A stretch of DNA of 64,000 nucleotides from Candidatus Endomicrobium embiratermitis (GTDB lineage: Bacteria; Elusimicrobiota; Endomicrobiia; Endomicrobiales; Endomicrobiaceae), in NCBI GenBank assembly GCA_009781315.1, contig WQYI01000009.1:1-64000 (forward strand), in the 5' to 3' direction. Each line of letters opens with the position of its first letter. The first letter of the stretch is position 1. Shown piece by piece: positions 1-64,000 of this stretch. The notes under the pieces are model-generated. The model saw nothing but the letters and a program-made list of their open reading frames with translations, was not told the origin of the DNA and did not search any database. The translations under genes and the position numbers were made by a program.

Positions 1-3000
1 CCCGCCTAATAACTGCGCGTTTGCCATTAATGCCAATTCTCCCGCCGTTATGCTGCTTGTTCCCGTAAAGTATGTCCCTGTTACTGCCGTCGTTCCCGCG
101 TTTTGCGTATACAATCCGCTAAATCCGCTGTTATTGCCTGTTAGCGTAAGCACTCCTGTTGAACTGCTTTCTTTCGTTATATTGCCGTTGCCGGTTATAT
201 TTCCGCTAAATTCTAAATTACCGGCCGTTGTTATTTCAAGCAACCCGCTGTCGTATATTCCTATTGTTCCCGTTGACAAAACCGCTCCGTCGGCTAGTTC
301 CAATACTCCTGCTGTTATGTTGCTTGCTCCCGTGAAATAATTACCAGTTACTACCGTTTTACCTGCGTATTGATTAAACATTCCTCTGAAACTGCTGTTG
401 TCCCCAGTTATATTCAAGTTCGCTGCATTATCCTTATTTATTACTCCGGTTCCGCTCACCAAGTTTGTTCCCATACTCAAGGCATTATCCATATTTATAT
501 TCATCACGCCTGCATTCCCCAAGTATATATTCCCACCGGATATTGCCGCTTGCCCGTTAAAGTTTATTTCTCCCGCCGCTATACTGCTTATTCCCGTAAA
601 ATAGTTACCCGTTACTACCGTTTTGCCTGCGTATTGATTAAACATTCCGCTGAAACTGCTGTTGTCCCCGTTCAGCGTCAACGTTCCCGTATTTGTCGCC
701 TCTTTATTTATTGTCCCGTCTCCTAATATGTTGCCGTCAAACGTTAAATTGCCAAGCGTTGTTATTTCAAGCAAGCCGCTGTCATATATTCCTATCGTTC
801 CCGTTGACAAAACCGCTCCGTCGGCTAGTTCCAATACTCCAGCCGTTATGCTGCTTGTTCCCGTAAAATAATTTCCTGTTACTTTCGTGTAACCTGCGGT
901 TTGATTAAATAAACCCGCATAACCCGAATTGTCTCCGCCAAGATATATGTTTGCCAAATTATTGATTGTTCCGCTTCCCGCTATTCCGCTGCTGATTACT
1001 ACATCGCCTGCTCCGGTTATATTTATTGTCCCGGTATTATAAATATCGCTGCCTGATGCCGCGCTGTTGTTTATAAATGTTATGCTGCTTCCAGCTGCTG
1101 TCTCAAAATTTATCAATCCTGCATTGTATATCGCTCCGCCCGATGATGACGCTATATTACCGTCAAAAATGAATTGCCTCGCATCGCTAGCAATGACTGA
1201 CATATTTGCACTCAATGCATTGTATATCGCTCCGCCATATACCGCCGTATTATCATTAAATTGTGAATTGTTAATTGTTATTTGTTCATTGCCATTAAAA
1301 ATTGCTCCGCCGGCATTTGCCGTATTTCCCGCAAAAGTCGCGCTGTCTATTGTCATCTCTCCCGCATATGTCGCTATCGCTCCGCCGGAACTTAATGCCG
1401 TGTTATACGTAAAATAGACGTTTTCTATTGTCGCCGTTGACAGCGCGCTCGTCTGCAGTATCACCGAACCTGAATTGCTTGTGTCGCTTCGGGTCGCGCT
1501 TGCCTGCGTTACCGTCAAATTCCTTAACGTAAAGTCCGTCGCTGAACTTAGCGTAAACAAATAGCTGCTGCCAGTGCCCGGTATCTCTCCGGATATTACC
1601 CAATTGCCCGCGTCATCGCCGTTTCCACGAACCAAAAATTCTCCCCAGCCCGTATCCGTAAACGCCCGGTCTATATTATATAAAGACACGTCTATCAAAT
1701 AAGATCTGTCTCCCACAGCCATATTCGCGTCATATAGCGTCATTCCTTCTCCCAACACTCTTACATATATGCTCTGATAATTATTCGTCGCTACCCACAA
1801 CTCATAGGTATACGCGCTTGACGCCGATCCCATTGTTATCGTTGAAATATCCGTCCTAAATGTTAACCCGCCGGACAATACTTGCGTATAGTAATCATAG
1901 TTGGTCGTCAAAGACAGATCATCGCCAAAATATAGCCGGATGCTGTCAAGTATTCCTAATTCCCCGGTACCGGCGCCGTTTGATACCAATTTATCCGAAA
2001 CCAAACTGAATGATGATGTCCCTATTTCCTCAAACCCTATTCCGAACCTTAACTTGCTGTTTGTCGCAGTAATGTCGTCAAACGTTATCGTCCTTGTAGA
2101 ATTCCCCGCGCTCGTTATGTCTATTATGGAATCCGTAAAAGTATAAATTGACGCTCCGCTGTAATCCGTCGAACCAAACACTACATACGCATTGTCAAAC
2201 GCAACTGTGTTTATCTGCCCGTTGTCTATTTTCTCCGCTAAATTGTAATGGGCGTATATATCGGCGTCGCTCACCGACGAATCTAGCCCGAAATTTGCTG
2301 CCGCTCCATACCCGGTAAAATTTATTTTGCTATTGTCTATCGTCTGTGCCGTGCTTGATTCTATCGTAGTCGTTGAAACCGTGTTTAACCCGTAATGATT
2401 TAATATTGCGTTTGTTGAAAGATTCACACTGTAATACACGCTGCCGCTTGTTATGTTAAGCACGCTGTCGGATATCGTGTTTATACCGCTAAACATTATC
2501 CCGTCCGCCGTTACAGTAGTTGTTCCTGCATATTGGTTAAACACTCCGGTAAAACCGCTGTTATCGCCGGTTAATGTAAGCGTGCCGGCTGACGACAATT
2601 CCTTATTTATATTTCCGTCTCCGGTTATATTGCCGCTAAACTCTAAATCGCCGTATGTCGTTATTTCAAGTAACGCGCTCTCATATATTCCTATTGTTCC
2701 CGTTGACAAAACCGCTCCGTCGGCTAGTTCCAATACTCCCGCCGTTATACTGCTTATCCCCGTAAAATAATCCCCGCTTACCAGTGTCATTCCTGCATAC
2801 TGCCTGTAAATACCGGTAAATCCGCTGTTATCTCCTGATAACGAAAGCATGCCGGTCGACGACAATTCTTTATTTATTTCTCCGTCGCCTGTTATATTGC
2901 CGCTAAACTCTAAATCGCCGCCGGTCGTTATTTCAAGCAATGCGCCGTTATATATTCCCAGTTCTCCTATTGACAGGCTCGCTCCGTCGGCTAGTTCCAA

Positions 3001-6000
3001 TACTCCGCCGGTTATGCTGCTTATTCCCGTAAAATACGCGCCTGTTACTTCCGTATAGCCGGCGCTTTGATTAAACGTTCCGGCGTATCCGGAATTATTT
3101 CCGCCTAAATATAAATTTCCCGCTGTCTTGTTTATCGTCCCGCTTCCTGTTCCTGCTATCCCGCTGCTTATTACTATATCGCCCAGTCCTGTTATATTTA
3201 TCGTCCCGACATTATATATGTCATTTCCTGCCAGCAATGCTTTATTATTTACAAACGTTATGCTGGAGCCTTCGCTCGCGTTTAAGACGACTAAGCCGGC
3301 ATTGTATATTGCTCCGCCGAAAGAGGAATTTGCGGTATTGTTCGCAAATATTTCGCTTATTCCTCCGTTTGCTTCCACGTATACAGATGAGCCCGCGGCG
3401 TTATATATGGCTCCGCCGGAAGTGTCCGCATAATTACCGACAAAGTTTGAATTAATGATTGTCAGCTGTCCGTTGACGTTATTTATAGCTCCCCCGGCGG
3501 CTTGTCTGACAAAATTCCTCAACTCCAAATCCCTTATTGTCACGGACGAGCCGTCCAGCGTCAATCCCAAATTCTGTATACCGCCGGAATCTATTATATA
3601 CGTCTGCCCGTTATAACCTGCCAGCGTTATGTTTGTCGCTGTCACAGGCAGCGTTGCAAACGCGTTTCTATCCGCTGTGTCAAATAAACCCGCCGTTACA
3701 TTTTCAGCTAAATATATTGTTTCTCCGGATACCGCATTTATCGTATAACTTACTAACGTATTCCACGGCAATGCTCCGGTTAATAACCAGCCTGTCCAGC
3801 CGTCCGCGTCTTGGCTCCATTTAAAACGGTATCCCATTCCGTATAAACTGTCGCCGGTTATATTGTTCGTCGAAAATACTACGGACTGCCCGTTAGTCAG
3901 ATAATCCGCCGACATTATCGACGTTGAACTCCCTACCACCTTAACTGCCGCTGCTGTCACCGTCGTCACATGCAAACGGCTGTTCGCGGTCAGTGTTGTT
4001 GTCGTAGTTTCTATAAACAATGTCAGAAGACCTTTTCCTCCCTGATTCCAATCTACTTCCAAGCCCAACAGACCGCTTCCCATGTTTAATGCGTCTAACA
4101 CTGCGCTCGTCTCGAAATACACTTGGCCGCCGCCGTATATTCCCATTGTCCCGCCGTTAACTAATGTTGCAGCGTTTATGTTTAAAACTCCCGCGTTTAT
4201 TCTTGATATTCCAGTAAAATATTTTCCGCCGTTTACTATCGTTGTTCCCGCGTTCTGCGTAAAGGTTCCGTTGAATCCGCTGTTGTCGCCGGTAAGCGTC
4301 AACGTTCCCGTTGCCGAAAGATCTTTATTTATATTTCCGTTGCCCGATATGTTTCCCGTAAACGTTAAATCGCCGTCCGTCGTTATATCTAACAATCCGC
4401 CGGAATATATGCCGATTGTTACGGCGCCGACGCTTGCTCCGTCGGCAAGTTCCAATATTCCGCCCGTTATGCTGCTTATTCCCGTAAAATAACCGCCCGT
4501 TACTTCCGTATAGCCCGCGCTTTGATTAAACGTTCCGGCGTATCCGGAATTATCGCCGTCTAAATATAAATTTCCCGCTGTTTTGTTTATCGTCCCGCTT
4601 CCGGCAATTCCGCCTGATATTACTATGTCGCCGCCTCCGTCAATCGTTATCGTTCCGGCCGACGTCTGATATATATCATGCCCGTAAACTGCGTTTAACG
4701 CGGAATTGTCGATGAAATTTATTGAGATTCCTTCACTCGCGCTTAGGACGACCGAGCCGGCATTATATATTGCTCCGCCTGACAACGCGGAATTGTTGCT
4801 GAAATTTACGGATTCCGCGTCCGCGCCCAGAATGAGAGAACCGCCCGCATCATTATATATCGCTCCGCCCGAAGACACCGCGATATTGTCTTCAAATTGC
4901 GAATTATTAATTATTAATCCTTCATTGACGCTATATATCGCGCCGCCGGCATTCGCTTCGTTTCCCATAAACAGCGCGTTTGATATCGACATTTGTCCCG
5001 CATACGTCGCTATCGCGCCGCCGGAACTCGCCGCTGTGTTATATGTAAAGTATACGCCCTCTATCGTCGCCGTTGACTGCGCGTTCGTCTGCAATATTAC
5101 CGCTCCGGATTCACCCCATTCGATCCTTGTCGGGCTTGCTGGGTCTGTTATCGCGGTCGCGCTTGTCACGGTCAAATACTGCAGCGTAAAATCTGTCGCT
5201 GAACTTAACGTAAATAAATAACTGCTTGTGCCGTTAATATTAGTATCCGTGCTTACTATCACTCCCGATATCACCCAACTGCTCGGATCATCGTCAACGT
5301 CGTCGTTTCCAAAAACTAAAAAAGTTCCTTGGCTCGTATCCGTAAATATTCCGCTTATATTGTAAGTATCGACGTCTATCAAATATTGCCTGTAACCTTC
5401 CTGCAAATTTGATATGTATAATGATGTCGACGAGCCGTCCGAGTTTACATATATGCCCTGAAGATCCTCGGCTACCCACAACTGATAAGAACGCCTGTTT
5501 GACGCCGTTCCTATCGTTATCGTCGAGATATTATTCTGAAACGTTAATCCGCCGTATAACACTTTCGTATAGTAGTCGTAGTTAAGCGTCAAATCCTCAA
5601 ATTCGTCGCCAAAATATAGGCGAATCGTTCTAAATATATCCAGCTCTCCGCTGCTGCCGGCGTCTGATATCAGTTTATCCGAAACCAAACTGAAAGATGA
5701 CGTTCCTATTTCCTCAAACCCTATTCCGAATCTTAACATGCTGCCTGTCGCATTAACGCCGGTAAATTCTATTGTCCTTGTCGTGATTCCCACAGGATCT
5801 ACTAAATCTATTATCGAATTTGTAAATTCATATGTCGACCCCCCTACAAAATCCGTCGAGCTGAATATTACATATGAATTGTCAAACACTACGGTGTTAG
5901 ACTGCCCGTTGTCTATTTTCCCGTCCAAATTGTAATAAGCGTATATATTCGGCGCGGCTGCTTCGGGAGCTAATCCGAAATATGCCGTCGCGCCGTTTGC

Positions 6001-8781
6001 CGTAAACCTTATAAGATTTCCGTTTACCGTCGTAGAAGACGTTATATTTTCATCCCAATGGCGCAACATTCCGGCCGTTGAAAGGTTTACCGTGTAATAA
6101 ATGTCGCTTGCCGTTATATTTAACACGCTGTTGGATATTGTGTTAGTCCCGGCAAACATTCTGCCGGCCGACGTTACTGTCGTTGTTCCGGCGGTTTGGT
6201 TAAAATATCCGGTATACAGGCTATGGTTTCTGTTTAGCGACAAAAGACCCGTCGCCGATTTATTTATTAAACCCTCTCCCTGCACTACGCCGTCCATATT
6301 AACATCCGCAGAGCCCATTATGTTCATTATCCCTTCGGCTGTTTGATAAAAGTCGTTTGCCTGCCCGTTTGCCTGATTGCCGCTAAACGTCAGGGTGCTG
6401 TCTTCTATGTTGAACGTTCCGGCATTATAAATCGCCCCGCCCGACGACATCGCTACGTTGTTGATAAACGAGACGTTCGCGTTTATAAACGAAATTGTCG
6501 AGCCTGCAGCATTATATATCGCGCCGCCGGCTCCGATTGTTCCGTTTGAATTATTGTTTACAAACGACGCATTGCCCGCCGTTATGTTTATTTCTCCGCT
6601 ATTGTATATCGCGCCGCCGTAAGACTCGGCGCCGCGCGCGGCATTGTTTGTAAAATTTATCGCGCCGCCGCCGTTAACGTTTAAAACGGAATTGCTGCCT
6701 ATAAATATCGCTCCGCCGTAGGCGCCGACTGCTGCCGCCGAAGCAATGTTTTGCGTAAAATCTACGGTCCCCGTAACGGTTATAACCGACGATGAAACGT
6801 AAACCGCGCCGCCCATCGCCGTATTAGTCGACGTTCCTCCGTTGTCATAGCTTACATTTCCGCTAAAAACCGTTCTGTTGTTAAACGATGCTGTTGAGCT
6901 GTCTGTTATCGCTATTGCGCCGCCGCGGGCGGCTTTATTGTTTATAAAGTTGACTTCATCCACGAATGATACTTTACCGCCGGGTCCCAAAAGCATTGCT
7001 CCGCCGTATTGCGCGCTTGCAAAATTTCTTAATGTAACCGACGAAAAAATTGCTTCCTGACCGTTGTTTAGTAAAAACTTTTTCTCATACAAATTGTTCG
7101 AGTCTATCGTCTTGCCCGAACCCAAAACCGTAACGCTTGAAAAATATACCGGACTGCCAAAAGGATTGTCGTCGCGGAAAATCTCTTCTACATCGTCCCT
7201 GGCAATAATGTCTTCTTCCAGCACTATTACATCGCTTGGCGGATAGTCTTCCACAGCTACCCCTTCCCATCTCAATACGAAAGTATTCCACGGATACGGC
7301 GGATACTGCCATATAAGCCAACCAGTCCAATTATAACCAAACTGATTATCATTAACCCATACAAAGTCGTATAAATATTTTGCGCCTTGTATGGAGTTGG
7401 CGTTTGCAAACAGACTGCTGGTCATATCGCTGTTTGTAAACATCACCGCGACGGAGCTTCCCGCAAATTCAAAGCCGATAACGTTTAAGTCAAGCATAAC
7501 GTTGGTTCCTACGCTCATAGTCGGCGCCCAAATAAACGATGTGCCTGGGGTTATCGGCGTAGGATTGTTTAACGGGTCGGAAAATACTACGTCTATGCCC
7601 AAAGTCGTATTGTTTGCTAAGTTCAGCGTTTGCACATATATTGAGGTTGAAAGATACATTCCTCCCGCTGAAATGGTCATCGTGGAATCTATTTTATTGT
7701 ATGAAGTCGCTTGAAAATACACATTGCCGGTCCCTGTTTTATTTATCCGCCCGTATCCTTCAACCCCGGACCCGAAATAGACGTGCCCCGCCCCGGAAAT
7801 CGTCATCGTAGCCGACGCCGTATTCCAAACGTCTCTTCCGAAAGACGCGCTGTTGTTTGCGAACGTTATGCTTGTTCCCAGCACGGGAGTTAAATTTAAA
7901 GCTCCCGCATTGTATATTGCGCCGCCGTAAGAAGGCATAACGCTTGCAAAAGCCGTGTTGCCTGTAAACGTTGTGTTGTTTGTAAAATTGGCCACAGCCG
8001 CGCTCGACACGTAAATCGCTCCTCCGTAAGCAGATATGCCGGCGGCAGTAGCGGAGGCAATATTATTCTGAAAAGTCGTGACTGCATTGCTATTGAACGT
8101 TGTTCCTCTGTCCAAATACACAGCGCCGCCATAGACATTGAGCGTTGGAGACTGAGCCCTGTTACCGGTAAAAGTTAATATGTTGTTGTCGTCAAAATCT
8201 AAATATCCGGGAATGCCGGTATTACTTCCCTGAGTAATTATTGTGCCCGCTAAATATATCGCTCCGCCGGCTCTGCTTGAAATGTTGTTTGTAAAATTCA
8301 CATTCAAATTGGAAATATGCGTATACCCGCCGTTAAAAAACGCAGCGCCGCCTGACGACAAGGACACATTGTTTGTAAAATTCATAGTTCCGGTTGCAGC
8401 GGAGCTGAACCATTCAATATAGCCATTACCTGTATTTCCACTTGGAGGTGGCATTGAAGTAGGCGGAAGTGCAGTGCCAGCAAAGTAATATGCCCCGCCG
8501 GGTGTGGTGGCATTCGCGTTCGCGCTTGAAAAATCCAGCGTATATCCGTTAAAATCTATACTAAAGTTTTGCTGATTACCAGCACCGGTTCCTACGACAA
8601 GCCTCGTTCCGCCGCTAGCAAGATTTACTATCAAACGATGAGTGTTTCCGCCCTGGCCGGGAGAATTGGCACCCAATAGCGTAGAAAAACTATTGATGTC
8701 TATAACAGCGCCTTGTAAATAAACCGCGAACAATGAAAAAATCACAAGAATCGCAAAACAAGACAGAAAAAGTTTTTTCAT
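1..8781 (-). CDS. Giant Pmp-like/autotransporter-type surface protein, N-terminal 2,927 codons (C-terminus beyond window)
   Basis: An open frame runs from an ATG at 8781 to the window edge without a stop. I read roughly the first 4.2 kb of the strand codon by codon, and the remaining repeats stay in the same phase. It starts MKKLFLSCFAILVIFSLFAV, a Sec signal peptide, after an AAAGGA ribosome site. Five blocks of GGAIYN and FxxN (FTNN, FSGN) repeats lie near residues 95-325, 585-795, 1240-1360, 1760-1845 and 2460-2580. These are the motifs of chlamydial polymorphic membrane proteins and predict a right-handed beta-helix. Between them are autotransporter-type beta-strand repeats (GDNSGFTG, YFTGISSITAGVLELADGA, GNITGDGNINKE) and a longer module present twice. 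The C-terminus is outside the window, so a beta-barrel cannot be confirmed. Likely a cell-surface passenger or adhesin; this role is inferred. Confidence 0.88.
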   Translation of the reverse strand, partial: MKKLFLSCFAILVIFSLFAVYLQGAVIDINSFSTLLGANSPGQGGNTHRLIVNLASGGTRLVVGTGAGNQQNFSIDFNGYTLDFSSANANATTPGGAYYFAGTALPPTSMPPPSGNTGNGYIEWFSSAATGTMNFTNNVSLSSGGAAFFNGGYTHISNLNVNFTNNISSRAGGAIYLAGTIITQGSNTGIPGYLDFDDNNILTFTGNRAQSPTLNVYGGAVYLDRGTTFNSNAVTTFQNNIASATAAGISAYGGAIYVSSAAVANFTNNTTFTGNTAFASVMPSYGGAIYNAGALNLTPVLGTSITFANNSASFGRDVWNTASATMTISGAGHVYFGSGVEGYGRINKTGTGNVYFQATSYNKIDSTMTISAGGMYLSTSIYVQTLNLANNTTLGIDVVFSDPLNNPTPITPGTSFIWAPTMSVGTNVMLDLNVIGFEFAGSSVAVMFTNSDMTSSLFANANSIQGAKYLYDFVWVNDNQFGYNWTGWLIWQYPPYPWNTFVLRWEGVAVEDYPPSDVIVLEEDIIARDDVEEIFRDDNPFGSPVYFSSVTVLGSGKTIDSNNLYEKKFLLNNGQEAIFSSVTLRNFASAQYGGAMLLGPGGKVSFVDEVNFINNKAARGGAIAITDSSTASFNNRTVFSGNVSYDNGGTSTNTAMGGAVYVSSSVITVTGTVDFTQNIASAAAVGAYGGAIFIGSNSVLNVNGGGAINFTNNAARGAESYGGAIYNSGEINITAGNASFVNNNSNGTIGAGGAIYNAAGSTISFINANVSFINNVAMSSGGAIYNAGTFNIEDSTLTFSGNQANGQANDFYQTAEGIMNIMGSADVNMDGVVQGEGLINKSATGLLSLNRNHSLYTGYFNQTAGTTTVTSAGRMFAGTNTISNSVLNITASDIYYTVNLSTAGMLRHWDENITSSTTVNGNLIRFTANGATAYFGLAPEAAAPNIYAYYNLDGKIDNGQSNTVVFDNSYVIFSSTDFVGGSTYEFTNSIIDLVDPVGITTRTIEFTGVNATGSMLRFGIGFEEIGTSSFSLVSDKLISDAGSSGELDIFRTIRLYFGDEFEDLTLNYDYYTKVLYGGLTFQNNISTITIGTASNRRSYQLWVAEDLQGIYVNSDGSSTSLYISNLQEGYRQYLIDVDTYNISGIFTDTSQGTFLVFGNDDVDDDPSSWVISGVIVSTDTNINGTSSYLFTLSSATDFTLQYLTVTSATAITDPASPTRIEWGESGAVILQTNAQSTATIEGVYFTYNTAASSGGAIATYAGQMSISNALFMGNEANAGGAIYSVNEGLIINNSQFEDNIAVSSGGAIYNDAGGSLILGADAESVNFSNNSALSGGAIYNAGSVVLSASEGISINFIDNSALNAVYGHDIYQTSAGTITIDGGGDIVISGGIAGSGTINKTAGNLYLDGDNSGYAGTFNQSAGYTEVTGGYFTGISSITGGILELADGASVGAVTIGIYSGGLLDITTDGDLTFTGNISGNGNINKDLSATGTLTLTGDNSGFNGTFTQNAGTTIVNGGKYFTGISRINAGVLNINAATLVNGGTMGIYGGGQVYFETSAVLDALNMGSGLLGLEVDWNQGGKGLLTLFIETTTTTLTANSRLHVTTVTAAAVKVVGSSTSIMSADYLTNGQSVVFSTNNITGDSLYGMGYRFKWSQDADGWTGWLLTGALPWNTLVSYTINAVSGETIYLAENVTAGLFDTADRNAFATLPVTATNITLAGYNGQTYIIDSGGIQNLGLTLDGSSVTIRDLELRNFVRQAAGGAINNVNGQLTIINSNFVGNYADTSGGAIYNAAGSSVYVEANGGISEIFANNTANSSFGGAIYNAGLVVLNASEGSSITFVNNKALLAGNDIYNVGTINITGLGDIVISSGIAGTGSGTINKTAGNLYLGGNNSGYAGTFNQSAGYTEVTGAYFTGISSITGGVLELADGASLSIGELGIYNGALLEITTGGDLEFSGNITGDGEINKELSSTGMLSLSGDNSGFTGIYRQYAGMTLVSGDYFTGISSITAGVLELADGAVLSTGTIGIYESALLEITTYGDLEFSGNITGDGNINKELSSAGTLTLTGDNSGFTGVFNQYAGTTTVTADGIMFSGINTISDSVLNITSGSVYYSVNLSTNAILNHYGLNTVSTTTIESSTAQTIDNSKINFTGYGAAANFGLDSSVSDADIYAHYNLAEKIDNGQINTVAFDNAYVVFGSTDYSGASIYTFTDSIIDITSAGNSTRTITFDDITATNSKLRFGIGFEEIGTSSFSLVSDKLVSNGAGTGELGILDSIRLYFGDDLSLTTNYDYYTQVLSGGLTFRTDISTITMGSASSAYTYELWVATNNYQSIYVRVLGEGMTLYDANMAVGDRSYLIDVSLYNIDRAFTDTGWGEFLVRGNGDDAGNWVISGEIPGTGSSYLFTLSSATDFTLRNLTVTQASATRSDTSNSGSVILQTSALSTATIENVYFTYNTALSSGGAIATYAGEMTIDSATFAGNTANAGGAIFNGNEQITINNSQFNDNTAVYGGAIYNALSANMSVIASDARQFIFDGNIASSSGGAIYNAGLINFETAAGSSITFINNSAASGSDIYNTGTINITGAGDVVISSGIAGSGTINNLANIYLGGDNSGYAGLFNQTAGYTKVTGNYFTGTSSITAGVLELADGAVLSTGTIGIYDSGLLEITTLGNLTFDGNILGDGTINKEATNTGTLTLNGDNSSFSGMFNQYAGKTVVTGNYFTGISSIAAGEINFNGQAAISGGNIYLGNAGVMNINMDNALSMGTNLVSGTGVINKDNAANLNITGDNSSFRGMFNQYAGKTVVTGNYFTGASNITAGVLELADGAVLSTGTIGIYDSGLLEITTAGNLEFSGNITGNGNITKESSSTGVLTLTGNNSGFSGLYTQNAGTTAVTGTYFTGTSSITAGELALMANAQLLGG
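1165..1197 (-). repeat. GTCATTGC-type dispersed palindrome lying in frame inside the giant surface gene
   Basis: On the minus strand this reads GTCATTGC, a 12-nt spacer, then GCAATTCATTTTT. The intergenic copies at 42409 and 36697 have the same form (GTCATTGC ... GCAATCTATTTTT). Here it encodes the peptide SVIASDARQFIF, in the loop position where the paralogous module near 4840 has an unrelated peptide of about the same length. It looks like a mobile palindromic repeat absorbed into coding sequence, but only one in-frame copy was noticed. Confidence 0.5.
1500..2460 (-). repeat. Internal duplicated module of the giant protein, copy 2
   Basis: This stretch encodes a non-GGAI module. It contains NLST, YNL.EKIDNGQ, an FGIGFEEIGTSSFSLVSDKL segment, IRLYFGD, a short WVISG segment and YLFTLSSATDFTL. 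A diverged copy lies at about 5190-6150, some 3.69 kb away in the same frame. The intervening GGAI and beta-strand units also recur in the same order, so the gene grew by duplication of a multi-kilobase block. Confidence 0.7.
5190..6150 (-). repeat. Internal duplicated module of the giant protein, copy 1
   Basis: This is the counterpart of the module at 1500-2460. It has the same order of motifs (NLST, YNLDGKIDNGQ, the FGIGFEEIG segment, IRLYFGD, WVISG, YLFTLSSATDFTL). Synonymous and non-synonymous differences are scattered along it, so the duplication is not recent. It lies closer to the N-terminus, near residues 880-1200. Confidence 0.7.
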
Positions 8782-8795
8782 AATTTTGTTTTCCT

Positions 8796-9020
8796 TTAAT
8801 TTATATTAAAATCCAAAAATATTATTTTATATGTTCCGGGGTCAAATACAACAACGTCGCCGTCAGCGTATATGGTGTTGATGCTGCTTTGAAATACTGA
8901 TTGGTCAAAACCTGAGTTTGATACATCGTGGGTTGCTGCGCAAAGTTTGGAGACTGGAAAAATCGACAGGAACAAAAGACAAAATGCAAGAACAAAAAAC
9001 CTGTTTTTGTTTTTAATCAT
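8796..9020 (-). CDS. Small exported protein (74 aa), possible remnant or companion of the giant surface protein
   Basis: I place the start at the ATG at 9020 because GGAGAA lies five bases upstream; an upstream ATG at 9071 lacks such a site. Residues 1-29 form a signal peptide (MIKNKNRFFVLAFCLLFLSI, then a small-residue cleavage site near CAA). The rest contains TIYADGDVVVFDPGTYKI, which resembles the first turn of secreted beta-helix proteins. It stops 14 bases before the giant gene, so the two are probably co-transcribed. It may be a truncated paralogue or a small secreted partner. I do not recognise a characterised family. Confidence 0.6.
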   Translation of the reverse strand: MIKNKNRFFVLAFCLLFLSIFPVSKLCAATHDVSNSGFDQSVFQSSINTIYADGDVVVFDPGTYKIIFLDFNIN

Positions 9021-9099
9021 TTTTTCTCCGTATCTATAAAGTTTATTTAAAATTCTCTTTGTAAAAATCAAAATAATTTAAAAAAACAAAAATAAATTC

Positions 9100-9119
9100 A
9101 CGCGTATAGATTTACGCGT
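9100..9119 (-). promoter_or_regulatory. Leader hairpin upstream of the surface-protein operon
   Basis: ACGCGTA and TACGCGT form a perfect 7-bp stem around a 6-nt loop. It lies in the probable 5' leader, about 80 bases before the ATG at 9020 and about 90 bases after the predicted transcription start. No U-run follows, so it is not an obvious terminator. A role in message stability or protein binding is possible. Confidence 0.45.
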
Positions 9120-9214
9120 TACCGACGGAAAACTCCTTTGTTAAAAACTATTTATTAAAAAACATTGAAAGTATAAAACGTTTTCAGAATAAACGCTTTA
9201 CTCACATAGCAGTA

Positions 9215-9243
9215 ATTTTATTAATTTTTTGCGGAAAAATCAA
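9215..9243 (-). promoter_or_regulatory. Candidate sigma70-type promoter of the surface-protein operon
   Basis: On the minus strand TTGATT and TAAAAT are separated by 17 bases. This implies a leader of about 185 bases before the small exported protein. The strength is unknown, and the surrounding sequence is AT-rich, so chance matches are possible. Confidence 0.5.
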
Positions 9244-9360
9244 TCGTTTTTTTGAATTTTTCGGAGATTTTAGTTTTTGGAAGTTATTAGCATGGAGCTA
9301 TAAAGGCGTATAAAAATGACAAAGTGGAAAATACATATACAGCAACAACACTGGATATTG

Positions 9361-9542
9361 TTTGTCATTCCGTGCTAGTTAGTAAGATGTTATTCTTCTA
9401 ACGAGCCTGCCCCGTAAGGTCGTAATACGAGGGAATCCATTTTTGCTAAAAATAATATTACATTCCTTATGCTTTTAATTACAACGTGGATACCGGCTGG
9501 AGTTTATCCTCGAATGTTTTAATCGGGGACCGGTATGACAAA
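9361..9542. repeat. GTCATTCC-class dispersed repeat, long copy
   Basis: It begins TTGTCATTCCG and ends CCGGTATGACA. It shares GGAATCCATTTTT and TGGATACCGGCTGGAGTTTA with the copy at 12415. Relative to that copy it has extra sequence between the first two half-sites. It does not overlap a gene. Confidence 0.7.
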
Positions 9543-9585
9543 TATGGGTTTAAAGAGACACTTATAAAAGTAAAAGCATTTTTTG

Positions 9586-10122
9586 TTAACGATTATTTAT
9601 TAAAATACATTCTTTAAACGCCGTTAAAAAACTTTCAAAATATTTTTTTGAAGCTTCTGCTAAAACACCGTCTTTTACATAGGCAGGATAATTAAAATAT
9701 ATCTCCGGCTGCCACATTACTTTCATGTTTAAAAATGAAAGCAATTGTTTTAACTGCATTTGCGCGCTTAAAGCGCCTGTAGGCCCCATGCTTGCGCCAA
9801 GTACGGCCGCAGGTTTGCCTATCCACGCGCCTTTTCCGTAAGGTCTTGACGCCCAGTCTATGGCATTCTTCAAAACGCCGGGGATAAAACGGTTATATTC
9901 GGGAGTAATAAATAAAACAGCCGCGCTGTCCGTTATTTGTTTTTTGAAATTTATCACGACTTCAGGCAGATTGTCTTCCAAATCCTGAGAGAAATACGGA
10001 AGTTTTGAAACATCAAATGTTTCGCATTCAAAATCGGAAGGAGCCGCCGGTTTTATAAGTTCGAAAAGATTCTTATTTATTGAATTTTTAGATATCCCGC
10101 CGATTATTACAAGAATTTTCAT
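9586..10122 (-). CDS. NAD(P)H-dependent FMN reductase family flavoprotein
   Basis: The 178-aa product is a flavodoxin-fold NAD(P)H:FMN/quinone reductase of the ArsH/ChrR type. It begins MKILVIIGGISKNSINKNLF, the phosphate-binding loop for FMN. Near residues 78-110 it has TPEYNRFIPGVLKNAIDWAS, the family hallmark, followed by GKPAAVLGASMGPTGALSAQ. I chose the ATG at 10122 because GGAGGA lies five bases upstream. An ATG at 10170 in the same frame would add 16 residues encoded by the repeat arm at 10140-10172, which is unlikely to be native protein. The substrate cannot be told from sequence. Confidence 0.85.
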   Translation of the reverse strand: MKILVIIGGISKNSINKNLFELIKPAAPSDFECETFDVSKLPYFSQDLEDNLPEVVINFKKQITDSAAVLFITPEYNRFIPGVLKNAIDWASRPYGKGAWIGKPAAVLGASMGPTGALSAQMQLKQLLSFLNMKVMWQPEIYFNYPAYVKDGVLAEASKKYFESFLTAFKECILINNR

Positions 10123-10139
10123 TTTTTCCTCCGAAAAAA

Positions 10140-10172
10140 GATGCATGGATGCATAGAGGCATAGATGCATGG
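10140..10172. repeat. Left arm of the CATGCATC-word element flanking the four-helix-bundle gene
   Basis: This is a tandem run of a degenerate 8-nt word (ATGCATGG, ATGCATAG, AGGCATAG, ATGCATGG). Its inverted partner lies at 10537-10572 on the other side of the gene. The same word builds the arms of the non-coding elements at 32685 and 44027. Confidence 0.8.
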
Positions 10173-10176
10173 TTTT

Positions 10177-10539
10177 TTAAGCTATATTTTTAAGCAGTTT
10201 GTTTCTTAAAGAATTTATACGCTTACCGAGAATTTTTATATTATTATGAATTGCGATTGTATTATTTATGTAATTTAGTTTTTCGCATATGTACAAAATA
10301 GCGTCAACTTCATTTAACGAAGATGATGATAAATTTAAAAAGTGAGCAAAATCTTTTGCAGAATGCCTGCACTTTCCTTCAGCTATGTTAAGCGAAACAG
10401 AGACAGATGCTCGTCTAATCTGAGATTTGAGATTATATTCCTCAGATTTTGGAAATTTATCCGATATAAAATAAATTTCTTTTATAAAACTTATAGATTC
10501 TTTCCAAATTTCCAGTTCTCTATACATTGTCTTTACCAT
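10177..10539 (-). CDS. Four-helix-bundle protein (S23/IVP and Avd-like family)
   Basis: The 120-aa product matches the family first seen as ORFs in intervening sequences of 23S rRNA genes and related to Avd of diversity-generating retroelements. Hallmarks are YRELEIWKESISFIKEIY at the N-terminus, FPKSEEYNLKSQIRRASVSV and LNIAEGKCR near residues 35-58, and FLNLSSSSLNEVDAIL near residues 68-84. The listed ATG at 10539 lies in the repeat arm; the next ATG at 10527 (MYRELEIW) also fits. The gene sits exactly between two inverted arms of the CATGCATC word, and the junction TGGTAAAGACAA at its 5' end is identical to that of the gene-free element at 44027. No reverse transcriptase is nearby. Its function is unknown; these proteins form oligomers and may bind RNA or DNA. 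Confidence 0.85.
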   Translation of the reverse strand: MVKTMYRELEIWKESISFIKEIYFISDKFPKSEEYNLKSQIRRASVSVSLNIAEGKCRHSAKDFAHFLNLSSSSLNEVDAILYICEKLNYINNTIAIHNNIKILGKRINSLRNKLLKNIA

Positions 10540-10572
10540 GCATCAATGCATCCGTGCGTCTATGCCTCTATT
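10537..10572. repeat. Right arm of the CATGCATC-word element flanking the four-helix-bundle gene
   Basis: On the minus strand the words are ATAGAGGC, ATAGACGC, ACGGATGC, ATTGATGC, then ATGGTAAAGACA. It starts directly at the stop codon of the DUF1844 gene and runs into the first codons of the four-helix-bundle gene. It is the inverted partner of 10140-10172. Confidence 0.8.
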
Positions 10573-10904
10573 TAATGGCAACCGCAGTTTTCGGAATGTT
10601 TGTGTTCTTCTTCTTTTTTCTCTTCTGTTTTTATTTCGGGCTTTGCGGCTTCGTCGGCGTAATTTAATTGCAGGTTTGAAATTGTGGAAGCAAGCAGCTC
10701 TTCTTCTTTTTTGTCAAGATTTCCTTTCATTTTATCGCGTATCATTAAAAGCATCTCGATAGTTATTTGCGCGCTCTGCAAATCTTTGTGTATTTTGCCG
10801 TCAACCTGGCTTTGTATTTTACCGAGCTGCTGCCATGCGGCCGAAGCGAACATTGTTACAAGATTAAAAAAATAAGGGTTAAAATCTAACTTTTCTTCTG
10901 ACAT
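10572..10904 (-). CDS. DUF1844 domain protein with a His/Cys tail
   Basis: The 110-aa product fits the DUF1844 family, small proteins of unknown function. A conserved-looking N-terminal helix pair covers NPYFFNLVTMFASAAWQQLG and residues to about 75. It is followed by an acidic/lysine linker and a C-terminal HKHSENCGCH tail that could bind metal. It follows gltX by 14 bases, with a GGAGG-type site, so both probably share a transcript. No catalytic motif is visible. Confidence 0.75.
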   Translation of the reverse strand: MSEEKLDFNPYFFNLVTMFASAAWQQLGKIQSQVDGKIHKDLQSAQITIEMLLMIRDKMKGNLDKKEEELLASTISNLQLNYADEAAKPEIKTEEKKEEEHKHSENCGCH

Positions 10905-10918
10905 TTTTCCTCCGTCAT

Positions 10919-12394
10919 CTAAAAATATTTATTTACCGCAACTCCGATTCTTCTGACAACTTCGTCTTTTCCCATAACTTCCATCATGTGAAAAAGGCTC
11001 GGGCCCTGTGTTCTCCCTGAAATCGCTACTCTTATAGGGTGAAAAACTTTCCCCGTGCCTATTTCTTTTTCGGCAGCTAAATCTCTGGCGTATTTTTCCA
11101 AAGCGTCGGCTGAAAAATCAGTTTGATTCGGCAGCCTTTGGACGCTTTCTTTTAACACGATAGCGGCAGTATCTTTAGACTTTTCAAAAACTTTTTTTAT
11201 CGCTTCATCGTCAAAAACAACGTCTTTTATAAAAAAGAAATCCACAAGCGACGGAATATCTTTTAAAAGTTTTATTTTATCGTGTTCCAAAACAATCGCC
11301 TTTTTTAAAAGTTCAATATCCCAGCCTTCGATTAATTTTTCGTTACTTGTATATTTTAGCCAATCCGTAAAAAGTTCAAAAACCTGTTCGGGCGTTCTTG
11401 AACGGATTTTTTCTCCGTTAAGCCAAAGAAGTTTCGCGGGGTCAAAAGTCGACGGGCTTGTTCCGCATCTTTCAATTGAAAATTTTTCTTTTAGCTCTTC
11501 TATAGTAAAAATCTGCTGGCTGTCTTCAGTCGACCAGCCGAGCAAAGACAGGTAATTCAGCAAAGCTTCCTGCAAATAACCCTCTTTTCTATAGTCAAGA
11601 ACCGAAGTATGTCCGTGGCGTTTTGAAAGCCTTGCGCCGTCCGGCCCCAAAATCATGGCCATATGCGCGAAATACGGCATTTTCCAGTTTAAAGCGTTAT
11701 AAATATGTATTTGCCGCGGAGTATTTGAAATATGGTCATCGCCTCTTAAAACGTGGGTTATTTCCATAAGATAATCGTCTATAACGCAGGCAAAATTATA
11801 AGTAGGCACGCCGTTTGCTTTCATTATTACAAAATCGTCAAGCAACGAATTGTCAAATTCAACCCTTCCTCTTATAAGATCATCTAAAATTATTTTTCCG
11901 TCATCCGGCGTTTTAAACCTTATAACCGCTTTTCTGCCCTTCACTTCTTTTTGTTTTCTCTGCTCAGGCGTTAAATGCCTGCATCTTCCGTCGTATTTCG
12001 GAGGAAGTTTGTTGGCTTGGGCAATTTTACGCATTTCGTCAACTTCTTCGGGCGTGCAATAACACGGATAAGCGAGTCCTTTTTCTACAAGTTCGTCGGA
12101 ATATTTTTGATATATACCTTCTTCCTTACGCTTCATTTGATAGTAAGGAGCGTATTTCGGAAGTTCGTTTTCCGGACCTTCGTCCCAGTTAAGTTCAAGC
12201 CATTTCATGGCGTCTAAAATGACTTTTACGGACTCTTCCGTGGAACGTGCTTCGTCGGTATCTTCAATCCTCAAAATAAATTTTCCGTTTTTATTTCTCG
12301 CAAAAAGCCAGTTAAATAAAGCGGTGCGAACCCCGCCTATATGCAAATCTCCCGTGGGAGAAGGCGCGAAACGGACTCTTATGTTATCATTCAT
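10919..12394 (-). CDS. gltX: Glutamyl-tRNA synthetase
   Basis: The 491-aa class I synthetase charges tRNA-Glu with glutamate. The HIGH-type motif is at residues 18-21 ([11 protein letters not shown]), and the KMSKS-type motif is LSKRH near residue 257. A C-x-C ... C-x-H set near residues 114-142 (CYCTPEE, CRHL) is the zinc-binding arrangement of some GluRS enzymes. Length is normal. Whether it also charges tRNA-Gln cannot be decided, since no amidotransferase genes are in the window. It lies between hisG and the DUF1844 gene, separated from hisG by a repeat. Confidence 0.97.
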
Positions 12395-12414
12395 TATTTT
12401 TCACCTTTAGGATG

Positions 12415-12520
12415 TTGTCATTCCGTGCTTGACACGGAATCCATTTTTTATTCTTTATCTTTACTTGGATACCGGCTGGAGTTTACACCGTAGCGTCTAA
12501 ATACGGTGCCGGTATGACAA
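12415..12520. repeat. GTCATTCC-class dispersed repeat between hisG and gltX
   Basis: The outer ends are TTGTCAT and ATGACAA. Inside are the palindrome CCGTGCTTGACACGG and a second half with GGATACCGGCTGGAG and GTGCCGGTATGAC. It fills most of the gap between the two genes and shares its ends with 9361-9542. Confidence 0.75.
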
Positions 12521-12537
12521 CAATACAACAACAGCAC

Positions 12538-13410
12538 TTAATAAATTATTTTATTAAGAGGATACTCGATTATTCCTTCGGCTCCTGCTCTTTTTAACGC
12601 TGGAATAATTTGTTTAACGGTTTTTTCTTCGATTATTACTTCCAAGGCTACCCAGTTTTTGTCGCTTAACTGCGAGATTGTAGGTTTTTTAAGAGCGGGC
12701 AAAACCGAAATAACTTTATCTAAAGATTTGCAGGCAACGTTCATTTTTAAGCCTACCATTCCTTCCGCAGCCAAAGCGCCTTTTAAAAGCATAGCCATAT
12801 TTTCGATTTTTTCTCTTTTCCATTTATCGTTTAACGCTTTATCGTTTGCGATAAACCTTGTCGTGGAAGTAAGCACTTCATCGACAATTCTCAGCTTATT
12901 GGCTCTCAATGACGAACCTGTTTCCGTAAGTTCGACGATAGCGTCAACCAAAGCGCCGGCTTTTGCTTCCGTGGCTCCCCATGAAAACTCTATATCGGCT
13001 TTGACTTTATTTTTCGCGAAATATTTTTTCGTGTAATTTACAAGTTCCGTAGCTACTCTTTTGCCCTGCAAATCTTTTACGGATTTTATTTTTGACGCTT
13101 CAGGAACGCACAAAACCCATCTTACGGGTCTGAATCCCGACTTGGCGTAATTTAACTCGCAGACTTCTTTTACTTTTGCGCCGCTTTCGCAAATCCAGTC
13201 GTAACCCGTAAGCCCGGCGTCAAAAAAACCTTCCTGTACGTATCTTGCCGTTTCCTGCGAACGGACAAGCATTATTTCCAACTCGTAGTCGTCGCTTGAA
13301 GGAAAATACGAGCGCGACGAAACGTTTATTTTTATTCCCGCTTTTTTAAATAACTCAACCGTCGAATCCTGAAGGCTGCCCTTAGGAAATCCTAATCTTA
13401 ATTTGTTCAT
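12538..13410 (-). CDS. hisG: ATP phosphoribosyltransferase (long form)
   Basis: The 290-aa enzyme makes phosphoribosyl-ATP from ATP and PRPP, the first step of histidine synthesis. It starts [20 protein letters not shown] and has [13 protein letters not shown], typical of the periplasmic-binding-like catalytic domains. [16 protein letters not shown] near residue 163 is the PRPP-binding region. About 75 extra C-terminal residues correspond to the regulatory ACT-like domain of the long form, so HisZ should not be needed. No other his genes are nearby. It is four bases from cvpA and likely co-transcribed with it. Confidence 0.96.
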
Positions 13411-13413
13411 ATT

Positions 13414-13905
13414 TTATTTCTCCTGTTTCTCATCGTTTATACGCTGTCTTTCCAGCACTTTGCGTTCAAGCGCCGGAGGGACATAATCTTTAAATATCGA
13501 AATATGCGAATGCATTTTATTTGAAATGGTTTTATATATCGTTTTTTGCGCTGAGCCGTCCAACGCGTGCGTACCGTGCGTAAGCGTAGGTACTACAACG
13601 TTTACGGATACCACAATCCAAACCAGCGCGCTTAAAACCGCCCCGCCGGCTTTGTCGACTGTATTCATATAGAAAAAGTTGACAAGCCTTAAAATAAAGC
13701 CTCCGGCAAACATAATTGCCAAAGCGGTAATTACAAAAATAAGGTAAAAATTTATGCCTTCCTGATAAGGGTATTTGCTCGCGGCAAGTATTGACAGAAA
13801 CCCGGTAAGAACGGCGAAAAAACTTCTGGTAAATCCCGCGGACCAGCCCAGATAGGCGATTAATAAAATACTTACGATTAAAAACACGTCGATTAGTAGA
13901 GGCAT
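13414..13905 (-). CDS. cvpA: CvpA family membrane protein
   Basis: The 163-aa product has four hydrophobic segments (about residues 5-22, 28-43, 52-75 and 86-108) and the family pattern of a short inner-membrane protein ending in a charged cytoplasmic tail. CvpA proteins are linked to colicin V export and envelope stress, but the biochemical role is not established. Here it sits between a DUF1015 gene and hisG, with gaps of 15 and 3 bases, so it is part of that operon. Confidence 0.75.
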   Translation of the reverse strand: MPLLIDVFLIVSILLIAYLGWSAGFTRSFFAVLTGFLSILAASKYPYQEGINFYLIFVITALAIMFAGGFILRLVNFFYMNTVDKAGGAVLSALVWIVVSVNVVVPTLTHGTHALDGSAQKTIYKTISNKMHSHISIFKDYVPPALERKVLERQRINDEKQEK

Positions 13906-13920
13906 TTTAATTACTCACTG

Positions 13921-15138
13921 TTAACTGTTTTTTATAACTATTCCGCTTGCCAGTTTCGGGTAAAAATACGTCGATTTTTGCGGCATCATTTCATTGTTTA
14001 AACTTATGGCTTTTAAAGATTCCACGGGAGTCGCGGGAACTATAACCGCAATTTTTCCGGTTTTGCGCGCAAGCGTTACGGCTTCTTTATCGTTTTTCAC
14101 ATAAGTAAATTCGGAAGCGTCTATACCCGGAATAAGAACATAATGCAAAGCGCTTACCGCAAGATTTCTGTATGCTTTGCCTTTGTCCGGCATTGCTTTT
14201 TTGAGAATGTCTTCATTTTTTATTGTCAGTGCTCTGTATTTTCCGTCTTTAAAAACCATAAGAGGCTGAATTTCTTTTTTTGAAAGCTTCTGAAAATCTT
14301 TAGACGGATGAACGTCAAAATATTTTTCGATATTAGCTTCCAAATCTTTAGGCTCTCCGATAACCCTGTGCGTAGGCCAGATTGAAATACCCGGATCTTC
14401 CATCGGACAAAGATAAGTTAAAACATAATTATACGCTTTATCCTCGGAGTAATTTTTATCTTTCGCCTTTTTCTCCCGGCTGTAATTCCACGCGGTTTCA
14501 TATCTGTGATGCCCGTCGGCTATAAACATTTTTTTTGCCGACAAATATTTTTCCACGCCTTTTAATATTTTTTCGTCCGTAACAACCCAGAGTTTGTGAA
14601 AAACTCCTTCTTTATCTTTGGCTGTTGCCGACGGCGTTCTTTTTGCGATTCTTTTGCAAAGTTCCACGACAACACGCTTCCCGTCGTCAAACAAACCGAA
14701 TATAGGGCTGATATTGGATTTTACCGCTTTTAAAAGTTTAAGCCTGTCGGCTTTGGGTTTTGCCAAAGTTTTTTCATGCGGCTTTACCGCGCCTTTTCCG
14801 GAATGCGGATCTACAAGCTTTAAGGCTGCAAAAAATCCTCTTCTAGTCATTTTTACGCCTTTGTCTTTAAAAACCTGCTCGTAAAAATAATACGCGGGCT
14901 TTTCATCGCGTTTTAAAACACCCTCGTCAATCCAAGCTTTAAAAATATCCGCCGCGTTTGCGTATTTATTCTTTTTACCTTTCGGATCGGAAAGTTCAAT
15001 CCTGACTATATTATAAGGCGAAAGTTTTTGAAGCTTCTTTTTTTCTTCATCGTTTATAACGTCATAAGGAGGACATATCAAGCTTGTAATGTCCTTTTTT
15101 GAATATCTTACCGCATTAAACGGTTTGGCTTCTGCCAT
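13921..15138 (-). CDS. DUF1015 family protein
   Basis: The 405-aa product carries the DUF1015 signatures: CPPYDVI near residues 22-28, NIVRIELSDP near 43-52, and FIADGHHRYETAWNY near residues 200-215. The family is widespread and largely uncharacterised; links to ParB-like or serine-kinase folds have been suggested, but no reaction can be assigned here. The gene has its own strong promoter (15178-15207) and is first in a unit with cvpA and hisG. A GGAGG site lies ten bases before the ATG. Confidence 0.85.
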   Translation of the reverse strand: MAEAKPFNAVRYSKKDITSLICPPYDVINDEEKKKLQKLSPYNIVRIELSDPKGKKNKYANAADIFKAWIDEGVLKRDEKPAYYFYEQVFKDKGVKMTRRGFFAALKLVDPHSGKGAVKPHEKTLAKPKADRLKLLKAVKSNISPIFGLFDDGKRVVVELCKRIAKRTPSATAKDKEGVFHKLWVVTDEKILKGVEKYLSAKKMFIADGHHRYETAWNYSREKKAKDKNYSEDKAYNYVLTYLCPMEDPGISIWPTHRVIGEPKDLEANIEKYFDVHPSKDFQKLSKKEIQPLMVFKDGKYRALTIKNEDILKKAMPDKGKAYRNLAVSALHYVLIPGIDASEFTYVKNDKEAVTLARKTGKIAVIVPATPVESLKAISLNNEMMPQKSTYFYPKLASGIVIKNS

Positions 15139-15177
15139 GGTAAAAAAACCTCCAAAATATATTGAAAATACCGAATG

Positions 15178-15207
15178 ATTCTATCATAAATTCTTTGACG
15201 TTGTCAA
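15178..15207 (-). promoter_or_regulatory. Sigma70-type promoter of the DUF1015-cvpA-hisG unit, with palindrome over the -35
   Basis: TTGACA and TAGAAT are separated by 18 bases. The -35 is embedded in the inverted repeat TTTGAC-AAC-GTCAAA, which could be an operator. The promoter lies 40 bases upstream of the DUF1015 start. Confidence 0.65.
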
Positions 15208-15259
15208 AACGCCAAAAATCTTGTAAAATTGACAAAAGCGGGATGTTAATCCTTTCTTT

Positions 15260-15297
15260 TGTCATCCCCGAAATCTGTAATCGGGGATCCATGTTTA
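15260..15297. repeat. GTCATCCCC-type palindromic repeat
   Basis: GTCATCCCCGA and TCGGGGATCC flank a short spacer and form a perfect stem over ATCCCCGA/TCGGGGAT. It lies between the divergent DUF1015 and M23 genes. It belongs to the same loose class as the GTCATTCC repeats. Confidence 0.65.
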
Positions 15298-15376
15298 TTT
15301 TCAATTCTGTAATTACGAGCAGAATGTCGCCTTTTAAGTTAAATTATATTTTATATAGTTATATAGGTTTTTAATT

Positions 15377-16582
15377 ATGAATAAAATTTTAATAAAAATT
15401 ATTTTTTATATTGCTGTGCTTATTTTGGCTTCAACTTTGATTTTCGGTATTGTATATTGGAAAATTTCAAAGCTTGAATATACGCCTATGCCTGCAGATT
15501 ACGATCTCAACATTGAAAAAGTAGTAATATCCCAAGGGGACATTTTCGCTTTAACGCTTGAAAAAACAAGGCTTTCCAAAGAAAACGCGGCGGAAATAAC
15601 AAAAGAGCTTAAAAACAGTATAAATCTCGGCAAGTTAATTCCCGGAGATTTTTATGAAATAGTTTATTCCCCGTCCGGAGAATGGACGCATTTTTGGTAT
15701 TATCCGCAGGGAAACGGCGCGGATTTTTATTCGCTGAAAAAATCCGAGGACGGAAGCATAATATCCGCAAAAAAAACGCTTTCATCATCAGTTGAAATCG
15801 TAAAAGCTTCGGGAACGATAGAATCGTCGCTGTGGAACGCTATGTCAGCGGAAAAAATTCCGGATAACGTTATTATGGATTTTGCCGATATTTTCGCATG
15901 GCAGATGGATTTCTTAACGGACACAAGAAAAGGCGATACTTTTAAAGTTGTCTATGAGTCCGGCATTATAACGAAAAAAAACACAAAACTAAAATCCGAA
16001 CGGCCTCAAATTTTAGCGGCAGAGTATAAAACTTCGTCAAAAACTTACAACGCTTTTTACTTTAAAACAAAAAACGGCGAAAGGGGTTATTTTGACAACG
16101 ACGGCAAATCCGTAAAAAGCGCGTTTCTTAAAGCTCCGCTGCAATTTAGAAGAATCAGTTCGCACTTTACTACGGGAAGATTTCATCCCATATTAAAATA
16201 TGTCAGGGCTCATTTGGGAATAGATTACGCCGCTCCGGCAGGCACGCCTGTTTCCTCAATCGGCGACGGAACGGTTACAAAAGCGCAGAGAAACGGCGAT
16301 TATGGAAATTACGTTGAAATAAAACACTCTAACGGTTATGTGTCGTCTTACGGACATTTGTCTAAATACGGCAGAGGCATAAAAAGAGGCGTGCGTGTAA
16401 ATCAGGGACAAATTATAGGTTATGTCGGTTCTACTGGCTTGTCAACCGGCCCGCATCTTGATTTCAGAATAAAAAAAGACGGCAAATTTTTCAATTATCT
16501 CAAAATGAAACAACCGCCGGTAACGACTATTTCCGGCGAAGATAAAAAAGAATTTGAGAAATTTGTAAAGGAAGTTTCTTGA
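15377..16582 (+). CDS. M23 family (LytM-type) peptidase, membrane-anchored
   Basis: This is the only clear plus-strand gene. The 401-aa product has an N-terminal membrane segment (about residues 8-28), a middle domain of about 230 residues and a C-terminal M23 domain. It probably cuts peptidoglycan cross-links in the periplasm or regulates such cutting. Visible motifs are SHFTTGRFHPI, then HLGIDYAAPAGTPV (HxxxD), YGHLSKYG, and GPHLDFRI. The last reads HLD where the classical zinc motif is HxH, as in a subgroup of the family, so activity is likely but not certain. Confidence 0.88.
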   Translation: MNKILIKIIFYIAVLILASTLIFGIVYWKISKLEYTPMPADYDLNIEKVVISQGDIFALTLEKTRLSKENAAEITKELKNSINLGKLIPGDFYEIVYSPSGEWTHFWYYPQGNGADFYSLKKSEDGSIISAKKTLSSSVEIVKASGTIESSLWNAMSAEKIPDNVIMDFADIFAWQMDFLTDTRKGDTFKVVYESGIITKKNTKLKSERPQILAAEYKTSSKTYNAFYFKTKNGERGYFDNDGKSVKSAFLKAPLQFRRISSHFTTGRFHPILKYVRAHLGIDYAAPAGTPVSSIGDGTVTKAQRNGDYGNYVEIKHSNGYVSSYGHLSKYGRGIKRGVRVNQGQIIGYVGSTGLSTGPHLDFRIKKDGKFFNYLKMKQPPVTTISGEDKKEFEKFVKEVS

Positions 16583-16588
16583 ACTTCC
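16570..16588. terminator. Hairpin between convergent M23 and DOMON genes
   Basis: GGAAGTT and AACTTCC form a 7-bp stem around a 5-nt loop overlapping the M23 stop codon. It lies where two convergent genes end 12 bases apart. No clear U-run follows in either direction, so termination is only a possibility. Confidence 0.3.
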
Positions 16589-16594
16589 GAAGCA

Positions 16595-18175
16595 TCACTT
16601 CTTTAGTCTCACCGCGTGGATTTGGAAAGGTTTAATTGCAAGAATGCTTGCGTCGGACTGGGAAGTCTGGTTTAAAAAATCTATTATTTCTTTTGAACGG
16701 GATACGGATATAAACTGAAATCCCCAGTTAACGGGATTTCCTCTTATATATTTCTGCGAAATTAAGAAAGACGAGTCATTTACGGGAATTTCCGCAATCA
16801 AAGACGGCCCGTCGTTTGTATGCCTGTACAACATAGCTTTATCGGGAAAAATTCTCAACGCATATTCCCAGCCCGAATCCGGAGTTAAAAACCCTTTGGT
16901 TCCGGAAAGCATCGACGTAGAACCCGCGCCCTCGATATTATTCATATCGATATACATATCGACGTATTCGGTTTTCGCATTCCACGCATCGTCGCCAAAA
17001 ACCATGCTGACTTTTATGGAACCGTCTTTTGAAATAATATCCGCCTCGCTCAAAATGCCGCTGTTTGTTATAGATATTCCGTCCGGTATTTCTGTTACGT
17101 TAGTACGGAAAGTTTCATCGCTTGCGGAATACAAACCGCTTTTTTCGGCAGACTGCTGGGTCTGGATAACTTTTTCTTTGTCCGAGAGAGACTCCTGCAA
17201 GCCCAGAAGCCGGGAAATATTACTATACGCCGCGTCGAACATTCTTACACTCGTAAGCTTGTTTTGAGCCACGCCTTTTAATAAGTCCGAACTGCACAGA
17301 TAAACAAGCTCGCTTTGCGCGCCTTTATAAGAATAATCGGTAAATTTTTTGGAATCTTTATAATCATTTATTAAAGACGCGGCCGCATATAGTTTAGACA
17401 TTATGCCGCTTTTAACCGAAATCTGCTCAAAAGAAACTGAATTATTTACGGCTATTAAATCTTTTTTAAGAGTCGTAATAAAAATAGGGACCGCGGGTTT
17501 TATATATTTGCTTTTGTCAAACATATCCGCCAAATAAGATATAAGCTCGTAATTATTTAAATGTTTTTTAGATAACAATACCGGTATAACGGATTGATTT
17601 TTTTTAGATTCAAGCCATTTCATAACTTTTTTTACGTCGCTTGGAAAATCCGTATGTAGCGAAAAAGAGTTTATTCCGTAAATATTATATACACCGTTAA
17701 ATTTTGGCTGAGCATTGCTTACGTTAATCCACGGCAAACTTAAACCCGAGAAATAATAAAGTAAATTATGCGAAACCACGCCGGAATTTAAAAAAATTCC
17801 GAACTGCTCTCTGTTTATGTTTTCCTCAAAACTGCTTATATTATTTACAATGTAATCGCCGAAAGCGCTGTTTTTGCCGGATTTTGAAATTCCGTTGCTG
17901 TAAACCGTGGCAAGAACAGGCAAAACCGGTTCCGGATCAAAAGACAGAGCCGGCTCGACTTTACCCCAAAAAGCAAGTTCTTCGAGATTTTCGGGCAATT
18001 TCTCCGACGGATTTACCGGAACGGATATGCAAAATCGTCTTGATGACAATATTCTGTCTATGACGTTTTGGGAAATATCGCTGCTTTCCGCAAAAAATAA
18101 TATATATCTTTCGCCCTCGCCAAAAGACAGACCTGCAAACAGTAATAAAAATAAAAGAGTTAGTATTTTTTTCAT
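16595..18175 (-). CDS. Secreted protein with C-terminal glucodextranase-type DOMON domain
   Basis: The 526-aa product begins with a signal peptide (MKKILTLLFLLLFAGLSFG). Residues about 375-525 resemble the C-terminal DOMON-like domain found after GH57 and glucodextranase enzymes, with VDMYIDMNNIEGAGSTSML and SGWEYALRIF. The N-terminal part contains FWGKVEPALSFDPEPVLPVL, reminiscent of GH57-like proteins, but I do not see the full catalytic set. It could be a periplasmic sugar-binding or degenerate hydrolase protein. It has no obvious operon partner. Confidence 0.6.
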   Translation of the reverse strand: MKKILTLLFLLLFAGLSFGEGERYILFFAESSDISQNVIDRILSSRRFCISVPVNPSEKLPENLEELAFWGKVEPALSFDPEPVLPVLATVYSNGISKSGKNSAFGDYIVNNISSFEENINREQFGIFLNSGVVSHNLLYYFSGLSLPWINVSNAQPKFNGVYNIYGINSFSLHTDFPSDVKKVMKWLESKKNQSVIPVLLSKKHLNNYELISYLADMFDKSKYIKPAVPIFITTLKKDLIAVNNSVSFEQISVKSGIMSKLYAAASLINDYKDSKKFTDYSYKGAQSELVYLCSSDLLKGVAQNKLTSVRMFDAAYSNISRLLGLQESLSDKEKVIQTQQSAEKSGLYSASDETFRTNVTEIPDGISITNSGILSEADIISKDGSIKVSMVFGDDAWNAKTEYVDMYIDMNNIEGAGSTSMLSGTKGFLTPDSGWEYALRIFPDKAMLYRHTNDGPSLIAEIPVNDSSFLISQKYIRGNPVNWGFQFISVSRSKEIIDFLNQTSQSDASILAIKPFQIHAVRLKK

Positions 18176-18230
18176 GGTTGTTTATTATAACTTATAGTTA
18201 AAAACATTTTCAATACATACAAATCGTTTT

Positions 18231-19406
18231 TTATTTAATCATAACAACGGCAAAATTCAAATATTCCGTTTCCGGCATTGACGAAAGAACAGGATGGTCT
18301 TTTGACTGGAATCCGTATTCGAGAAGCAAAGCTTCTTTTTTGGCTTTAACCGCGGCTTGGCGTATTACTTCTTTAAAATTATTAAAATCCAAATGATGCG
18401 AACATGACGACGTTGCAAGTATTCCGCCTTTTTTAAGCAATCCCATAGCGGCTTCATTGACTTTCACGTAATGTTTAAATCCCGCGTTAAAATCTTTACG
18501 GCTTTTGATAAGTCCGGGCGGGTCGATATTGACTATATCAAATTTTTCGGACTTTGCTTCGGCAGACTGCATATATTCCAAAGCATCGGCTTCTATACCG
18601 TTAAAATTTTTAAAGCCGTTAAGATTATAATTTTTTTCAGCCGTTTCAAGAGCCGGCATTGAAGAATCCGCAAAAACAACATCTTTTGAGCCGGCTTTTT
18701 TTGCGTATATTCCGAATGCCCCGGTATGGCAATAACAATCGAGGACTTTCATTCCTTTCACATGAGAAGCGAATTTATTCCGGTTGTCCCTTTGATCAAA
18801 AAAGAAACCCGTTTTTTGTCCGTTTATCAAATCAACGTAAAATTTTAATCCGTTTTCTTCAATAATAATATTTTCGGGAATATCTCCAAAGAAAATCTCA
18901 TTTTCGGTTTTAAGGCCTGCGTTTTCAAGAGTTCTTAAATGAGCGTCGTTTCTTAAAAATATTCCTTTAGGGTTAAATACGTTCTGCACCGCCTCTAAAA
19001 TATCATTTTTATGGAAATCCGCGCCCGCACAAACAAATTGCGCGCAAAAATAATCTTCGTATTTGTCTAAAATCACGCCGGACATATCGTCGGACTCGCC
19101 GAAAACCGCCCTGTAAGAATTTGCCTGAGGGTAAACTTTAGTTCTGAGAAGCCTTGCTTCTTCTATGCGTTTCTGCCAAAAAGAAACACCGGTTTTTTCT
19201 TCTTTATCAGTCAAAAGCCTGAAAGCTATCAGCGAATGAGGATTGTAAAAACCAAGCCCGATAAAATTATCGGCATTGTCGCAGAGAGAAACTATTTCGC
19301 CGGATTTAGGGCTGCCTTCGACAAGTTTTATCTCGTTTGAAAAAACCCATTTATGCCCGTTTTTTATTCTTTTGCCTTCGCCGGCTTTCAAAATTATTTT
19401 TTTCAT
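18231..19406 (-). CDS. rlmI: RlmI-like class I rRNA (cytosine-C5) methyltransferase
   Basis: The 391-aa product has an N-terminal PUA domain (HKWVFSNEIK, residues about 1-75) and a Rossmann methyltransferase domain. S-adenosylmethionine binding is shown by VLDCYCHTGAFGIYAKKAG near residue 222, the acidic motif IVNIDPPGLIKSRKDF near residue 290, and SSCSHHL near residue 337. RlmI methylates C1962 of 23S rRNA in E. coli; the exact target here is inferred. It is 18 bases from the upstream TPR gene. Confidence 0.85.
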   Translation of the reverse strand: MKKIILKAGEGKRIKNGHKWVFSNEIKLVEGSPKSGEIVSLCDNADNFIGLGFYNPHSLIAFRLLTDKEEKTGVSFWQKRIEEARLLRTKVYPQANSYRAVFGESDDMSGVILDKYEDYFCAQFVCAGADFHKNDILEAVQNVFNPKGIFLRNDAHLRTLENAGLKTENEIFFGDIPENIIIEENGLKFYVDLINGQKTGFFFDQRDNRNKFASHVKGMKVLDCYCHTGAFGIYAKKAGSKDVVFADSSMPALETAEKNYNLNGFKNFNGIEADALEYMQSAEAKSEKFDIVNIDPPGLIKSRKDFNAGFKHYVKVNEAAMGLLKKGGILATSSCSHHLDFNNFKEVIRQAAVKAKKEALLLEYGFQSKDHPVLSSMPETEYLNFAVVMIK

Positions 19407-19424
19407 GAAACTATGGTTCCTTTT

Positions 19425-20771
19425 TTATTTATCTCTTTCTTTTTTTATAAGTTTTCCGTTTGAAATGCTATCATTTAAAAGTTTTTTCATTTCCTCAGCA
19501 GTTTTAGAATCATTTCCCTTTGCAATAGCTTTATCTAAAGCCTGTATCCATTTTTGATAATCGTCATTATATATAATATATGAATCTTTACTATTTAAAT
19601 ATTTTTTGAATATATCACAAGATTCTTTGACATTTTCATTCAATAAATATGCTTCCGTTAAATTATAATAAGCATCTACATTATTTTTATTTATTTCTAA
19701 AGCTTTTTTCAGCGATTCTATAGCCTCTGTTTTCTTTTCTAATTCCATTAGAAGAATGCCTTTATTATTGTACGCACTTAAATTACTCTGGTTTTTCTCT
19801 ATTGCAAGATCATACATTCGTAAAGCTTCCTCTTTCTTTCCTTGTTGATTTAAAATAACTCCTTTGTTATTGTATGCACTCGAATTATTCTGGTTTTTCT
19901 CTATTGCAAGATTATACATCTTTAAAGCTTCTTCTTGCTTTCTTTGCTTATCCAAAATAACTCCTTGATTATAGTATATACTTGAATCATTCGGATTTTT
20001 CTCTATTGCAAGATTATACATCTTTAAAGCTTCTTCCTGCTTTCCTTGTTCTCCATAAATATAACCTTTATAAAAATAAGATTCATAACTACCTTTAACT
20101 ACTTTATTATCCAATTCTTCTAAAGCTTTATCATACTTTTTATCGTTTATATATGAATACACTAATGACATAACTTCACTATGCTCTGCCTTTCTTTTAC
20201 TTTCAGCTGCATTTGCCGCAGACTCTTTTACTGCTGCTGCCTGTTTTTTCATTTCTTTAAGAGTTTTATTCATTTCATTTTTAAGATTACCAAACTCTTT
20301 TTGTTGTCTCTCTGTCTTTTCTTTAAGATTATTAAACTCCTGTTTTTGTTTTTCTTTTAAAACCTCCAACTCTGCAAATTCTTTCTCACTCTTGATACGT
20401 AAAATTTCTATTTTTGACAATTCCTTTATATGTTTATTAGAAATAAATACCGTAAAAATGGTTATTGCGATTGGAACAATCACACCAAACACGGCTATCA
20501 GTATAGCAAGTATATTTAGCCATCTGTCCGCCATACTTTCTTTTATAGCTAAGTTTTCTTTTTTAATTTCAAATCTTTCTTCAAAAGCTGTAAGTTTTTC
20601 ATCTAGAATGTTATTAATTTTCGCTAAAAATTCTTCATTCTTATTTTCAACCAAAGCCTCTTTTACAGCTTTATCAACATCTGCCTTAATACTGCTCCTC
20701 TTTTCTTGGCAAAAAGCAAGCGGGATAAATAAAGAAATTAGCAGTAAAACCAATAAAATTTTAGTTTTCAT
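19425..20771 (-). CDS. Membrane-anchored coiled-coil TPR protein
   Basis: The 448-aa product has a signal-like N-terminus (MKTKILLVLLLISLFIPLAF), a charged region, a transmembrane segment (LAILIAVFGVIVPIAITIF, about residues 87-106), a long coiled coil rich in K/E/Q (about 115-195), then tetratricopeptide repeats to about 375. At least three TPR units are almost identical (EEALKMYNLAIEKNxNxSSxY). I prefer the ATG at 20771: GGAAGG lies eight bases upstream of it, whereas it is only two bases from the ATG at 20777. Likely a protein-interaction scaffold; no enzymatic motif. Confidence 0.75.
   Translation of the reverse strand: MKTKILLVLLLISLFIPLAFCQEKRSSIKADVDKAVKEALVENKNEEFLAKINNILDEKLTAFEERFEIKKENLAIKESMADRWLNILAILIAVFGVIVPIAITIFTVFISNKHIKELSKIEILRIKSEKEFAELEVLKEKQKQEFNNLKEKTERQQKEFGNLKNEMNKTLKEMKKQAAAVKESAANAAESKRKAEHSEVMSLVYSYINDKKYDKALEELDNKVVKGSYESYFYKGYIYGEQGKQEEALKMYNLAIEKNPNDSSIYYNQGVILDKQRKQEEALKMYNLAIEKNQNNSSAYNNKGVILNQQGKKEEALRMYDLAIEKNQSNLSAYNNKGILLMELEKKTEAIESLKKALEINKNNVDAYYNLTEAYLLNENVKESCDIFKKYLNSKDSYIIYNDDYQKWIQALDKAIAKGNDSKTAEEMKKLLNDSISNGKLIKKERDK
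19790..20070 (-). repeat. 102-bp tandem repeats encoding TPR units
   Basis: About three units of 102 bp share long identical stretches, including the codons for MYNLAIEKN and for the linker EEAL. They code for 34-residue TPR motifs. Their near-identity at DNA level suggests recent duplication or gene conversion, and copy number may vary between strains. Confidence 0.65.
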
Positions 20772-20823
20772 AAACATTGCCTTCCAATACTAATACCAAT
20801 TTATTATATCTGTAAAAACATTC

Positions 20824-20879
20824 TTATTATCATTTTTGATACAAAGTGATATTATAGCTAATTTATATTATCACTTTGT
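20824..20879. promoter_or_regulatory. TTATTATCAyTTT words downstream of the Fic gene, with inverted pair
   Basis: ACAAAGTGATA (20841-20851) and TATCACTTTGT (20869-20879) form a perfect 11-bp inverted repeat, and a further TTATTATCATTTTTGAT lies at 20824. The same word occurs upstream of the Fic gene at 22028, 22067 and 22089-22121. It could be a binding site for the Fic protein's winged-helix domain, or a transcript-end hairpin. Confidence 0.5.
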
Positions 20880-20884
20880 GCAAA

Positions 20885-22000
20885 TTAATTAAACAACCTC
20901 ACATATTCGTAAAGGCTGAAAAGCCTGTTTCTTGTTTTTCCGGTAATTTCGCGTACAATAGCAATATCTTCCAAGTCAGCAAGCATTCTTGTTGCGGCAG
21001 CAACGCCTATACCTATATTATTTGATAAGTCATTAGCCGAAACGGTAGGTTTTGAAAACAAAAAAAGTATTGCTTTTTGAGCTATTTTCGCATTTCGCCA
21101 TGACATTATTTTACTTTCGTAACCGCTTCTAAGCTTTACAATATTTTGTAAAACTTCTTTACCGTCTTTTGCAGTTTCAATTACTCCGCTTAAAAAAAAC
21201 GATATCCACTGGTCCAGATTATTTGAAGATCTCACATATGTCAGAGAGTCATAATATGAACCTTTATGCCTTTCAAAAAAATCTGAAAGATACAGAACCG
21301 GTTTTGACAAAAAGCCCAAATCAACAAGCTGAAGAGTTATAAGCAAACGGCCTATTCTTCCGTTGCCATCACAAAAAGGATGTATAGTTTCAAATTGGTA
21401 ATGACCCATTGCTATTTTTATCAAATTAGGTATCTCAAGGCTTTTGTTATGCCAAAACTTTTCCAAATCCGAAAGCAAATCAGGCAGTTCTTCATTATGC
21501 GGAGGAATAAAAATAGCGTCTTTTAAATTTGAGCCGCCTATCCAGTTCTGGCTTCGTCTTATTTCTCCAGGCGATTTATGTTTACCTCTTACATCGGATA
21601 AAAGAATTTTATGCGCGTCTTTCATAAGCCTCATTGAGAGCGGCAGATTTGAAAGTTCTTCTATTGCGTAATTTATTGCATTTATATAATTGCGCACTTC
21701 CGCAAAATCATTTTTTATTTCAGGACTAATCTCATTCTCAGGCAAAACAGCATCCTCTATATTTGTTTTAGTACCCTCTATCCTGCTTGATGTAACAGCT
21801 TCTTTTGCGACATACATCTTAATAAAAAAATCAACATTCGGAACCAAAGTGGAGTATGCGTTTAATTCGCCCAAATAGCGCATTGCTTCTTCAAGTTGTA
21901 TAAAGATTTTTTTATCATTAGAAATATAAGGCTGGTTTATAAAAGAAGGAGAAAAGCTCTTATATTCATATTGTTGTTTGTATGTTCCCGCTTTAAACAT
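20885..22000 (-). CDS. Fic family protein (AMPylase-type, with N-terminal inhibitory motif and C-terminal winged helix)
   Basis: The 371-aa product has the Fic motif [12 protein letters not shown] at residues 207-218 with all catalytic residues. SSRIEG at residues 71-76 matches the (S/T)xxxE(G/N) inhibitory motif, placing it in the class with an N-terminal autoinhibitory helix. The last 80 residues ([20 protein letters not shown]) look like a winged-helix DNA-binding domain. It probably transfers AMP or another nucleotide group to a protein target. It is flanked by repeated TTATTATCAyTTT words that may be its own operators. GAGGA precedes the ATG. Confidence 0.9.
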
Positions 22001-22027
22001 ATAGAATCCTCAAATTATTACCACTGC

Positions 22028-22121
22028 TATATTATCATTTTTAAAATAAAATAGCAATAAGAATTATTTTATTATCATTTAAATGCAGAAGTGATAATAA
22101 GATAAGTTCTTATTATCACTT
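22028..22121. promoter_or_regulatory. Cluster of TTATTATCAyTTT words upstream of the Fic gene, with 13-bp palindrome
   Basis: AAGTGATAATAAG (22089-22101) and CTTATTATCACTT (22109-22121) are a perfect 13-bp inverted repeat with a 7-nt loop. Two further half-sites lie at 22028-22043 and 22067-22083. It is between glyA and fic. No U-run follows the palindrome, which favours an operator over a glyA terminator. Confidence 0.55.
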
Positions 22122-22148
22122 TTAACAAATTAATTTTAGTTTCTGCGT

Positions 22149-23399
22149 TTAATATTGTAAATCTTTATAAATAGGAAATTTTTGGCATAAACTTAACATT
22201 TCCGCTCTGGCTTCCGCTATAATTTTTTCATCGGTTATATTTTTTAAAACTTTGACTATATTTTCGGCGATTTTTACCATTTCGGCTTCTTTCATTCCTC
22301 TTGTGGTTACCGCGGGAGAACCTATTCTTATGCCCGACGTAATCATGGGTTTTTCAGGATCATAAGGTATTCCGTTTTTATTTAAAGTTATGCCTGCTTT
22401 TTCCAAAATTTCCTGTGCGTCTTTGCCTTTTACGTTTAAAGGCCTTAAATCAACCAAAAATACATGCGAATCAGTACCGCCGGAAACTATTTTTAAACCG
22501 CCTTTTTCAAGAGTATCTGCCAAAACTTTCGCGTTTTTTAATACCTGTATCTGGTATTCTTTGAAAGCCGGCTGCAAAGCCTCGCCGAAAGCCACGGCTT
22601 TAGCGGCTATGACGTGCATTAAAGGTCCGCCTTGTTCTCCCGGAAAAACAGCCGAATTAATTTTTTTCGCAAGATCTTCGCTGTTTGTAAGAATTAAACC
22701 GCCGCGCGGTCCGCGCAATGTTTTATGAGTTGTAGTCGTGACAATATCGGCATGTTCAATAGGAGAAGGATAAACACCGGCAGCTATCAGCCCGGCATAA
22801 TGCGCCATATCGGACATATGATACGCGCCGACGCTTTTTGCAATTTCGCCGATTTTTTTCCAGTCCCAAATTCTTGAATACGCGCTTGCGCCGCTTATAA
22901 TAAGTTTCGGATTATGTTCTTTTGCGAGTTTTTCCATTTCATCGTAATTTACATAACCGGTTTTTTCATCGACGTTGTAAGAAACTACGTTAAACCATTT
23001 GCCTGAAACGTTCAATTTCATTCCGTGCGTCAGATGTCCGCCATGCGACAAATTCAAACCCATTATTGTATCGCCGGGATTTAAAAGCGCGAGCAGTACG
23101 GCAAAATTCGCCTGCGCGCCCGAATGCGGCTGCACATTCGCAAAGTTTGCGTTAAAAAGTTTTTTCGCCCTTTCAATAGCAAGGCTTTCGGCAATATCGA
23201 CAATTTCACATCCGCCGTAATACCTTTTTCCCGGATAGCCTTCCGCGTATTTGTTTGTAAGGCAAGACCCTTGAGCTTCCATGACCGCCTGAGAAGTAAT
23301 ATTTTCAGAAGCTATAAGCTCTATGGTTTCTCTTTGTCTTTTAAGTTCTTTTACAAGAACGTCATAAATTTCATTGTCAACTTTTTTTACGTTTTCCAT
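22149..23399 (-). CDS. glyA: Serine hydroxymethyltransferase
   Basis: The 416-aa PLP enzyme interconverts serine and glycine, passing the one-carbon unit to tetrahydrofolate. The PLP lysine lies in [14 protein letters not shown] near residue 228, and substrate-binding segments include [18 protein letters not shown] and [13 protein letters not shown]. Length is typical. The start follows GGGAGA. It ends the tatA-to-glyA run of genes. A repeat of the GAGAATA word fills the gap to the tsaC-like gene upstream. Confidence 0.97.
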
Positions 23400-23419
23400 A
23401 GCCGTCTCCCTTTTAACTG

Positions 23420-23530
23420 CAGAGAATAGATAATAGAGTATAGAGAATAGCTAACGACAAAAACAAACTACTTTATTTTCCGGTCTTTCGCCGTATCTAT
23501 TCTCTTTTATCTATTATCTGTTATCTGTCG
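23420..23530. repeat. GAGAATA-word intergenic element (tsaC-like/glyA gap)
   Basis: The plus-strand arm reads GAGAATA, GATAATA, GAGTATA, GAGAATA and then GCTAACGACAA. The opposite arm is the inverted run GATAACA, GATAATA, GATAAAA, GAGAATA. The minus-strand edge starts at the stop codon of the gene upstream (TAAACGACAG). It has the same design as the other word elements with a different 7-nt word. Confidence 0.75.
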
Positions 23531-23531
23531 T

Positions 23532-24176
23532 TTATATGTATTTCAATATCTCATTCGTATCCAGACATCCTTTGCGAATTACAATGTAAGGAAATTTTAC
23601 CATATCTATAACCGTGGACTCAAAAGAAAATTCGCATTTGCCGCCGTCAACCATTACGTCCACAAGATTTTCAAATTTAAGAGTTTCTTCAAATTCTTTC
23701 GCGCTTTTTTCGCCCGACGAATTTACCGACGTAGTCCATAGAGGTTTTCCGATTTCTTTTAAAAGTTTTAACATAAAATCGTTATCCGGTATTCTTACGC
23801 CTAAATTGTCCCTGCCGCCGGACAAAATTTTCCCGAGTTCCGTAGTCGGAAATATCAAAGTAAGCTGTCCCGGCCAAAATTTTTTTGCTATTTTTAAAGC
23901 TTTCTCCGGGATATCCGCCAAGATTTTAACGCTTTCAATGTCGTATGTCATTATTACAAGCGGCTTTTTAAAACTTCTGCCTTTTATTTTATATATCATT
24001 TTCCGCGCTTCAATATTAAAAGCATCGGCGGCAAAACCGTATACGGTTTCGGTAGGAACTATCGCAACGCCGCCTTTTTTTATTATGTCAGCCGTTTGTT
24101 TATGAGAATTTTTATCTTTATGAGAAATTTTTATTGTTTTTTTCATGGTTGTTGTCGTTAACTCCTCACTCCTCAT
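23532..24176 (-). CDS. Threonylcarbamoyl-AMP synthase (Sua5/YrdC/YciO family)
   Basis: The 214-aa YrdC-domain protein probably makes threonylcarbamoyl-AMP for the t6A modification of tRNAs reading ANN codons. Signatures are AIVPTETVYGFAADAF near residue 40, IYKIKGRSFKKPLVIM near 62, and SVNSSGEKSAKE near 150. Two starts are possible. The ATG at 24176 has AGGAG six bases upstream, but both the site and the first ten residues (MRSEELTTTT) come from the repeat at 24147-24195. The ATG at 24146 (MKKTIKISHK) looks like the native N-terminus but lacks a well-spaced site. Confidence 0.88.
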   Translation of the reverse strand: MRSEELTTTTMKKTIKISHKDKNSHKQTADIIKKGGVAIVPTETVYGFAADAFNIEARKMIYKIKGRSFKKPLVIMTYDIESVKILADIPEKALKIAKKFWPGQLTLIFPTTELGKILSGGRDNLGVRIPDNDFMLKLLKEIGKPLWTTSVNSSGEKSAKEFEETLKFENLVDVMVDGGKCEFSFESTVIDMVKFPYIVIRKGCLDTNEILKYI

Positions 24177-24195
24177 TCCTAACTCCTAACTGTCT
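24147..24195. repeat. GTTAGGA-word half element supplying a start site
   Basis: On the minus strand the argJ stop runs into TAAAGACA, then GTTAGGA, GTTAGGA, ATGAGGA, GTGAGGA and GTTAACGACAA. Only one arm is present. The word contains both AGGAG and ATG, so the element creates a ribosome site and start codon for the gene that follows. Confidence 0.75.
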
Positions 24196-25392
24196 TTAAG
24201 AGCGGTAGTCTCCGTTTATCTTAACATAATCGTATGAGAAATCGCACGTATAATATTTCGAAGCGGCTTTGCCGCTTTTTAAATCTACAACTATTTTAAT
24301 TTCTTTTTTAAGCAATGATTTCTTCGCAGCTTTCTCGGAAAAATTTAACGCCGCACCGTTTTTAAAAACGTGAATTCCGCCCATATAAATATCTGTTTTA
24401 TCCGGATTAAAATTTACGCCGGCCCTGCCTGCGGCGGCAAGAACCCTGCCCCAGTTTGCATCCGCGCCGAAAACTGCGGTTTTAAACAAAGGTGACGTTG
24501 CTATAGTCGCGCCTATTTTTCTTGCATCTTCTTTTGTTTTTGTATTTTTAATTTCAATTTCTATAAATTTTGTGGCGCCTTCGCCGTCTTTGGCAATCAT
24601 TTTCGCTAGCGACAAAGTTACTTCGTCCAACGCCAGGGCAAACTTCTTCATATCAACAGGCGAAAGCCTGCCGGTTTTGCTTTGCCCGTTTGCCAAAACG
24701 ATTACGGTATCGTTTGTGGAGGTATCTCCGTCAACGCTTACGCAATGAAAAGAATTATCCGCGGAATTTTCCAAAATTTTCTGCAAAGCTTTGCTTTCGA
24801 TTTCCGCGTCCGTTAAAATAAAAGAAAGCATAGTCGCGTGCAATCCTTGCATATTCGGATGAATCATACCCGCGCCTTTAACGCAGCCCCATATGGTAAT
24901 CTCGCCGTTTTTGACTTTAATCTTCTTCGAGGATTTTTTTATAAAAGTGTCGGTAGTCATTATTGATAAAACAGCTTCGTCTTCATTTTTTGCCGATGTG
25001 CCGAGAGAATCCTTCAAAAGTTTGACGACATCTGCAAATTTCGGCATGTTTATATATTGTCCGATAACTCCCGTTGAAGCGCAAAGAGCAGAGCCTGCCT
25101 GTAAATTAAAGATTTTCTCTATTTCATAACACATTGTTTTCGCGTCTTTGATGCCTTTTTCTCCGGTACACGCGTTGGCGCAGCCTGAATTTGCGACAAT
25201 TGCCGAAAATTTTCCGCCTTTTTTCATTCTTTCGATATCTAATAAAACAGGCGCGGCTTTTACAACGCTTTTAGTAAACATTCCTGCGGCGTTTGCCGGA
25301 ACGTCGGAAATAAACAACGCCAAATCTTTTTTCCTTTCTTTTTTATGTATTCCGCTGCGCACTCCGCCGACTTTAAATCCTTTTGGAAACAT
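24196..25392 (-). CDS. argJ: Bifunctional glutamate N-acetyltransferase / amino-acid acetyltransferase
   Basis: The 398-aa enzyme recycles the acetyl group in arginine synthesis by transfer from N-acetylornithine to glutamate. The self-cleavage site is in KGAGMIHPNMQGLHATMLSF near residue 190, where the Ala-Thr bond is cut and Thr becomes the nucleophile. VANSGCANACTGEKG forms part of the oxyanion region. No other arg genes are nearby, so whether it is mono- or bifunctional cannot be settled. It follows the polyferredoxin gene by 31 bases. Confidence 0.95.
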   Translation of the reverse strand: MFPKGFKVGGVRSGIHKKERKKDLALFISDVPANAAGMFTKSVVKAAPVLLDIERMKKGGKFSAIVANSGCANACTGEKGIKDAKTMCYEIEKIFNLQAGSALCASTGVIGQYINMPKFADVVKLLKDSLGTSAKNEDEAVLSIMTTDTFIKKSSKKIKVKNGEITIWGCVKGAGMIHPNMQGLHATMLSFILTDAEIESKALQKILENSADNSFHCVSVDGDTSTNDTVIVLANGQSKTGRLSPVDMKKFALALDEVTLSLAKMIAKDGEGATKFIEIEIKNTKTKEDARKIGATIATSPLFKTAVFGADANWGRVLAAAGRAGVNFNPDKTDIYMGGIHVFKNGAALNFSEKAAKKSLLKKEIKIVVDLKSGKAASKYYTCDFSYDYVKINGDYRS

Positions 25393-25423
25393 TTATTTTT
25401 CTCCTGACACGCGTATTATAACA

Positions 25424-26896
25424 TTATAAAGGTCGAACCATTATGCCTCTGTTTCTTCCTTCGACGGGACATTTATTCTGGCAAACGCCGCAGCCTATGC
25501 ATAATTCTAAATCTATAACGGGAACGTCGACATTCTTACCGTTAATTATTTCCGGGACAAATTTTATAGCTTTATCCGGAACAGGACAATGTTCCTCGCA
25601 TACAAGGCAGCTTATTCCGTCTCTCCACGGGATACATATATCTTTTATTATTTCGGCTCTGCCGATTGAGCGTTTCATTTTTTCTTCCATAGACAACGCT
25701 TCTATTGCCTGCGTCGGGCAAACATGCCCGCAGGCATTACAGTTATATTCGCAATATCCTATGTAATTATCCATTTTCGGCGTCCATATTCCGTCTATTC
25801 CGCTTTCGGTCATTATTGGCTGGAGCCCGTTTGTAACGCACACTTTCATACAATTCCCGCATCTGACGCACGCCTGTTTGAACTCTCTTTCGGAAATCGC
25901 GCCCGGAGGACGTATAACCGGGGCAATGCTTTTATGACCTGCGGCATAAGTTTTTCTGCCGGCCATATATAAAGCAGCCAAAACCCCGCCTCCCCAAAAA
26001 AGAAATTGTTTTCTGGTGACGCCCTTGTCTTCACTCTTTACCTTCAAATCTTCTCTCTGCCTGCATTGTAAATCCACGCAGTCCATGCACATAACGCATT
26101 CGCTTGGAATATAAGTTCCGTCGTGTTTTATGGCGTTTGTTCTGCACATATTTTCACATTTGCCGCAAGATGCTTTACACTTTTGTAAATTGAGTTTAAA
26201 AACCGGTTTTACCGATAAAACTCCGAGCGACGCGCCGAGCGGGCAAACATATCTGCACCAAAAACGCCTTTTATAAAGCGCCAGCAAAACAGGCGTCATA
26301 AAAAGAACGAAAAACGCTAAAGAATAGGCAAATGAACTTTGTCTGGCGTCAAAAATATTGTCGCGCAAAAAATAATATATGCCTTCGCCCAAATTGTGAT
26401 TCGTAATAGCATATTGAAAAATTTTATCAACCGCGGCGTTTATGAAAGGATAAAAAGTTAAATTGTAAAACCTGCTGAAAACGGTTATAGGCTCAAAAAT
26501 CCACACAAATTGAAAACCCAAAACTGCAAGAACTAAAAATAACAGCAGCAAAACATATTTGCTCATAAGAATTTTCGACGGAGAACTTTCTTTCCATTTT
26601 CTAAACGGTTTTGCGATAAAAGCAAAGAAATCCATAACGGCGCCATAAGGGCAAACCCAGCCGCAAAAAACTCTTCCGAGCAGCAAAGCCGCGATTACAA
26701 ATATTAATACGATTAGAAATGCCGGTATTACGTATTGAGCGGACAAAGCCGCAAACGCAACAAGAGACGGAGAGCTTAAAAAAAAGTCTCTTGCGTTAAC
26801 AAATTTAAAAGGATAACTCAGCAGGAAAAACGCGGCGGCTATAAACAAAAAAACCGCCAGCTGCGTTATAATTCTTGCTGTTTTTAATTTACTCAT
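25424..26896 (-). CDS. Membrane polyferredoxin (NapH/NosR-like) with multiple 4Fe-4S sites
   Basis: The 490-aa product has several N-terminal membrane helices with CGWVCPYGAVMDF near residue 76 and CRYVCPLGASLGVL near residue 212, as in NapH and related electron carriers. A cysteine-rich domain follows (CKASCGKCENMC, CVMCMDCVDLQC). A Tat-like segment TRKQFLFWGGGVLAALYMAG lies near residue 299. At least four further ferredoxin clusters follow (CVRCGNCMKVC, CNACGHVCP, CLVCEEHCP, CIGCGVCQNKCP). It probably passes electrons between the quinone pool and the cell exterior. Its start overlaps the DUF362 stop by 4 bases, so the two products may work together. Confidence 0.82.
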   Translation of the reverse strand: MSKLKTARIITQLAVFLFIAAAFFLLSYPFKFVNARDFFLSSPSLVAFAALSAQYVIPAFLIVLIFVIAALLLGRVFCGWVCPYGAVMDFFAFIAKPFRKWKESSPSKILMSKYVLLLLFLVLAVLGFQFVWIFEPITVFSRFYNLTFYPFINAAVDKIFQYAITNHNLGEGIYYFLRDNIFDARQSSFAYSLAFFVLFMTPVLLALYKRRFWCRYVCPLGASLGVLSVKPVFKLNLQKCKASCGKCENMCRTNAIKHDGTYIPSECVMCMDCVDLQCRQREDLKVKSEDKGVTRKQFLFWGGGVLAALYMAGRKTYAAGHKSIAPVIRPPGAISEREFKQACVRCGNCMKVCVTNGLQPIMTESGIDGIWTPKMDNYIGYCEYNCNACGHVCPTQAIEALSMEEKMKRSIGRAEIIKDICIPWRDGISCLVCEEHCPVPDKAIKFVPEIINGKNVDVPVIDLELCIGCGVCQNKCPVEGRNRGIMVRPL

Positions 26897-27915
26897 ATTT
26901 TCTCGGTTCTTATGTTTGCTTTCCCGATGTCGTAGCTGCCCAGTCCCGCGTCCGCGGCGCGTCTTATATGCGGAATGGTCATACCGTCTATATTAAAAAG
27001 AGTTTTTGCGGCAAAGCAGTCCGCAAGAACAGGATCAACCGAAGCGATAATAGTGTTCTTTCTGGCCACGTCGGCAAGATTCCCGCCGCGCGGACCGTTT
27101 GCCGTTAAAATATTGTAAGCGTCTATAATGTTTAAATCGGGTTTGAGAAAATCGTAAACTTCTAAAAGTTTTTTGTCCATTTCCCAATGCATTTGAGACC
27201 TTGCGCCGCCGCAAACGCCCATAACATTTTTAATAGAAAGCGTTAACGTCCCAAGCCCGTGGGTTTTTGCTATAGGCACATTTATAAAAACGTCGCATTC
27301 CACGGCGTCTTTGTAAATAGGCCATTCCTGCATCAACGCGTCGGTTTTCGCCATTCTTGCTGGAGCGTATTTCCATTCGTCCATATAAAACACCGTTGCG
27401 CCCGCGTCTTTCGCGGCTTTCATAATGCCCGAATTTGCGTAACAAAGTTTTTTATCGTTGCAGGTATTATCGAAGACTTTTACGGTTTTCGCCCCGCTTT
27501 CAAAGCACATTTTTACGACGGCGGCAACAACCTCGGGGTTTGTATTTGCCGCGTATTCCGGTCCCCTGTTCCACCCGATATTCGGTTTTACCACTACAAC
27601 GTCGTCTTTCTTTACAAATATTCCCATACCGCCGAGAAGAGCGACGCTTTTCCTTGTTATCTGTTCCGGATCTTTACCGGTAACGGCCGTTAAATCGTAT
27701 TCCGTAACTGCCTTTCTTTTTATTCTCGGAGCAATCGATTTTGTATTTTGCGCGAAAGCTTTTTTAGCGGTATTGGACGAAAAAGCCAAAAAAGCGCCGC
27801 CGGCCGCGAGAATCTTTAAAAAGCTTTTTCTGGTAATATCACGGGATAAAATTTCTTTGGCCTTTGAAATAACCAGCCGAAACTTAGCTTCAAACTTCGT
27901 TTCAAGATTGTTCAT
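26893..27915 (-). CDS. DUF362 family protein with Tat-like leader
   Basis: The 340-aa product belongs to DUF362, often found with ferredoxin domains in anaerobes. Residues about 28-52 (ITRKSFLKILAAGGAFLAFS) look like a Tat-type leader with one arginine replaced. The body carries VVVKPNIGWNRGPEYAANTN and IAKTHGLGTLTLSIKNVMGV, characteristic of the family. The function is not established; a redox or metal role is suggested by the polyferredoxin partner. It overlaps tatC and the polyferredoxin gene at its two ends. Confidence 0.82.
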   Translation of the reverse strand: MNNLETKFEAKFRLVISKAKEILSRDITRKSFLKILAAGGAFLAFSSNTAKKAFAQNTKSIAPRIKRKAVTEYDLTAVTGKDPEQITRKSVALLGGMGIFVKKDDVVVVKPNIGWNRGPEYAANTNPEVVAAVVKMCFESGAKTVKVFDNTCNDKKLCYANSGIMKAAKDAGATVFYMDEWKYAPARMAKTDALMQEWPIYKDAVECDVFINVPIAKTHGLGTLTLSIKNVMGVCGGARSQMHWEMDKKLLEVYDFLKPDLNIIDAYNILTANGPRGGNLADVARKNTIIASVDPVLADCFAAKTLFNIDGMTIPHIRRAADAGLGSYDIGKANIRTEKI

Positions 27916-28645
27916 AGACCTCTCCTCCGGGTAAAATTTTATTTTTGTAAACCATTTTGGAAAAAATAATTCCTATTTCATAAAGAACTATCATAGGAAT
28001 CATAAAGAGAGCCAGGCTGAACGCGTCGGTAGTAGGCGTAATTACGGCGGCAAATACGCACATCGAAAAATACGCTTCCCTGCGTTTTGACGATAAAAAC
28101 TTCGGCGTTATTACGCCTATTTTCGTAAGTATAAAAGCAAGCAGAGGAATCTGGAATATTATTCCTCCGCAAAAAAGCAAGGCGCAGATAAAAGATATAT
28201 ACGACGACAAAGTTAGTTGAACGGGAGACTGCGTCAACCCTTGGGAAAGATTCATCAAAAACGATATCGCCGGAGTCAAAACTACAAAATAAATAAACAA
28301 AATGCCGCTTACAAACAACAAAAACGCCGCGATAACCCACTTAATTACGGAATCGTTTTGGCTTTTGTCCATCGCGGGTTTGACAAAATTAAAAAGTTCC
28401 CAAAAAATGGGAAGAATCGCGACGGACAAGCCCGCGAAGACCGCCGTTTTAATATAAATTGTAATAGCTTCCGCGGGTTTTAAAATCATAAAACTTTCTA
28501 TCAAACCTTTTGACGGAAGTTTTAAAATGTAAAGTATGCGGTCGGCAAAAAGCAATGCTATAAGAGAAGCCGCGATAATATATATCGCGCAACGGATAAG
28601 CAGCCATCTTAATTCTTCAAGATGGCCGGTAACGCTCATTTTCAT
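27902..28645 (-). CDS. tatC: Sec-independent translocase subunit TatC
   Basis: The 247-aa protein has six predicted membrane helices and the family's N-terminal signature HLEELRWLLIRC. A PxxxF/E region around PIFWELFNFVKPAM and a GGIIFQIPLLAFILTKIGVI segment are also conserved. TatC recognises twin-arginine signals on folded proteins. Its ATG overlaps the tatA stop (ATGA), showing translational coupling. The next two genes encode likely Tat clients. Confidence 0.96.
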   Translation of the reverse strand: MKMSVTGHLEELRWLLIRCAIYIIAASLIALLFADRILYILKLPSKGLIESFMILKPAEAITIYIKTAVFAGLSVAILPIFWELFNFVKPAMDKSQNDSVIKWVIAAFLLFVSGILFIYFVVLTPAISFLMNLSQGLTQSPVQLTLSSYISFICALLFCGGIIFQIPLLAFILTKIGVITPKFLSSKRREAYFSMCVFAAVITPTTDAFSLALFMIPMIVLYEIGIIFSKMVYKNKILPGGEVYEQS

Positions 28646-28845
28646 TTTGCGGTATTTGTATCGGCTGAATTTGTTTTGTTTTCTTCTTTTTCTTCAGGTT
28701 CTTTTGTTTTGTCGTTCATTCCGTCTTTAAATTCCTGAACGGACTTTCCGAGCGCCCTTGCTATGCCGGGCAGCCTTTTGGCGCCGAAAAGAACCAAAGC
28801 CAAAAGCAAAATTACGACTAATTCTTGAAACCCTAATCCAAACAT
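28642..28845 (-). CDS. tatA: Sec-independent translocase subunit TatA/B type
   Basis: The 67-aa protein starts MFGLGFQELVVILLLALVLF, one membrane helix with the family's FG hinge (FGAKRLPGIARALG), an amphipathic helix and a charged tail. I chose the ATG at 28845 because GGAGG lies five bases upstream; an in-frame ATG at 28890 would add 15 residues without a site. It is the first gene of the tat unit, after the mreB terminator. Confidence 0.95.
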   Translation of the reverse strand: MFGLGFQELVVILLLALVLFGAKRLPGIARALGKSVQEFKDGMNDKTKEPEEKEENKTNSADTNTAK

Positions 28846-28930
28846 AAAACCTCCGAAAACAATAAGCTTATAATGATATAATTTAATCAAATTTTGAGAG
28901 ATTTTGGTATATGATTTTTAACCAAAACAA

Positions 28931-28964
28931 AAAACGCGCGGCATTTTATTTAGCCGCGCGTTTT
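28931..28964 (-). terminator. Strong intrinsic terminator after mreB
   Basis: A perfect 12-bp stem, AAAACGCGCGGC with GCCGCGCGTTTT, surrounds a 10-nt loop. T-runs on both sides make it work in either direction. It ends the long ribosomal-mreB transcript 20 bases after the mreB stop and isolates it from tatA. Confidence 0.92.
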
Positions 28965-28984
28965 TGTAATTTGATTTATATTTA

Positions 28985-30013
28985 TTAAAAATCCGATCTC
29001 TTTGACATTTTGATGTTATCGAGTTCTTCTAAATACGCGCCTGTTCCTCTTGCAACGCAAGTTACCGGATCATCGGCGAGATTTACGGGAAGTTCGGTTT
29101 CCTGAGAAAGAAGCTCGGGGAATCCTCCGACAAGAGAACCTCCGCCGCTTAAAATTATTCCGCGGTCTACTAAGTCTGCGGAAAGTTCCGCGGGAGTTTC
29201 TTCAAGAACGCTTTTCACGACTTCAACTATTGCTTTTACGGGTTCCGCCAAAGCTATTCTTATCTCTTCGGAAGTAATTCTGACTGTTTTCGGAAGCCCT
29301 GTAAGCAAATCTCTGCCTTTTACGTCCATATCGGTTTCTTTTCCGGTAGGAAAGACCGAGCCGATTTTCATTTTTACTTCTTCAGCCGTGCTTTCGCCTA
29401 TGGAAAGATTATATTTTTTTCTGAAATACTGGACTACGGCTTCGTCCATTTTATCGCCGGCGACATTCAGGGATCTCGCGACAACCATTCCGCCAAGCGA
29501 TATAACCGCGACTTCCGTAGTTCCGCCTCCGATATCGACTATCATGCTGCCTACGGGCTCTTGTATGGGAATTCCCGCTCCGATAGCGGCAGCCATAGGC
29601 TCGTCAATAAGATGAACTTCCCTTGCGCCGGCCTGCTCTGCGGATTCTCTTACGGCTCTTCTTTCAACTTCCGTTATACCCGACGGAACGCCGATAACGA
29701 CTCTGGGATGAAGGAGGGTTCTGCGGTTGTGAACTTTTTTTATGAAATATCTTATCATTCTTTCAGTAGCTTCAAAGTTAGCGATAACTCCGTTTCTAAG
29801 CGGACGAACGGCTACAATATTTGCGGGGGTTTTACCCAACATTCTTTTGGCTTCCACTCCGATTGCAAGAACGCTATTGGTATCTTTGTCCATGGCTACG
29901 ACGGAAGGTTCTCTTAAAACAATGCCCTGCCCTTTAATATAAACCAAGACAGAGGCAGTCCCCAAATCTATTCCCATATCGTTTGAAAACAAACTGAAAA
30001 TATAGTTAAACAC
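28985..30013 (-). CDS. mreB: Rod shape-determining protein MreB
   Basis: The 342-aa actin homologue forms membrane-bound filaments that guide cell-wall elongation. Nucleotide-binding signatures are [18 protein letters not shown] near residues 13-30, [20 protein letters not shown] near 157-175, and [18 protein letters not shown] near 290. Length is typical. mreC and mreD do not follow in this window. It is the last gene before a strong terminator and is separated from rplQ by a GAAGTTGA-word element. Confidence 0.97.
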
Positions 30014-30030
30014 TTTATAACTCCGTTATG

Positions 30031-30130
30031 GAAGTTGAGATGATGAGATGTTGAGAAGTTGAGAGGAGCTCAAGTCGTTAAAGTCTTTGCCTTTGCTCAT
30101 CTTCTCATCGTCACAGCTTCCCATCTTCTG
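30031..30130. repeat. GAAGTTGA-word intergenic element, copy 1 (rplQ/mreB gap)
   Basis: Plus-strand arm: GAAGTTGA, GATGATGA, GATGTTGA, GAAGTTGA. The core contains GTCTTTGCCTTTGCTC, and the other arm is inverted (CATCTTCTCATC ... CCCATCTTC). It almost touches the rplQ stop codon. Confidence 0.82.
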
Positions 30131-30131
30131 T

Positions 30132-30485
30132 TTATATGACTAATTTTACAATTGCCATTTCCGCGCTGTCGCCGCGTCTGGGTCCTACTTTTAAAATCTG
30201 CGCGTAGCCGCCTTTTCTTTCTTTGTATCTCGGCGCTAAAACGTCAAAAACTTTTTTTACGACTTCTTTATTGTTTATTTCGCCGTGAACCGCTCTTATC
30301 GCGCTTAAATCGGCTTTTTTCGCTTTTGTTACAAGTTTTTCGGCATAACTTATCAGTTCCTTCGCTTTAGGCAAAGTAGTGGTTATTTTCTCATGGAGAA
30401 ACAATTCGGTAGCCAAACTTCTTAGCATGGCTTTTTTATGAGAACTCGTAACGCCGAGTTTGCTCCCATTATGGTTTTTTATCAT
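30132..30485 (-). CDS. rplQ: 50S ribosomal protein L17
   Basis: The 117-aa protein starts near LGVTSSHKKAMLRSLATELF, the conserved bL17 N-terminal region, and ends with RRGDSAEMAIVKLV. L17 lines the exit region of the large subunit. Its start overlaps the rpoA stop by 4 bases, as expected for the alpha operon. Confidence 0.97.
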   Translation of the reverse strand: MIKNHNGSKLGVTSSHKKAMLRSLATELFLHEKITTTLPKAKELISYAEKLVTKAKKADLSAIRAVHGEINNKEVVKKVFDVLAPRYKERKGGYAQILKVGPRRGDSAEMAIVKLVI

Positions 30486-31462
30486 TTTTTTGCTCCCTTC
30501 ATTCCGAGCGACAATCCCATTTCGGCAAGTTTTTCCTTTATCTCTTCAAGAGAGCGTTTGCCGAAATTATCGAAACTCATCATATCTTCTTCGGTAACTT
30601 TAACAAGATCTCCGATAGTTTCCAAACCGGCATTTTTCAGACTGTTTGAAGATCTCGTCGAAAGATCCATTATGCTCAAAGGCTGCTCAAGCAAATCGGA
30701 GCCTTTTTCTTCTTCTTTATTAGCCGCCGGTTCGGCGACCGCGCCTTCGTCTTCAATCACGCCGGTAAATATCGTAAGGCTGTTTCTTAAAATTTTCGCG
30801 GCTTCTATTAAAGCGTCTTTAGGCGTAACGGAACCGTCAGTCCAAATTTCCATAACAAGCCTGTCGTAATTTAAAGTCTGCTCAACGCGGGTATTTTCCA
30901 CTTCGTAGTTGACTTTCGTTATAGGAGAAAAAAGAGAATCCAAAACTATTGTACCGACGGCATATTTGTGCGATTTAAGTTCTTCGGCAAGAATATATCC
31001 TTTGCCGGACGAAACTTCGAGTTCCATTTCCAAAACCGTGCCGTTGTCGATATTTGCAATCTCCTGTCCGGGATTTAATATCTCGACATTTGCGTTCTTT
31101 TCAATATTTGCCGCCGTTACTTTACCCGCTTTTTTAACTTTAAGATAAAGCTTTTCCGGCATTTCGGAATGAAGTTTTACTCTTATTTTCTTCAAATTCA
31201 AAACTATCTGGGCAACGTCTTCTTTAACGCCTTTCAATACAGCAAATTCGTGGAGAGCGCCTGTTATTTTAACCGAAGTAATCGCCGCGCCTTCAAGGCT
31301 TGACAAAAGAATTCTGCGAAGAGAATTTCCTATAGTGTGACCGTAACCGCGTTCAAAAGGTTCTGCCGTAAAACGGCCGTAAAAATTTGTCGCCGTTTTT
31401 TCGTCTAACATAAGTCTGCGTAATTTTTCTAAATCCGGAGTTTTCATTCTATATAACCTCAC
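30482..31462 (-). CDS. rpoA: RNA polymerase alpha subunit
   Basis: The 326-aa subunit has the N-terminal dimerisation domain (FTAEPFERGYGHTIGNSLRR, ILLSSLEGAAITSVKI) and a C-terminal DNA-binding domain (LSTRSSNSLKNAGLETIGDL, residues about 255-310). An acidic linker rich in E and A joins them. It nucleates polymerase assembly and contacts UP elements and activators. It lies between rpsD and rplQ in the usual order. Confidence 0.97.
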   Translation of the reverse strand: MRLYRMKTPDLEKLRRLMLDEKTATNFYGRFTAEPFERGYGHTIGNSLRRILLSSLEGAAITSVKITGALHEFAVLKGVKEDVAQIVLNLKKIRVKLHSEMPEKLYLKVKKAGKVTAANIEKNANVEILNPGQEIANIDNGTVLEMELEVSSGKGYILAEELKSHKYAVGTIVLDSLFSPITKVNYEVENTRVEQTLNYDRLVMEIWTDGSVTPKDALIEAAKILRNSLTIFTGVIEDEGAVAEPAANKEEEKGSDLLEQPLSIMDLSTRSSNSLKNAGLETIGDLVKVTEEDMMSFDNFGKRSLEEIKEKLAEMGLSLGMKGAKK

Positions 31463-31502
31463 TCAACAAACCTTCGGTTTTAATAAGCCTTGGGCTGTTA
31501 GT

Positions 31503-32129
31503 TTATTTTGAATAATATTCTACTATGAGCTGGCTGTCTATCGGATGAGACGTTTCGCCGGGCAGCGGTTCGCTTACCACCGTACCCGCAATTTTGCTTT
31601 TATCAAAGCTAAGCCAAGCCGGAACATTTGAAGCCGTTTTTTCTACAAGTTTTTTTATGACGGAATTTTCTTTGTATTTCTCGGGAACTGTAATAACGTC
31701 GCCTGCTTTTACCTGATAACGGGGAACGTCGATTTTTTTATCGTTGACCAAAACATTCCCGTGATTTACGATTTGCCTGGCCTGTTTTTTTGAAGAAGCC
31801 AAACCCAGGCGGTAAACCACATTATCAAGCCTTAACTCAAGAAGTTTAAGCAAATTGTCGCCCGTAGAACCTTTCATTTTTTCGGCGACGGTATAATAAT
31901 GGCTGAACTGTTCTTCGGTTAAACCGTAAACTCTTCTTGCTTTCTGTTTCTCGCGCAAATGTTTCGCATAATCGGACATTTTTCCTTTGGCTACGCCGTG
32001 CTGTCCGGGACCGTTTTTGCCTCTTTTTCTGTCGAGAGTGCAATTACTCGTGCATCTTTCGCCCTTAAGGAAAAGTTTTTCTTTTTCACGACGGCACAAT
32101 TTACATACTGACTCTAAATAACGTGACAT
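31503..32129 (-). CDS. rpsD: 30S ribosomal protein S4
   Basis: The 208-aa assembly protein has an N-terminal Cys cluster (CKLCRREKEKLFLKGERC, then C-x3-C spacing) of the zinc-binding type. An S4 RNA-binding domain follows around RLDNVVYRLGLASSKKQARQ and VLVNDKKIDVPRY. S4 often represses the alpha operon by binding its leader; no obvious leader structure was identified here. Confidence 0.97.
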   Translation of the reverse strand: MSRYLESVCKLCRREKEKLFLKGERCTSNCTLDRKRGKNGPGQHGVAKGKMSDYAKHLREKQKARRVYGLTEEQFSHYYTVAEKMKGSTGDNLLKLLELRLDNVVYRLGLASSKKQARQIVNHGNVLVNDKKIDVPRYQVKAGDVITVPEKYKENSVIKKLVEKTASNVPAWLSFDKSKIAGTVVSEPLPGETSHPIDSQLIVEYYSK

Positions 32130-32149
32130 CTATTAAACTCCTCTAATTA

Positions 32150-32237
32150 GAAGTTGAGATGTTGGGATGCTGAGATGCTGAGCAAAGACAAAGCCGTTAC
32201 CCACCTTCTCATCCTCTCATCTTCTCTACCTCTGTCT
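32150..32237. repeat. GAAGTTGA-word intergenic element, copy 2 (rpsK/rpsD gap)
   Basis: Arm words are GAAGTTGA, GATGTTGG, GATGCTGA, GATGCTGA. The core reads GCAAAGACAAAGCCGTTACC on the plus strand, so this copy is inverted relative to copies 1, 4 and 5. The far edge starts just after the rpsK stop codon with AAAGACAG. Confidence 0.8.
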
Positions 32238-32239
32238 TT

Positions 32240-32641
32240 TTATACTCTTCTCGGTTTCGGCGGACGGCAACCGTCGTGAGGCACCGGCGTAATATCTTTT
32301 ATCGCCGTAATTCCAAGTCCGGAACTTTGCAAACCTCTTATAGCCGTTTCTCTTCCAGGTCCTGGACCGTTGACAAAAACCGCAACCTGCTTAACGCCCA
32401 TATCTAACGCTTTTTTGCCTACGGAAGCCGCAGTCATTTGAGCCGCAAAAGGAGTGCCTTTTTTTGTGCCTTTAAAACCGGAACCGCCTGCAGACGCCCA
32501 TGCTAAAGTATTTCCTTTTTCATCCGTAACATTCACTATAGTATTGTTAAACGTTGACAATATATAAGCTCTGGCGACTCCGCCGGTATATTTTTTCTTT
32601 TTCGACGATCCTGCGCCGCTTTGTTTCTTTTCTTCTGCCAT
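32240..32641 (-). CDS. rpsK: 30S ribosomal protein S11
   Basis: The 133-aa protein has [20 protein letters not shown] and the C-terminal [20 protein letters not shown] of uS11. It forms part of the 30S platform. The order rpsM-rpsK-rpsD-rpoA is standard, but repeat elements interrupt it on both sides. Confidence 0.97.
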
Positions 32642-32684
32642 TTGTTTCTCCTCAATCTGTTTTTACTTATGCGCTAATTTTATA

Positions 32685-32775
32685 GAAGTTTGGATGCATG
32701 GATGCATAGAGGCTTAAAAGCCTTACTTCTTTTGTCTTTGCCAAGCATCTATGCGTTTATTCCTCCAATCTTCTG
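32685..32775. repeat. CATGCATC-word intergenic element without gene (rpsM/rpsK gap)
   Basis: The plus-strand arm runs GAAGTTTG, GATGCATG, GATGCATA and on. The minus-strand core contains GGCAAAGACAAAAGAAG, and the far arm has CATCTATGCG and CAATCTTC. It uses the same word as the arms around the four-helix-bundle gene, mixed at the edges with the GAAG word. Confidence 0.78.
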
Positions 32776-32780
32776 TTGTT

Positions 32781-33176
32781 TTAGCCTTTCTTTCCAGGAG
32801 CCTGAGCTGCCGCTTTACCCGCGCCTACGGTTTTTCTCTTACCGCGTCTTGTACGAGCATTGGTTTTCGTCCTCTGCCCTCTGGTCGGAAGATTTCTTCT
32901 GTGACGGGAACCTCTGTAACTTCCTATTTCTATAAGCCTTTTAATGTTCGCCTGAATTTCTCTTCTTAAATCGCCTTCGACTTTAAGATTTTTCGTTATA
33001 AGGTTATTTATTTTGTTGACTTCCGCTTCGGTTAAATCTTTAACTCTTTTGGCGGGATCCAACTCAAGTTCCGCGATAATTTCATTTGATATCGCGGGAC
33101 CGATTCCGTAAATATATCTCAACGCTATATCAAGTCTTTTTGCTTTAGGTAAATCTACGCCTGCAACACGAGCCAT
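32781..33176 (-). CDS. rpsM: 30S ribosomal protein S13
   Basis: The 131-aa protein has [20 protein letters not shown], an [20 protein letters not shown] motif and a basic alanine-rich tail. S13 contacts the 50S subunit and P-site tRNA. Length is slightly above the usual 115-125 because of the tail. Confidence 0.97.
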
Positions 33177-33225
33177 TTACTTCCTCCATACTTTTTTATA
33201 TACACTGCTTCAAATCTAATAAAAT

Positions 33226-33295
33226 CTTCAGAGTTCAAAGTTTGTCGTTATTTTAACTTTGAACTTTGAACTTTGCACTTTGAACTTTGCCTTTT
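33226..33295. repeat. AAAGTTC-word intergenic element (rpmJ/rpsM gap)
   Basis: On the minus strand, directly after the rpmJ stop, the sequence reads AAAGGCA and then AAAGTTC, AAAGTGC, AAAGTTC, AAAGTTC, AAAGTTA, AAATAACGACAAAC. This is a clean heptamer array ending in the shared TAACGACAA junction. The second arm is reduced to AACTTTGAACTCTGAA. Confidence 0.82.
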
Positions 33296-33409
33296 CTATC
33301 CTTGTCTCTGTTTGTGTCTGGGGTCCGAACAAGTTACTCTTACTACGCCTTTGCGTTTTACTACTTTGCATTTCTGGCAAATTGGTTTGACCGATGCTCT
33401 GACTTTCAT
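33296..33409 (-). CDS. rpmJ: 50S ribosomal protein L36
   Basis: A short 37-codon gene reading [20 protein letters not shown] and ending in KQRQG. The C-x2-C ... C ... H set (CQKC, then C and H near residues 27 and 32) is the zinc-binding form of bL36. It lies between infA and rpsM as in most bacteria. Confidence 0.95.
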
Positions 33410-33431
33410 TTTTAAATACTCCGCTTACAAT

Positions 33432-33482
33432 ATGTTTTCTGTATCCTTCGGAGATAAAGTCTCCTCAGGATGACGCCCGCAG
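33432..33482. repeat. GTCATCCTGAGG-type palindromic repeat (infA/rpmJ gap)
   Basis: On the minus strand GTCATCCTGAGGAGAC and ATCTCCGAAGGATAC form an imperfect palindrome, preceded by a GACGC-rich half. It belongs to the GTCAT class of dispersed repeats. Confidence 0.6.
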
Positions 33483-33484
33483 CG

Positions 33485-33703
33485 TCACTTTTCTCTATAT
33501 GTAATTCTGCCCCTGGTTAAATCGTAAGGAGAAAGTTCAACTTTCACTTTATCACCGGGCAGAATTTTTATGTAATGCATTCTCATTTTACCGCATATAT
33601 GCGCAAGAATCACATGCCCGCCGTCTATTTCAACCTTAAACATGGCATTGGGCAGAGATTCCAAAATTTTACCGTCAACTAATATTTTTTCTTCTTTTGA
33701 CAT
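33485..33703 (-). CDS. infA: Translation initiation factor IF-1
   Basis: The 72-aa OB-fold protein contains [20 protein letters not shown] and [22 protein letters not shown]-1 binds the A site of the 30S subunit during initiation. It follows map by a single base, so the two are translationally linked. Confidence 0.97.
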
Positions 33704-33704
33704 T

Positions 33705-34484
33705 TTATACCTTTGTTAAAATTTCATTACCGTCTTCGGTTATTGCGACTGTGTGCTCGAAATGGGCGCTCAGACTGAAATCTTTCGTGACAACAGTCCA
33801 ATCGTCGTCCGACATAGCCACTTCGTAACCGCCGGCGTTTACCATAGGTTCTATCGCTAAAACCATACCTGGAACAAGCTTCACTCCCGTATCGGCTTTA
33901 CCGAAATTCGGTACAGGCGGCTCTTCGTGTAAAGCCCTTCCTATTCCGTGTCCTACAAAATCTCTTACCACGGAAAAACCCGCGTTTTCAACGGTTTTCT
34001 GAACCGCAAAAGAAATATCGCCGAGCCTTTTGCCGGGTAACACCTGCTCTATGCCTTTCTGTAATGATTCTTCCGTAATTTTAAGAAGTTTTGAGGCGGT
34101 GTCGGAGATACTGCCGACTGCGTAGGTTTTTGCCGCGTCGCCGTAATAACCTTCGTAAATTACTCCTATATCAACAGAAACTATATCGCCGGATTTAAGC
34201 GCGCGGGAAGCATTCGGAATCCCGTGAACAACCTCGTCGTTTACCGACACGCAGGCGCATGCCGGATAAGGATAACTTATCCCTTTGACTCCGAGAAAAG
34301 CCGGCAACATTTTCAATGAACGTATATATTTCTCTACAAAAATATCTATATCTTTGGTCGTTACCGCGGGTTTTATAATGTCAGTAAGTTCTTCCAAAAT
34401 TTTGCCGACTGCCTGTCCGGCAATCTTCATTTTTTCTATTTCATGCCGCGTTTTTAATTCAATGCTTCTTTTTTTGAAAAACAA
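33705..34484 (-). CDS. map: Methionine aminopeptidase, type I
   Basis: The 259-aa metalloenzyme removes the initiator methionine. Metal ligands appear in [20 protein letters not shown] (two Asp), [18 protein letters not shown] (His) and [10 protein letters not shown] (Glu), with a final Glu near the C-terminus ([11 protein letters not shown]). It sits between adk and infA, which is typical of the spc operon. Confidence 0.97.
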
Positions 34485-34502
34485 TTTGAATCCTTCGGAT
34501 TC

Positions 34503-34603
34503 AGAAGCTTAGAAGCTGAGATGTTGGGAGGCTGAGCAAATACAAAGACTTTTTGCCGTTGTTGTTACTCAACTTCTCAGCTGCTCAACTTCCCATCTTC
34601 TGC
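34503..34603. repeat. GAAGTTGA-word intergenic element, copy 3 (adk/map gap), overlapping adk 3' end
   Basis: The plus-strand arm runs GAAGCTGA, GATGTTGG, GAGGCTGA. The core is GCAAATACAAAGACTTTTTG and then a CCGTTGTTGTTAC junction. The second arm extends into the adk coding sequence: the last residues KAEDGKLSS and the stop codon are written in the element's 8-nt words. Confidence 0.8.
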
Positions 34604-35227
34604 CTTTATTGTCGTCTCTATTTGTTTAAAAACTTCTTTTTCGTTTTGCTGTCCGTCTATTTCTATGAGTATTCCAGCTTTTTTATAATAATCTATCAGC
34701 GGTTTCGTCTGATTTTCGTAAACTGTCAGCCTGTCTCTTACGACATTTTCTTTATCGTCGCTTCTCTGTAAAAGAGTTCCGCCGCAAGCATTGCAGGTGT
34801 TTTCTTTTTTAGGAGGTAAAAAATGCATATGATAACTTTCGCCGCAAGAGCAAACGCGTCTGCCAGAAATTCTTTTTACCGCTTCGTCATTGTCTATATA
34901 TATTGAAAAAACTGCGTCTATTTTTATATTTTCTTTTCTAAGCATTTCGTCGAGAGCCGCGGCCTGATTTAAGGTTCTGGGAAAACCATCTAAAAGAAAA
35001 CCTTTTTTAACATCGTCTTTTTGAAGACGTTTCTGTACCATTTCAACTACCGTTTCATCCGGTATAAGCTGACCCGCGGCCATTAAAGCGCTTATTTTTT
35101 CGTCGCTTTTTTTGGCTTCCCTGAACATATCTCCGGTTGATAAATGAACAATTCCGTATTTTTCAACGATTCTTTTAGCCTGAGTGCCTTTGCCTGCTCC
35201 GGGAGGACCGAATAATATATAATTCAT
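34577..35227 (-). CDS. adk: Adenylate kinase with zinc-type lid
   Basis: The 216-aa enzyme interconverts ATP, AMP and ADP. The P-loop is [11 protein letters not shown] at residues 6-16, and [17 protein letters not shown] near residue 83 binds AMP. The lid has four cysteines (CSCGESYHM ... CNACGG), a structural zinc site. I chose the ATG at 35227 ([10 protein letters not shown]), with AAAGGG upstream, over one nine codons earlier. The C-terminal tail EDGKLSS is encoded by the adjoining repeat element. Confidence 0.97.
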
Positions 35228-35244
35228 AAAAACCCTTTTAACTA

Positions 35245-35333
35245 CAATTAACAATTTACAAATAACAATTAACAGCGAAAAATCTTTTTATATTTATTTT
35301 TTAATTGTAAATTATTATTTGTCAATTGCCTTT
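35245..35333. repeat. AATTAAC-word intergenic element (secY/adk gap)
   Basis: The plus-strand arm CAATTAAC, AATTTAC, AAATAAC, AATTAACAGCGAA faces an inverted arm AATTGTAAATT ... TTTGTCAATTG. It fills the gap between the secY stop and the adk ribosome site. Confidence 0.75.
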
Positions 35334-35334
35334 A

Positions 35335-36678
35335 TTATCTAACGTTAAACCATCTGCCTTTTATACGGCCTTCTTTCATAAAACCTTCATAATGACGCAT
35401 AATAAGGTGCGACTCTATCTGTCCTATAGTATCAAGAGACACGCCGACTACGATAAGCAAAGACGTTCCTCCGAAAAAGAACGGAACGCTGAATTTGGCT
35501 CTCGCCACATCGGGCAAAACCGCTATGGCGGCCACAAACAAAGCTCCCGTAAGGGTAACCCTTTCCAAAACTTTTTGTATATACTGCGCAGTAGGTTCGC
35601 CCGGCCTTATTCCCGGCACAAAACCTCCCGACTTTTTCATATTTTCAGCCAAATCTTTGGGGTTAAACGATATTGAATTATAAAAATAACAAAAGAAGAT
35701 TACAAGAGCCGCATACGTCGTATCATATATCCACGAACCGCGATTAAACCATGCCAATATATGTTTTGAAACCGGAATACCGAAAACAGTCCATTCCGGA
35801 GAAAATTGCGCTATGGTAAGAGGCGCGGAAAGTATTGATATTGAAAAGATAACGGCTATAACGCCCGACTGATCGACTTTTATCGGAAGAAAAGAAGTCT
35901 GCCCGCCGTACATTTTTCTGCCCACCATTCTTTTTGCGTAATGTATGGGAATTCTTCTTTGGGCGGTTTCAATCCAAACAACGCCTATCAGAACCGCTAT
36001 TACAACCGCAGTGATGAACAAAGCGTAAAGAATAGAAATTTCATCCATCTGAACAAGTTTTATAACGCTTATAGTGGCATGCGGCAACCTTTCGACAATA
36101 CCTGCAAAAATTATTAAAGAAATACCGTTTCCTATACCTCTTTCACTGACCTGTTCTCCAAGCCACATTATAAGAACAGTCCCGGTAACAAGAGTAGCAA
36201 CAGTCATAATAATCCAGGAAAGCGACGGATCAACTACTATAGGCATACCCGAAGGGGTAGGCATTCTGCTTATAGCCATAGTTAAACCAAAAGATTGTAT
36301 CGCGCCGAGAATTAAAGTTCCGTACCTTGTTATCTGGGTAAGTTTTTTTCTGCCCTGCTCGCCTTCTTTTGCAAGCCTGTCCAAATAAGGAATGACATGC
36401 GCTCCCTGCATTAAACTGAGAATAATGGATGCGTTGATATACGGCATAATACCCATCGAAAAAACCGACATCCTGTTGAGAGCGCCGCCCGAAAACATAT
36501 CAAGAAACCCTAACAGACCGTTGCTTTGGGCTTCAAACAAAGATCTAACCGCCTCGGCGTTAATGCCGGGGATAGGAACTGAAGCTCCTATTCTGTAAGC
36601 TACTATTATAGCCAGCGTAAAAAGAACTCTTTTTTGAAGCTCCGGCACTCTGAATATGTCTGCAAAAGTCTTTAACAT
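35335..36678 (-). CDS. secY: Preprotein translocase subunit SecY
   Basis: The 447-aa channel protein has about ten membrane helices. Signatures are RIGASVPIPGINAEAV near residue 30, the plug region SGGALNRMSVFSMGIMPYIN near residue 64, and KKSGGFVPGIRPGEPTAQYI near residue 336. It forms the Sec pore in the cytoplasmic membrane. Its usual spc-operon position after rplO is kept, with a repeat in between. Confidence 0.97.
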   Translation of the reverse strand: MLKTFADIFRVPELQKRVLFTLAIIVAYRIGASVPIPGINAEAVRSLFEAQSNGLLGFLDMFSGGALNRMSVFSMGIMPYINASIILSLMQGAHVIPYLDRLAKEGEQGRKKLTQITRYGTLILGAIQSFGLTMAISRMPTPSGMPIVVDPSLSWIIMTVATLVTGTVLIMWLGEQVSERGIGNGISLIIFAGIVERLPHATISVIKLVQMDEISILYALFITAVVIAVLIGVVWIETAQRRIPIHYAKRMVGRKMYGGQTSFLPIKVDQSGVIAVIFSISILSAPLTIAQFSPEWTVFGIPVSKHILAWFNRGSWIYDTTYAALVIFFCYFYNSISFNPKDLAENMKKSGGFVPGIRPGEPTAQYIQKVLERVTLTGALFVAAIAVLPDVARAKFSVPFFFGGTSLLIVVGVSLDTIGQIESHLIMRHYEGFMKEGRIKGRWFNVR

Positions 36679-36696
36679 TTTTCTTTCCTTAATATC

Positions 36697-36785
36697 ATCA
36701 TTGCGGGCTTGACCCGCAATCTATTTTTAGGATGTGAGCGACATCCTTCGACTACGCTCAGGACAAGCTCCGACCGCAATGACAA
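36697..36785. repeat. GTCATTGC-class dispersed repeat (rplO/secY gap)
   Basis: CATTGCGGGCTTGACCCGCAAT (split by its loop) is a palindrome followed by CTATTTTTAGGATG. A second part has GACATCC and ends CGCAATGACAA. It shares GTCATTGC and GCAATCTATTTTT with the copies at 41938 and 42409. Confidence 0.72.
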
Positions 36786-36794
36786 ACTCTGTAA

Positions 36795-37241
36795 TTATTT
36801 TACTATTTCCGCTTTTCCGCCGGCGGATTTTATTTTGTCTGCCGCGGATTTTGAAAAAGCGGCTGCTTTAACCGTAAGAGACTTTTTCAAATCGCCTACG
36901 CCCAAAATTTTTACAAGTTTTGTCTGCGATACAAGCCCGGCTTCTTTTAATTTTTCCGGAGTGACTTCTATTCCCGAATCAAATTTATTTAAACTTTCAA
37001 TATTTACAATTGAATACTCTTTGCGGAACTGATTGTTGAAGCCTCTCTTAGGAATTCTTCTAAGAATAGGCATCTGCCCGCCCTCAAAACCGGTCTTCTT
37101 TGTTCCGTCGCCCGAACGCGATTTCTGACCTTTAGACCCGCGCGTAGCGGTGCGGCCGTGACCCGAACCGAGCCCACGGCCTACTATTTTCTTTCTATGT
37201 TTTGAGCCTTTTGCAGGCTTTAAATTATTTAAACCTATCAT
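36795..37241 (-). CDS. rplO: 50S ribosomal protein L15
   Basis: The 148-aa protein begins [20 protein letters not shown] and has the glycine-rich [20 protein letters not shown] region. Its start overlaps the rpsE stop by 4 bases, so no rpmD (L30) gene fits between them. Loss of L30 is known in many bacterial lineages. Confidence 0.97.
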
Positions 37242-37744
37242 ATTTCCGCGACCTCTTTATTTCTGATTTTGGCAACATCTTCTTTAGTGCGAAGTTCTTT
37301 AAGAGCGTCTATCGTGGCATATACGACATTGAACGGATTTGACGAACGCATCGATTTCGTAAGAATATCTTTTATTCCGACGGCTTCCAAAACCGCTCTT
37401 ACGGCTCCGCCCGCTATAACTCCGGTTCCCGGCGCGGCGGGTTTGAGTAAAACTTTTCCCGAACCCGAAACCCCGGTAATTTCATGAGGTATTGTGCTTC
37501 CTTTAAGCTGCATGGATACCATATTTTTTGCAGCGCGCGCGCTGCCTTTCTGGATTGCGGACTGAACTTCGTTTGCTTTTCCGAGCCCGCAGCCTACTTT
37601 GCCCGCTCCATCGCCAACCACTACCAAAGCGTTAAAAGAAAATCTTTTTCCGCCCTTAACGACTTTCGCCACTCTGTTTACGGCGACGACAGTCTCTTTT
37701 AAACCGCTATCATTCTGTTGATGTCTTCCTGATTGTTCTGCCAA
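37238..37744 (-). CDS. rpsE: 30S ribosomal protein S5
   Basis: The 168-aa protein has the double-stranded RNA-binding-like N-terminal domain ([20 protein letters not shown]) and the RPS5 C-terminal fold ([20 protein letters not shown]). It takes part in decoding fidelity and helicase activity at the mRNA entry site. Confidence 0.97.
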
Positions 37745-37780
37745 CTTGTCCTCCCTAAACTACTATTAAAAAAATTTAAA

Positions 37781-37899
37781 GAAAATGTTGAAAGTGGAAA
37801 GTGAAAATTATGAGCGGACTTTGTCCGCGAATTTGCAATTGTTTTCACTTTGCTGTTTTTATCGTTATTTCCACTTTGCACTTCTCACTTTTCACTTTA
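37781..37899. repeat. AAAGTGA-word intergenic element with inner palindrome (rplR/rpsE gap)
   Basis: The plus-strand arm GTTGAAAGTGGAAAGTGAAAA leads to the palindrome GCGGACTTTGTCCGC. A second inverted arm (TTTCCACTTTGCACTTCTCA) follows. The junction on the minus strand is AAATAACGATAAAAAC, a variant of TAACGACAA. It fills the gap between the two genes. Confidence 0.75.
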
Positions 37900-37902
37900 T
37901 CT

Positions 37903-38262
37903 TTAGAACTCAAGACCGCTTTCTCTGGCTGCATCGGCTAAAGCTTTTATTTTACCGGTATATTCATAACCTCTGCGGTCAAACACAACTTTTTTAACGC
38001 CTTTTTCAGACGCTTTTTTCGCAATCAAATCGCCTACGGATTTTGCGGCGGAAACAGTATCGGTAACTTTCAGTTTACCCTTAAGCTCCGGAGAAAGAGT
38101 CGACGCGGCAGCAAGAGTTATCCCTTTGCTGTCATCGATAATCTGCGCATAAATATGCTTATGTCCGCGGTGCACGCTTAAACGGGGCCTTTCATTAGTA
38201 CCTTCGATTTTGCTTCTTACTCTTTTTACGCGATAATCAAATCTTTTGTTTGAATCTTTCAT
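37903..38262 (-). CDS. rplR: 50S ribosomal protein L18
   Basis: The 119-aa protein has [20 protein letters not shown] and ends [14 protein letters not shown], both typical of uL18. It binds 5S rRNA together with L5. The gene is separated from neighbours by repeats on both sides. Confidence 0.97.
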
Positions 38263-38278
38263 CTAAAAACCTCTTATA

Positions 38279-38380
38279 GAAGTTGAGATGATGAGATGCT
38301 GAGAAGTTGAGAGGAGCTCCAGCCGTACAAGTCTTTGCCTTTGCTCATCTTCTCATCCTCCTGCCTTCCCATCTTCTGCA
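38279..38380. repeat. GAAGTTGA-word intergenic element, copy 4 (rplF/rplR gap)
   Basis: Arm words GAAGTTGA, GATGATGA, GATGCTGA, GAAGTTGA, then the core with CCGTACAAGTCTTTGCC and the inverted arm CATCTTCTCATC ... CCATCTTCTG. Same orientation as copies 1 and 5. Confidence 0.82.
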
Positions 38381-38385
38381 GTTAA

Positions 38386-38994
38386 TTATTTCTTGCCTGC
38401 AGCCGCGGCTGCTTTACCCGCTTTTCTTATTATGTGTTCATCGACATAAACAACATTTTTGCCGTCGGCTGATTGAACGGCATTTGTATATCTTATGCCG
38501 AAACCTTTGTAAGGTTCCGGAGGCTTAACCCCTTTTACCTTGGCGGCAAAAGCGCCGACTTCGTTTTTATCTATGCCTGTAATCGTTATAATTGTATTTT
38601 TATCGGAGTCAAGCACTGCGGTAACTTTTACGGTAGACGGAATATCAAGATTGACCAGATGAGAAAAACCTACGGCCAAAACTAATTTTTTACCGCCCTC
38701 GATGCTGGCTTTATATCCGAGACCTACGGACTTTAACTCTTTTTTGTAACCTTTAGTTACTCCTTCTATCATATTGACGATAAGCCCTCTGTGCAAGCCG
38801 TGCATCATATTGTGTTCGCGCGAATTTCCGAGAGCTTCGACAAGCAAACTGTTTTTATCGATTTTTATTCCGATTCTTTTATCTATCGGCTGTAAAAGTT
38901 TGCCTCCCGGACCTGTTATTTCCAAGACGCCGTTTTTAAATTCTGCTTTTACTTTTTCCGGCAGCTGGACCGGTTTTTTACCTAAGCGACTCAT
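38386..38994 (-). CDS. rplF: 50S ribosomal protein L6
   Basis: The 202-aa protein has MSRLGKKPVQLPEKVKAEFK and the C-terminal signature PPEPYKGFGIRY. It is about 20 residues longer than usual because of a lysine/alanine-rich tail (KAGKAAAAAGKK). L6 sits near the factor-binding site. Confidence 0.97.
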   Translation of the reverse strand: MSRLGKKPVQLPEKVKAEFKNGVLEITGPGGKLLQPIDKRIGIKIDKNSLLVEALGNSREHNMMHGLHRGLIVNMIEGVTKGYKKELKSVGLGYKASIEGGKKLVLAVGFSHLVNLDIPSTVKVTAVLDSDKNTIITITGIDKNEVGAFAAKVKGVKPPEPYKGFGIRYTNAVQSADGKNVVYVDEHIIRKAGKAAAAAGKK

Positions 38995-39007
38995 ATTAAT
39001 TCCTTTT

Positions 39008-39114
39008 CCAATTTACAATTAACAATTTACAGATTACAATTAACGACAACTTTCACTTAGTATTGTAACTACAAAATAATTTTTTATTTGTTAATTGTTA
39101 TTTGTTATTTGTCT
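39008..39114. repeat. AATTAAC-word intergenic element (rpsH/rplF gap)
   Basis: On the minus strand the rpsH stop is the TAA of TAAAGACAAATAAC, followed by AAATAAC, AATTAAC and AAATAAA. The opposite arm on the plus strand ends with CAATTAACGACAAC. Both shared edge motifs are present in this copy. Confidence 0.8.
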
Positions 39115-39510
39115 TTACCAAACGTATCCTATAACTTCTCCGCCGATTTTATCTTTTCTGGCCTGTCTGTCGGTCATCAAACCTTTCGATGTTGAGACTA
39201 TAGTGACGCCGAGACCGCCTACTGTTTTCGGCATTTCTTCATAACCTTTGTATATTCTCAAACTTGATTTTGAAACCCTTTTTATGCCTTGAAGAACGGA
39301 CTTACCTTCAGCCGTGTACTTAAGATAAACTCTTAAAACGCCCTGTTTATGGTCCTCAATGCTTTTGAAGTTTGCGATATACCCTTCGTCTTTCAAAATT
39401 TTAGCGATTTCCACTTTTAATTTTGCCGACGGAACATCGACTTTTTCGTGAAGCTTCGCGTTCGCATTGCGAATGCGCGCAAACATATCTGATATCGGAT
39501 CTGTAATCAT
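39115..39510 (-). CDS. rpsH: 30S ribosomal protein S8
   Basis: The 131-aa protein begins [20 protein letters not shown] and ends [10 protein letters not shown], with [17 protein letters not shown] before it. S8 binds 16S rRNA early in assembly. Its stop codon forms the edge of the following repeat element. Confidence 0.97.
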
Positions 39511-39534
39511 TCAAACGACCTCTTTTTTAAATTA

Positions 39535-39720
39535 TTACCAGCTTGATTTTGTAATACCCGGTATTTCGCCGTTATGCGCAAGTTTGCGCAAACATATTCT
39601 GCAAAGTCCGAAATCTCTGTAAAAGCCGCGCGGTCTTCCACACAGGCGACATCTGTTCCTGTACCGTGTTGCAAATTTCTGAGGTTTACGCATCTTTGCT
39701 TCTGCTGAAGTTGTAGCCAT
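39535..39720 (-). CDS. rpsN: 30S ribosomal protein S14, type Z
   Basis: The 61-aa short form has two C-x2-C pairs ([10 protein letters not shown] and [12 protein letters not shown]) that bind zinc. It ends IPGITKSSW, typical of zinc-type S14. The start follows a GAGGA site placed next to a repeat arm. Confidence 0.96.
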
Positions 39721-39736
39721 TCATTTCCTCTTTATA

Positions 39737-39838
39737 GAAGTTGAGATGATGAGATGTTGGGAAGTTGAGAGAAGCTCCGGCCGTAAAAGTCTTTGCCTTT
39801 GCTCATCTTCTCATCATCCAATCTTCCCACCTTCTGCC
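39737..39838. repeat. GAAGTTGA-word intergenic element, copy 5 (rplE/rpsN gap)
   Basis: Arm words GAAGTTGA, GATGATGA, GATGTTGG, GAAGTTGA, then the core (minus strand) GGCAAAGACTTTTACGGCC and an inverted arm. The minus-strand reading starts AAAGGCAGAAG a few bases after the rplE stop. It includes an ATGAGCAAAGGCAAAGAC stretch that could encode MSKGKD. Confidence 0.82.
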
Positions 39839-39848
39839 TTTATTTTAT

Positions 39849-40397
39849 TTATCTTTTCTTAAACGGCATGCCGAGCGCTTCGAGAAGAGCTTTTGCATGC
39901 TCGTCTTTTTCAGCCGTCGTTACTATGGTTATATTCATTCCCCTGGCTTTATCCGACTTTTCAACGCTTATTTCCGGGAATATATATTGTTCCGTAAGAC
40001 CTAAATTAAAATTGCCTCTGCCGTCGAACGCGTTAGGCTCTATTCCTCTGAAATCTCTTATACGGGGAATGGCAATATTAATAAGCCTGTCCAAAAATTC
40101 GTACATGATCGCGTTTCTCAAAGTAACTTTAATCCCGATAGGCATACCCTGACGGATTTTAAAGTTTGAAACCGACTGTTTTGCGCGGCATACTATAGGT
40201 TTTTGTCCCGTGACAGCCGAAAGTTCCGCAACGGCGATATCCAAAACTTTTATATTTTCTTTCGCTTCGCTAAGACCGATGTTAATAACTATTTTTTCGA
40301 CTTTAGGAACCTGATGAAAATTCTTAAAATTAAACTGTTTAGAAAGCTCGCCTGTTACGCTTTTCTGATAAAATTCTTTTAAACGAGGTTGATTCAT
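39849..40397 (-). CDS. rplE: 50S ribosomal protein L5
   Basis: The 182-aa protein has [20 protein letters not shown] and [20 protein letters not shown], both typical of uL5. It binds 5S rRNA and contacts P-site tRNA. Gap to rplX is 32 bases. Confidence 0.97.
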
Positions 40398-40429
40398 TAT
40401 TTTTTCCCTTATACAATCAATTTACTTAT

Positions 40430-40750
40430 TTATTTGTCGTTGACTATCATTTCGCCGCATTTACGGCAAATTCTGACCTTTTTTCCGTCGGAAAGAGAAT
40501 CGAATTTAGATCTCGAAGCCTGATCGCACTTCGGGCATATAAGCATGACTTTGCTTGCGGAAATCGGCGCTTCTTTTTCACGGATTCCGCCCGTATCCCT
40601 CTGAGTGGGCTTCGTGTGTTTTTTTACGAAATTAACTTTCGCGACTATAACTTTTCCTTTATCGGGAAACACGTCGAGAACTTCGCCTTTTTTGCCTTTG
40701 TCTTTTCCCGATAAAACAACTACTTTGTCTTTCTTTTTAATGTTAAACAT
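40430..40750 (-). CDS. rplX: 50S ribosomal protein L24
   Basis: The 106-aa protein has the KOW motif KKDKVVVLSGKDKGKKGEVL near its N-terminus. A C-terminal Cys4 set (CPKCDQASRS ... CRKCGEMI) is of the zinc-ribbon type seen in many bacterial L24 proteins. L24 starts 50S assembly. Confidence 0.97.
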   Translation of the reverse strand: MFNIKKKDKVVVLSGKDKGKKGEVLDVFPDKGKVIVAKVNFVKKHTKPTQRDTGGIREKEAPISASKVMLICPKCDQASRSKFDSLSDGKKVRICRKCGEMIVNDK

Positions 40751-40793
40751 TTTTGTTTTCCTGTTTCTTTTTATGCGATAAACGTCAAACTTT

Positions 40794-41162
40794 TTATATT
40801 ACTTCCGGAGCCAAAGAGATTATTTTGAGATAATTGTTTTCTCTGAGTTCTCTTGCGACCGGTCCGAAAATACGCGTGCCTTTCGGTTCGCCTTCGTCGT
40901 TGATTATAACCGCCGCGTTATCGTCAAATTTTATGTACGTTCCGTCATTACGGCGTATTTCTTTTACCGTGCGGACAATAACCGCTTTTATAACATCGCC
41001 TTTTTTTATGCTTGCGTGCGGCAAAGCGTCCTGAACAGACGCGTGAATTATGTCGCCGATACTCGCATAACGGCGTTTCAAGCCTTTTGTAACTCTGAAA
41101 CAGCGTATTTTTCTTGCTCCCGAATTATCCGCAACATTTAAAATAGTTCTTTCCTGAATCAT
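40794..41162 (-). CDS. rplN: 50S ribosomal protein L14
   Basis: The 122-aa protein starts [20 protein letters not shown] and has [20 protein letters not shown] at the C-terminus. L14 forms an inter-subunit bridge. The sequence is fully typical. Confidence 0.97.
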
Positions 41163-41186
41163 TTTACTGTCCTTTTTTTTTAAACT

Positions 41187-41339
41187 ACAAAGTGCAAAGT
41201 GAAAAGCACAAAGTGAAAATATTGTGCGGGCTATGCCCGCGATATTTAGCCAACTTGGATTCCGATTTTCATCGGAATGACGGCTTTTTGCCGTTGTCGT
41301 TATTTTAACTTTTAACTTTTAACTTTCAACTTTGTCTTT
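41187..41339. repeat. Composite AAAGTGA-word element with nested palindromes (rplN/rpsQ gap)
   Basis: The plus-strand arm AAAGTGCAAAGTGAAAAGCA leads to the palindrome GCGGGCTATGCCCGC. A GTCATTCC-type half (GGATTCCGATTTTCATCGG) follows, then the junction seen on the minus strand as AATAACGACAACGGC and the inverted arm. The minus-strand edge AAAAGACAAAG begins at the rpsQ stop. Here two repeat classes are joined. Confidence 0.75.
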
Positions 41340-41340
41340 T

Positions 41341-41604
41341 TTACTCAGCCTGCGTTTTGCTTATAACTTCGACCAACACCCATTTCTTGGTTTTAGAAAT
41401 CGGTCTTGATTCCATTATTTTAACCGTATCGCCTATACGCGAAACGTTCTTTTCATCGTGAACCGCATATTTTCTTTTTGTGCGAAGCACACGGTCATAC
41501 AAAGAATGGCGGTATGTCCTTGAAACGGAAACCATTCTTGTTTTATCGCTTTTATCGTTTACAACCACGCCTGTACGAAATGTACGTTTTCCACGTTCAG
41601 CCAT
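41341..41604 (-). CDS. rpsQ: 30S ribosomal protein S17
   Basis: The 87-aa OB-fold protein begins MAERGKRTFRTGVVVNDKSD. I chose the ATG at 41604 because GGAAGGA lies just upstream; an ATG at 41628 would add eight untypical residues. It has SRTYRHSLYDRVLRTKRKY, and it binds 16S rRNA. Confidence 0.97.
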   Translation of the reverse strand: MAERGKRTFRTGVVVNDKSDKTRMVSVSRTYRHSLYDRVLRTKRKYAVHDEKNVSRIGDTVKIMESRPISKTKKWVLVEVISKTQAE

Positions 41605-41624
41605 TTTTCCTTCCCATTTTAACT

Positions 41625-41731
41625 GCAATTGATAATTAACAATTGATAATTAACAATTTTTAACTACTTAGTATTTACTTCATTTTATTGTTACTTGTCA
41701 TTTGTTAATTGTTAATTGTCATTTGTTATTT
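41625..41731. repeat. AATTAAC-word intergenic element (rpmC/rpsQ gap)
   Basis: The plus-strand arm CAATTGAT, AATTAAC, AATTGAT, AATTAAC faces an inverted arm TTGTTAATTGTTAATTGTCA. It overlaps the rpmC 3' end, so the rpmC stop codon (in AAATAACAAATGAC) is part of the word array. Confidence 0.78.
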
Positions 41732-41917
41732 GCTTTTAAGCAACGTTTTTATTCTTGCTATATCTCTTCTCAGCCCTCTTATTTCAAGAGGGTTTTTCAC
41801 AGGCGCCGCAGAGTGGCGGAACTTCAACTTAAACAGTTTATCCTGCGCGTCGTTGAGTTTTACGGAAAGTTCCGAGTCCGACATAGTTCTCATTTCCTGC
41901 CAATGTTTGCTTTTCAT
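41726..41917 (-). CDS. rpmC: 50S ribosomal protein L29
   Basis: The 63-aa helical protein has DSELSVKLNDAQDKLFKLKF and ends IARIKTLLKSK. L29 sits by the peptide exit tunnel, near the signal recognition particle and trigger factor site. The last codons merge with a repeat element. Confidence 0.96.
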   Translation of the reverse strand: MKSKHWQEMRTMSDSELSVKLNDAQDKLFKLKFRHSAAPVKNPLEIRGLRRDIARIKTLLKSK

Positions 41918-41937
41918 CTTACCGTTCCATTTTTTTG

Positions 41938-41966
41938 TAGATTGCGGGTCAAGCCCGCAATGACAA
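41938..41966. repeat. GTCATTGC-class palindrome (rplP/rpmC gap)
   Basis: ATTGCGGG and CCCGCAAT form a perfect 8-bp stem with a short loop, followed by GACAA. This is a minimal copy of the class. Confidence 0.7.
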
Positions 41967-41971
41967 CTAAA

Positions 41972-42385
41972 CTAAATTTCTGCCCTGGCCAGTATTTTTG
42001 TTTTTATCGGAAGTTTGTTTGAAGCCAGCGTTAAAGCTTTTTTTGCGTCGGCTTCGGGAAGGCCTTCCATTTCAAACATCACTCTTCCGGGCTTTACTAC
42101 AGCGACCCAAAATTGCGGATCGCCCTTACCTTTACCCATTCTGGTTTCGGCAGGCTTTTTGGTTACCGGTTTATCAGGGAATATTCTGATCCAGACCTTT
42201 CCGCCTTTCTTTATAAACCTTGCAAGGGTTATACGGGCAGCTTCTATCTGGTTGCTGTTAATCCAGACAGGCTCAAGAGCCTGAAGACCGTATTTTCCAA
42301 ACGCCAAATACGTTCCGCCTTTGGCTTTGCCTTTCATTCTGCCTCTGTGGGTTTTTCTATATTTTACTCTTTTTGGCATCAACAT
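41972..42385 (-). CDS. rplP: 50S ribosomal protein L16
   Basis: The 137-aa protein has [20 protein letters not shown] and [21 protein letters not shown] use the ATG at 42385 because GAGGAC lies seven bases upstream; a longer frame from 42481 would cross a repeat and the end of rpsC. L16 organises the A site. Confidence 0.97.
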
Positions 42386-42408
42386 AATTATGTCCTCTGA
42401 CTTATAAT

Positions 42409-42443
42409 CGTCATTGCGGCCCACGAGCCGCAATCTATTTTTA
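42409..42443. repeat. GTCATTGC-class palindrome (rpsC/rplP gap)
   Basis: GTCATTGCGGC and GCCGCAAT flank a short spacer, followed by CTATTTTT. It is the closest intergenic match to the in-frame copy at 1165-1197 and abuts the rpsC stop codon. Confidence 0.7.
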
Positions 42444-43172
42444 TTTCTGTTCTTCCTGAGTCTTCTGTCCGGCCGCTGCATTAGCGTTTGATGCTAAGGC
42501 TTCGGCGTCGACAAGTTTGGCTTCTTCAATCAAGTCTTTCGTTGTTTTTTTGAAATGTTCTTTTTTGAATATCCAGACTTTTACGCCTATCTGACCCATG
42601 GTTGTATAAGCTTCGGTAAAACCGTAATCTATGTCGGCTCTGAAAGTCTGAAGAGGAACTCTTCCTTCTTTAAGCCATTCCGTTCTTGCGATTTCGGCTC
42701 CGCCGATTCTTCCAGACACCATAACTTTTATGCCCTGCGCTCCGGCAGCCATGGCTTTTTCCATGGTCTTTTTCATCGCTCTTCTGAAAGCGATTTGTTT
42801 CTCAAGCTGAAACGCTATGCCTTCCGCGGCAAGCTGCGCGTCGGTTTCCGGTCTTTTTATTTCCATGACATTGACAAAAGTTTTTCTCGCGGTCATAGAT
42901 TCGATTTCTTTTCTTAAATTTTCAATGCCTTGGCCGCCCTTGCCTATGACAATACCAGGCCGCGCGGTATAAACATTTACTCTCAAATATTTTCCCGCTC
43001 TTTCTATGCCGATTTTCGAAACCGAAGCCAATTTTAATTTATCTTTCAAATAGGTTCTTATACGGCGGTCTTCTTCTATAAAGTCAGGCATCTCTTTAAG
43101 GTTAAACCATTTAGAGTCCCAATCTTTAATATACCCGAGTCTTACGCTTTTAGGATGTACTTTATGCCCCAT
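42441..43172 (-). CDS. rpsC: 30S ribosomal protein S3
   Basis: The 243-aa protein has a KH domain with [20 protein letters not shown] near residue 76 and the C-terminal [14 protein letters not shown] tail rich in A, E and Q follows. S3 lies at the mRNA entry channel. Gap to rplV is 16 bases. Confidence 0.97.
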
Positions 43173-43188
43173 TTTTCTTACCTTTTTC

Positions 43189-43617
43189 CTATTTTTTTGC
43201 TGCGCCTAAAATATCTTTTTTTTCTTCTGTTTTTACCGTTGAAACGACTGTTTTTCCGGCAACTTTTTTCTTTCTCTTTTCCGGAGCAACGCCCGCGTCG
43301 GTAACCACTATAGTAAGGTGCGACGTTCTCTTTTTTATCGGCATTCCTCTTCCCATAGGACCGGGTCTCATTCTTTTAAGAATAGGTCCGTTTCCTACCC
43401 ACGCCTCTTTAACTTTGAGATTGGAAAAATCTTTAAGTTTTCCCGAGTTCGCCGTCGCGCTTTTTAAAACTTTTTCTACAAGCGTTCCCGCCGATTTGGG
43501 AAGAAAAGAGAGAATTTCAAAAGCTTTGGAGACTCTTTTGTTTCTTATAAGAGACAAAACCTGATTTACTTTTCTCGGCGTATATCTTACAAATTTTGCT
43601 GTAGCTTTTGCTTGCAT
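43189..43617 (-). CDS. rplV: 50S ribosomal protein L22
   Basis: The 142-aa protein has AKFVRYTPRKVNQVLSLIRN and the tunnel-lining loop region RMRPGPMGRGMPIKKRTSHL. It is longer than usual by a lysine-rich C-terminal extension. It is involved in macrolide binding in other bacteria. Confidence 0.97.
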   Translation of the reverse strand: MQAKATAKFVRYTPRKVNQVLSLIRNKRVSKAFEILSFLPKSAGTLVEKVLKSATANSGKLKDFSNLKVKEAWVGNGPILKRMRPGPMGRGMPIKKRTSHLTIVVTDAGVAPEKRKKKVAGKTVVSTVKTEEKKDILGAAKK

Positions 43618-43641
43618 CTTATGTTCCTTTTCGTTTTTTCA

Positions 43642-43671
43642 AAAAATGGATTCCGGCTTTCGCCGGAAGAA
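43642..43671. repeat. GGATTCCGGC palindrome (rpsS/rplV gap)
   Basis: TTCCGGC and GCCGGAA form a 7-bp stem with a small loop after AAAAATGGA. It is a short GTCATTCC-class relative without the outer GTCAT. Confidence 0.6.
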
Positions 43672-43679
43672 CGCGGCAA

Positions 43680-43724
43680 AAAACCGCCGTATCTTTTCAC
43701 TTTCCACTTTTAACTCTTCACTTT
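43680..43724. repeat. AAAGTGA-word half element (rpsS/rplV gap)
   Basis: Only the inverted arm is present: TTTTCACTTTCCACTTTTAA and CTCTTCACTTTTACG. It directly follows the palindrome at 43642 and overlaps the rpsS stop codon region. Confidence 0.65.
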
Positions 43725-44008
43725 TACGTTAAAGAGGTTTCCTGCTTAGTCATTCCGCCGTGACCTTTAAAAGTTCTCGTCGGAGCGAATTCGCCCAGTC
43801 TGTGTCCTACCATTTGTTCCGATATGAAAATCGGCAAAAACTTTTTGCCGTTATGTATGGCAATCGTATGTCCGACAAAATCCGGAGTTATAACGGAAGC
43901 TCTCGCCCAGGTTTTGATAACTTTCTTTTCGCCGGCATCGTTAAGCTTTTGCATTTTTTTCAAAAGCTTCGCGTCTACATAAGGGCCTTTTTTAGTTGAA
44001 CGACTCAT
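43724..44008 (-). CDS. rpsS: 30S ribosomal protein S19
   Basis: The 94-aa protein has [20 protein letters not shown] and [21 protein letters not shown]19 is in the 30S head with S13. GAGGA precedes the start. Confidence 0.97.
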
Positions 44009-44026
44009 TTATTATCCTCTTTTTTA

Positions 44027-44124
44027 GAAGCTTGGATGCATGGATGCGTAGATGCGTAGAGCAGCTCTGACCGTATAAGTCTTTGTCTTTACCATGCGTC
44101 TATGCGTCTAAACTTCTATGCATC
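44027..44124. repeat. CATGCATC-word element without gene (rplB/rpsS gap)
   Basis: On the minus strand TAGACGCA, TAGACGCA, TGGTAAAGACAAAGACTT is followed by ATACGGTCAGAGC and the inverted arm TACGCATC, TACGCATC, CATGCATC, CAAGCTTC. The TGGTAAAGACAA junction is identical to the start of the four-helix-bundle gene unit at 10537, but here only about 30 bases separate the arms. Confidence 0.85.
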
Positions 44125-44126
44125 AA

Positions 44127-44963
44127 CTATCTTTTTTTCGCTTTATTACGATGGCTTACTATCACCCAATCCCAGACTTTTTTCGGTCTTGTCTTGAAAC
44201 CTTTAGCAGGCTGGTTCCAAGGGCTTCTGGGCTGGTTGTTTCCTTTGCTTCTTCCTCTGCCTCCACCGTGAGGATGGTCAACAGAGTTCATTGCAGTTCC
44301 GCGCACGTGGGGTTTAAATCCCATATGACGGCTTCTTCCTGCAGAGCCTATCGTAATATTCTCATGGTCTAAATTTCCTACCTGACCAATCGTCGCATAA
44401 CAGTTTACGCGAACCAGTCTTATTTCGCCGGAAGGCATTCTTACGTGAGCGTAATCGCCTTCTTTGGCAAGCAGCTGAGCTGCGGCTCCGGCAGAACGTA
44501 CAAGCTGTCCGCCTTTGCCCGCGACCAGTTCCAGGTTATGTATGAACGTACCTACGGGAATATTTGAAAGAGGAAGAGAATTTCCCGCTTTTATCTCGGC
44601 ATCCGGACCGGACATAAGCGAATCTCCCACGTTCACTCCCGCGGGCTGAATTATGTATCTTTTTTCACCGTCTTTGTATTGCACAAGCGCTATTCTGCTT
44701 GAACGGTTAGGGTCATACTCTATGGCTATGACTTCGGCGGGAATATTAAACTTATCCCTTTTGAAATCAATAATTCTGTAAAATCTTTTATGACCGCCGC
44801 CTCTGAAACGCACCATTACCTGACCAGTATTGTTGCGGCCGCCTGTTTTTTTAATGATTTTTGTTAACGATTTTTCCGGCTCGGTTTTTGTTATGTCTGA
44901 AAAATCGGAAATAGACATCTGTCTTCTGGACTGCGTGTAGGGTTTAAATGTTTTAATCGGCAT
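44127..44963 (-). CDS. rplB: 50S ribosomal protein L2
   Basis: The 278-aa protein has [20 protein letters not shown] at the N-terminus, [12 protein letters not shown] near the middle, and [20 protein letters not shown] near residue 220. L2 is needed for subunit joining and peptidyl transfer. Length is typical. Confidence 0.97.
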
Positions 44964-45028
44964 TACTTTTTTCCTGTTTTATCGGAGCTCTTTACAACCG
45001 CCCCATAGTTACTTCTTGCTTCAACAAC

Positions 45029-45071
45029 ACTAATTCTTAATTTTTAATTATTAATTATTAATTGCCGTTAA
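45029..45071. repeat. AATTAAC-word half element (rplW/rplB gap)
   Basis: On the minus strand GCTTAACGGCAATTAATAAT and further AATTAATAATTAAAAATTAAG follow at once. The rplW stop codon (TAA of TTAACGGCAA) is part of the junction motif. Confidence 0.7.
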
Positions 45072-45355
45072 GCTTCCTCGACCATTTGAATTTCTTGGCC
45101 TTTGCCAAGTTTTACTATCGCTTTTTTCCAATCGCTTCTGTATCCGGAGTGCGCGCCCATTCTCTTTGCTTTTCCGGCATAGTTTGAAGTATGCACGCTT
45201 TGAACTTTAACGTTGAACAAACCTTCAACGGCAAGTTTTATCTGATACTTGTTTGCGTCTTTGTCAACCATAAAAGTATATTTGTTGTCTTTCTCTTTCA
45301 TGATTGAAGCTTTTTCGGTTACTATCGGTTTTTTTATTATGTTTCTGATATCCAT
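45068..45355 (-). CDS. rplW: 50S ribosomal protein L23
   Basis: The 95-aa protein has IIKKPIVTEKASIMKEKDNK and KLAVEGLFNVKVQSVHTSNY. L23 docks trigger factor and the signal recognition particle at the tunnel exit. The stop codon lies in a repeat junction. Confidence 0.96.
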   Translation of the reverse strand: MDIRNIIKKPIVTEKASIMKEKDNKYTFMVDKDANKYQIKLAVEGLFNVKVQSVHTSNYAGKAKRMGAHSGYRSDWKKAIVKLGKGQEIQMVEEA

Positions 45356-45376
45356 TTTAGTCCCTGTCCAATTAAT

Positions 45377-45408
45377 AAAGACAAGCCTTAAGTTTTAGGC
45401 TTGCCTTT
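45377..45408 (-). terminator. Hairpin at the rplD stop codon
   Basis: AAAG-CAAGCCT and AGGCTTG-CTTT pair over about 11 bp with one mismatch and an 8-nt loop that contains the rplD stop. A weak T-rich stretch follows. In the middle of an operon it may attenuate or protect the message. Confidence 0.4.
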
Positions 45409-46012
45409 CTTTAAGAATTTCTATAGCTTCGGGCGTAATAATAAGTTTGTCCGCCCAAAGAACCTGATACGCATTTATATTTTTTACGTTTTCAACTACG
45501 ACATTTTCAACGTTTCTTGCGGCAAGTTTAAAATCCGCGTCATTGTTAACGGCAAAAACGACTTTTTTGCCTTCAAGTTTAAGATTTTTAATAAGTTCCG
45601 CGACTTTTTTCGTTTTAGCTTCGCTTATTTTAACGGAATCCACAACTATCACATTGCCGTTTTGAAGCTGCGCCGAGAAAGCCATGCTGAGAGAAAGCTT
45701 CTTTTTCTGTTTTGAAAGTTTGGTGTAATAATCTCTCGGCTCGGGTCCGAAAATTACTCCGCCTTTTCTCCACAAAGGAGAATTTCTCTGACCCGCGCGC
45801 GCATTGCCCGTGCCTTTCTGTTTCCACGGCTTAGCGCCCGAAAAGGACACTTCGCCTCTGGTTTTTGTTTTATGAGTGCCTGCTCTTTGATTATTCAAAT
45901 AGGCTGTGGTTATTTCGTGCAAAAGGACATTAGAGATTTCCGTATTAAAAAAAGCGGGAAGCTCCATTTTTCCTTTTTCCTGACCTTTAGCGTTATAAAC
46001 TATTGTTTCCAT
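45395..46012 (-). CDS. rplD: 50S ribosomal protein L4
   Basis: The 205-aa protein has TRGEVSFSGAKPWKQKGTGN and ARAGQRNSPLWRKGGVIFGP, the tunnel-loop region. L4 regulates the S10 operon in E. coli; no matching leader was identified here. Confidence 0.97.
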   Translation of the reverse strand: METIVYNAKGQEKGKMELPAFFNTEISNVLLHEITTAYLNNQRAGTHKTKTRGEVSFSGAKPWKQKGTGNARAGQRNSPLWRKGGVIFGPEPRDYYTKLSKQKKKLSLSMAFSAQLQNGNVIVVDSVKISEAKTKKVAELIKNLKLEGKKVVFAVNNDADFKLAARNVENVVVENVKNINAYQVLWADKLIITPEAIEILKERQA

Positions 46013-46098
46013 TTTTACTTTTCTCTCTTAATTTAGTCTGCTTTCAAAAACATCAACTCCCGACAAAAGCTTTCCTGCGTGACGCTGTTGCTGCAGCA

Positions 46099-46776
46099 TC
46101 ATTTCTTTTTAGCTTTTTTGTCGGCTTTTACTTCTTTTACGACGGGAATTTTCTTAAGCGTATTGCTGATAAGAAGCGTTCCGGTCTTAACCGCGGGGAC
46201 TGCTCCCTTTATAAGCATAAGATTTTTTTCTGCGTCAACATTTACAACGAGCAATTTTTGTATTGTAACATATTCACAGCCCAAATGTCCAGACATTCTC
46301 ATGCCTTTTAAAACTTTCTGAGGTCCCTGTCCGCCGCTTGAGCCTCTTGCCCGCATTCTGTCCGACTGGCCGTGAGTTCTGGGCTGCATTCCGAAATTGT
46401 GTCTTTTAATAACTCCGGAAAAACCTTTTCCTTTAGTAAGCGCGGAAACGTCGACATAATCGCCCGCTTTAAAAGCGTCGGCTTTTATTTCCTGGCCGAC
46501 GGAAAATGAAGCGGTGTCAGCGACTCTGAATTCTCTGAGAATTTTTTTCAGGGAAAGATTATTTTTCTTAAAAAACCCTATCTGAGGTTTTATAAGCTTT
46601 TTTTCTTCCGTATCGCCGAAACCTAGCTGAACCGCGTTATATCCGTCTTTTTCCGCAGTACGCACGCCCGTAATAACGCAAGGTCCGGCTTCAACGACGG
46701 TTACCGGTATAAGGTTGCCTTTATCGTCGAAGACCTGAGTCATTCCTATTTTTTTACCAATTATTGATTTTAACAT
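46099..46776 (-). CDS. rplC: 50S ribosomal protein L3
   Basis: The 225-aa protein has MLKSIIGKKIGMTQVFDDKG and SDRMRARGSSGGQGPQKVLK. A lysine-rich tail (ADKKAKKK) ends it. L3 is an early 50S assembly protein near the peptidyl transferase centre. Confidence 0.97.
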   Translation of the reverse strand: MLKSIIGKKIGMTQVFDDKGNLIPVTVVEAGPCVITGVRTAEKDGYNAVQLGFGDTEEKKLIKPQIGFFKKNNLSLKKILREFRVADTASFSVGQEIKADAFKAGDYVDVSALTKGKGFSGVIKRHNFGMQPRTHGQSDRMRARGSSGGQGPQKVLKGMRMSGHLGCEYVTIQKLLVVNVDAEKNLMLIKGAVPAVKTGTLLISNTLKKIPVVKEVKADKKAKKK

Positions 46777-46814
46777 ATTTTCTCTCTGTATTTCAAAGGA
46801 GCAAAGCTCCTTAT

Positions 46815-47156
46815 TTATTTGTCCATAAGCTGTTTCAATTCAACGTCAACGCCCGCGGGTAAGTCAAGCTTCATCAATTCGTCCATAGTTTTCTGGGACG
46901 TCTCGCGGATATCCACAAGCCTTTTATGAATTCTCATTTCAAACTGTTCTCTCGACTTTTTATCGGAATGAACGGATCTGTTGACCGTATATTTCTTAAT
47001 GTGCGTAGGCAAAAGCACAGGCCCCGTAACTAAAGCTCCCGTACGCCTTGCAGCCTCGACAATTTTAGCCAACGAATCGTCAAGCATCTTATGGTCGTAA
47101 GAACGAAGTTTAACTCTTAACCTTTGCGTCTGTGATACTGCTTTTTCATTTGACAT
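46815..47156 (-). CDS. rpsJ: 30S ribosomal protein S10
   Basis: The 113-aa protein has [20 protein letters not shown] and [20 protein letters not shown]. It has a structural role in the 30S head and acts in antitermination as NusE. It opens the S10 cluster after tuf. Confidence 0.97.
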
Positions 47157-47277
47157 GTTTTCAATCCTGTTTGTTTTTTTACTTTTTGTACTGCTATCGT
47201 TAAATAAAGTTTGTGTCGCCAGACTAGTAACGTTTCCGTTACGACGACGCCCCGCCAGAGGCTAAACTTTGCTAACT

Positions 47278-47399
47278 GCAAAGTGAAAATTGAAAAGTGG
47301 AAAGTGGAAATATTGTGTTTTCACTTCGTGAAAATTCATTACCTGTTTCGGCAAAGCCGAAACTCAACATCTTCACTCTTCACTTTTAACTTTGTCTTT
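47278..47399. repeat. AAAGTGA-word intergenic element with inner palindromes (tuf/rpsJ gap)
   Basis: The plus-strand arm AAAGTGAAAATTGAAAAGTG precedes palindromes TTTTCACTTCGTGAAAA and GTTTCGGCAAAGCCGAAAC. The inverted arm then follows. The minus-strand edge TAAAAGACAAAGTT begins immediately after the tuf stop codon. Confidence 0.78.
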
Positions 47400-47401
47400 T
47401 A

Positions 47402-48601
47402 TTATTCAACTATTTCTGTTACTACTCCCGAACCTACCGTTCTTCCGCCTTCTCTTATCGCAAATCTCAACTGCTTCTCCATCGCCACAGGCATTATCAA
47501 TTCTATATCCATCGTTATATTATCTCCCGGCATCACCATCTCTACTCCCGAAGGCAAATTCGCTACTCCGGTTACGTCCGTCGTTCTGAAATAAAACTGT
47601 GGTCTATAACCATTGAAAAACGGCGTGTGTCTTCCGCCTTCTTCTTTTGTCAACACATACACCTGTCCCTTAAACTTCTTATGCGGCTTTATGCTTCCGG
47701 GCGCTGCTATTACCTGACCTCTTTCTACCTGATTCTTTTCTATTCCTCTCAGCAGCATCCCTATATTGTCTCCTGCCTGCGCGTCGTCAAGCAGTTTTCT
47801 GAACATTTCTATTCCAGTTACTACAGATTTCCTCGTTTCCTGTATCCCGATTATTTCTACGTTCTCACTTACTTTCACTTTTCCTTTCTCTACTCTTCCC
47901 GTTGCTACTGTTCCTCTTCCCGTTATCGAAAATACGTCTTCCACGCTCATCAAAAACGGTTTATCTACGTCTCTTGCAGGAAGCGGTATTGTTTCATCTA
48001 CCGCGTCCATTAATTTCATTATTGAATCTACACCTTCTTTGTCTCCCTGCAACGCTTTAAGCGCAGAGCCTCTTATTACTGGCGTTTTGTCTCCGGGAAA
48101 ATTATATTTCGTAAGAAGGTCTCTGACTTCCATTTCTACCAAATCCAACAAGTCTTTATCATCAACTGCGTCGCATTTATTCAAAAACACTACTATTGAA
48201 GGCACATTCACCTGTCTTGCAAGCAATATATGTTCTCTTGTCTGAGGCATCGGGCCGTCAAGCGCACTCACAACAAGTATCGCTCCGTCCATCTGCGCTG
48301 CTCCCGTTATCATGTTCTTTACATAGTCGGCATGTCCGGGGCAGTCTATATGCGCGTAATGTCTTTTTTCCGTTGAATATTCCACGTGCGATACTGCTAT
48401 CGTCACGATTTTCGTATCGTCTCTTCTTCCCTGGCTTTCAGATGCTTTCGCTACCTGATCGTACGATATGTACTGCGCCAACCCTTTATCGCCTAACACT
48501 TTTGTTATTGCCGCGGTCAACGTTGTTTTGCCGTGGTCCACGTGTCCTATTGTTCCTACGTTTACATGCGGTTTCGTTCTATCAAACTTTTCTTTTGACA
48601 T
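47402..48601 (-). CDS. tuf: Elongation factor Tu
   Basis: The 399-aa GTPase delivers aminoacyl-tRNA to the ribosome. G1 is [10 protein letters not shown] near residue 19, G3 [11 protein letters not shown] near 81, and G4 NKCD near 136. [20 protein letters not shown] opens domain 2. Only one copy is in the window. It is 39 bases downstream of fusA. Confidence 0.98.
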
Positions 48602-48640
48602 AATATTCTCCTTTCAACCAACTACTTTTTATTTATCGTT

Positions 48641-50722
48641 TTATGCTTTCGCAGTTTTTTCCAATATTTTGTCGGATATCTGTTTTGGAACTTCTTCGTA
48701 ATGAGAAGGTTCCATGCTGTAATTTCCGCGACCCTGAGTCAGCGAACGCAAAGTAGTCGAATATCCGAACATTTCCGCAAGCGGAACATTGACTTTAATA
48801 TGCTGAACTTTATTTTTAGGATCCATACTCAATATTTTCCCGCGCCTTGAATTCAAGTCGCCGATAACGTCGCCCATATAATCTTCGGGAACGACAACTT
48901 CGGTTTTCATTATAGGTTCTAAAATTACGGGATTTGCTCTTTTGCAGGCGTCTTTAAAAGCCATTGAACCTGCTATTTTAAACGCCATTTCGGAAGAGTC
49001 AACTTCGTGAAATGATCCGTCAATAACGGTAACCTTTATGTCAACAACGGGATATCCGGCCAAAACTCCGGACGTCATAGCTTCTTTTATACCTTTATCG
49101 ATTGCAGGGATATATTCTCTCGGAATTACTCCGCCTACGATTTTATTTACAAATTCGTAGCCTTTACCGGGTTCCTGAGGCTCAACGGTAAGTATAACGT
49201 GCCCGTACTGGCCGCGTCCGCCGGTCTGTCTGATATATTTTGCTTCCGCTTCCTGTGATTTTTTAACTGTTTCACGATAGGCAACCTGAGGTCTTCCGAC
49301 ATTTGCCTGAACGTTAAATTCTCTTTTCATTCTGTCAACAAGAACTTCAAGATGAAGTTCGCCCATTCCGGCGATAATAGTTTGATTGGTTTCTTCGTTT
49401 GTTCTTACTCTGAAAGTCGGGTCTTCTTCGGCAAGTCTGTTAAGCGCGACTCCGAGCTTTTCTTCATCGGCTTTTGACTTAGGTTCTATAGCAACGTCGA
49501 TAACCGGATCCGGAAACGTCATGGATTCTAACGATATTGGATTTGCTTCATCGCAAAGAGTATCGCCGGTACTGGTATTTTTAAGCCCTACAGCGGCAGC
49601 AATATCTCCCGCGTGAACGATTTTAATTTCTTCTCTCTGATTTGAATGCATACGCACTATACGCGATATTCTTTCTCTATTGTTTTTCGCAGGATTATAA
49701 ACATAAGAACCGCTTTCTAGGGTTCCCGAATATACTCTGAAATACGTAAGCTTACCTATATAAGGATCTGCCTGAATTTTAAACGCCAATGCGCTAAAAG
49801 GAGCTTTGTCGTCAACAGGTCTTTCAGCGGGTTCTTCAGTGCCCGGAACAACGCCTTTAAACGCTTTTCTGTCGAGAGGCGAAGGAAGGTAGTCGCAAAC
49901 CGCGTCAAGCATCGGCTGTACGCCTTTATTTTTAAACGAAGTTCCGCAAAACACGGGAATCAGCTTAATCTGAAGCGTCGCATTTCTAATAGCATGCTTA
50001 ATCTGAGCCACGGTAGATTCTTTGCCTTCCATAAAATTATTCATAACATCATCGCTGTAATCCGCGATGAGTTCTATCATCTGTGTTCTCATTTCCTGGG
50101 CTTTAGCTTTGTATTCCTCAGGAATATCAACAACATCAAATTTTGCCCCGAGTTCTTCGCCATGCCAAATATACGCTTTCATTTGGACTATATCCACAAC
50201 GCCCTGAAAATCCGCTTCTACTCCGATCGGAATCTGCAAAGGAAGAGGTTTCGCGCCAAGTTTTTCTCTGACATCGTTTACAACCATAAAATAATCCGCG
50301 CCGACTTTGTCCATCTTGTTTGAATAAACTATCCTGGGAACATGATATTTATCAGCCTGTCTCCAAACAGTTTCAGACTGGGGCTCAACGCCGTTGCCTG
50401 AGTCAAACACAACGACTGCCCCGTCAAGAACTCTTAAAGAACGTTCTACTTCCGCCGTAAAATCAACGTGTCCCGGAGTGTCAATTATATTAAACTGCAT
50501 ATCCTGCCATTTAGCATATGTAGCTGCAGAGGATATTGTTATACCTCTTTCTTTTTCCTGTTCCATCGAGTCCATAGTTGCGGCGCCTTCGTGCACTTCG
50601 CCGATTTTATGAATTCTGCCCGTATAATAAAGAATTCTCTCTGTAGTAGTGGTTTTTCCCGCGTCTATATGAGCGGCAATTCCGAAATTTCTAATTTTTT
50701 GCAACGGAAATTCTCTGGCCAT
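48641..50722 (-). CDS. fusA: Elongation factor G
   Basis: The 693-aa translocase has G1 [19 protein letters not shown] near residue 17, G3 [16 protein letters not shown] near 80, and G4 NKMDKVGAD near 135. Length and the C-terminal domains ([29 protein letters not shown]) are typical of EF-G. It has its own promoter upstream rather than following rpsG directly. Confidence 0.98.
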
Positions 50723-50784
50723 TTTTGTTCCCTTTTATTTTAATTTTGTTCTTAACGTTTTATAAGACTAAAAAAACACACAGC

Positions 50785-50811
50785 GTCGCAAGGTATATCA
50801 CAAATTGCGAC
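50785..50811 (-). promoter_or_regulatory. Leader hairpin of fusA with following T-run
   Basis: On the minus strand GTCGCAA and TTGCGAC form a 7-bp stem over a 13-nt loop. Eight bases later a run of seven T occurs. It lies between the promoter (50842-50871) and fusA, so it resembles an attenuator. It could instead be a leftover terminator of the acetyltransferase gene. Confidence 0.4.
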
Positions 50812-50841
50812 CCCGGCGTTTAAAAATTACAATGAGGTTAG

Positions 50842-50871
50842 TTTATAGCAAATATTTTATTTGTTTGTCAA
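50842..50871 (-). promoter_or_regulatory. Sigma70-type promoter of fusA-tuf
   Basis: TTGACA and TATAAA with an 18-base spacer lie just past the end of the acetyltransferase gene. The predicted leader to the fusA ATG is about 110 bases. This gives the fusA-tuf-S10 genes independent transcription. Confidence 0.75.
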
Positions 50872-50872
50872 C

Positions 50873-51418
50873 TCATTCTTTCTCAAGTCCATATACCGCG
50901 ATATCGCATAAATTGCCGTCACTGTCTTTATCTCCGTTTTTCTTAACGCTTTTAAACTCCATTCCGCTTTTTTGCATAACTTTGCCGCTTGCCAAATTGT
51001 CAACGTGATGCCAGCTCTCTATTTTCTTAACGTCTGTTTTAGAAAACAGATACTCGATTACCGCTTTCAATGCTTCCGTAGTTATGCCTTTGTTCCAATA
51101 CTTTTTGGCAATACAATACCCTATTTGAGCCTTCTGCGTATCTTTGTCAAAAGACACGATATCTATCGCTCCGATAAGTTCGCCTTTATCTTTGTAAACT
51201 ATGCCCCAACGGTAAGTATCATCTCTTTCATATTCTTTAAGCCACAAATCAATAACATATTTTGTAGTTTCAATATCTTTATGGGTTTTCCATCTCATAT
51301 ATTTCGTAACATCAGCGTCTGACGCCCAGCTTTCAAACATAACCTTGGCATCGTCAATGTTTATACGCCTGAGCAAAAGCCTTTCGGTATTTATGTTTTG
51401 AGTCCCGGCATTTTTCAC
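50873..51418 (-). CDS. GNAT family N-acetyltransferase (RimJ/RimL type)
   Basis: The 181-aa product is a GCN5-related acetyltransferase. NTERLLLRRINIDDAKVMFE is the typical start, and QIGYCIAKKYWNKGITTEAL is the acetyl-CoA motif A region. NLASGKVMQKSGMEF completes motif B. The substrate (protein N-terminus, amino acid or drug) cannot be told. It is an insert between rpsG and fusA relative to the classical str operon. Confidence 0.85.
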   Translation of the reverse strand: MKNAGTQNINTERLLLRRINIDDAKVMFESWASDADVTKYMRWKTHKDIETTKYVIDLWLKEYERDDTYRWGIVYKDKGELIGAIDIVSFDKDTQKAQIGYCIAKKYWNKGITTEALKAVIEYLFSKTDVKKIESWHHVDNLASGKVMQKSGMEFKSVKKNGDKDSDGNLCDIAVYGLEKE

Positions 51419-51460
51419 ATTTTCATTCCGTATTTTTTCATTATCGTCAAATCAAATATT

Positions 51461-52666
51461 TTATATTATCGAAACTAAAAACTTTAAATCAGGGGAGCAT
51501 ATTACAGTGTGCTGGCTTTTTTCTCCAGTATATGTTTTTGTCAAAACTTCTCTTCCCTGCTCTTTAAAAGTTTCTAACAACAAGTTTAAGGTTTCTTTTT
51601 CCCCTTCTCTTTCTGTATCGTCAATCAATATACAAAACCTGTCCGGCATGCCGGCCCTGGCAAAATCAAGCACTTGCGGACGCGAATATCTTTCCTGACA
51701 GGACGGACCGTCAACAAGAATAAAATCAAATTTTTGTCCATATAAATTCTCTAACCCTTCATAACTTAGGGCTTCAATACCGTTAATATTAGGCTTATAT
51801 AACTTATGTACGTTAATATTAAGCGAATAACCGTCAATTTCATTTATAAAAGATTTTATCCACTCTTTATTGTGTTCAACAGTCACGGCTTTAGCAATTT
51901 TATCAAACGCGCAATATTGATGTACAAGCTTTGAACTTTGTCCCAGCCCGAATTCCAAAACATTTCGCGGTTTCATATCGTTTAATATGCGGAATACCGA
52001 AAACAACCCCGCATTGTCCATTGCCAAACCGCTCAGCGTAAAATTTTGATATTTCAGCCATTTGCTCCCGGAAATCATAGACTGAAATTTTTGCGCGTTG
52101 GCCGAACCGCAAACCTGTCTGTCAATGTTTTGAATGATATCGGCAGACTTCTTGAAACCTTCGTCATATTTTAACGCAACATCTTCAACTTTTTTACAGG
52201 AACTTTCCGTAATGATTTTCAGCTGCGACACAATTTCGTTTATATTACGCATCGAATCTTTTAACTGCCACAGATCCCGGATTAAGCTTTGCAAATCTTC
52301 AATTTTTTTATAAGAGTTTTCCGCGGTATTTTTTACCGACACTAAAGTATCGCTTAAGTTCTGCAGCGATTTTTTAACTTCATCGTTTTGACGCGCAAAC
52401 GATTGGGCAAGCGAATCGTTATTTGATTTTAATTCTTCCGTTGTTTTATCTTGCGCAATAATTTGACTTTTTAAGACTTCGCCTATAAACACCAATTTAG
52501 TATTTAACGCAACAATTTGGTCCTGAGTTTGAGATAGCTGATCCGACAAAATCTTATGTTTGTTTTTAAATTTTATTTTTAAAAACAAGAAACTAAACAC
52601 TTTATAATTGCCGTCGTTTTTTACGCCGATCAATCCTTCAAGAAAACTTCTTGATTTTTTTTCCAT
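51461..52666 (-). CDS. Coiled-coil protein with class I methyltransferase-like C-terminal domain
   Basis: The 401-aa product has a coiled-coil N-terminal half (about residues 45-190, with repeated NLSDTLVSVKNTAENSYKKI-like heptads). A Rossmann-type domain follows: NVLEFGLGQSSKLV near residue 236 as SAM motif I, VEHNKEWIKSF as motif II, and FDFILVDGPSCQERYSRPQV near residue 310. I chose the ATG at 52666, preceded by GAAGG. It may be an O- or N-methyltransferase acting on surface sugars or proteins. No close characterised relative is known to me. Confidence 0.6.
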   Translation of the reverse strand: MEKKSRSFLEGLIGVKNDGNYKVFSFLFLKIKFKNKHKILSDQLSQTQDQIVALNTKLVFIGEVLKSQIIAQDKTTEELKSNNDSLAQSFARQNDEVKKSLQNLSDTLVSVKNTAENSYKKIEDLQSLIRDLWQLKDSMRNINEIVSQLKIITESSCKKVEDVALKYDEGFKKSADIIQNIDRQVCGSANAQKFQSMISGSKWLKYQNFTLSGLAMDNAGLFSVFRILNDMKPRNVLEFGLGQSSKLVHQYCAFDKIAKAVTVEHNKEWIKSFINEIDGYSLNINVHKLYKPNINGIEALSYEGLENLYGQKFDFILVDGPSCQERYSRPQVLDFARAGMPDRFCILIDDTEREGEKETLNLLLETFKEQGREVLTKTYTGEKSQHTVICSPDLKFLVSII

Positions 52667-52688
52667 TTTCCCTTCTTTTAAAAACACA

Positions 52689-52722
52689 AAACGCCAGCGC
52701 GATATTTTCGCAGCTGGCGTTT
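52689..52722 (-). terminator. Intrinsic terminator after the Zn-ribbon gene
   Basis: AAACGCCAGC and GCTGGCGTTT form a 10-bp stem, and an inner GCG/CGC can extend it. T-rich sequence follows on the minus strand. It separates the Zn-ribbon gene from the methyltransferase-like gene, so the latter likely has another promoter. Confidence 0.75.
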
Positions 52723-52757
52723 AAAATGTTAATAATTATATAAAAAGACATATAATT

Positions 52758-53012
52758 TCATTTTTGTTTCCAGCGTTTGAGCCCCGGAATAAATCTCGAG
52801 AACAGCCACGCTTTAAAACCCGACATCCCCATTTCTTTCATTTTATTTTTACAGAATTCCTGCATTTCTTTCGCAGTGCAGTCTCTTGTAAATTTACCGT
52901 TTTCATAACAGTAAGAACAATACATTTCGCTTTTTGAGCCGTCGGCGTTTGTGCCCGAGCCTTTAGGATCTTGTTTCAAAGGCATTCCGCAACTTTGACA
53001 AAATTTTTCCAT
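52758..53012 (-). CDS. Small putative zinc-ribbon protein
   Basis: The 84-aa product begins MEKFCQSCGMPLKQDPKGSG and has a second pair CSYCYENGKF, giving a four-Cys zinc ribbon of the type annotated as putative zinc ribbon domain. A short helix and a basic tail follow. I chose the ATG at 53012, with AAGGA eight bases upstream. The function is unknown. Confidence 0.78.
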   Translation of the reverse strand: MEKFCQSCGMPLKQDPKGSGTNADGSKSEMYCSYCYENGKFTRDCTAKEMQEFCKNKMKEMGMSGFKAWLFSRFIPGLKRWKQK

Positions 53013-53187
53013 TGTTTTTTCCTTATTAAAAGACTTAAACAACAGGTTTTGCGAAGTATTTGACTTATTGTGTCGTTAAAAAGCGAAGTATTTTTGTATT
53101 TTTGCTAAGTAAAACTGAGCGAAGTTTACGTGCAGTAATGTGTAAATGAGCGCAGGTTTTACAACGCAAAAACCAAAAAGACAAGCC

Positions 53188-53667
53188 TTACCATCTATAG
53201 TGGGCGAAGGCCTTGTTCGCTTCCGCCATCTTATGCGTATCTTCTCTTTTTTTCATAGCAGCGCCTTCTTTTTTGCTGCCGTCAATAAGCTCTTGAGCCA
53301 ACTTTTCACTCATCGGTTTTCCCGTCTTGCTTCTTGCTATTTCTATAAGCCAGTCTATTGCAAGAGTAGTTGAACGAACCGCGGGAACTTCCATAGGAAC
53401 CTGATACGTAGCTCCGCCTACTCTGCGGGGCCTTACCTCTAAAAGAGGTCTGATATTTTCTATTGCTCTGTTAAAAACAGATATCGGATCTTCGCCGGTT
53501 TTTTCTTTTATTATGTCAAAGGACTCATAAATTACCGCTTCTGCAGTGCTTTTTTTTCCTTCAAAATTTAATTTGTTGATAAATCTGGCTATCAGCACAG
53601 ATCCGAACTTCGAGTCGCCGTCGGGCAACCCTCTTTTTTCTTTTGGTTTCAACGCTTTGCGTGGCAT
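53188..53667 (-). CDS. rpsG: 30S ribosomal protein S7
   Basis: The 159-aa protein has MPRKALKPKEKRGLPDGDSK and VRPRRVGGATYQVPMEV near residue 77. It ends ANKAFAHYRW as in most bacteria. S7 nucleates the 30S head and contacts E-site tRNA. Confidence 0.97.
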   Translation of the reverse strand: MPRKALKPKEKRGLPDGDSKFGSVLIARFINKLNFEGKKSTAEAVIYESFDIIKEKTGEDPISVFNRAIENIRPLLEVRPRRVGGATYQVPMEVPAVRSTTLAIDWLIEIARSKTGKPMSEKLAQELIDGSKKEGAAMKKREDTHKMAEANKAFAHYRW

Positions 53668-53735
53668 ACATACCTCTTTATTTTATTTCTTATGACTTAA
53701 AATAAACTGCTTCTTAAAAATCCGTTGTTTTTAAT

Positions 53736-53822
53736 TTATTCAATTAACAATTTACAAATAACAATTAACAAATTTTATCAGACTTTGCCTCAATTGTAAA
53801 TTGTCAATTGTTAATTGTTATT
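53736..53822. repeat. AATTAAC-word intergenic element (rpsL/rpsG gap)
   Basis: The plus-strand arm CAATTAAC, AATTTAC, AAATAAC, AATTAAC is followed by a short middle, then an inverted arm AATTGTAAATTGTCAATTG. The rpsL stop codon (AAATAACAATT) lies inside the array. Confidence 0.8.
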
Positions 53823-54201
53823 TTGCGGCGGCTTTTGCTTTTTTAGCTCCGTACTTGCTTCTGCCCTGTTTTCTTCCGTCAACACCCGTAGTATCTAAAG
53901 TCCCTCTGATAATATGATAACGCACGCCCGGCAAATCTTTCACGCGTCCGCCTCTTATAAGAACAAGCGAATGCTCCTGAAGATTATGGCCTACTCCGGG
54001 AATATACGATGAAACTTCATATCCTGAAGTAAGTCTTACCCTTGCGACTTTCCTTAAAGCCGAATTCGGTTTTTTAGGAGTCGTAGTATAGACTCTTGTG
54101 CACACGCCTCTTCTCTGCGGACAATCTTTAAGCGCAGGAGCTTTTGTTTTTTTGATTAAGTCTTTTCTTCCGTCTGCAATCAACTGGTTAATCGTTGGCA
54201 T
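53818..54201 (-). CDS. rpsL: 30S ribosomal protein S12
   Basis: The 127-aa protein has [20 protein letters not shown], with wild-type lysine at the streptomycin-relevant site, and [17 protein letters not shown]. It acts in decoding. The stop codon is part of a repeat arm. Confidence 0.97.
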
Positions 54202-54258
54202 TTTTCTTTCCTTTTATTCTCCGCCGTGCAGCAGCAAAGCGGATTACTGATTTATAAC

Positions 54259-57200
54259 TTATTTTTCTATTTCCTGAGGTTTGAGTCCTGTTCCCGCGGG
54301 TATAAGATGCCCGATGGAAACGTTTTCTTTTAAACCTCTTAATGTATCAATCTGTCCGGAAACCGCGGCTTCAGTCAAAATTCTTGTAGTCTCTTGGAAC
54401 GAAGCGGCCGATATGAATGAATCCGACGACAACGACGCTTTCGTTATACCAAGAAGAATAGGATGCGCAACTGGCGCTTTGCCGTTTCTGCTCTTAACGG
54501 ATCTTCTGTCGTTTTCGTATTTATATCTTGAAACGATTTCACCGTTAAGATATTTGCTGTCTCCGGAATCCATTATTCTGACATTAGACAACATCTGCCT
54601 TACTATTATTTCAATGTGTTTATCGTTAATCGTAACGCCTTGCAGCCTGTAAACCTGCTGTATTTCGTTTACAAGATATTCCTGAACCTCTTTAGGCCCT
54701 TTAACTTTAAGAATATCGTGGGGATTTACCGCGCCGTCCGATAACGCTTCGCCTTCTTTTACCCTGTCGCCTTCATAGACGACCAAATGGCGTCCCGCCG
54801 GTATAAGGTAATCCTTTTTCATTTTAGTTTCAGGGTTTTCGACTTCCACTTTCACGCTGCCTTTGGAAGTAGGTCCGCCCAAATGAACCACGCCGTCGAT
54901 TTCCGAAACGACAGCCGCGTTTCTCGGTCTGCGTCCTTCAAAAAGTTCGGCGACTCTGGGGAGACCGCCCGTGATGTCTCTGGATTTAGAAACTTCCTGC
55001 GGAATTTTCGCAAGAACGTCGCCCGTTTTAATTTTATCTCCGTCGTGAACGACAAGAGTGGTGTCAACCGGAAGCGGATATTCCGCGACCGTTTTACCGT
55101 CTTTCTTAACGACGATTCTGGGACTTTTTCTGTCCGAAGGATGTTCTATAATAACTCTTTCAATCTGGCCCGTTATTTTTGATTTTTCTTTCTGTAAAGT
55201 AACGCCGTCTTTCACGTCTTCAAATTTAACCGTGCCTTCAAACTCCGAAATAATCGGTTTTGAATGAGGATCCCATTTGGCTATTAAAACATTTTTCTTC
55301 ATTCCGGTCGCAGAGTCAATTTTCACTTCAACTTTCTGACCGTCCTGAACTTCTATTATAGCTCCGTAAGGTATCTGATAAACCTGCCTGCGGTGAACGG
55401 GATATTCCGTATAAGCAAGCTCGGTATTTCTGCTCAGCACTATGGTTTCGCCGTTCTTGTTTTTAATAGTTTTTAAATTATAGTAATCCGCCGTACCGCT
55501 GTTTTCGGCGTATATTTCGGAACGCTGTACAACGCGGCTTGCCGCTCCTCCGATATGAAACGTTCTGAGCGTCAGCTGCGTTCCCGGTTCGCCGATTGAC
55601 TGCGCGGCTATAATTCCGACTGCTTCGCCGACTTCAACCGGTTTGCCTGTCGCCGGATTTATACCGTAGCATTTCGCGCAAATTCCGTGCTCGGATTCGC
55701 ATGTCAAAACGCTTCTGATACCGATTTTGTCGATGCCCGCTTCAACAAGTTTCTGGGCTTTTTCGGGAGTAATAAGCTCTCCGCGTTTTACTATTAACTC
55801 GTCGTGAACAATGTCAACAACGTTATCAAGCGCAATTCTTCCCACAACGCGCTCGTCTATTTTTTCGACTACTTCGTCGCCGCTCTGAAGAGTTCCTATA
55901 AACACTCCGTTGACTGTTTTGCAGTCTTCTTCCCTTACGACAACGTCATGCGCAACGTCTATAAGCCTTCTTGTGAGATAACCGGCTTCCGCGGTTTTTA
56001 ACGCTGTATCCGAAAGACCTTTACGTCCGCCGTGAGTAGAAATAAAGTATTCCAAAACCGTCAGACCTTCGCGGAAATTTGAAATGATAGGCGTTTCAAT
56101 AATTTCTCCGACGCCGCCTGAAAGTTTCTTCTGGGGCTTTGCCATAAGTCCGCGCATACCCGCAAGCTGGCGAACCTGCTGCCTTGAACCTCTTGCGCCG
56201 GAATCGGCCATCATATATATAGAGTTAAAACGGTTTTCGCCGGTTTTAAGCGGCTCCGTGTCGTCTTTTCTCATTTCGTCAAACATAATGTCCGCTACTT
56301 CGTCGGTAACTTTTGTCCAGATGTCTATGATTTTATTGTATCTTTCGGACTCCGTTATTAAACCAAGCTTTGCTTGTTTTTCGATTTCTTTTATTTTCGC
56401 TTTCGCTTCTTTGACCATTTTTTCTTTTTTTGGCGGAATCTTCATTTCGTCTATGGAAATTGAAACGCCGGCCAAAGTCGCGTATTTGTAACCCATCTTT
56501 TTTATCTCGTCAAGAAGAACTGCTGTCCTGTATTGTCCGAGTTCTTTATAGCATCTGTCAACGAGTAAGCCCAAATCTTTTTTGCCGAGAGTTTTGTTGA
56601 TATAGCCCAAAGCGTAAGAGCCGTCTTCGTTTTTAGACATATTCTCGTTAAATATAACTCTGCCGACGGTAGTATAATTTATTACTTCTTTACCGTCTTC
56701 GGATTTATAATTTTTCCATTTCGAGACATCGCGCTGATCGCTGTCTTTGAGTTTTCCGTCCTTGATATTTGTAATGCCTGCGACTTTGATTTTCGCCTGC
56801 AAATCTATTTTTTTCTGCTGGTAAGCGCTTATAACTTCGTTCACTGACGAGAAACTTTTTCCTTCGCCCGGAACACCCGGTTTTTCTTTAGTCAAAAAGC
56901 AGCTTCCCAAAACCATATCCTGCGACGGAACCGTTATAGGTTTACCTGACGCCGGAGAAAGAATGTTTCTTGCGGCCATCATCAGCACTTTAGCTTCAAG
57001 CTGCGCTTCAAGGGAGATGGGCAAGTGGACCGCCATCTGGTCCCCGTCAAAGTCCGCGTTAAAAGCAGAACATGTAAGAGGATGCAACTGTATGGATTTG
57101 CCTTCAACCAAAACAGGCTCAAAAGCCTGAATACCGAGCCTATGAAGCGTCGGCGCTCTGTTTAAAAGAACGGGATGGTTTTTTGTGACTTTTTCAAGTA

Positions 57201-58995
57201 TATTCCAGACTTTCGCGTCGCCTCTTTCAAGCATTCTTCTTGCGGATTTAAGAGTCGCGTTTTCCTGTTTTATAAGCTCTTTTATAATAAACGGCTTGAA
57301 AAGTTCCAGAGCCATTTCTTTAGGAAGCCCGCACTGGTTTAATTTCAAATTAGGACCTACGACAATAACGCTTCTGCCCGAGTAGTCAACGCGTTTTCCG
57401 AGTAAATTCTGTCTGAAACGGCCCTGTTTGCCTTTTAACGTATCGGAAAGAGATTTTAACGGTCTGTTGCCCGCGCCGGTTACCGGACGCGTTCTTGAAT
57501 CGTTGTCTATCAAAGCGTCAACCGCTTCCTGGAGAAGTCTTTTCTCGTTATTTATCATAACCGCAGGAGCTTTCAACTGTTCTATATGACGCAGTCTGTT
57601 ATTTCTGTTTATAATTCTTCTGTACAAATCATTAAGGTCAGAGGTTGCAAACCTCCCGCCGTCCAAAGCGACAAGCGGTCTTAAATCCGGCGGTATCACA
57701 GGCAAAACGGTAAGAATCATCCACTCAGGCCTTGTATTGGAGTTTAAAAATCCTTCAACGACTCTGAGTTTTCTGATAAGCCTTGCTCTTTCCGCGTCGG
57801 ATTTAGTCTTTTTAATTTCCGCATGAATGCTTTTTGCTTCTTCGTCAAGTTTGATTTCTTCAAGCAGCTTTCTTATTGCCGCGGCGCCGATATCGACTTT
57901 TAAGTTGTCGCCGAAACCGTTATGAAGATTTTTAATGTCGCTTTCCTCAAGAAGCAGCGCGTTTTCGGGCTTTGAGAAATTTTTCATAAACGGTATTTCG
58001 TTTCTTGCTATTTCTATTCTCAAATGTCCTTCAAATTTTTTCAAACTTTCGGGGTTTTTTCTTAAAATCGCAAAGACATTGTCTTTTTCCATGTCGAAAA
58101 ATTCAATTCTAATCTTTTTGTCGGGCTCGCTTATCACGAAAGTATCGTCTTTCTGGAACTGTTCCGCCAAAATCTTTTTTATTTCGCCGCGCGACGAAGA
58201 ATCCAAATCATTATAATAATACACGCAATGCGATTTAAAATAACACTTATAATAAGTGTCGCCTTTGTCTATGTTAGCCATTATTTTTTTTGCCGCTTCG
58301 TCCGCCGACATTCCGGACTGGTCAGCCTGATATTTTACAAGATGCTTTAACTGTTTTAAAGCCTTTGGCGAATCGGAATCCAAAGTTATTTCTTCGGCTA
58401 CTACGCCGTCAAGAATGTTTTTAAATTCCTCTTTTACCACGGGGCTTGATATTCCGTACTTTATTAAGTCGAACTCTTCCTCTTTCAAAAGCATTCCTTT
58501 TTCGACAAAAGAAGAAACGCCGGCCCTGTCTTTAAGGTCGGAAGTGACGACGTATTTCGTATAATAAATCACCTTTTCTAAATCGGAAATTTTCATATTC
58601 AAAAGTATTCCGATTCTTGAAGGCGGCTTTCTCAAAAACCACAAATGCGCAACGGGAACGGCCAAATCTATATGGCCGAACCTTTCGCGCCTTACTTTAC
58701 ATTCCGTAACTTCCACTCCGCACCTGTCGCAGACCGTGCCTTTGTGTTTAATGTATTTGTATTTTCCGCAATGGCATTCCCAGTCTTTGGTAGGTCCGAA
58801 AGTCCTGTCGCAAAACAAGCCTTCTCTCTCGGGTTTGAACGTTCTGTAATTTATGGTTTCCGGCTTTTTAACTTCGCCGTAAGACCACGCTTTTATCTGT
58901 TCCGGGCTTGCTACGGTAACTTTAACGGCGTCGAAATTTGAAAAATTCGGAGCGCCTGATTTTTTCTTTGATTCTTTAAAATTTATTTTTGTCAT
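54259..58995 (-). CDS. rpoC: RNA polymerase beta' subunit
   Basis: The 1,578-aa subunit carries the zinc site [10 protein letters not shown] ... CDRCGVEV near residues 74-92 and the catalytic [20 protein letters not shown] motif. A second zinc site ([13 protein letters not shown]) lies near residue 1105. It is longer than typical. One cause is a block at about residues 182-360 between the FDLIKYG and [16 protein letters not shown] segments, not present in E. coli beta'. It follows rpoB by one base. Confidence 0.98.
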
Positions 58996-58996
58996 A

Positions 58997-61900
58997 TTAT
59001 TTACCGCCGTCGGCTTTAGTCTTTTCTTGGTTTTCCTTGCCGCCTTTTTCGTTTAAAAGTTCGACGTTAAGGCTCAGCGCCTTAAGTTCGTTCACCAAAA
59101 CTTTAAACGATTCGGGAACTCCCGGCTCGGATATCGACTCGCCTCTGATTATTGAATCGTACATTTTTACTCTTCCGTCAACGTCGTCCGACTTCACGGT
59201 CAAAAATTCCTGAAGTATATGCGCCGCTCCGTAACCTTCTATAGCCCACACTTCCATTTCTCCGAATCTCTGCCCGCCGAACTGCGCTTTGCCTCCCAAA
59301 GGCTGACGGGTGATAAGAGAATAAGGCCCCGTAGAACGCGCGTGCATTTTGTCTTCGACAAGATGGTTGAGTTTCATTATATACATTACGCCGATGGTAA
59401 CCTTTTCCATAAAAGGTTCGCCTGTTCTTCCGTCGTAAAGAGTAACCTTGCAGTCGTTTGTAGGAAGACTTTCTTTTTCGTATTTTGCAAGCGTTTCTTC
59501 AAGTTCGCGGCCTTTAAGCCCTCTTGCGGCCAAATCTTTTTTCTTAATAGCTATAAGCTGCGCTTTCGCTTTTCCGACATAATCTTTTATTTGTTCTTCG
59601 CTAGCGCCGTCAAAAACAGGGGTTATCATCTGGGTGTTAAGCTCTTTTCCGGCCCAGCCTAACATAATTTCCAAGAGCTGTCCCACGTTCATACGGGAAG
59701 GAATCGCAAGCGGAGAAAGAACGCAGTCAACAGGCGTGCCGTCGGGTAATCTCGGCATATCTTCAACCGGCAAAATTCTTGCCACAATGCCTTTGTTTCC
59801 GTGACGCCCCGCGAGTTTGTCGCCGACCTGCACTTTCAATTTTGCCGCTATATAGACTTTTACTATTTTATTGACCGAAACGGGCAATTCGTCGCCCTTT
59901 TTAAATCTTTCTTTTTCGGCTTCATAATTTTTCTTTACTATGTCTTCTTTAGCCTGATAAAGTTCCTCGATCTTTGCGGTTTCGGACTTATTTGCGCCGG
60001 TAAGCAGATCTTTTTTATCTTTACGCAGTTTTGCTTTTGCCGCATCGTACGTTTCGCGCATTTCGTCTTGTTTTTTCTTCTTTTCTTTGTCGGTAAGTTT
60101 TTCAAGGCGGACGAAAGTCCTTACGCCGATAACTTTACCCGACACTCCCGGAGGAACTCTCAAGGAAGCGTCCTGAACGTCCTCGGCTTTTTTGCCGAAC
60201 AACACTCTGAGCAGCCTTTCTTCCGGCGTCGTCTGCTGTTCGCCTTTAGGAGCTGTTTTTCCGACCAAAATATCGCCTCTCTGGACATAAGAGCCGACTT
60301 TTACGACTCCGTCTTCGTCAAGGTTTAACAAATCTTCCGAACCGACGTTCGGAATATCTTTTGTTATTTCTTCAGGTCTGCCTTTTGTTTCTCTGGCTTC
60401 GGTCTGGAACTCTCTTATATGCACGGACGTAAATTTATCGCCCTGTATAAGTTTCTCGGACAACAGCATCGCGTCTTCAAAGTTATATCCGTCCCAGGGC
60501 ATGTAAGCTATAAGAAGGTTTTGCCCTAAAGCGAGCTGCCCGTCTTTTGTCGCGGGACCGTCAGCGATGATCTGTCCTTTTTTCACAGTATCGCCGAGTT
60601 TAACCAAAGGTTTCTGGTCTATGCAAGTATCCTGATTTGAACGGGCGTATTTTCTTAAATTATAAACTTCAATTCCCCCGTTTTTGGAATTCACCATTAT
60701 TTCATCGGCTGAAACCGACATAACTTCGCCTTCTGCTTTCGAGGTTACGACAACTCCCGAATCTCTTGCGACTTTTTCTTCTATTCCCGTCGATACCAAA
60801 GGAGCTTCGGTAACGAGTAAAGGCACTCCCTGGCGCTGCATGTTGCAGCCCATCAAAGCGCGGTTTGCGTCGTCATGCTCAAGAAAAGGGATAAGGCCCG
60901 CGGAAACCGAAATAACCTGTATCGGAGAAATATCCATAAAATCGACTTTCGCCGGCGTCTGAAACTCGAATGAATCCCATCTGCGTCCGTGAACGGAATC
61001 GGACAGGATTTTTCCTTTATTGTCCAAAGGCGTATTAGCCTGCGCGACAAAAAATTCATCTTCCCTGTCGGCCGTCAAATATTCTATTTTATCGGTAGCT
61101 TTACCGTCTTCAACTTTTTTATAAGGCGTTTCGATTAACCCGTAAGGATTGACCCTTGCGAAAGTCGCGAGAGACGTTATCAAACCGATGTTCGGACCTT
61201 CGGGAGTTTCAATGGGGCATACGCGGCCGTAATGAGTATGATGGACGTCGCGGACTTCAAAGCCCGCTCTTTTTCTGTTAAGACCTCCGGGTCCTAAAGC
61301 CGACAAACGGCGTTTGTGCGTAAGTTCCGCAAGAGGGTTTATCTGGTCCATAAACTGCGAAAGCTGCGAAGTTCCGAAAAATTTTCTTATCTGCGCGACA
61401 AACTGCGTGATGTTCGTAAGAGAACGGGGCGTAACGTTTGACTTATCCTGATTGTTCATATGCTCTTTGACAAGCCTTGCTATCTGAACAAGCCCGATTC
61501 TTATCTGGTTTTCAAGAAGCTCGCCGACTGAACGCACGCGCCTGTTGCCTAAATGGTCTATATCGTCCAAACCTATTTTAATCATATGTCTGTTTTCGGT
61601 AAATTCCGTTTCGCCGTTGTAAAGCGCAAGCAGATATTTGAGAGTGGCCACAATGTCTTCTCTCGTCAAAGTTCTTTTGTTGTCCGCCGGAACCGGAAGT
61701 TTGAATTTTTTTGCGTAATATTCGTAAATGGGAGCGAGTTTTTTTAATATTTTGTATCTGCCGACCATTGTGAGGTCGTATCTTCTTACGGATTTGAAAA
61801 GAAGCTCTTCCAAAAATCCCTGAGCTCTTTCCTGCATTATGAATTCCTGCGTTTTTAAAACTTTATATATGTGATTTACGGCTTCTTTCTGGTTTTTTAT

Positions 61901-62770
61901 CGAATCTTTTTTAAGCGTTAAAAGTATGGAAGCGTCTTTGTGAACAAGAGCCGTCTTAAAACCTTTCGACTGAAGCTTTTTTACAAGTTCTTCTCTTAAA
62001 TCTTTCCCCGCGTCTGCGATAATTTCGCCGGTCGCTTTGTCGTAAATGTCTTCGGAAAGATACTCGTTAGCCAAAGCAGCCGACGGAGAGTCCAAAGAAA
62101 CTTCTTTTGATTCTTTGAAAAGACCCAAAATTTCATCGTCGTTTTCAAAGCCTAAAGCGCGAAGCAAAGTTGTCGCGTATATTTTTCTTTTGCGGTCGAT
62201 TCTTACATACAAAATTCCGTTCTGGTCAAACTCAAATTCTACCCATGCGCCTCTGTAAGGTATCATTCTTGCGAAATACAAAGGTTTTCCGAGTACCGTT
62301 ACTCTTTTTTCCTCGTCTTCCTCAAAAATCACGCCCGGGGAACGGTGTATCTGGCTGACAACGACTCTTTCGGCTCCGTTTATAATAAACGTCGCGGTAT
62401 CCGTCATCAAAGGAATGTCGCCGAAATAAACTTCCTGCTCGGACAATTCTTTTTCTTTTCCGTCTTCCTTTCTGTGCATAAGCCTGAGTTTGACTTTTAA
62501 AGGAAGCGCGTAAGTAGCGTCTCTTGCTATAGATTCTTCAACCGAATATTTAGGCTCGCCGAAAGAATAAGAAACATATTCCAAAACAAGACTCTCGTCG
62601 GAGTTTGTCAAAGGGAATATGTCTCTGAAAGCGCCTTCAAGACCCTGCAATTTTCTTTTTTCCGCAACGGTATCCTTTTGTAAAAACTCGGCAAAAGAAT
62701 CTTTTTGCATCTTTAAAAGAAGCGGCGGATCAATCGGAGCTCCGATTTTTCCAAAATTAATTTTGTTCAT
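58997..62770 (-). CDS. rpoB: RNA polymerase beta subunit
   Basis: The 1,257-aa subunit has the rifampicin-region block [20 protein letters not shown] followed by [31 protein letters not shown] and [20 protein letters not shown] are near the C-terminus. It has a promoter of its own 60-90 bases upstream, within a long inverted repeat. Confidence 0.98.
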
Positions 62771-62815
62771 TTTAACCTGCTTTTATATATAAGATGTCAG
62801 TGATTTGGCAATAAA

Positions 62816-62860
62816 TGACAAATAAGTATTTATTATATATTAAATAAATACTTTTTGTCA
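62816..62860. promoter_or_regulatory. 18-bp inverted repeat overlapping the rpoB promoter
   Basis: TGACAAATAAGTATTTATT (62816-62834) and AATAAATACTTTTTGTCA (62843-62860) pair almost perfectly with an 8-nt loop. It covers the -10 and most of the -35 of the rpoB promoter. This layout suggests repressor binding or a terminator-like structure in antisense; no U-run is present. Confidence 0.6.
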
Positions 62861-62861
62861 A
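62832..62861 (-). promoter_or_regulatory. Consensus sigma70 promoter of rpoBC
   Basis: TTGACA and TATAAT, both perfect consensus, are spaced by 18 bases on the minus strand. This gives rpoB-rpoC transcription separate from rplJL. Confidence 0.85.
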
Positions 62862-62907
62862 ACAATTTATTTATTTTTAAACGTTTTTTTGATAATTGAA
62901 CCCTTGC

Positions 62908-62947
62908 TTCTGATGCATAGATGCGTAGATGCACGGATGCATAGCTA
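62908..62947. repeat. CATGCATC-word half element (rplL/rpoB gap)
   Basis: GATGCATA, GATGCGTA, GATGCACG, GATGCATA: a single array of 8-nt words with no inverted partner. It ends near the hairpin at 62966. Confidence 0.75.
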
Positions 62948-62965
62948 CGACCTTTTGTCAGTCCC

Positions 62966-62992
62966 TTCTTAGCCTGCTAAGCAGACTAAGAA
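62966..62992 (-). terminator. Cruciform hairpin after rplL
   Basis: TTCTTAG and CTAAGAA pair outside CTGC and GCAG, with one mismatch and a 3-nt loop, 29 bases after the rplL stop. No U-run follows, so partial termination or RNA processing between rplL and rpoB is the more likely role. Confidence 0.45.
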
Positions 62993-63020
62993 AGATAGAC
63001 ACAAAAATTAGCTTTCAGAA

Positions 63021-63407
63021 TTACTTGAGTTCAACAGTCGCGCCTGCTTCCGTAAGCTTTTTCTTCATTTCTTCGGCTTCGGCTTTCGCAACGTTTTCTT
63101 TTACGGTTTTGGGAGCGCCGTCAACCAAGTCTTTCGCTTCTTTCAAGCCAAGACCCGTGAGTTCTCTTACAACTTTAATAACGTTTATTTTGTTTGCGCC
63201 AGAATTTGCAAGCACAACGTTAAATTCGGTTTTTTCTTCAGCTGCAGCGCCTGCCGCCGCGCCTACCGCCGGAGCCGCTGCTGCCGCTACGGGAGCCGCT
63301 GCCGATACGCCGAACTTTTCTTCCAAAGCTTTTACAAGCTCGGAAAGTTCAATAACCGTAAGTCCTGAAATTGCTTCAATCAACTGATCTTTAGATAATG
63401 CTGCCAT
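63021..63407 (-). CDS. rplL: 50S ribosomal protein L7/L12
   Basis: The 128-aa protein has an N-terminal helical domain ([18 protein letters not shown]), an alanine-rich hinge, and a C-terminal domain with [20 protein letters not shown]. It forms the stalk that recruits GTPase factors. A repeat lies before it. Confidence 0.97.
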
Positions 63408-63420
63408 TTTACTATCCCTC

Positions 63421-63525
63421 CAATTTTTAATTTACAATTTACAATTTACAATGAACAATTTTTGGTATTTTTTTATTTTTGCCGTTAATTGTTATTTGTT
63501 AATTGTCATTTTTTAATTGTTTTTT
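63421..63525. repeat. AATTAAC-word intergenic element (rplL/rplJ gap)
   Basis: The plus-strand arm AATTTAC, AATTTAC, AATTTAC, AATGAAC faces the inverted arm TTAATTGTTATTTGTTAATT. The minus-strand junction is AATTAACGGCAAAAAT. It fills the whole gap between the two genes. Confidence 0.8.
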
Positions 63526-64000
63526 ATGCTGTTTGTTTTTTGCTAATTGCGTCCAACACTGTCACCAAACCGCGTATATTTGCGGCAAGAACGTTTACAA
63601 AACCCGTAATAGGCGAATTCATGCTGCCGAGCATCTTCGCTATCAAAACTTCTCTTGACGGCAATGCCGACAACTGCTCTACAACCGCCGCATTTACGAA
63701 TTTTCCTTCGATAAAGCCCGCCTTTACTCTAAGTTTCGCGTGGGTTTTTGCAAATTCCACAACGACTTTTGCCGGGCTTACTATGTCGCCGTTTTCAATC
63801 ACTAAAGCGGTGGGACCGATGAAGTTGTCGCCCGTTTCAATACCCATTTCTTTAAGGGCGATTTCCGACAAAGTGTTTTTTACTACCGTGTACTCGCTGT
63901 TAAGCGGGCGGAGTTTAGAGCGAAGCTCGGAAATTTCTTCTACGTTAAGGCCGTGATATTCGGTCAATATCAAGCCTTTCATAGCTTTGAATTTCTCGGT
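63524..64000 (-). CDS. rplJ: 50S ribosomal protein L10, N-terminus cut by window edge
   Basis: 158 codons are visible. The frame stays open to position 64000 and reads TEKFKAMKGLILTEYHGLNV, so the true start lies beyond the edge; the ATG at 63982 is internal by comparison with the family, which usually has about 20 residues before this block. L10 anchors the L7/L12 stalk. Confidence 0.93.
   Translation of the reverse strand, partial: TEKFKAMKGLILTEYHGLNVEEISELRSKLRPLNSEYTVVKNTLSEIALKEMGIETGDNFIGPTALVIENGDIVSPAKVVVEFAKTHAKLRVKAGFIEGKFVNAAVVEQLSALPSREVLIAKMLGSMNSPITGFVNVLAANIRGLVTVLDAISKKQTA

Follow-up and report, generated by a model that had tools for sequence, protein, structure and literature searches.

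The closest described relatives of the element analysed here are the intervening sequences (IVS) of 23S rRNA genes, found in Coxiella burnetii and Leptospira. The Coxiella IVS, 428 nt in length, contains an S23 ORF preceded by GACAGAT heptamers in strain-dependent copy number, and its terminal inverted repeats form a 28-bp stem; mobility has been suggested for elements of the IVS type, which have been called selfish (PMC4990558). A second comparison is the REP/RAYT system (REPtron), in which one gene, encoding an HUH/Y1 transposase, lies between inverted repeats and many gene-free copies of the repeat, a single palindrome, are present in the same genome. Short words also occur in other described repeats. 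The STRR and the trnL intron P6b repeats of Nostocales have 7-nt words and hairpin arms, the former being intergenic and the latter located in an intron stem, and the accessible parts of those descriptions draw no link to an S23 gene (PMC2670836, PMC4476775). The TAACTGA repeats of Beggiatoaceae are likewise intergenic tandem 7-nt words suspected of mobility, but they are direct repeats with a single inverted case, and the terms "S23" and "four helix" are absent from the text (PMC4679880). Lastly, the Avd protein of diversity-generating systems (DGR), which works with a reverse transcriptase, shares a superfamily with the S23 protein. A search of the open-licence literature found no paper in which S23 genes outside rRNA are connected with inverted arrays of words.

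In this study, we analysed a 64-kb stretch of DNA from Candidatus Endomicrobium embiratermitis (the window), in which an S23 gene lies between inverted arrays of an 8-nt word. The whole unit (10140-10568, ~430 bp) consists of an arm, the S23/four-helix-bundle gene and an inverted arm:

10140-10171, plus strand: outer-left arm, downstream of the S23 gene; four 8-nt words, GATGCATG GATGCATA GAGGCATA GATGCATG
10177-10539, minus strand: four-helix-bundle gene (S23 / 23S rRNA IVP), with the gene end at 10177
10527-10538, minus strand: TGGTAAAGACAA, the junction of arm and gene, common to the gene-free copy at 44027
10537-10568, minus strand: outer-right arm, upstream of the S23 gene and inverted relative to the left arm; four 8-nt words, CATGCATC AATGCATC CGTGCGTC TATGCCTC

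An earlier note on this DNA had described the gene as framed by inverted word arrays, and the two arms do form a 39-nt inverted pair, 79% complementary and 361 nt apart. The protein matches PF05635 at 4.3e-32 (110.9 bits, curated cut-off 33.8) and TIGR02436 at 3.3e-31 (107.7 bits, cut-off 24). The S23 A1 profile matches the solved structure 2gsc at 1.5e-36, and 2rld is also a structural relative; the S23 protein is a helical bundle, and its solved relatives have five chains per entry. Translation from the ATG at 10539 gives MVKTMYRELEIW, and the start in relatives corresponds to the ATG at 10527 (MYKxLEIW). The gene is on the same strand as both neighbouring protein genes, which we take, by eye from their sequences, to be DUF1844-like and FMN-reductase-like. 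The unit thus resembles the 23S rRNA IVS in its protein family, length, inverted termini and tandem short words, but the IVS is known only inside 23S rRNA genes, whereas the window gave no Rfam match and the unit lies between two protein genes and not in a 23S rRNA helix.

A detector that is independent of any given word, searching for inverted arms with a period of 7 or 8 nt, identified 15 elements in the window and none in three shuffles of it; the window therefore holds several word families, with GATGCATR, GAAGTTGA/GATGATGA, AATTAACAA, AAAGTGAA and GAATAGATA coexisting. Many of the elements are located in short gaps of what we presume to be ribosomal-protein operons (30-48 kb). The arrays are listed below with the state of the site in three congeneric species (G001, G002 and G003) that align to the window at ~70-92%; gene-free elements are given without a strand:

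23415-23537: gene-free element, GAATAGATA words; other words at the site in G001 and G003, none in G002
30025-30129: gene-free element, GAAGTTGA/GATGATGA family; S23-bearing partner word in G003 (L046)
32150-32235: gene-free element, GATGCTGA family
32685-32775: gene-free copy, GATGCATR family; site without a copy in G003
34497-34602: gene-free element, GAAGCTGA family
35238-35330: gene-free element, AATTAACAA family; resembles the arms of the S23 gene at C4:32251 (L003)
38278-38365: gene-free element, GATGATGA family; orthologous copy with drifted words in G003 (junction 38275)
38996-39120: gene-free element, AATTAACAA family
39730-39841: gene-free element, GATGATGA family; site essentially empty in G002
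41176-41343: gene-free element, AAAGTGAA words with inner hairpins; S23-bearing partner word in G002 (L056)
41623-41739: gene-free element, AATTAACAA family; site without an element in all three congeners
44027-44124: gene-free copy, GATGCATR family; site (junction 44022) empty in G003, other word in G002
47266-47402: gene-free element, AAAGTGAA words
53735-53828: gene-free element, AATTAACAA family
62912-62943, plus strand: one-armed GATGCATR array

The copies at 32685-32775 and 44027-44124, which the earlier note had read as gene-free elements with the same arms as the unit, are real, and the second shares the 5' junction of the gene as had been claimed, with ATGGTAAAGACAA present in both. 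The word GATGCATNGATGC, with one mismatch at most, has 126 matches in the 1.90-Mb genome compared with 3 for a reversed control, so chance is excluded; the 100 matches listed fall at 49 separate places. All three S23 genes of this genome are located between inverted arrays, each with a different word. The word of the second (TTACGAATT type) has 56 matches versus 8 for its control, with gene-free copies elsewhere, and that of the third (AATAACAA type), judged by eye, is similar to gene-free elements present in the window. Words that have no S23 partner here are paired with one in sister species (GAGATGTTGG in L046 of G003 and AAAGTGGAAAGTG in L056 of G002). Within one genome or strain, many gene-free elements carry copies of the word of an S23 unit. 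Some elements are compound, with AAAGTGAA or GAGTGAAG arms around short hairpins (GCGGGCTATGCCCGC, GTTTTCGCATAGCGAAAAC), as at 41176-41343 and 47266-47402 of the window and at 6580-6708 of L086.

The suggestion that GGYAAAGAC in the cores of gene-free copies is a decayed start of the gene did not survive. The motif is also found beside unrelated words on the 3' side of a gene (L002), as well as beside arrays of another word in another family of the order (L037), and it therefore looks like an arm-junction motif.

The association of S23 genes with inverted flanks extends well beyond this genus. The test set comprised 127 S23 genes for which 120 nt of flank was available on each side; 48 were taken from relatives of this genome and 79 from named genomes (Bacteroidota, Clostridia, Planctomycetes, Chloroflexi, Paceibacterota, Proteobacteria and others). 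Each gene was scored by aligning its upstream flank locally to its reverse-complemented downstream flank and taking the best match. The median score was 28, compared with 15 for 266 neighbouring ORFs (Mann-Whitney p=2e-31), and a score above 21 was reached by 70% of the S23 genes and 4.5% of the neighbouring ORFs, in agreement with the expectation that homologous genes would be flanked by arrays; the 79 genes were chosen by similarity to the subfamily of the window gene, so the 70% figure applies to that subfamily. On sides with a clear period, it was 7 nt on 115, 8 nt on 29 and another value on 2; the word is 8 nt in the window unit and 7 nt in most relatives. The S23 gene lay a median of 55 nt beyond the upstream stop codon. 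The window unit belongs to a class that is widespread over many bacterial phyla. Approximately 30% of the S23 genes have no clear arms, including a probable DGR Avd (L059) and a longer subfamily (L095, L096 and L097; ~165 residues, MKxERFEDVPVWKD), which is possibly a settled, non-mobile form. An rRNA context was considered for the genes with weak arms, but none was found at the 20 other S23 loci scanned, which included such genes. Carriage by phages was likewise rejected, as a search of 50,697 phage records with the S23 protein gave no match.

Array density was compared in sampled stretches of 16 genomes with an S23 gene (737 kb) and 13 without (516 kb). Gene-free elements numbered 22 in the former, in seven of the 16 genomes, and one in the latter, which bears out the expectation that such arrays are rarer where the gene is missing; the contrast is modest and phylogenetically uneven, most of the 22 coming from the window's genus and G028, and the Fisher test by genome (p=0.044) treats species that are not independent. 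Several of the S23-bearing genomes had no gene-free array in the stretches sampled. The single exception among genomes without the gene was G004, whose assembly is only 84% complete. As controls, the detector gave one match with periods of 5 and 6 nt and two with periods of 9 and 10 nt. These results support a link between array density and the S23 gene, although they are not proof of one.

Comparison of orthologous junctions within the genus revealed considerable variability in what occupies them: a gap may hold an element with another word, a drifted copy or nothing. Three species each have a word of their own at the junction at 23410, where the fourth has none, and the junction at 41618 is filled in this genome only among the four species compared. 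The site of the window unit itself has an S23 gene with an internal deletion plus another word in G001, and other insertions in G002 and G003. In G003 (C13, ~17430-17975; L082), hairpin insertions of the ATTGCGGATCAAGTCCGCAATGAC / CTCGCAATGACGACAACGGCA type are present in the same gaps, on both sides of the DUF1844-like gene. This variability bears on the reading of the arrays as regulatory repeats of the host, i.e., hairpins that stabilise or terminate transcripts or couple translation, as has been proposed for STRR of cyanobacteria and TAACTGA of Beggiatoaceae (PMC4679880). Such a function would suit their intergenic, operon-internal placement, and STRR have been proposed as stabilizing or coupling elements (PMC2670836), but occupancy of one junction varies among close relatives, orthologous sites carry different words and the S23 gene inside the arrays is left unexplained. 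We regard this reading as very improbable.

The clearest record of movement was obtained from plasmids of Nostocales. Plasmid C of Trichormus variabilis has a 428-bp insert directly after a TAA stop codon, composed of left arm, S23 gene and right arm, whereas the site is empty in plasmid2 of Nostoc linckia, the flanks of which are 98.9% and 98.3% identical to those of plasmid C. GTAAT is present on both sides of this insert, but a target duplication is not constant, being unclear at other sites. The insert is also present in Scytonema, where its left arm is shorter by two words. Further filled/empty pairs are Calothrix versus Tolypothrix at an integrase junction and Nostoc edaphicum versus Calothrix between the two ribonucleotide reductase genes. 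Within Nostoc ATCC 53789, pNsp_a is filled and pNsp_b empty, and pNsp_c has another S23 element one gap further. Within Nostoc C052, gene-free elements with CAGGAGTCAGAATT words are located at one junction of pC052_A and pC052_B; in pC052_D that junction has no element and an S23 unit with the CAGGAGTCAGAATT word is in the next gap. With the C052 region as query (L263), homology to Trichormus, Aulosira and Scytonema, at unrelated sites, starts and stops at the arms (~640-1057). The gene is therefore inserted together with its two arms, typically immediately behind a stop codon and ahead of the following operon gene, and the earlier proposal of a mobile unit with ORF-less derivatives is upheld by the filled and empty sites and by homology that ends at the arms. 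As for the constant terminal inverted repeats and fixed-length target-site duplication that define a MITE, a motif picked by eye after the fact, and weak for that reason, was matched at 25 of 96 element ends against ~4 expected.

Other loci of these plasmids illustrate the range of settings. An S23 element lies between cas6 and cas4 in Anabaena sp. 90 plasmid pANA02 (L262, 686-1054), where the Dolichospermum gap has a different insert; another separates the beta and alpha genes of ribonucleotide reductase and runs against the direction of the two (L266, 701-1069); and pC052_E has a decayed unit in which the first part of the gene is kept and the remainder is deleted up to the next gene (L274).

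These data also dispose of plain slippage or assembly artefact, with the gene present by coincidence, as a full explanation. Slippage does occur, since the near-identical alleles L267 and L279 have left arms that differ by two whole words. However, the filled and empty sites refute it as the sole cause, and the flank scores of the 127 genes and the multi-copy word families also stand against it, so that we consider it scarcely credible.

The question of what moves the element brings back the RAYT/REP analogy of the earlier note, which holds for the layout but not for the machinery. A RAYT is an enzyme and a REP a single palindrome, whereas the gene analysed here specifies a helical bundle for which no catalysis is known, and its repeats are variable words arrayed in tandem. 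Y1 genes were found in 16 of 31 relatives, and the S23 protein has no known catalytic site, so the arrays could be moved by a RAYT/Y1 protein, an IS transposase or an integrase, the S23 gene riding along for some benefit to the host. Our survey of motors covered Y1 and RVT_1. No Y1 match was found in G002 (a single contig) or G003, both of which have arrays and S23 genes. The RAYT-like Y1 gene of this genome (L280; G000, C1:61500-64700) has no two-sided array at its locus and is flanked by its own inverted GGGGACGTTGTTTTTGACAC palindromes, which are unrelated to the word arrays. As array density also follows the S23 gene, a passenger role for this gene appears improbable. RVT_1 was not found in any of the four species of the genus (G000-G003), which sets the element apart from DGR Avd; a weak Avd-like PF05635 match without arms in G028 (L059, C20), with a reverse transcriptase ~1 kb away, is probably part of a DGR. 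RAYT and reverse transcriptase were thus rejected as the motor, being absent or unrelated, which, within the survey of Y1 and RVT_1, leaves S23 as the only gene constantly linked to the arms.

The S23 gene is under purifying selection (dN/dS ~0.1); values were 0.07-0.16 in six diverged pairs, several with high dS, and in the near-identical pair L267/L279 the changes are too few for an estimate. This differs from the Coxiella IVS, whose protein is apparently not made (PMC4990558), and the intergenic S23 units also differ from the rRNA IVS in being present in many copies, with gene-free derivatives and demonstrated presence/absence. At orthologous junctions the S23 protein is often 60-80% identical, and the gene between the arms is often inherited vertically. 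Across 23 pairs at orthologous junctions, the arms within an element scored higher against each other than orthologous arms did between species (27.3 vs 21.6, p=0.015, an optimistic value as the pairs overlap). Words are common to both arms, but their order can differ between the arms of some elements; a position-by-position pairing of word variants, sought by eye in several elements, was not seen, and order can be swapped.

Likeness of the two arms could also be expected if the element acts at the RNA level, the arms folding the transcript into a stem that is cut by RNase III and the S23 protein binding or protecting the RNA, with mobility being incidental or old. In Coxiella, RNase III removes the IVS at the stem formed by its inverted termini (PMC4990558), 99 of 120 S23 genes are co-directional with both neighbours, and one gene-free copy folds at -59.8 kcal/mol. 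However, among arm mismatches in 93 elements those of the G-U type (127) and A-C type (141) are equally frequent (p=0.43), so RNA pairing is not visibly selected in the sense strand, and with no G-U excess it was rejected as the force keeping the arms alike. Moreover, the unlike word order between the arms of some elements does not suit a paired transcript, and the recent clean insertions require a DNA step. An RNA-level element is thus unlikely, though less so than the other alternatives.

We consider it probable that the window unit is an intergenic, mobile form of the IVS elements, that its movement takes place in DNA and that the S23 protein acts on its arms. Since no catalytic centre was recognised in S23, we infer, with similar confidence, that the protein binds the hairpins and that host enzymes perform the chemistry. 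According to this proposal, S23 would bind the hairpin arms at the DNA level and promote their copying or insertion by host replication or repair enzymes, acting in cis on the unit that encodes it and in trans on gene-free copies. Turnover of the words might result from slippage during replication of the periodic hairpin and from fold-back template switching within it, processes that would add, lose and swap words between arms. Stop-start junctions in operons may be favoured because insertion there would spare both neighbours and provide transcription. More tentatively, and at somewhat less than even confidence, these units may represent an autonomous class of elements in many phyla, whose sole gene, a non-enzymatic-looking helical bundle of the S23/Avd fold, drives DNA-level movement of short-word hairpins whose arms rewrite their word together, with the 23S rRNA IVS, STRR and TAACTGA repeats as its descendants. 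The STRR, P6b and TAACTGA repeats resemble the gene-free elements, and a common origin with them is a proposal, made for STRR and P6b because the S23 elements of Nostocales plasmids have heptamer arms.

Our findings provide a setting for S23/four helix bundle proteins, one of the commonest "unknown" protein families of bacteria, and give the 23S rRNA IVS an intergenic and still mobile relative. They would also tie heptamer repeats that have lacked an explanation (STRR, possibly TAACTGA) to a gene. The filled/empty plasmid pairs from culturable Nostocales make the element testable now. If S23 is the mobility factor, the element would be mobile with no recognised recombinase of its own, and the turnover of its arm words would offer an example of concerted evolution in an inverted repeat that is easy to follow.
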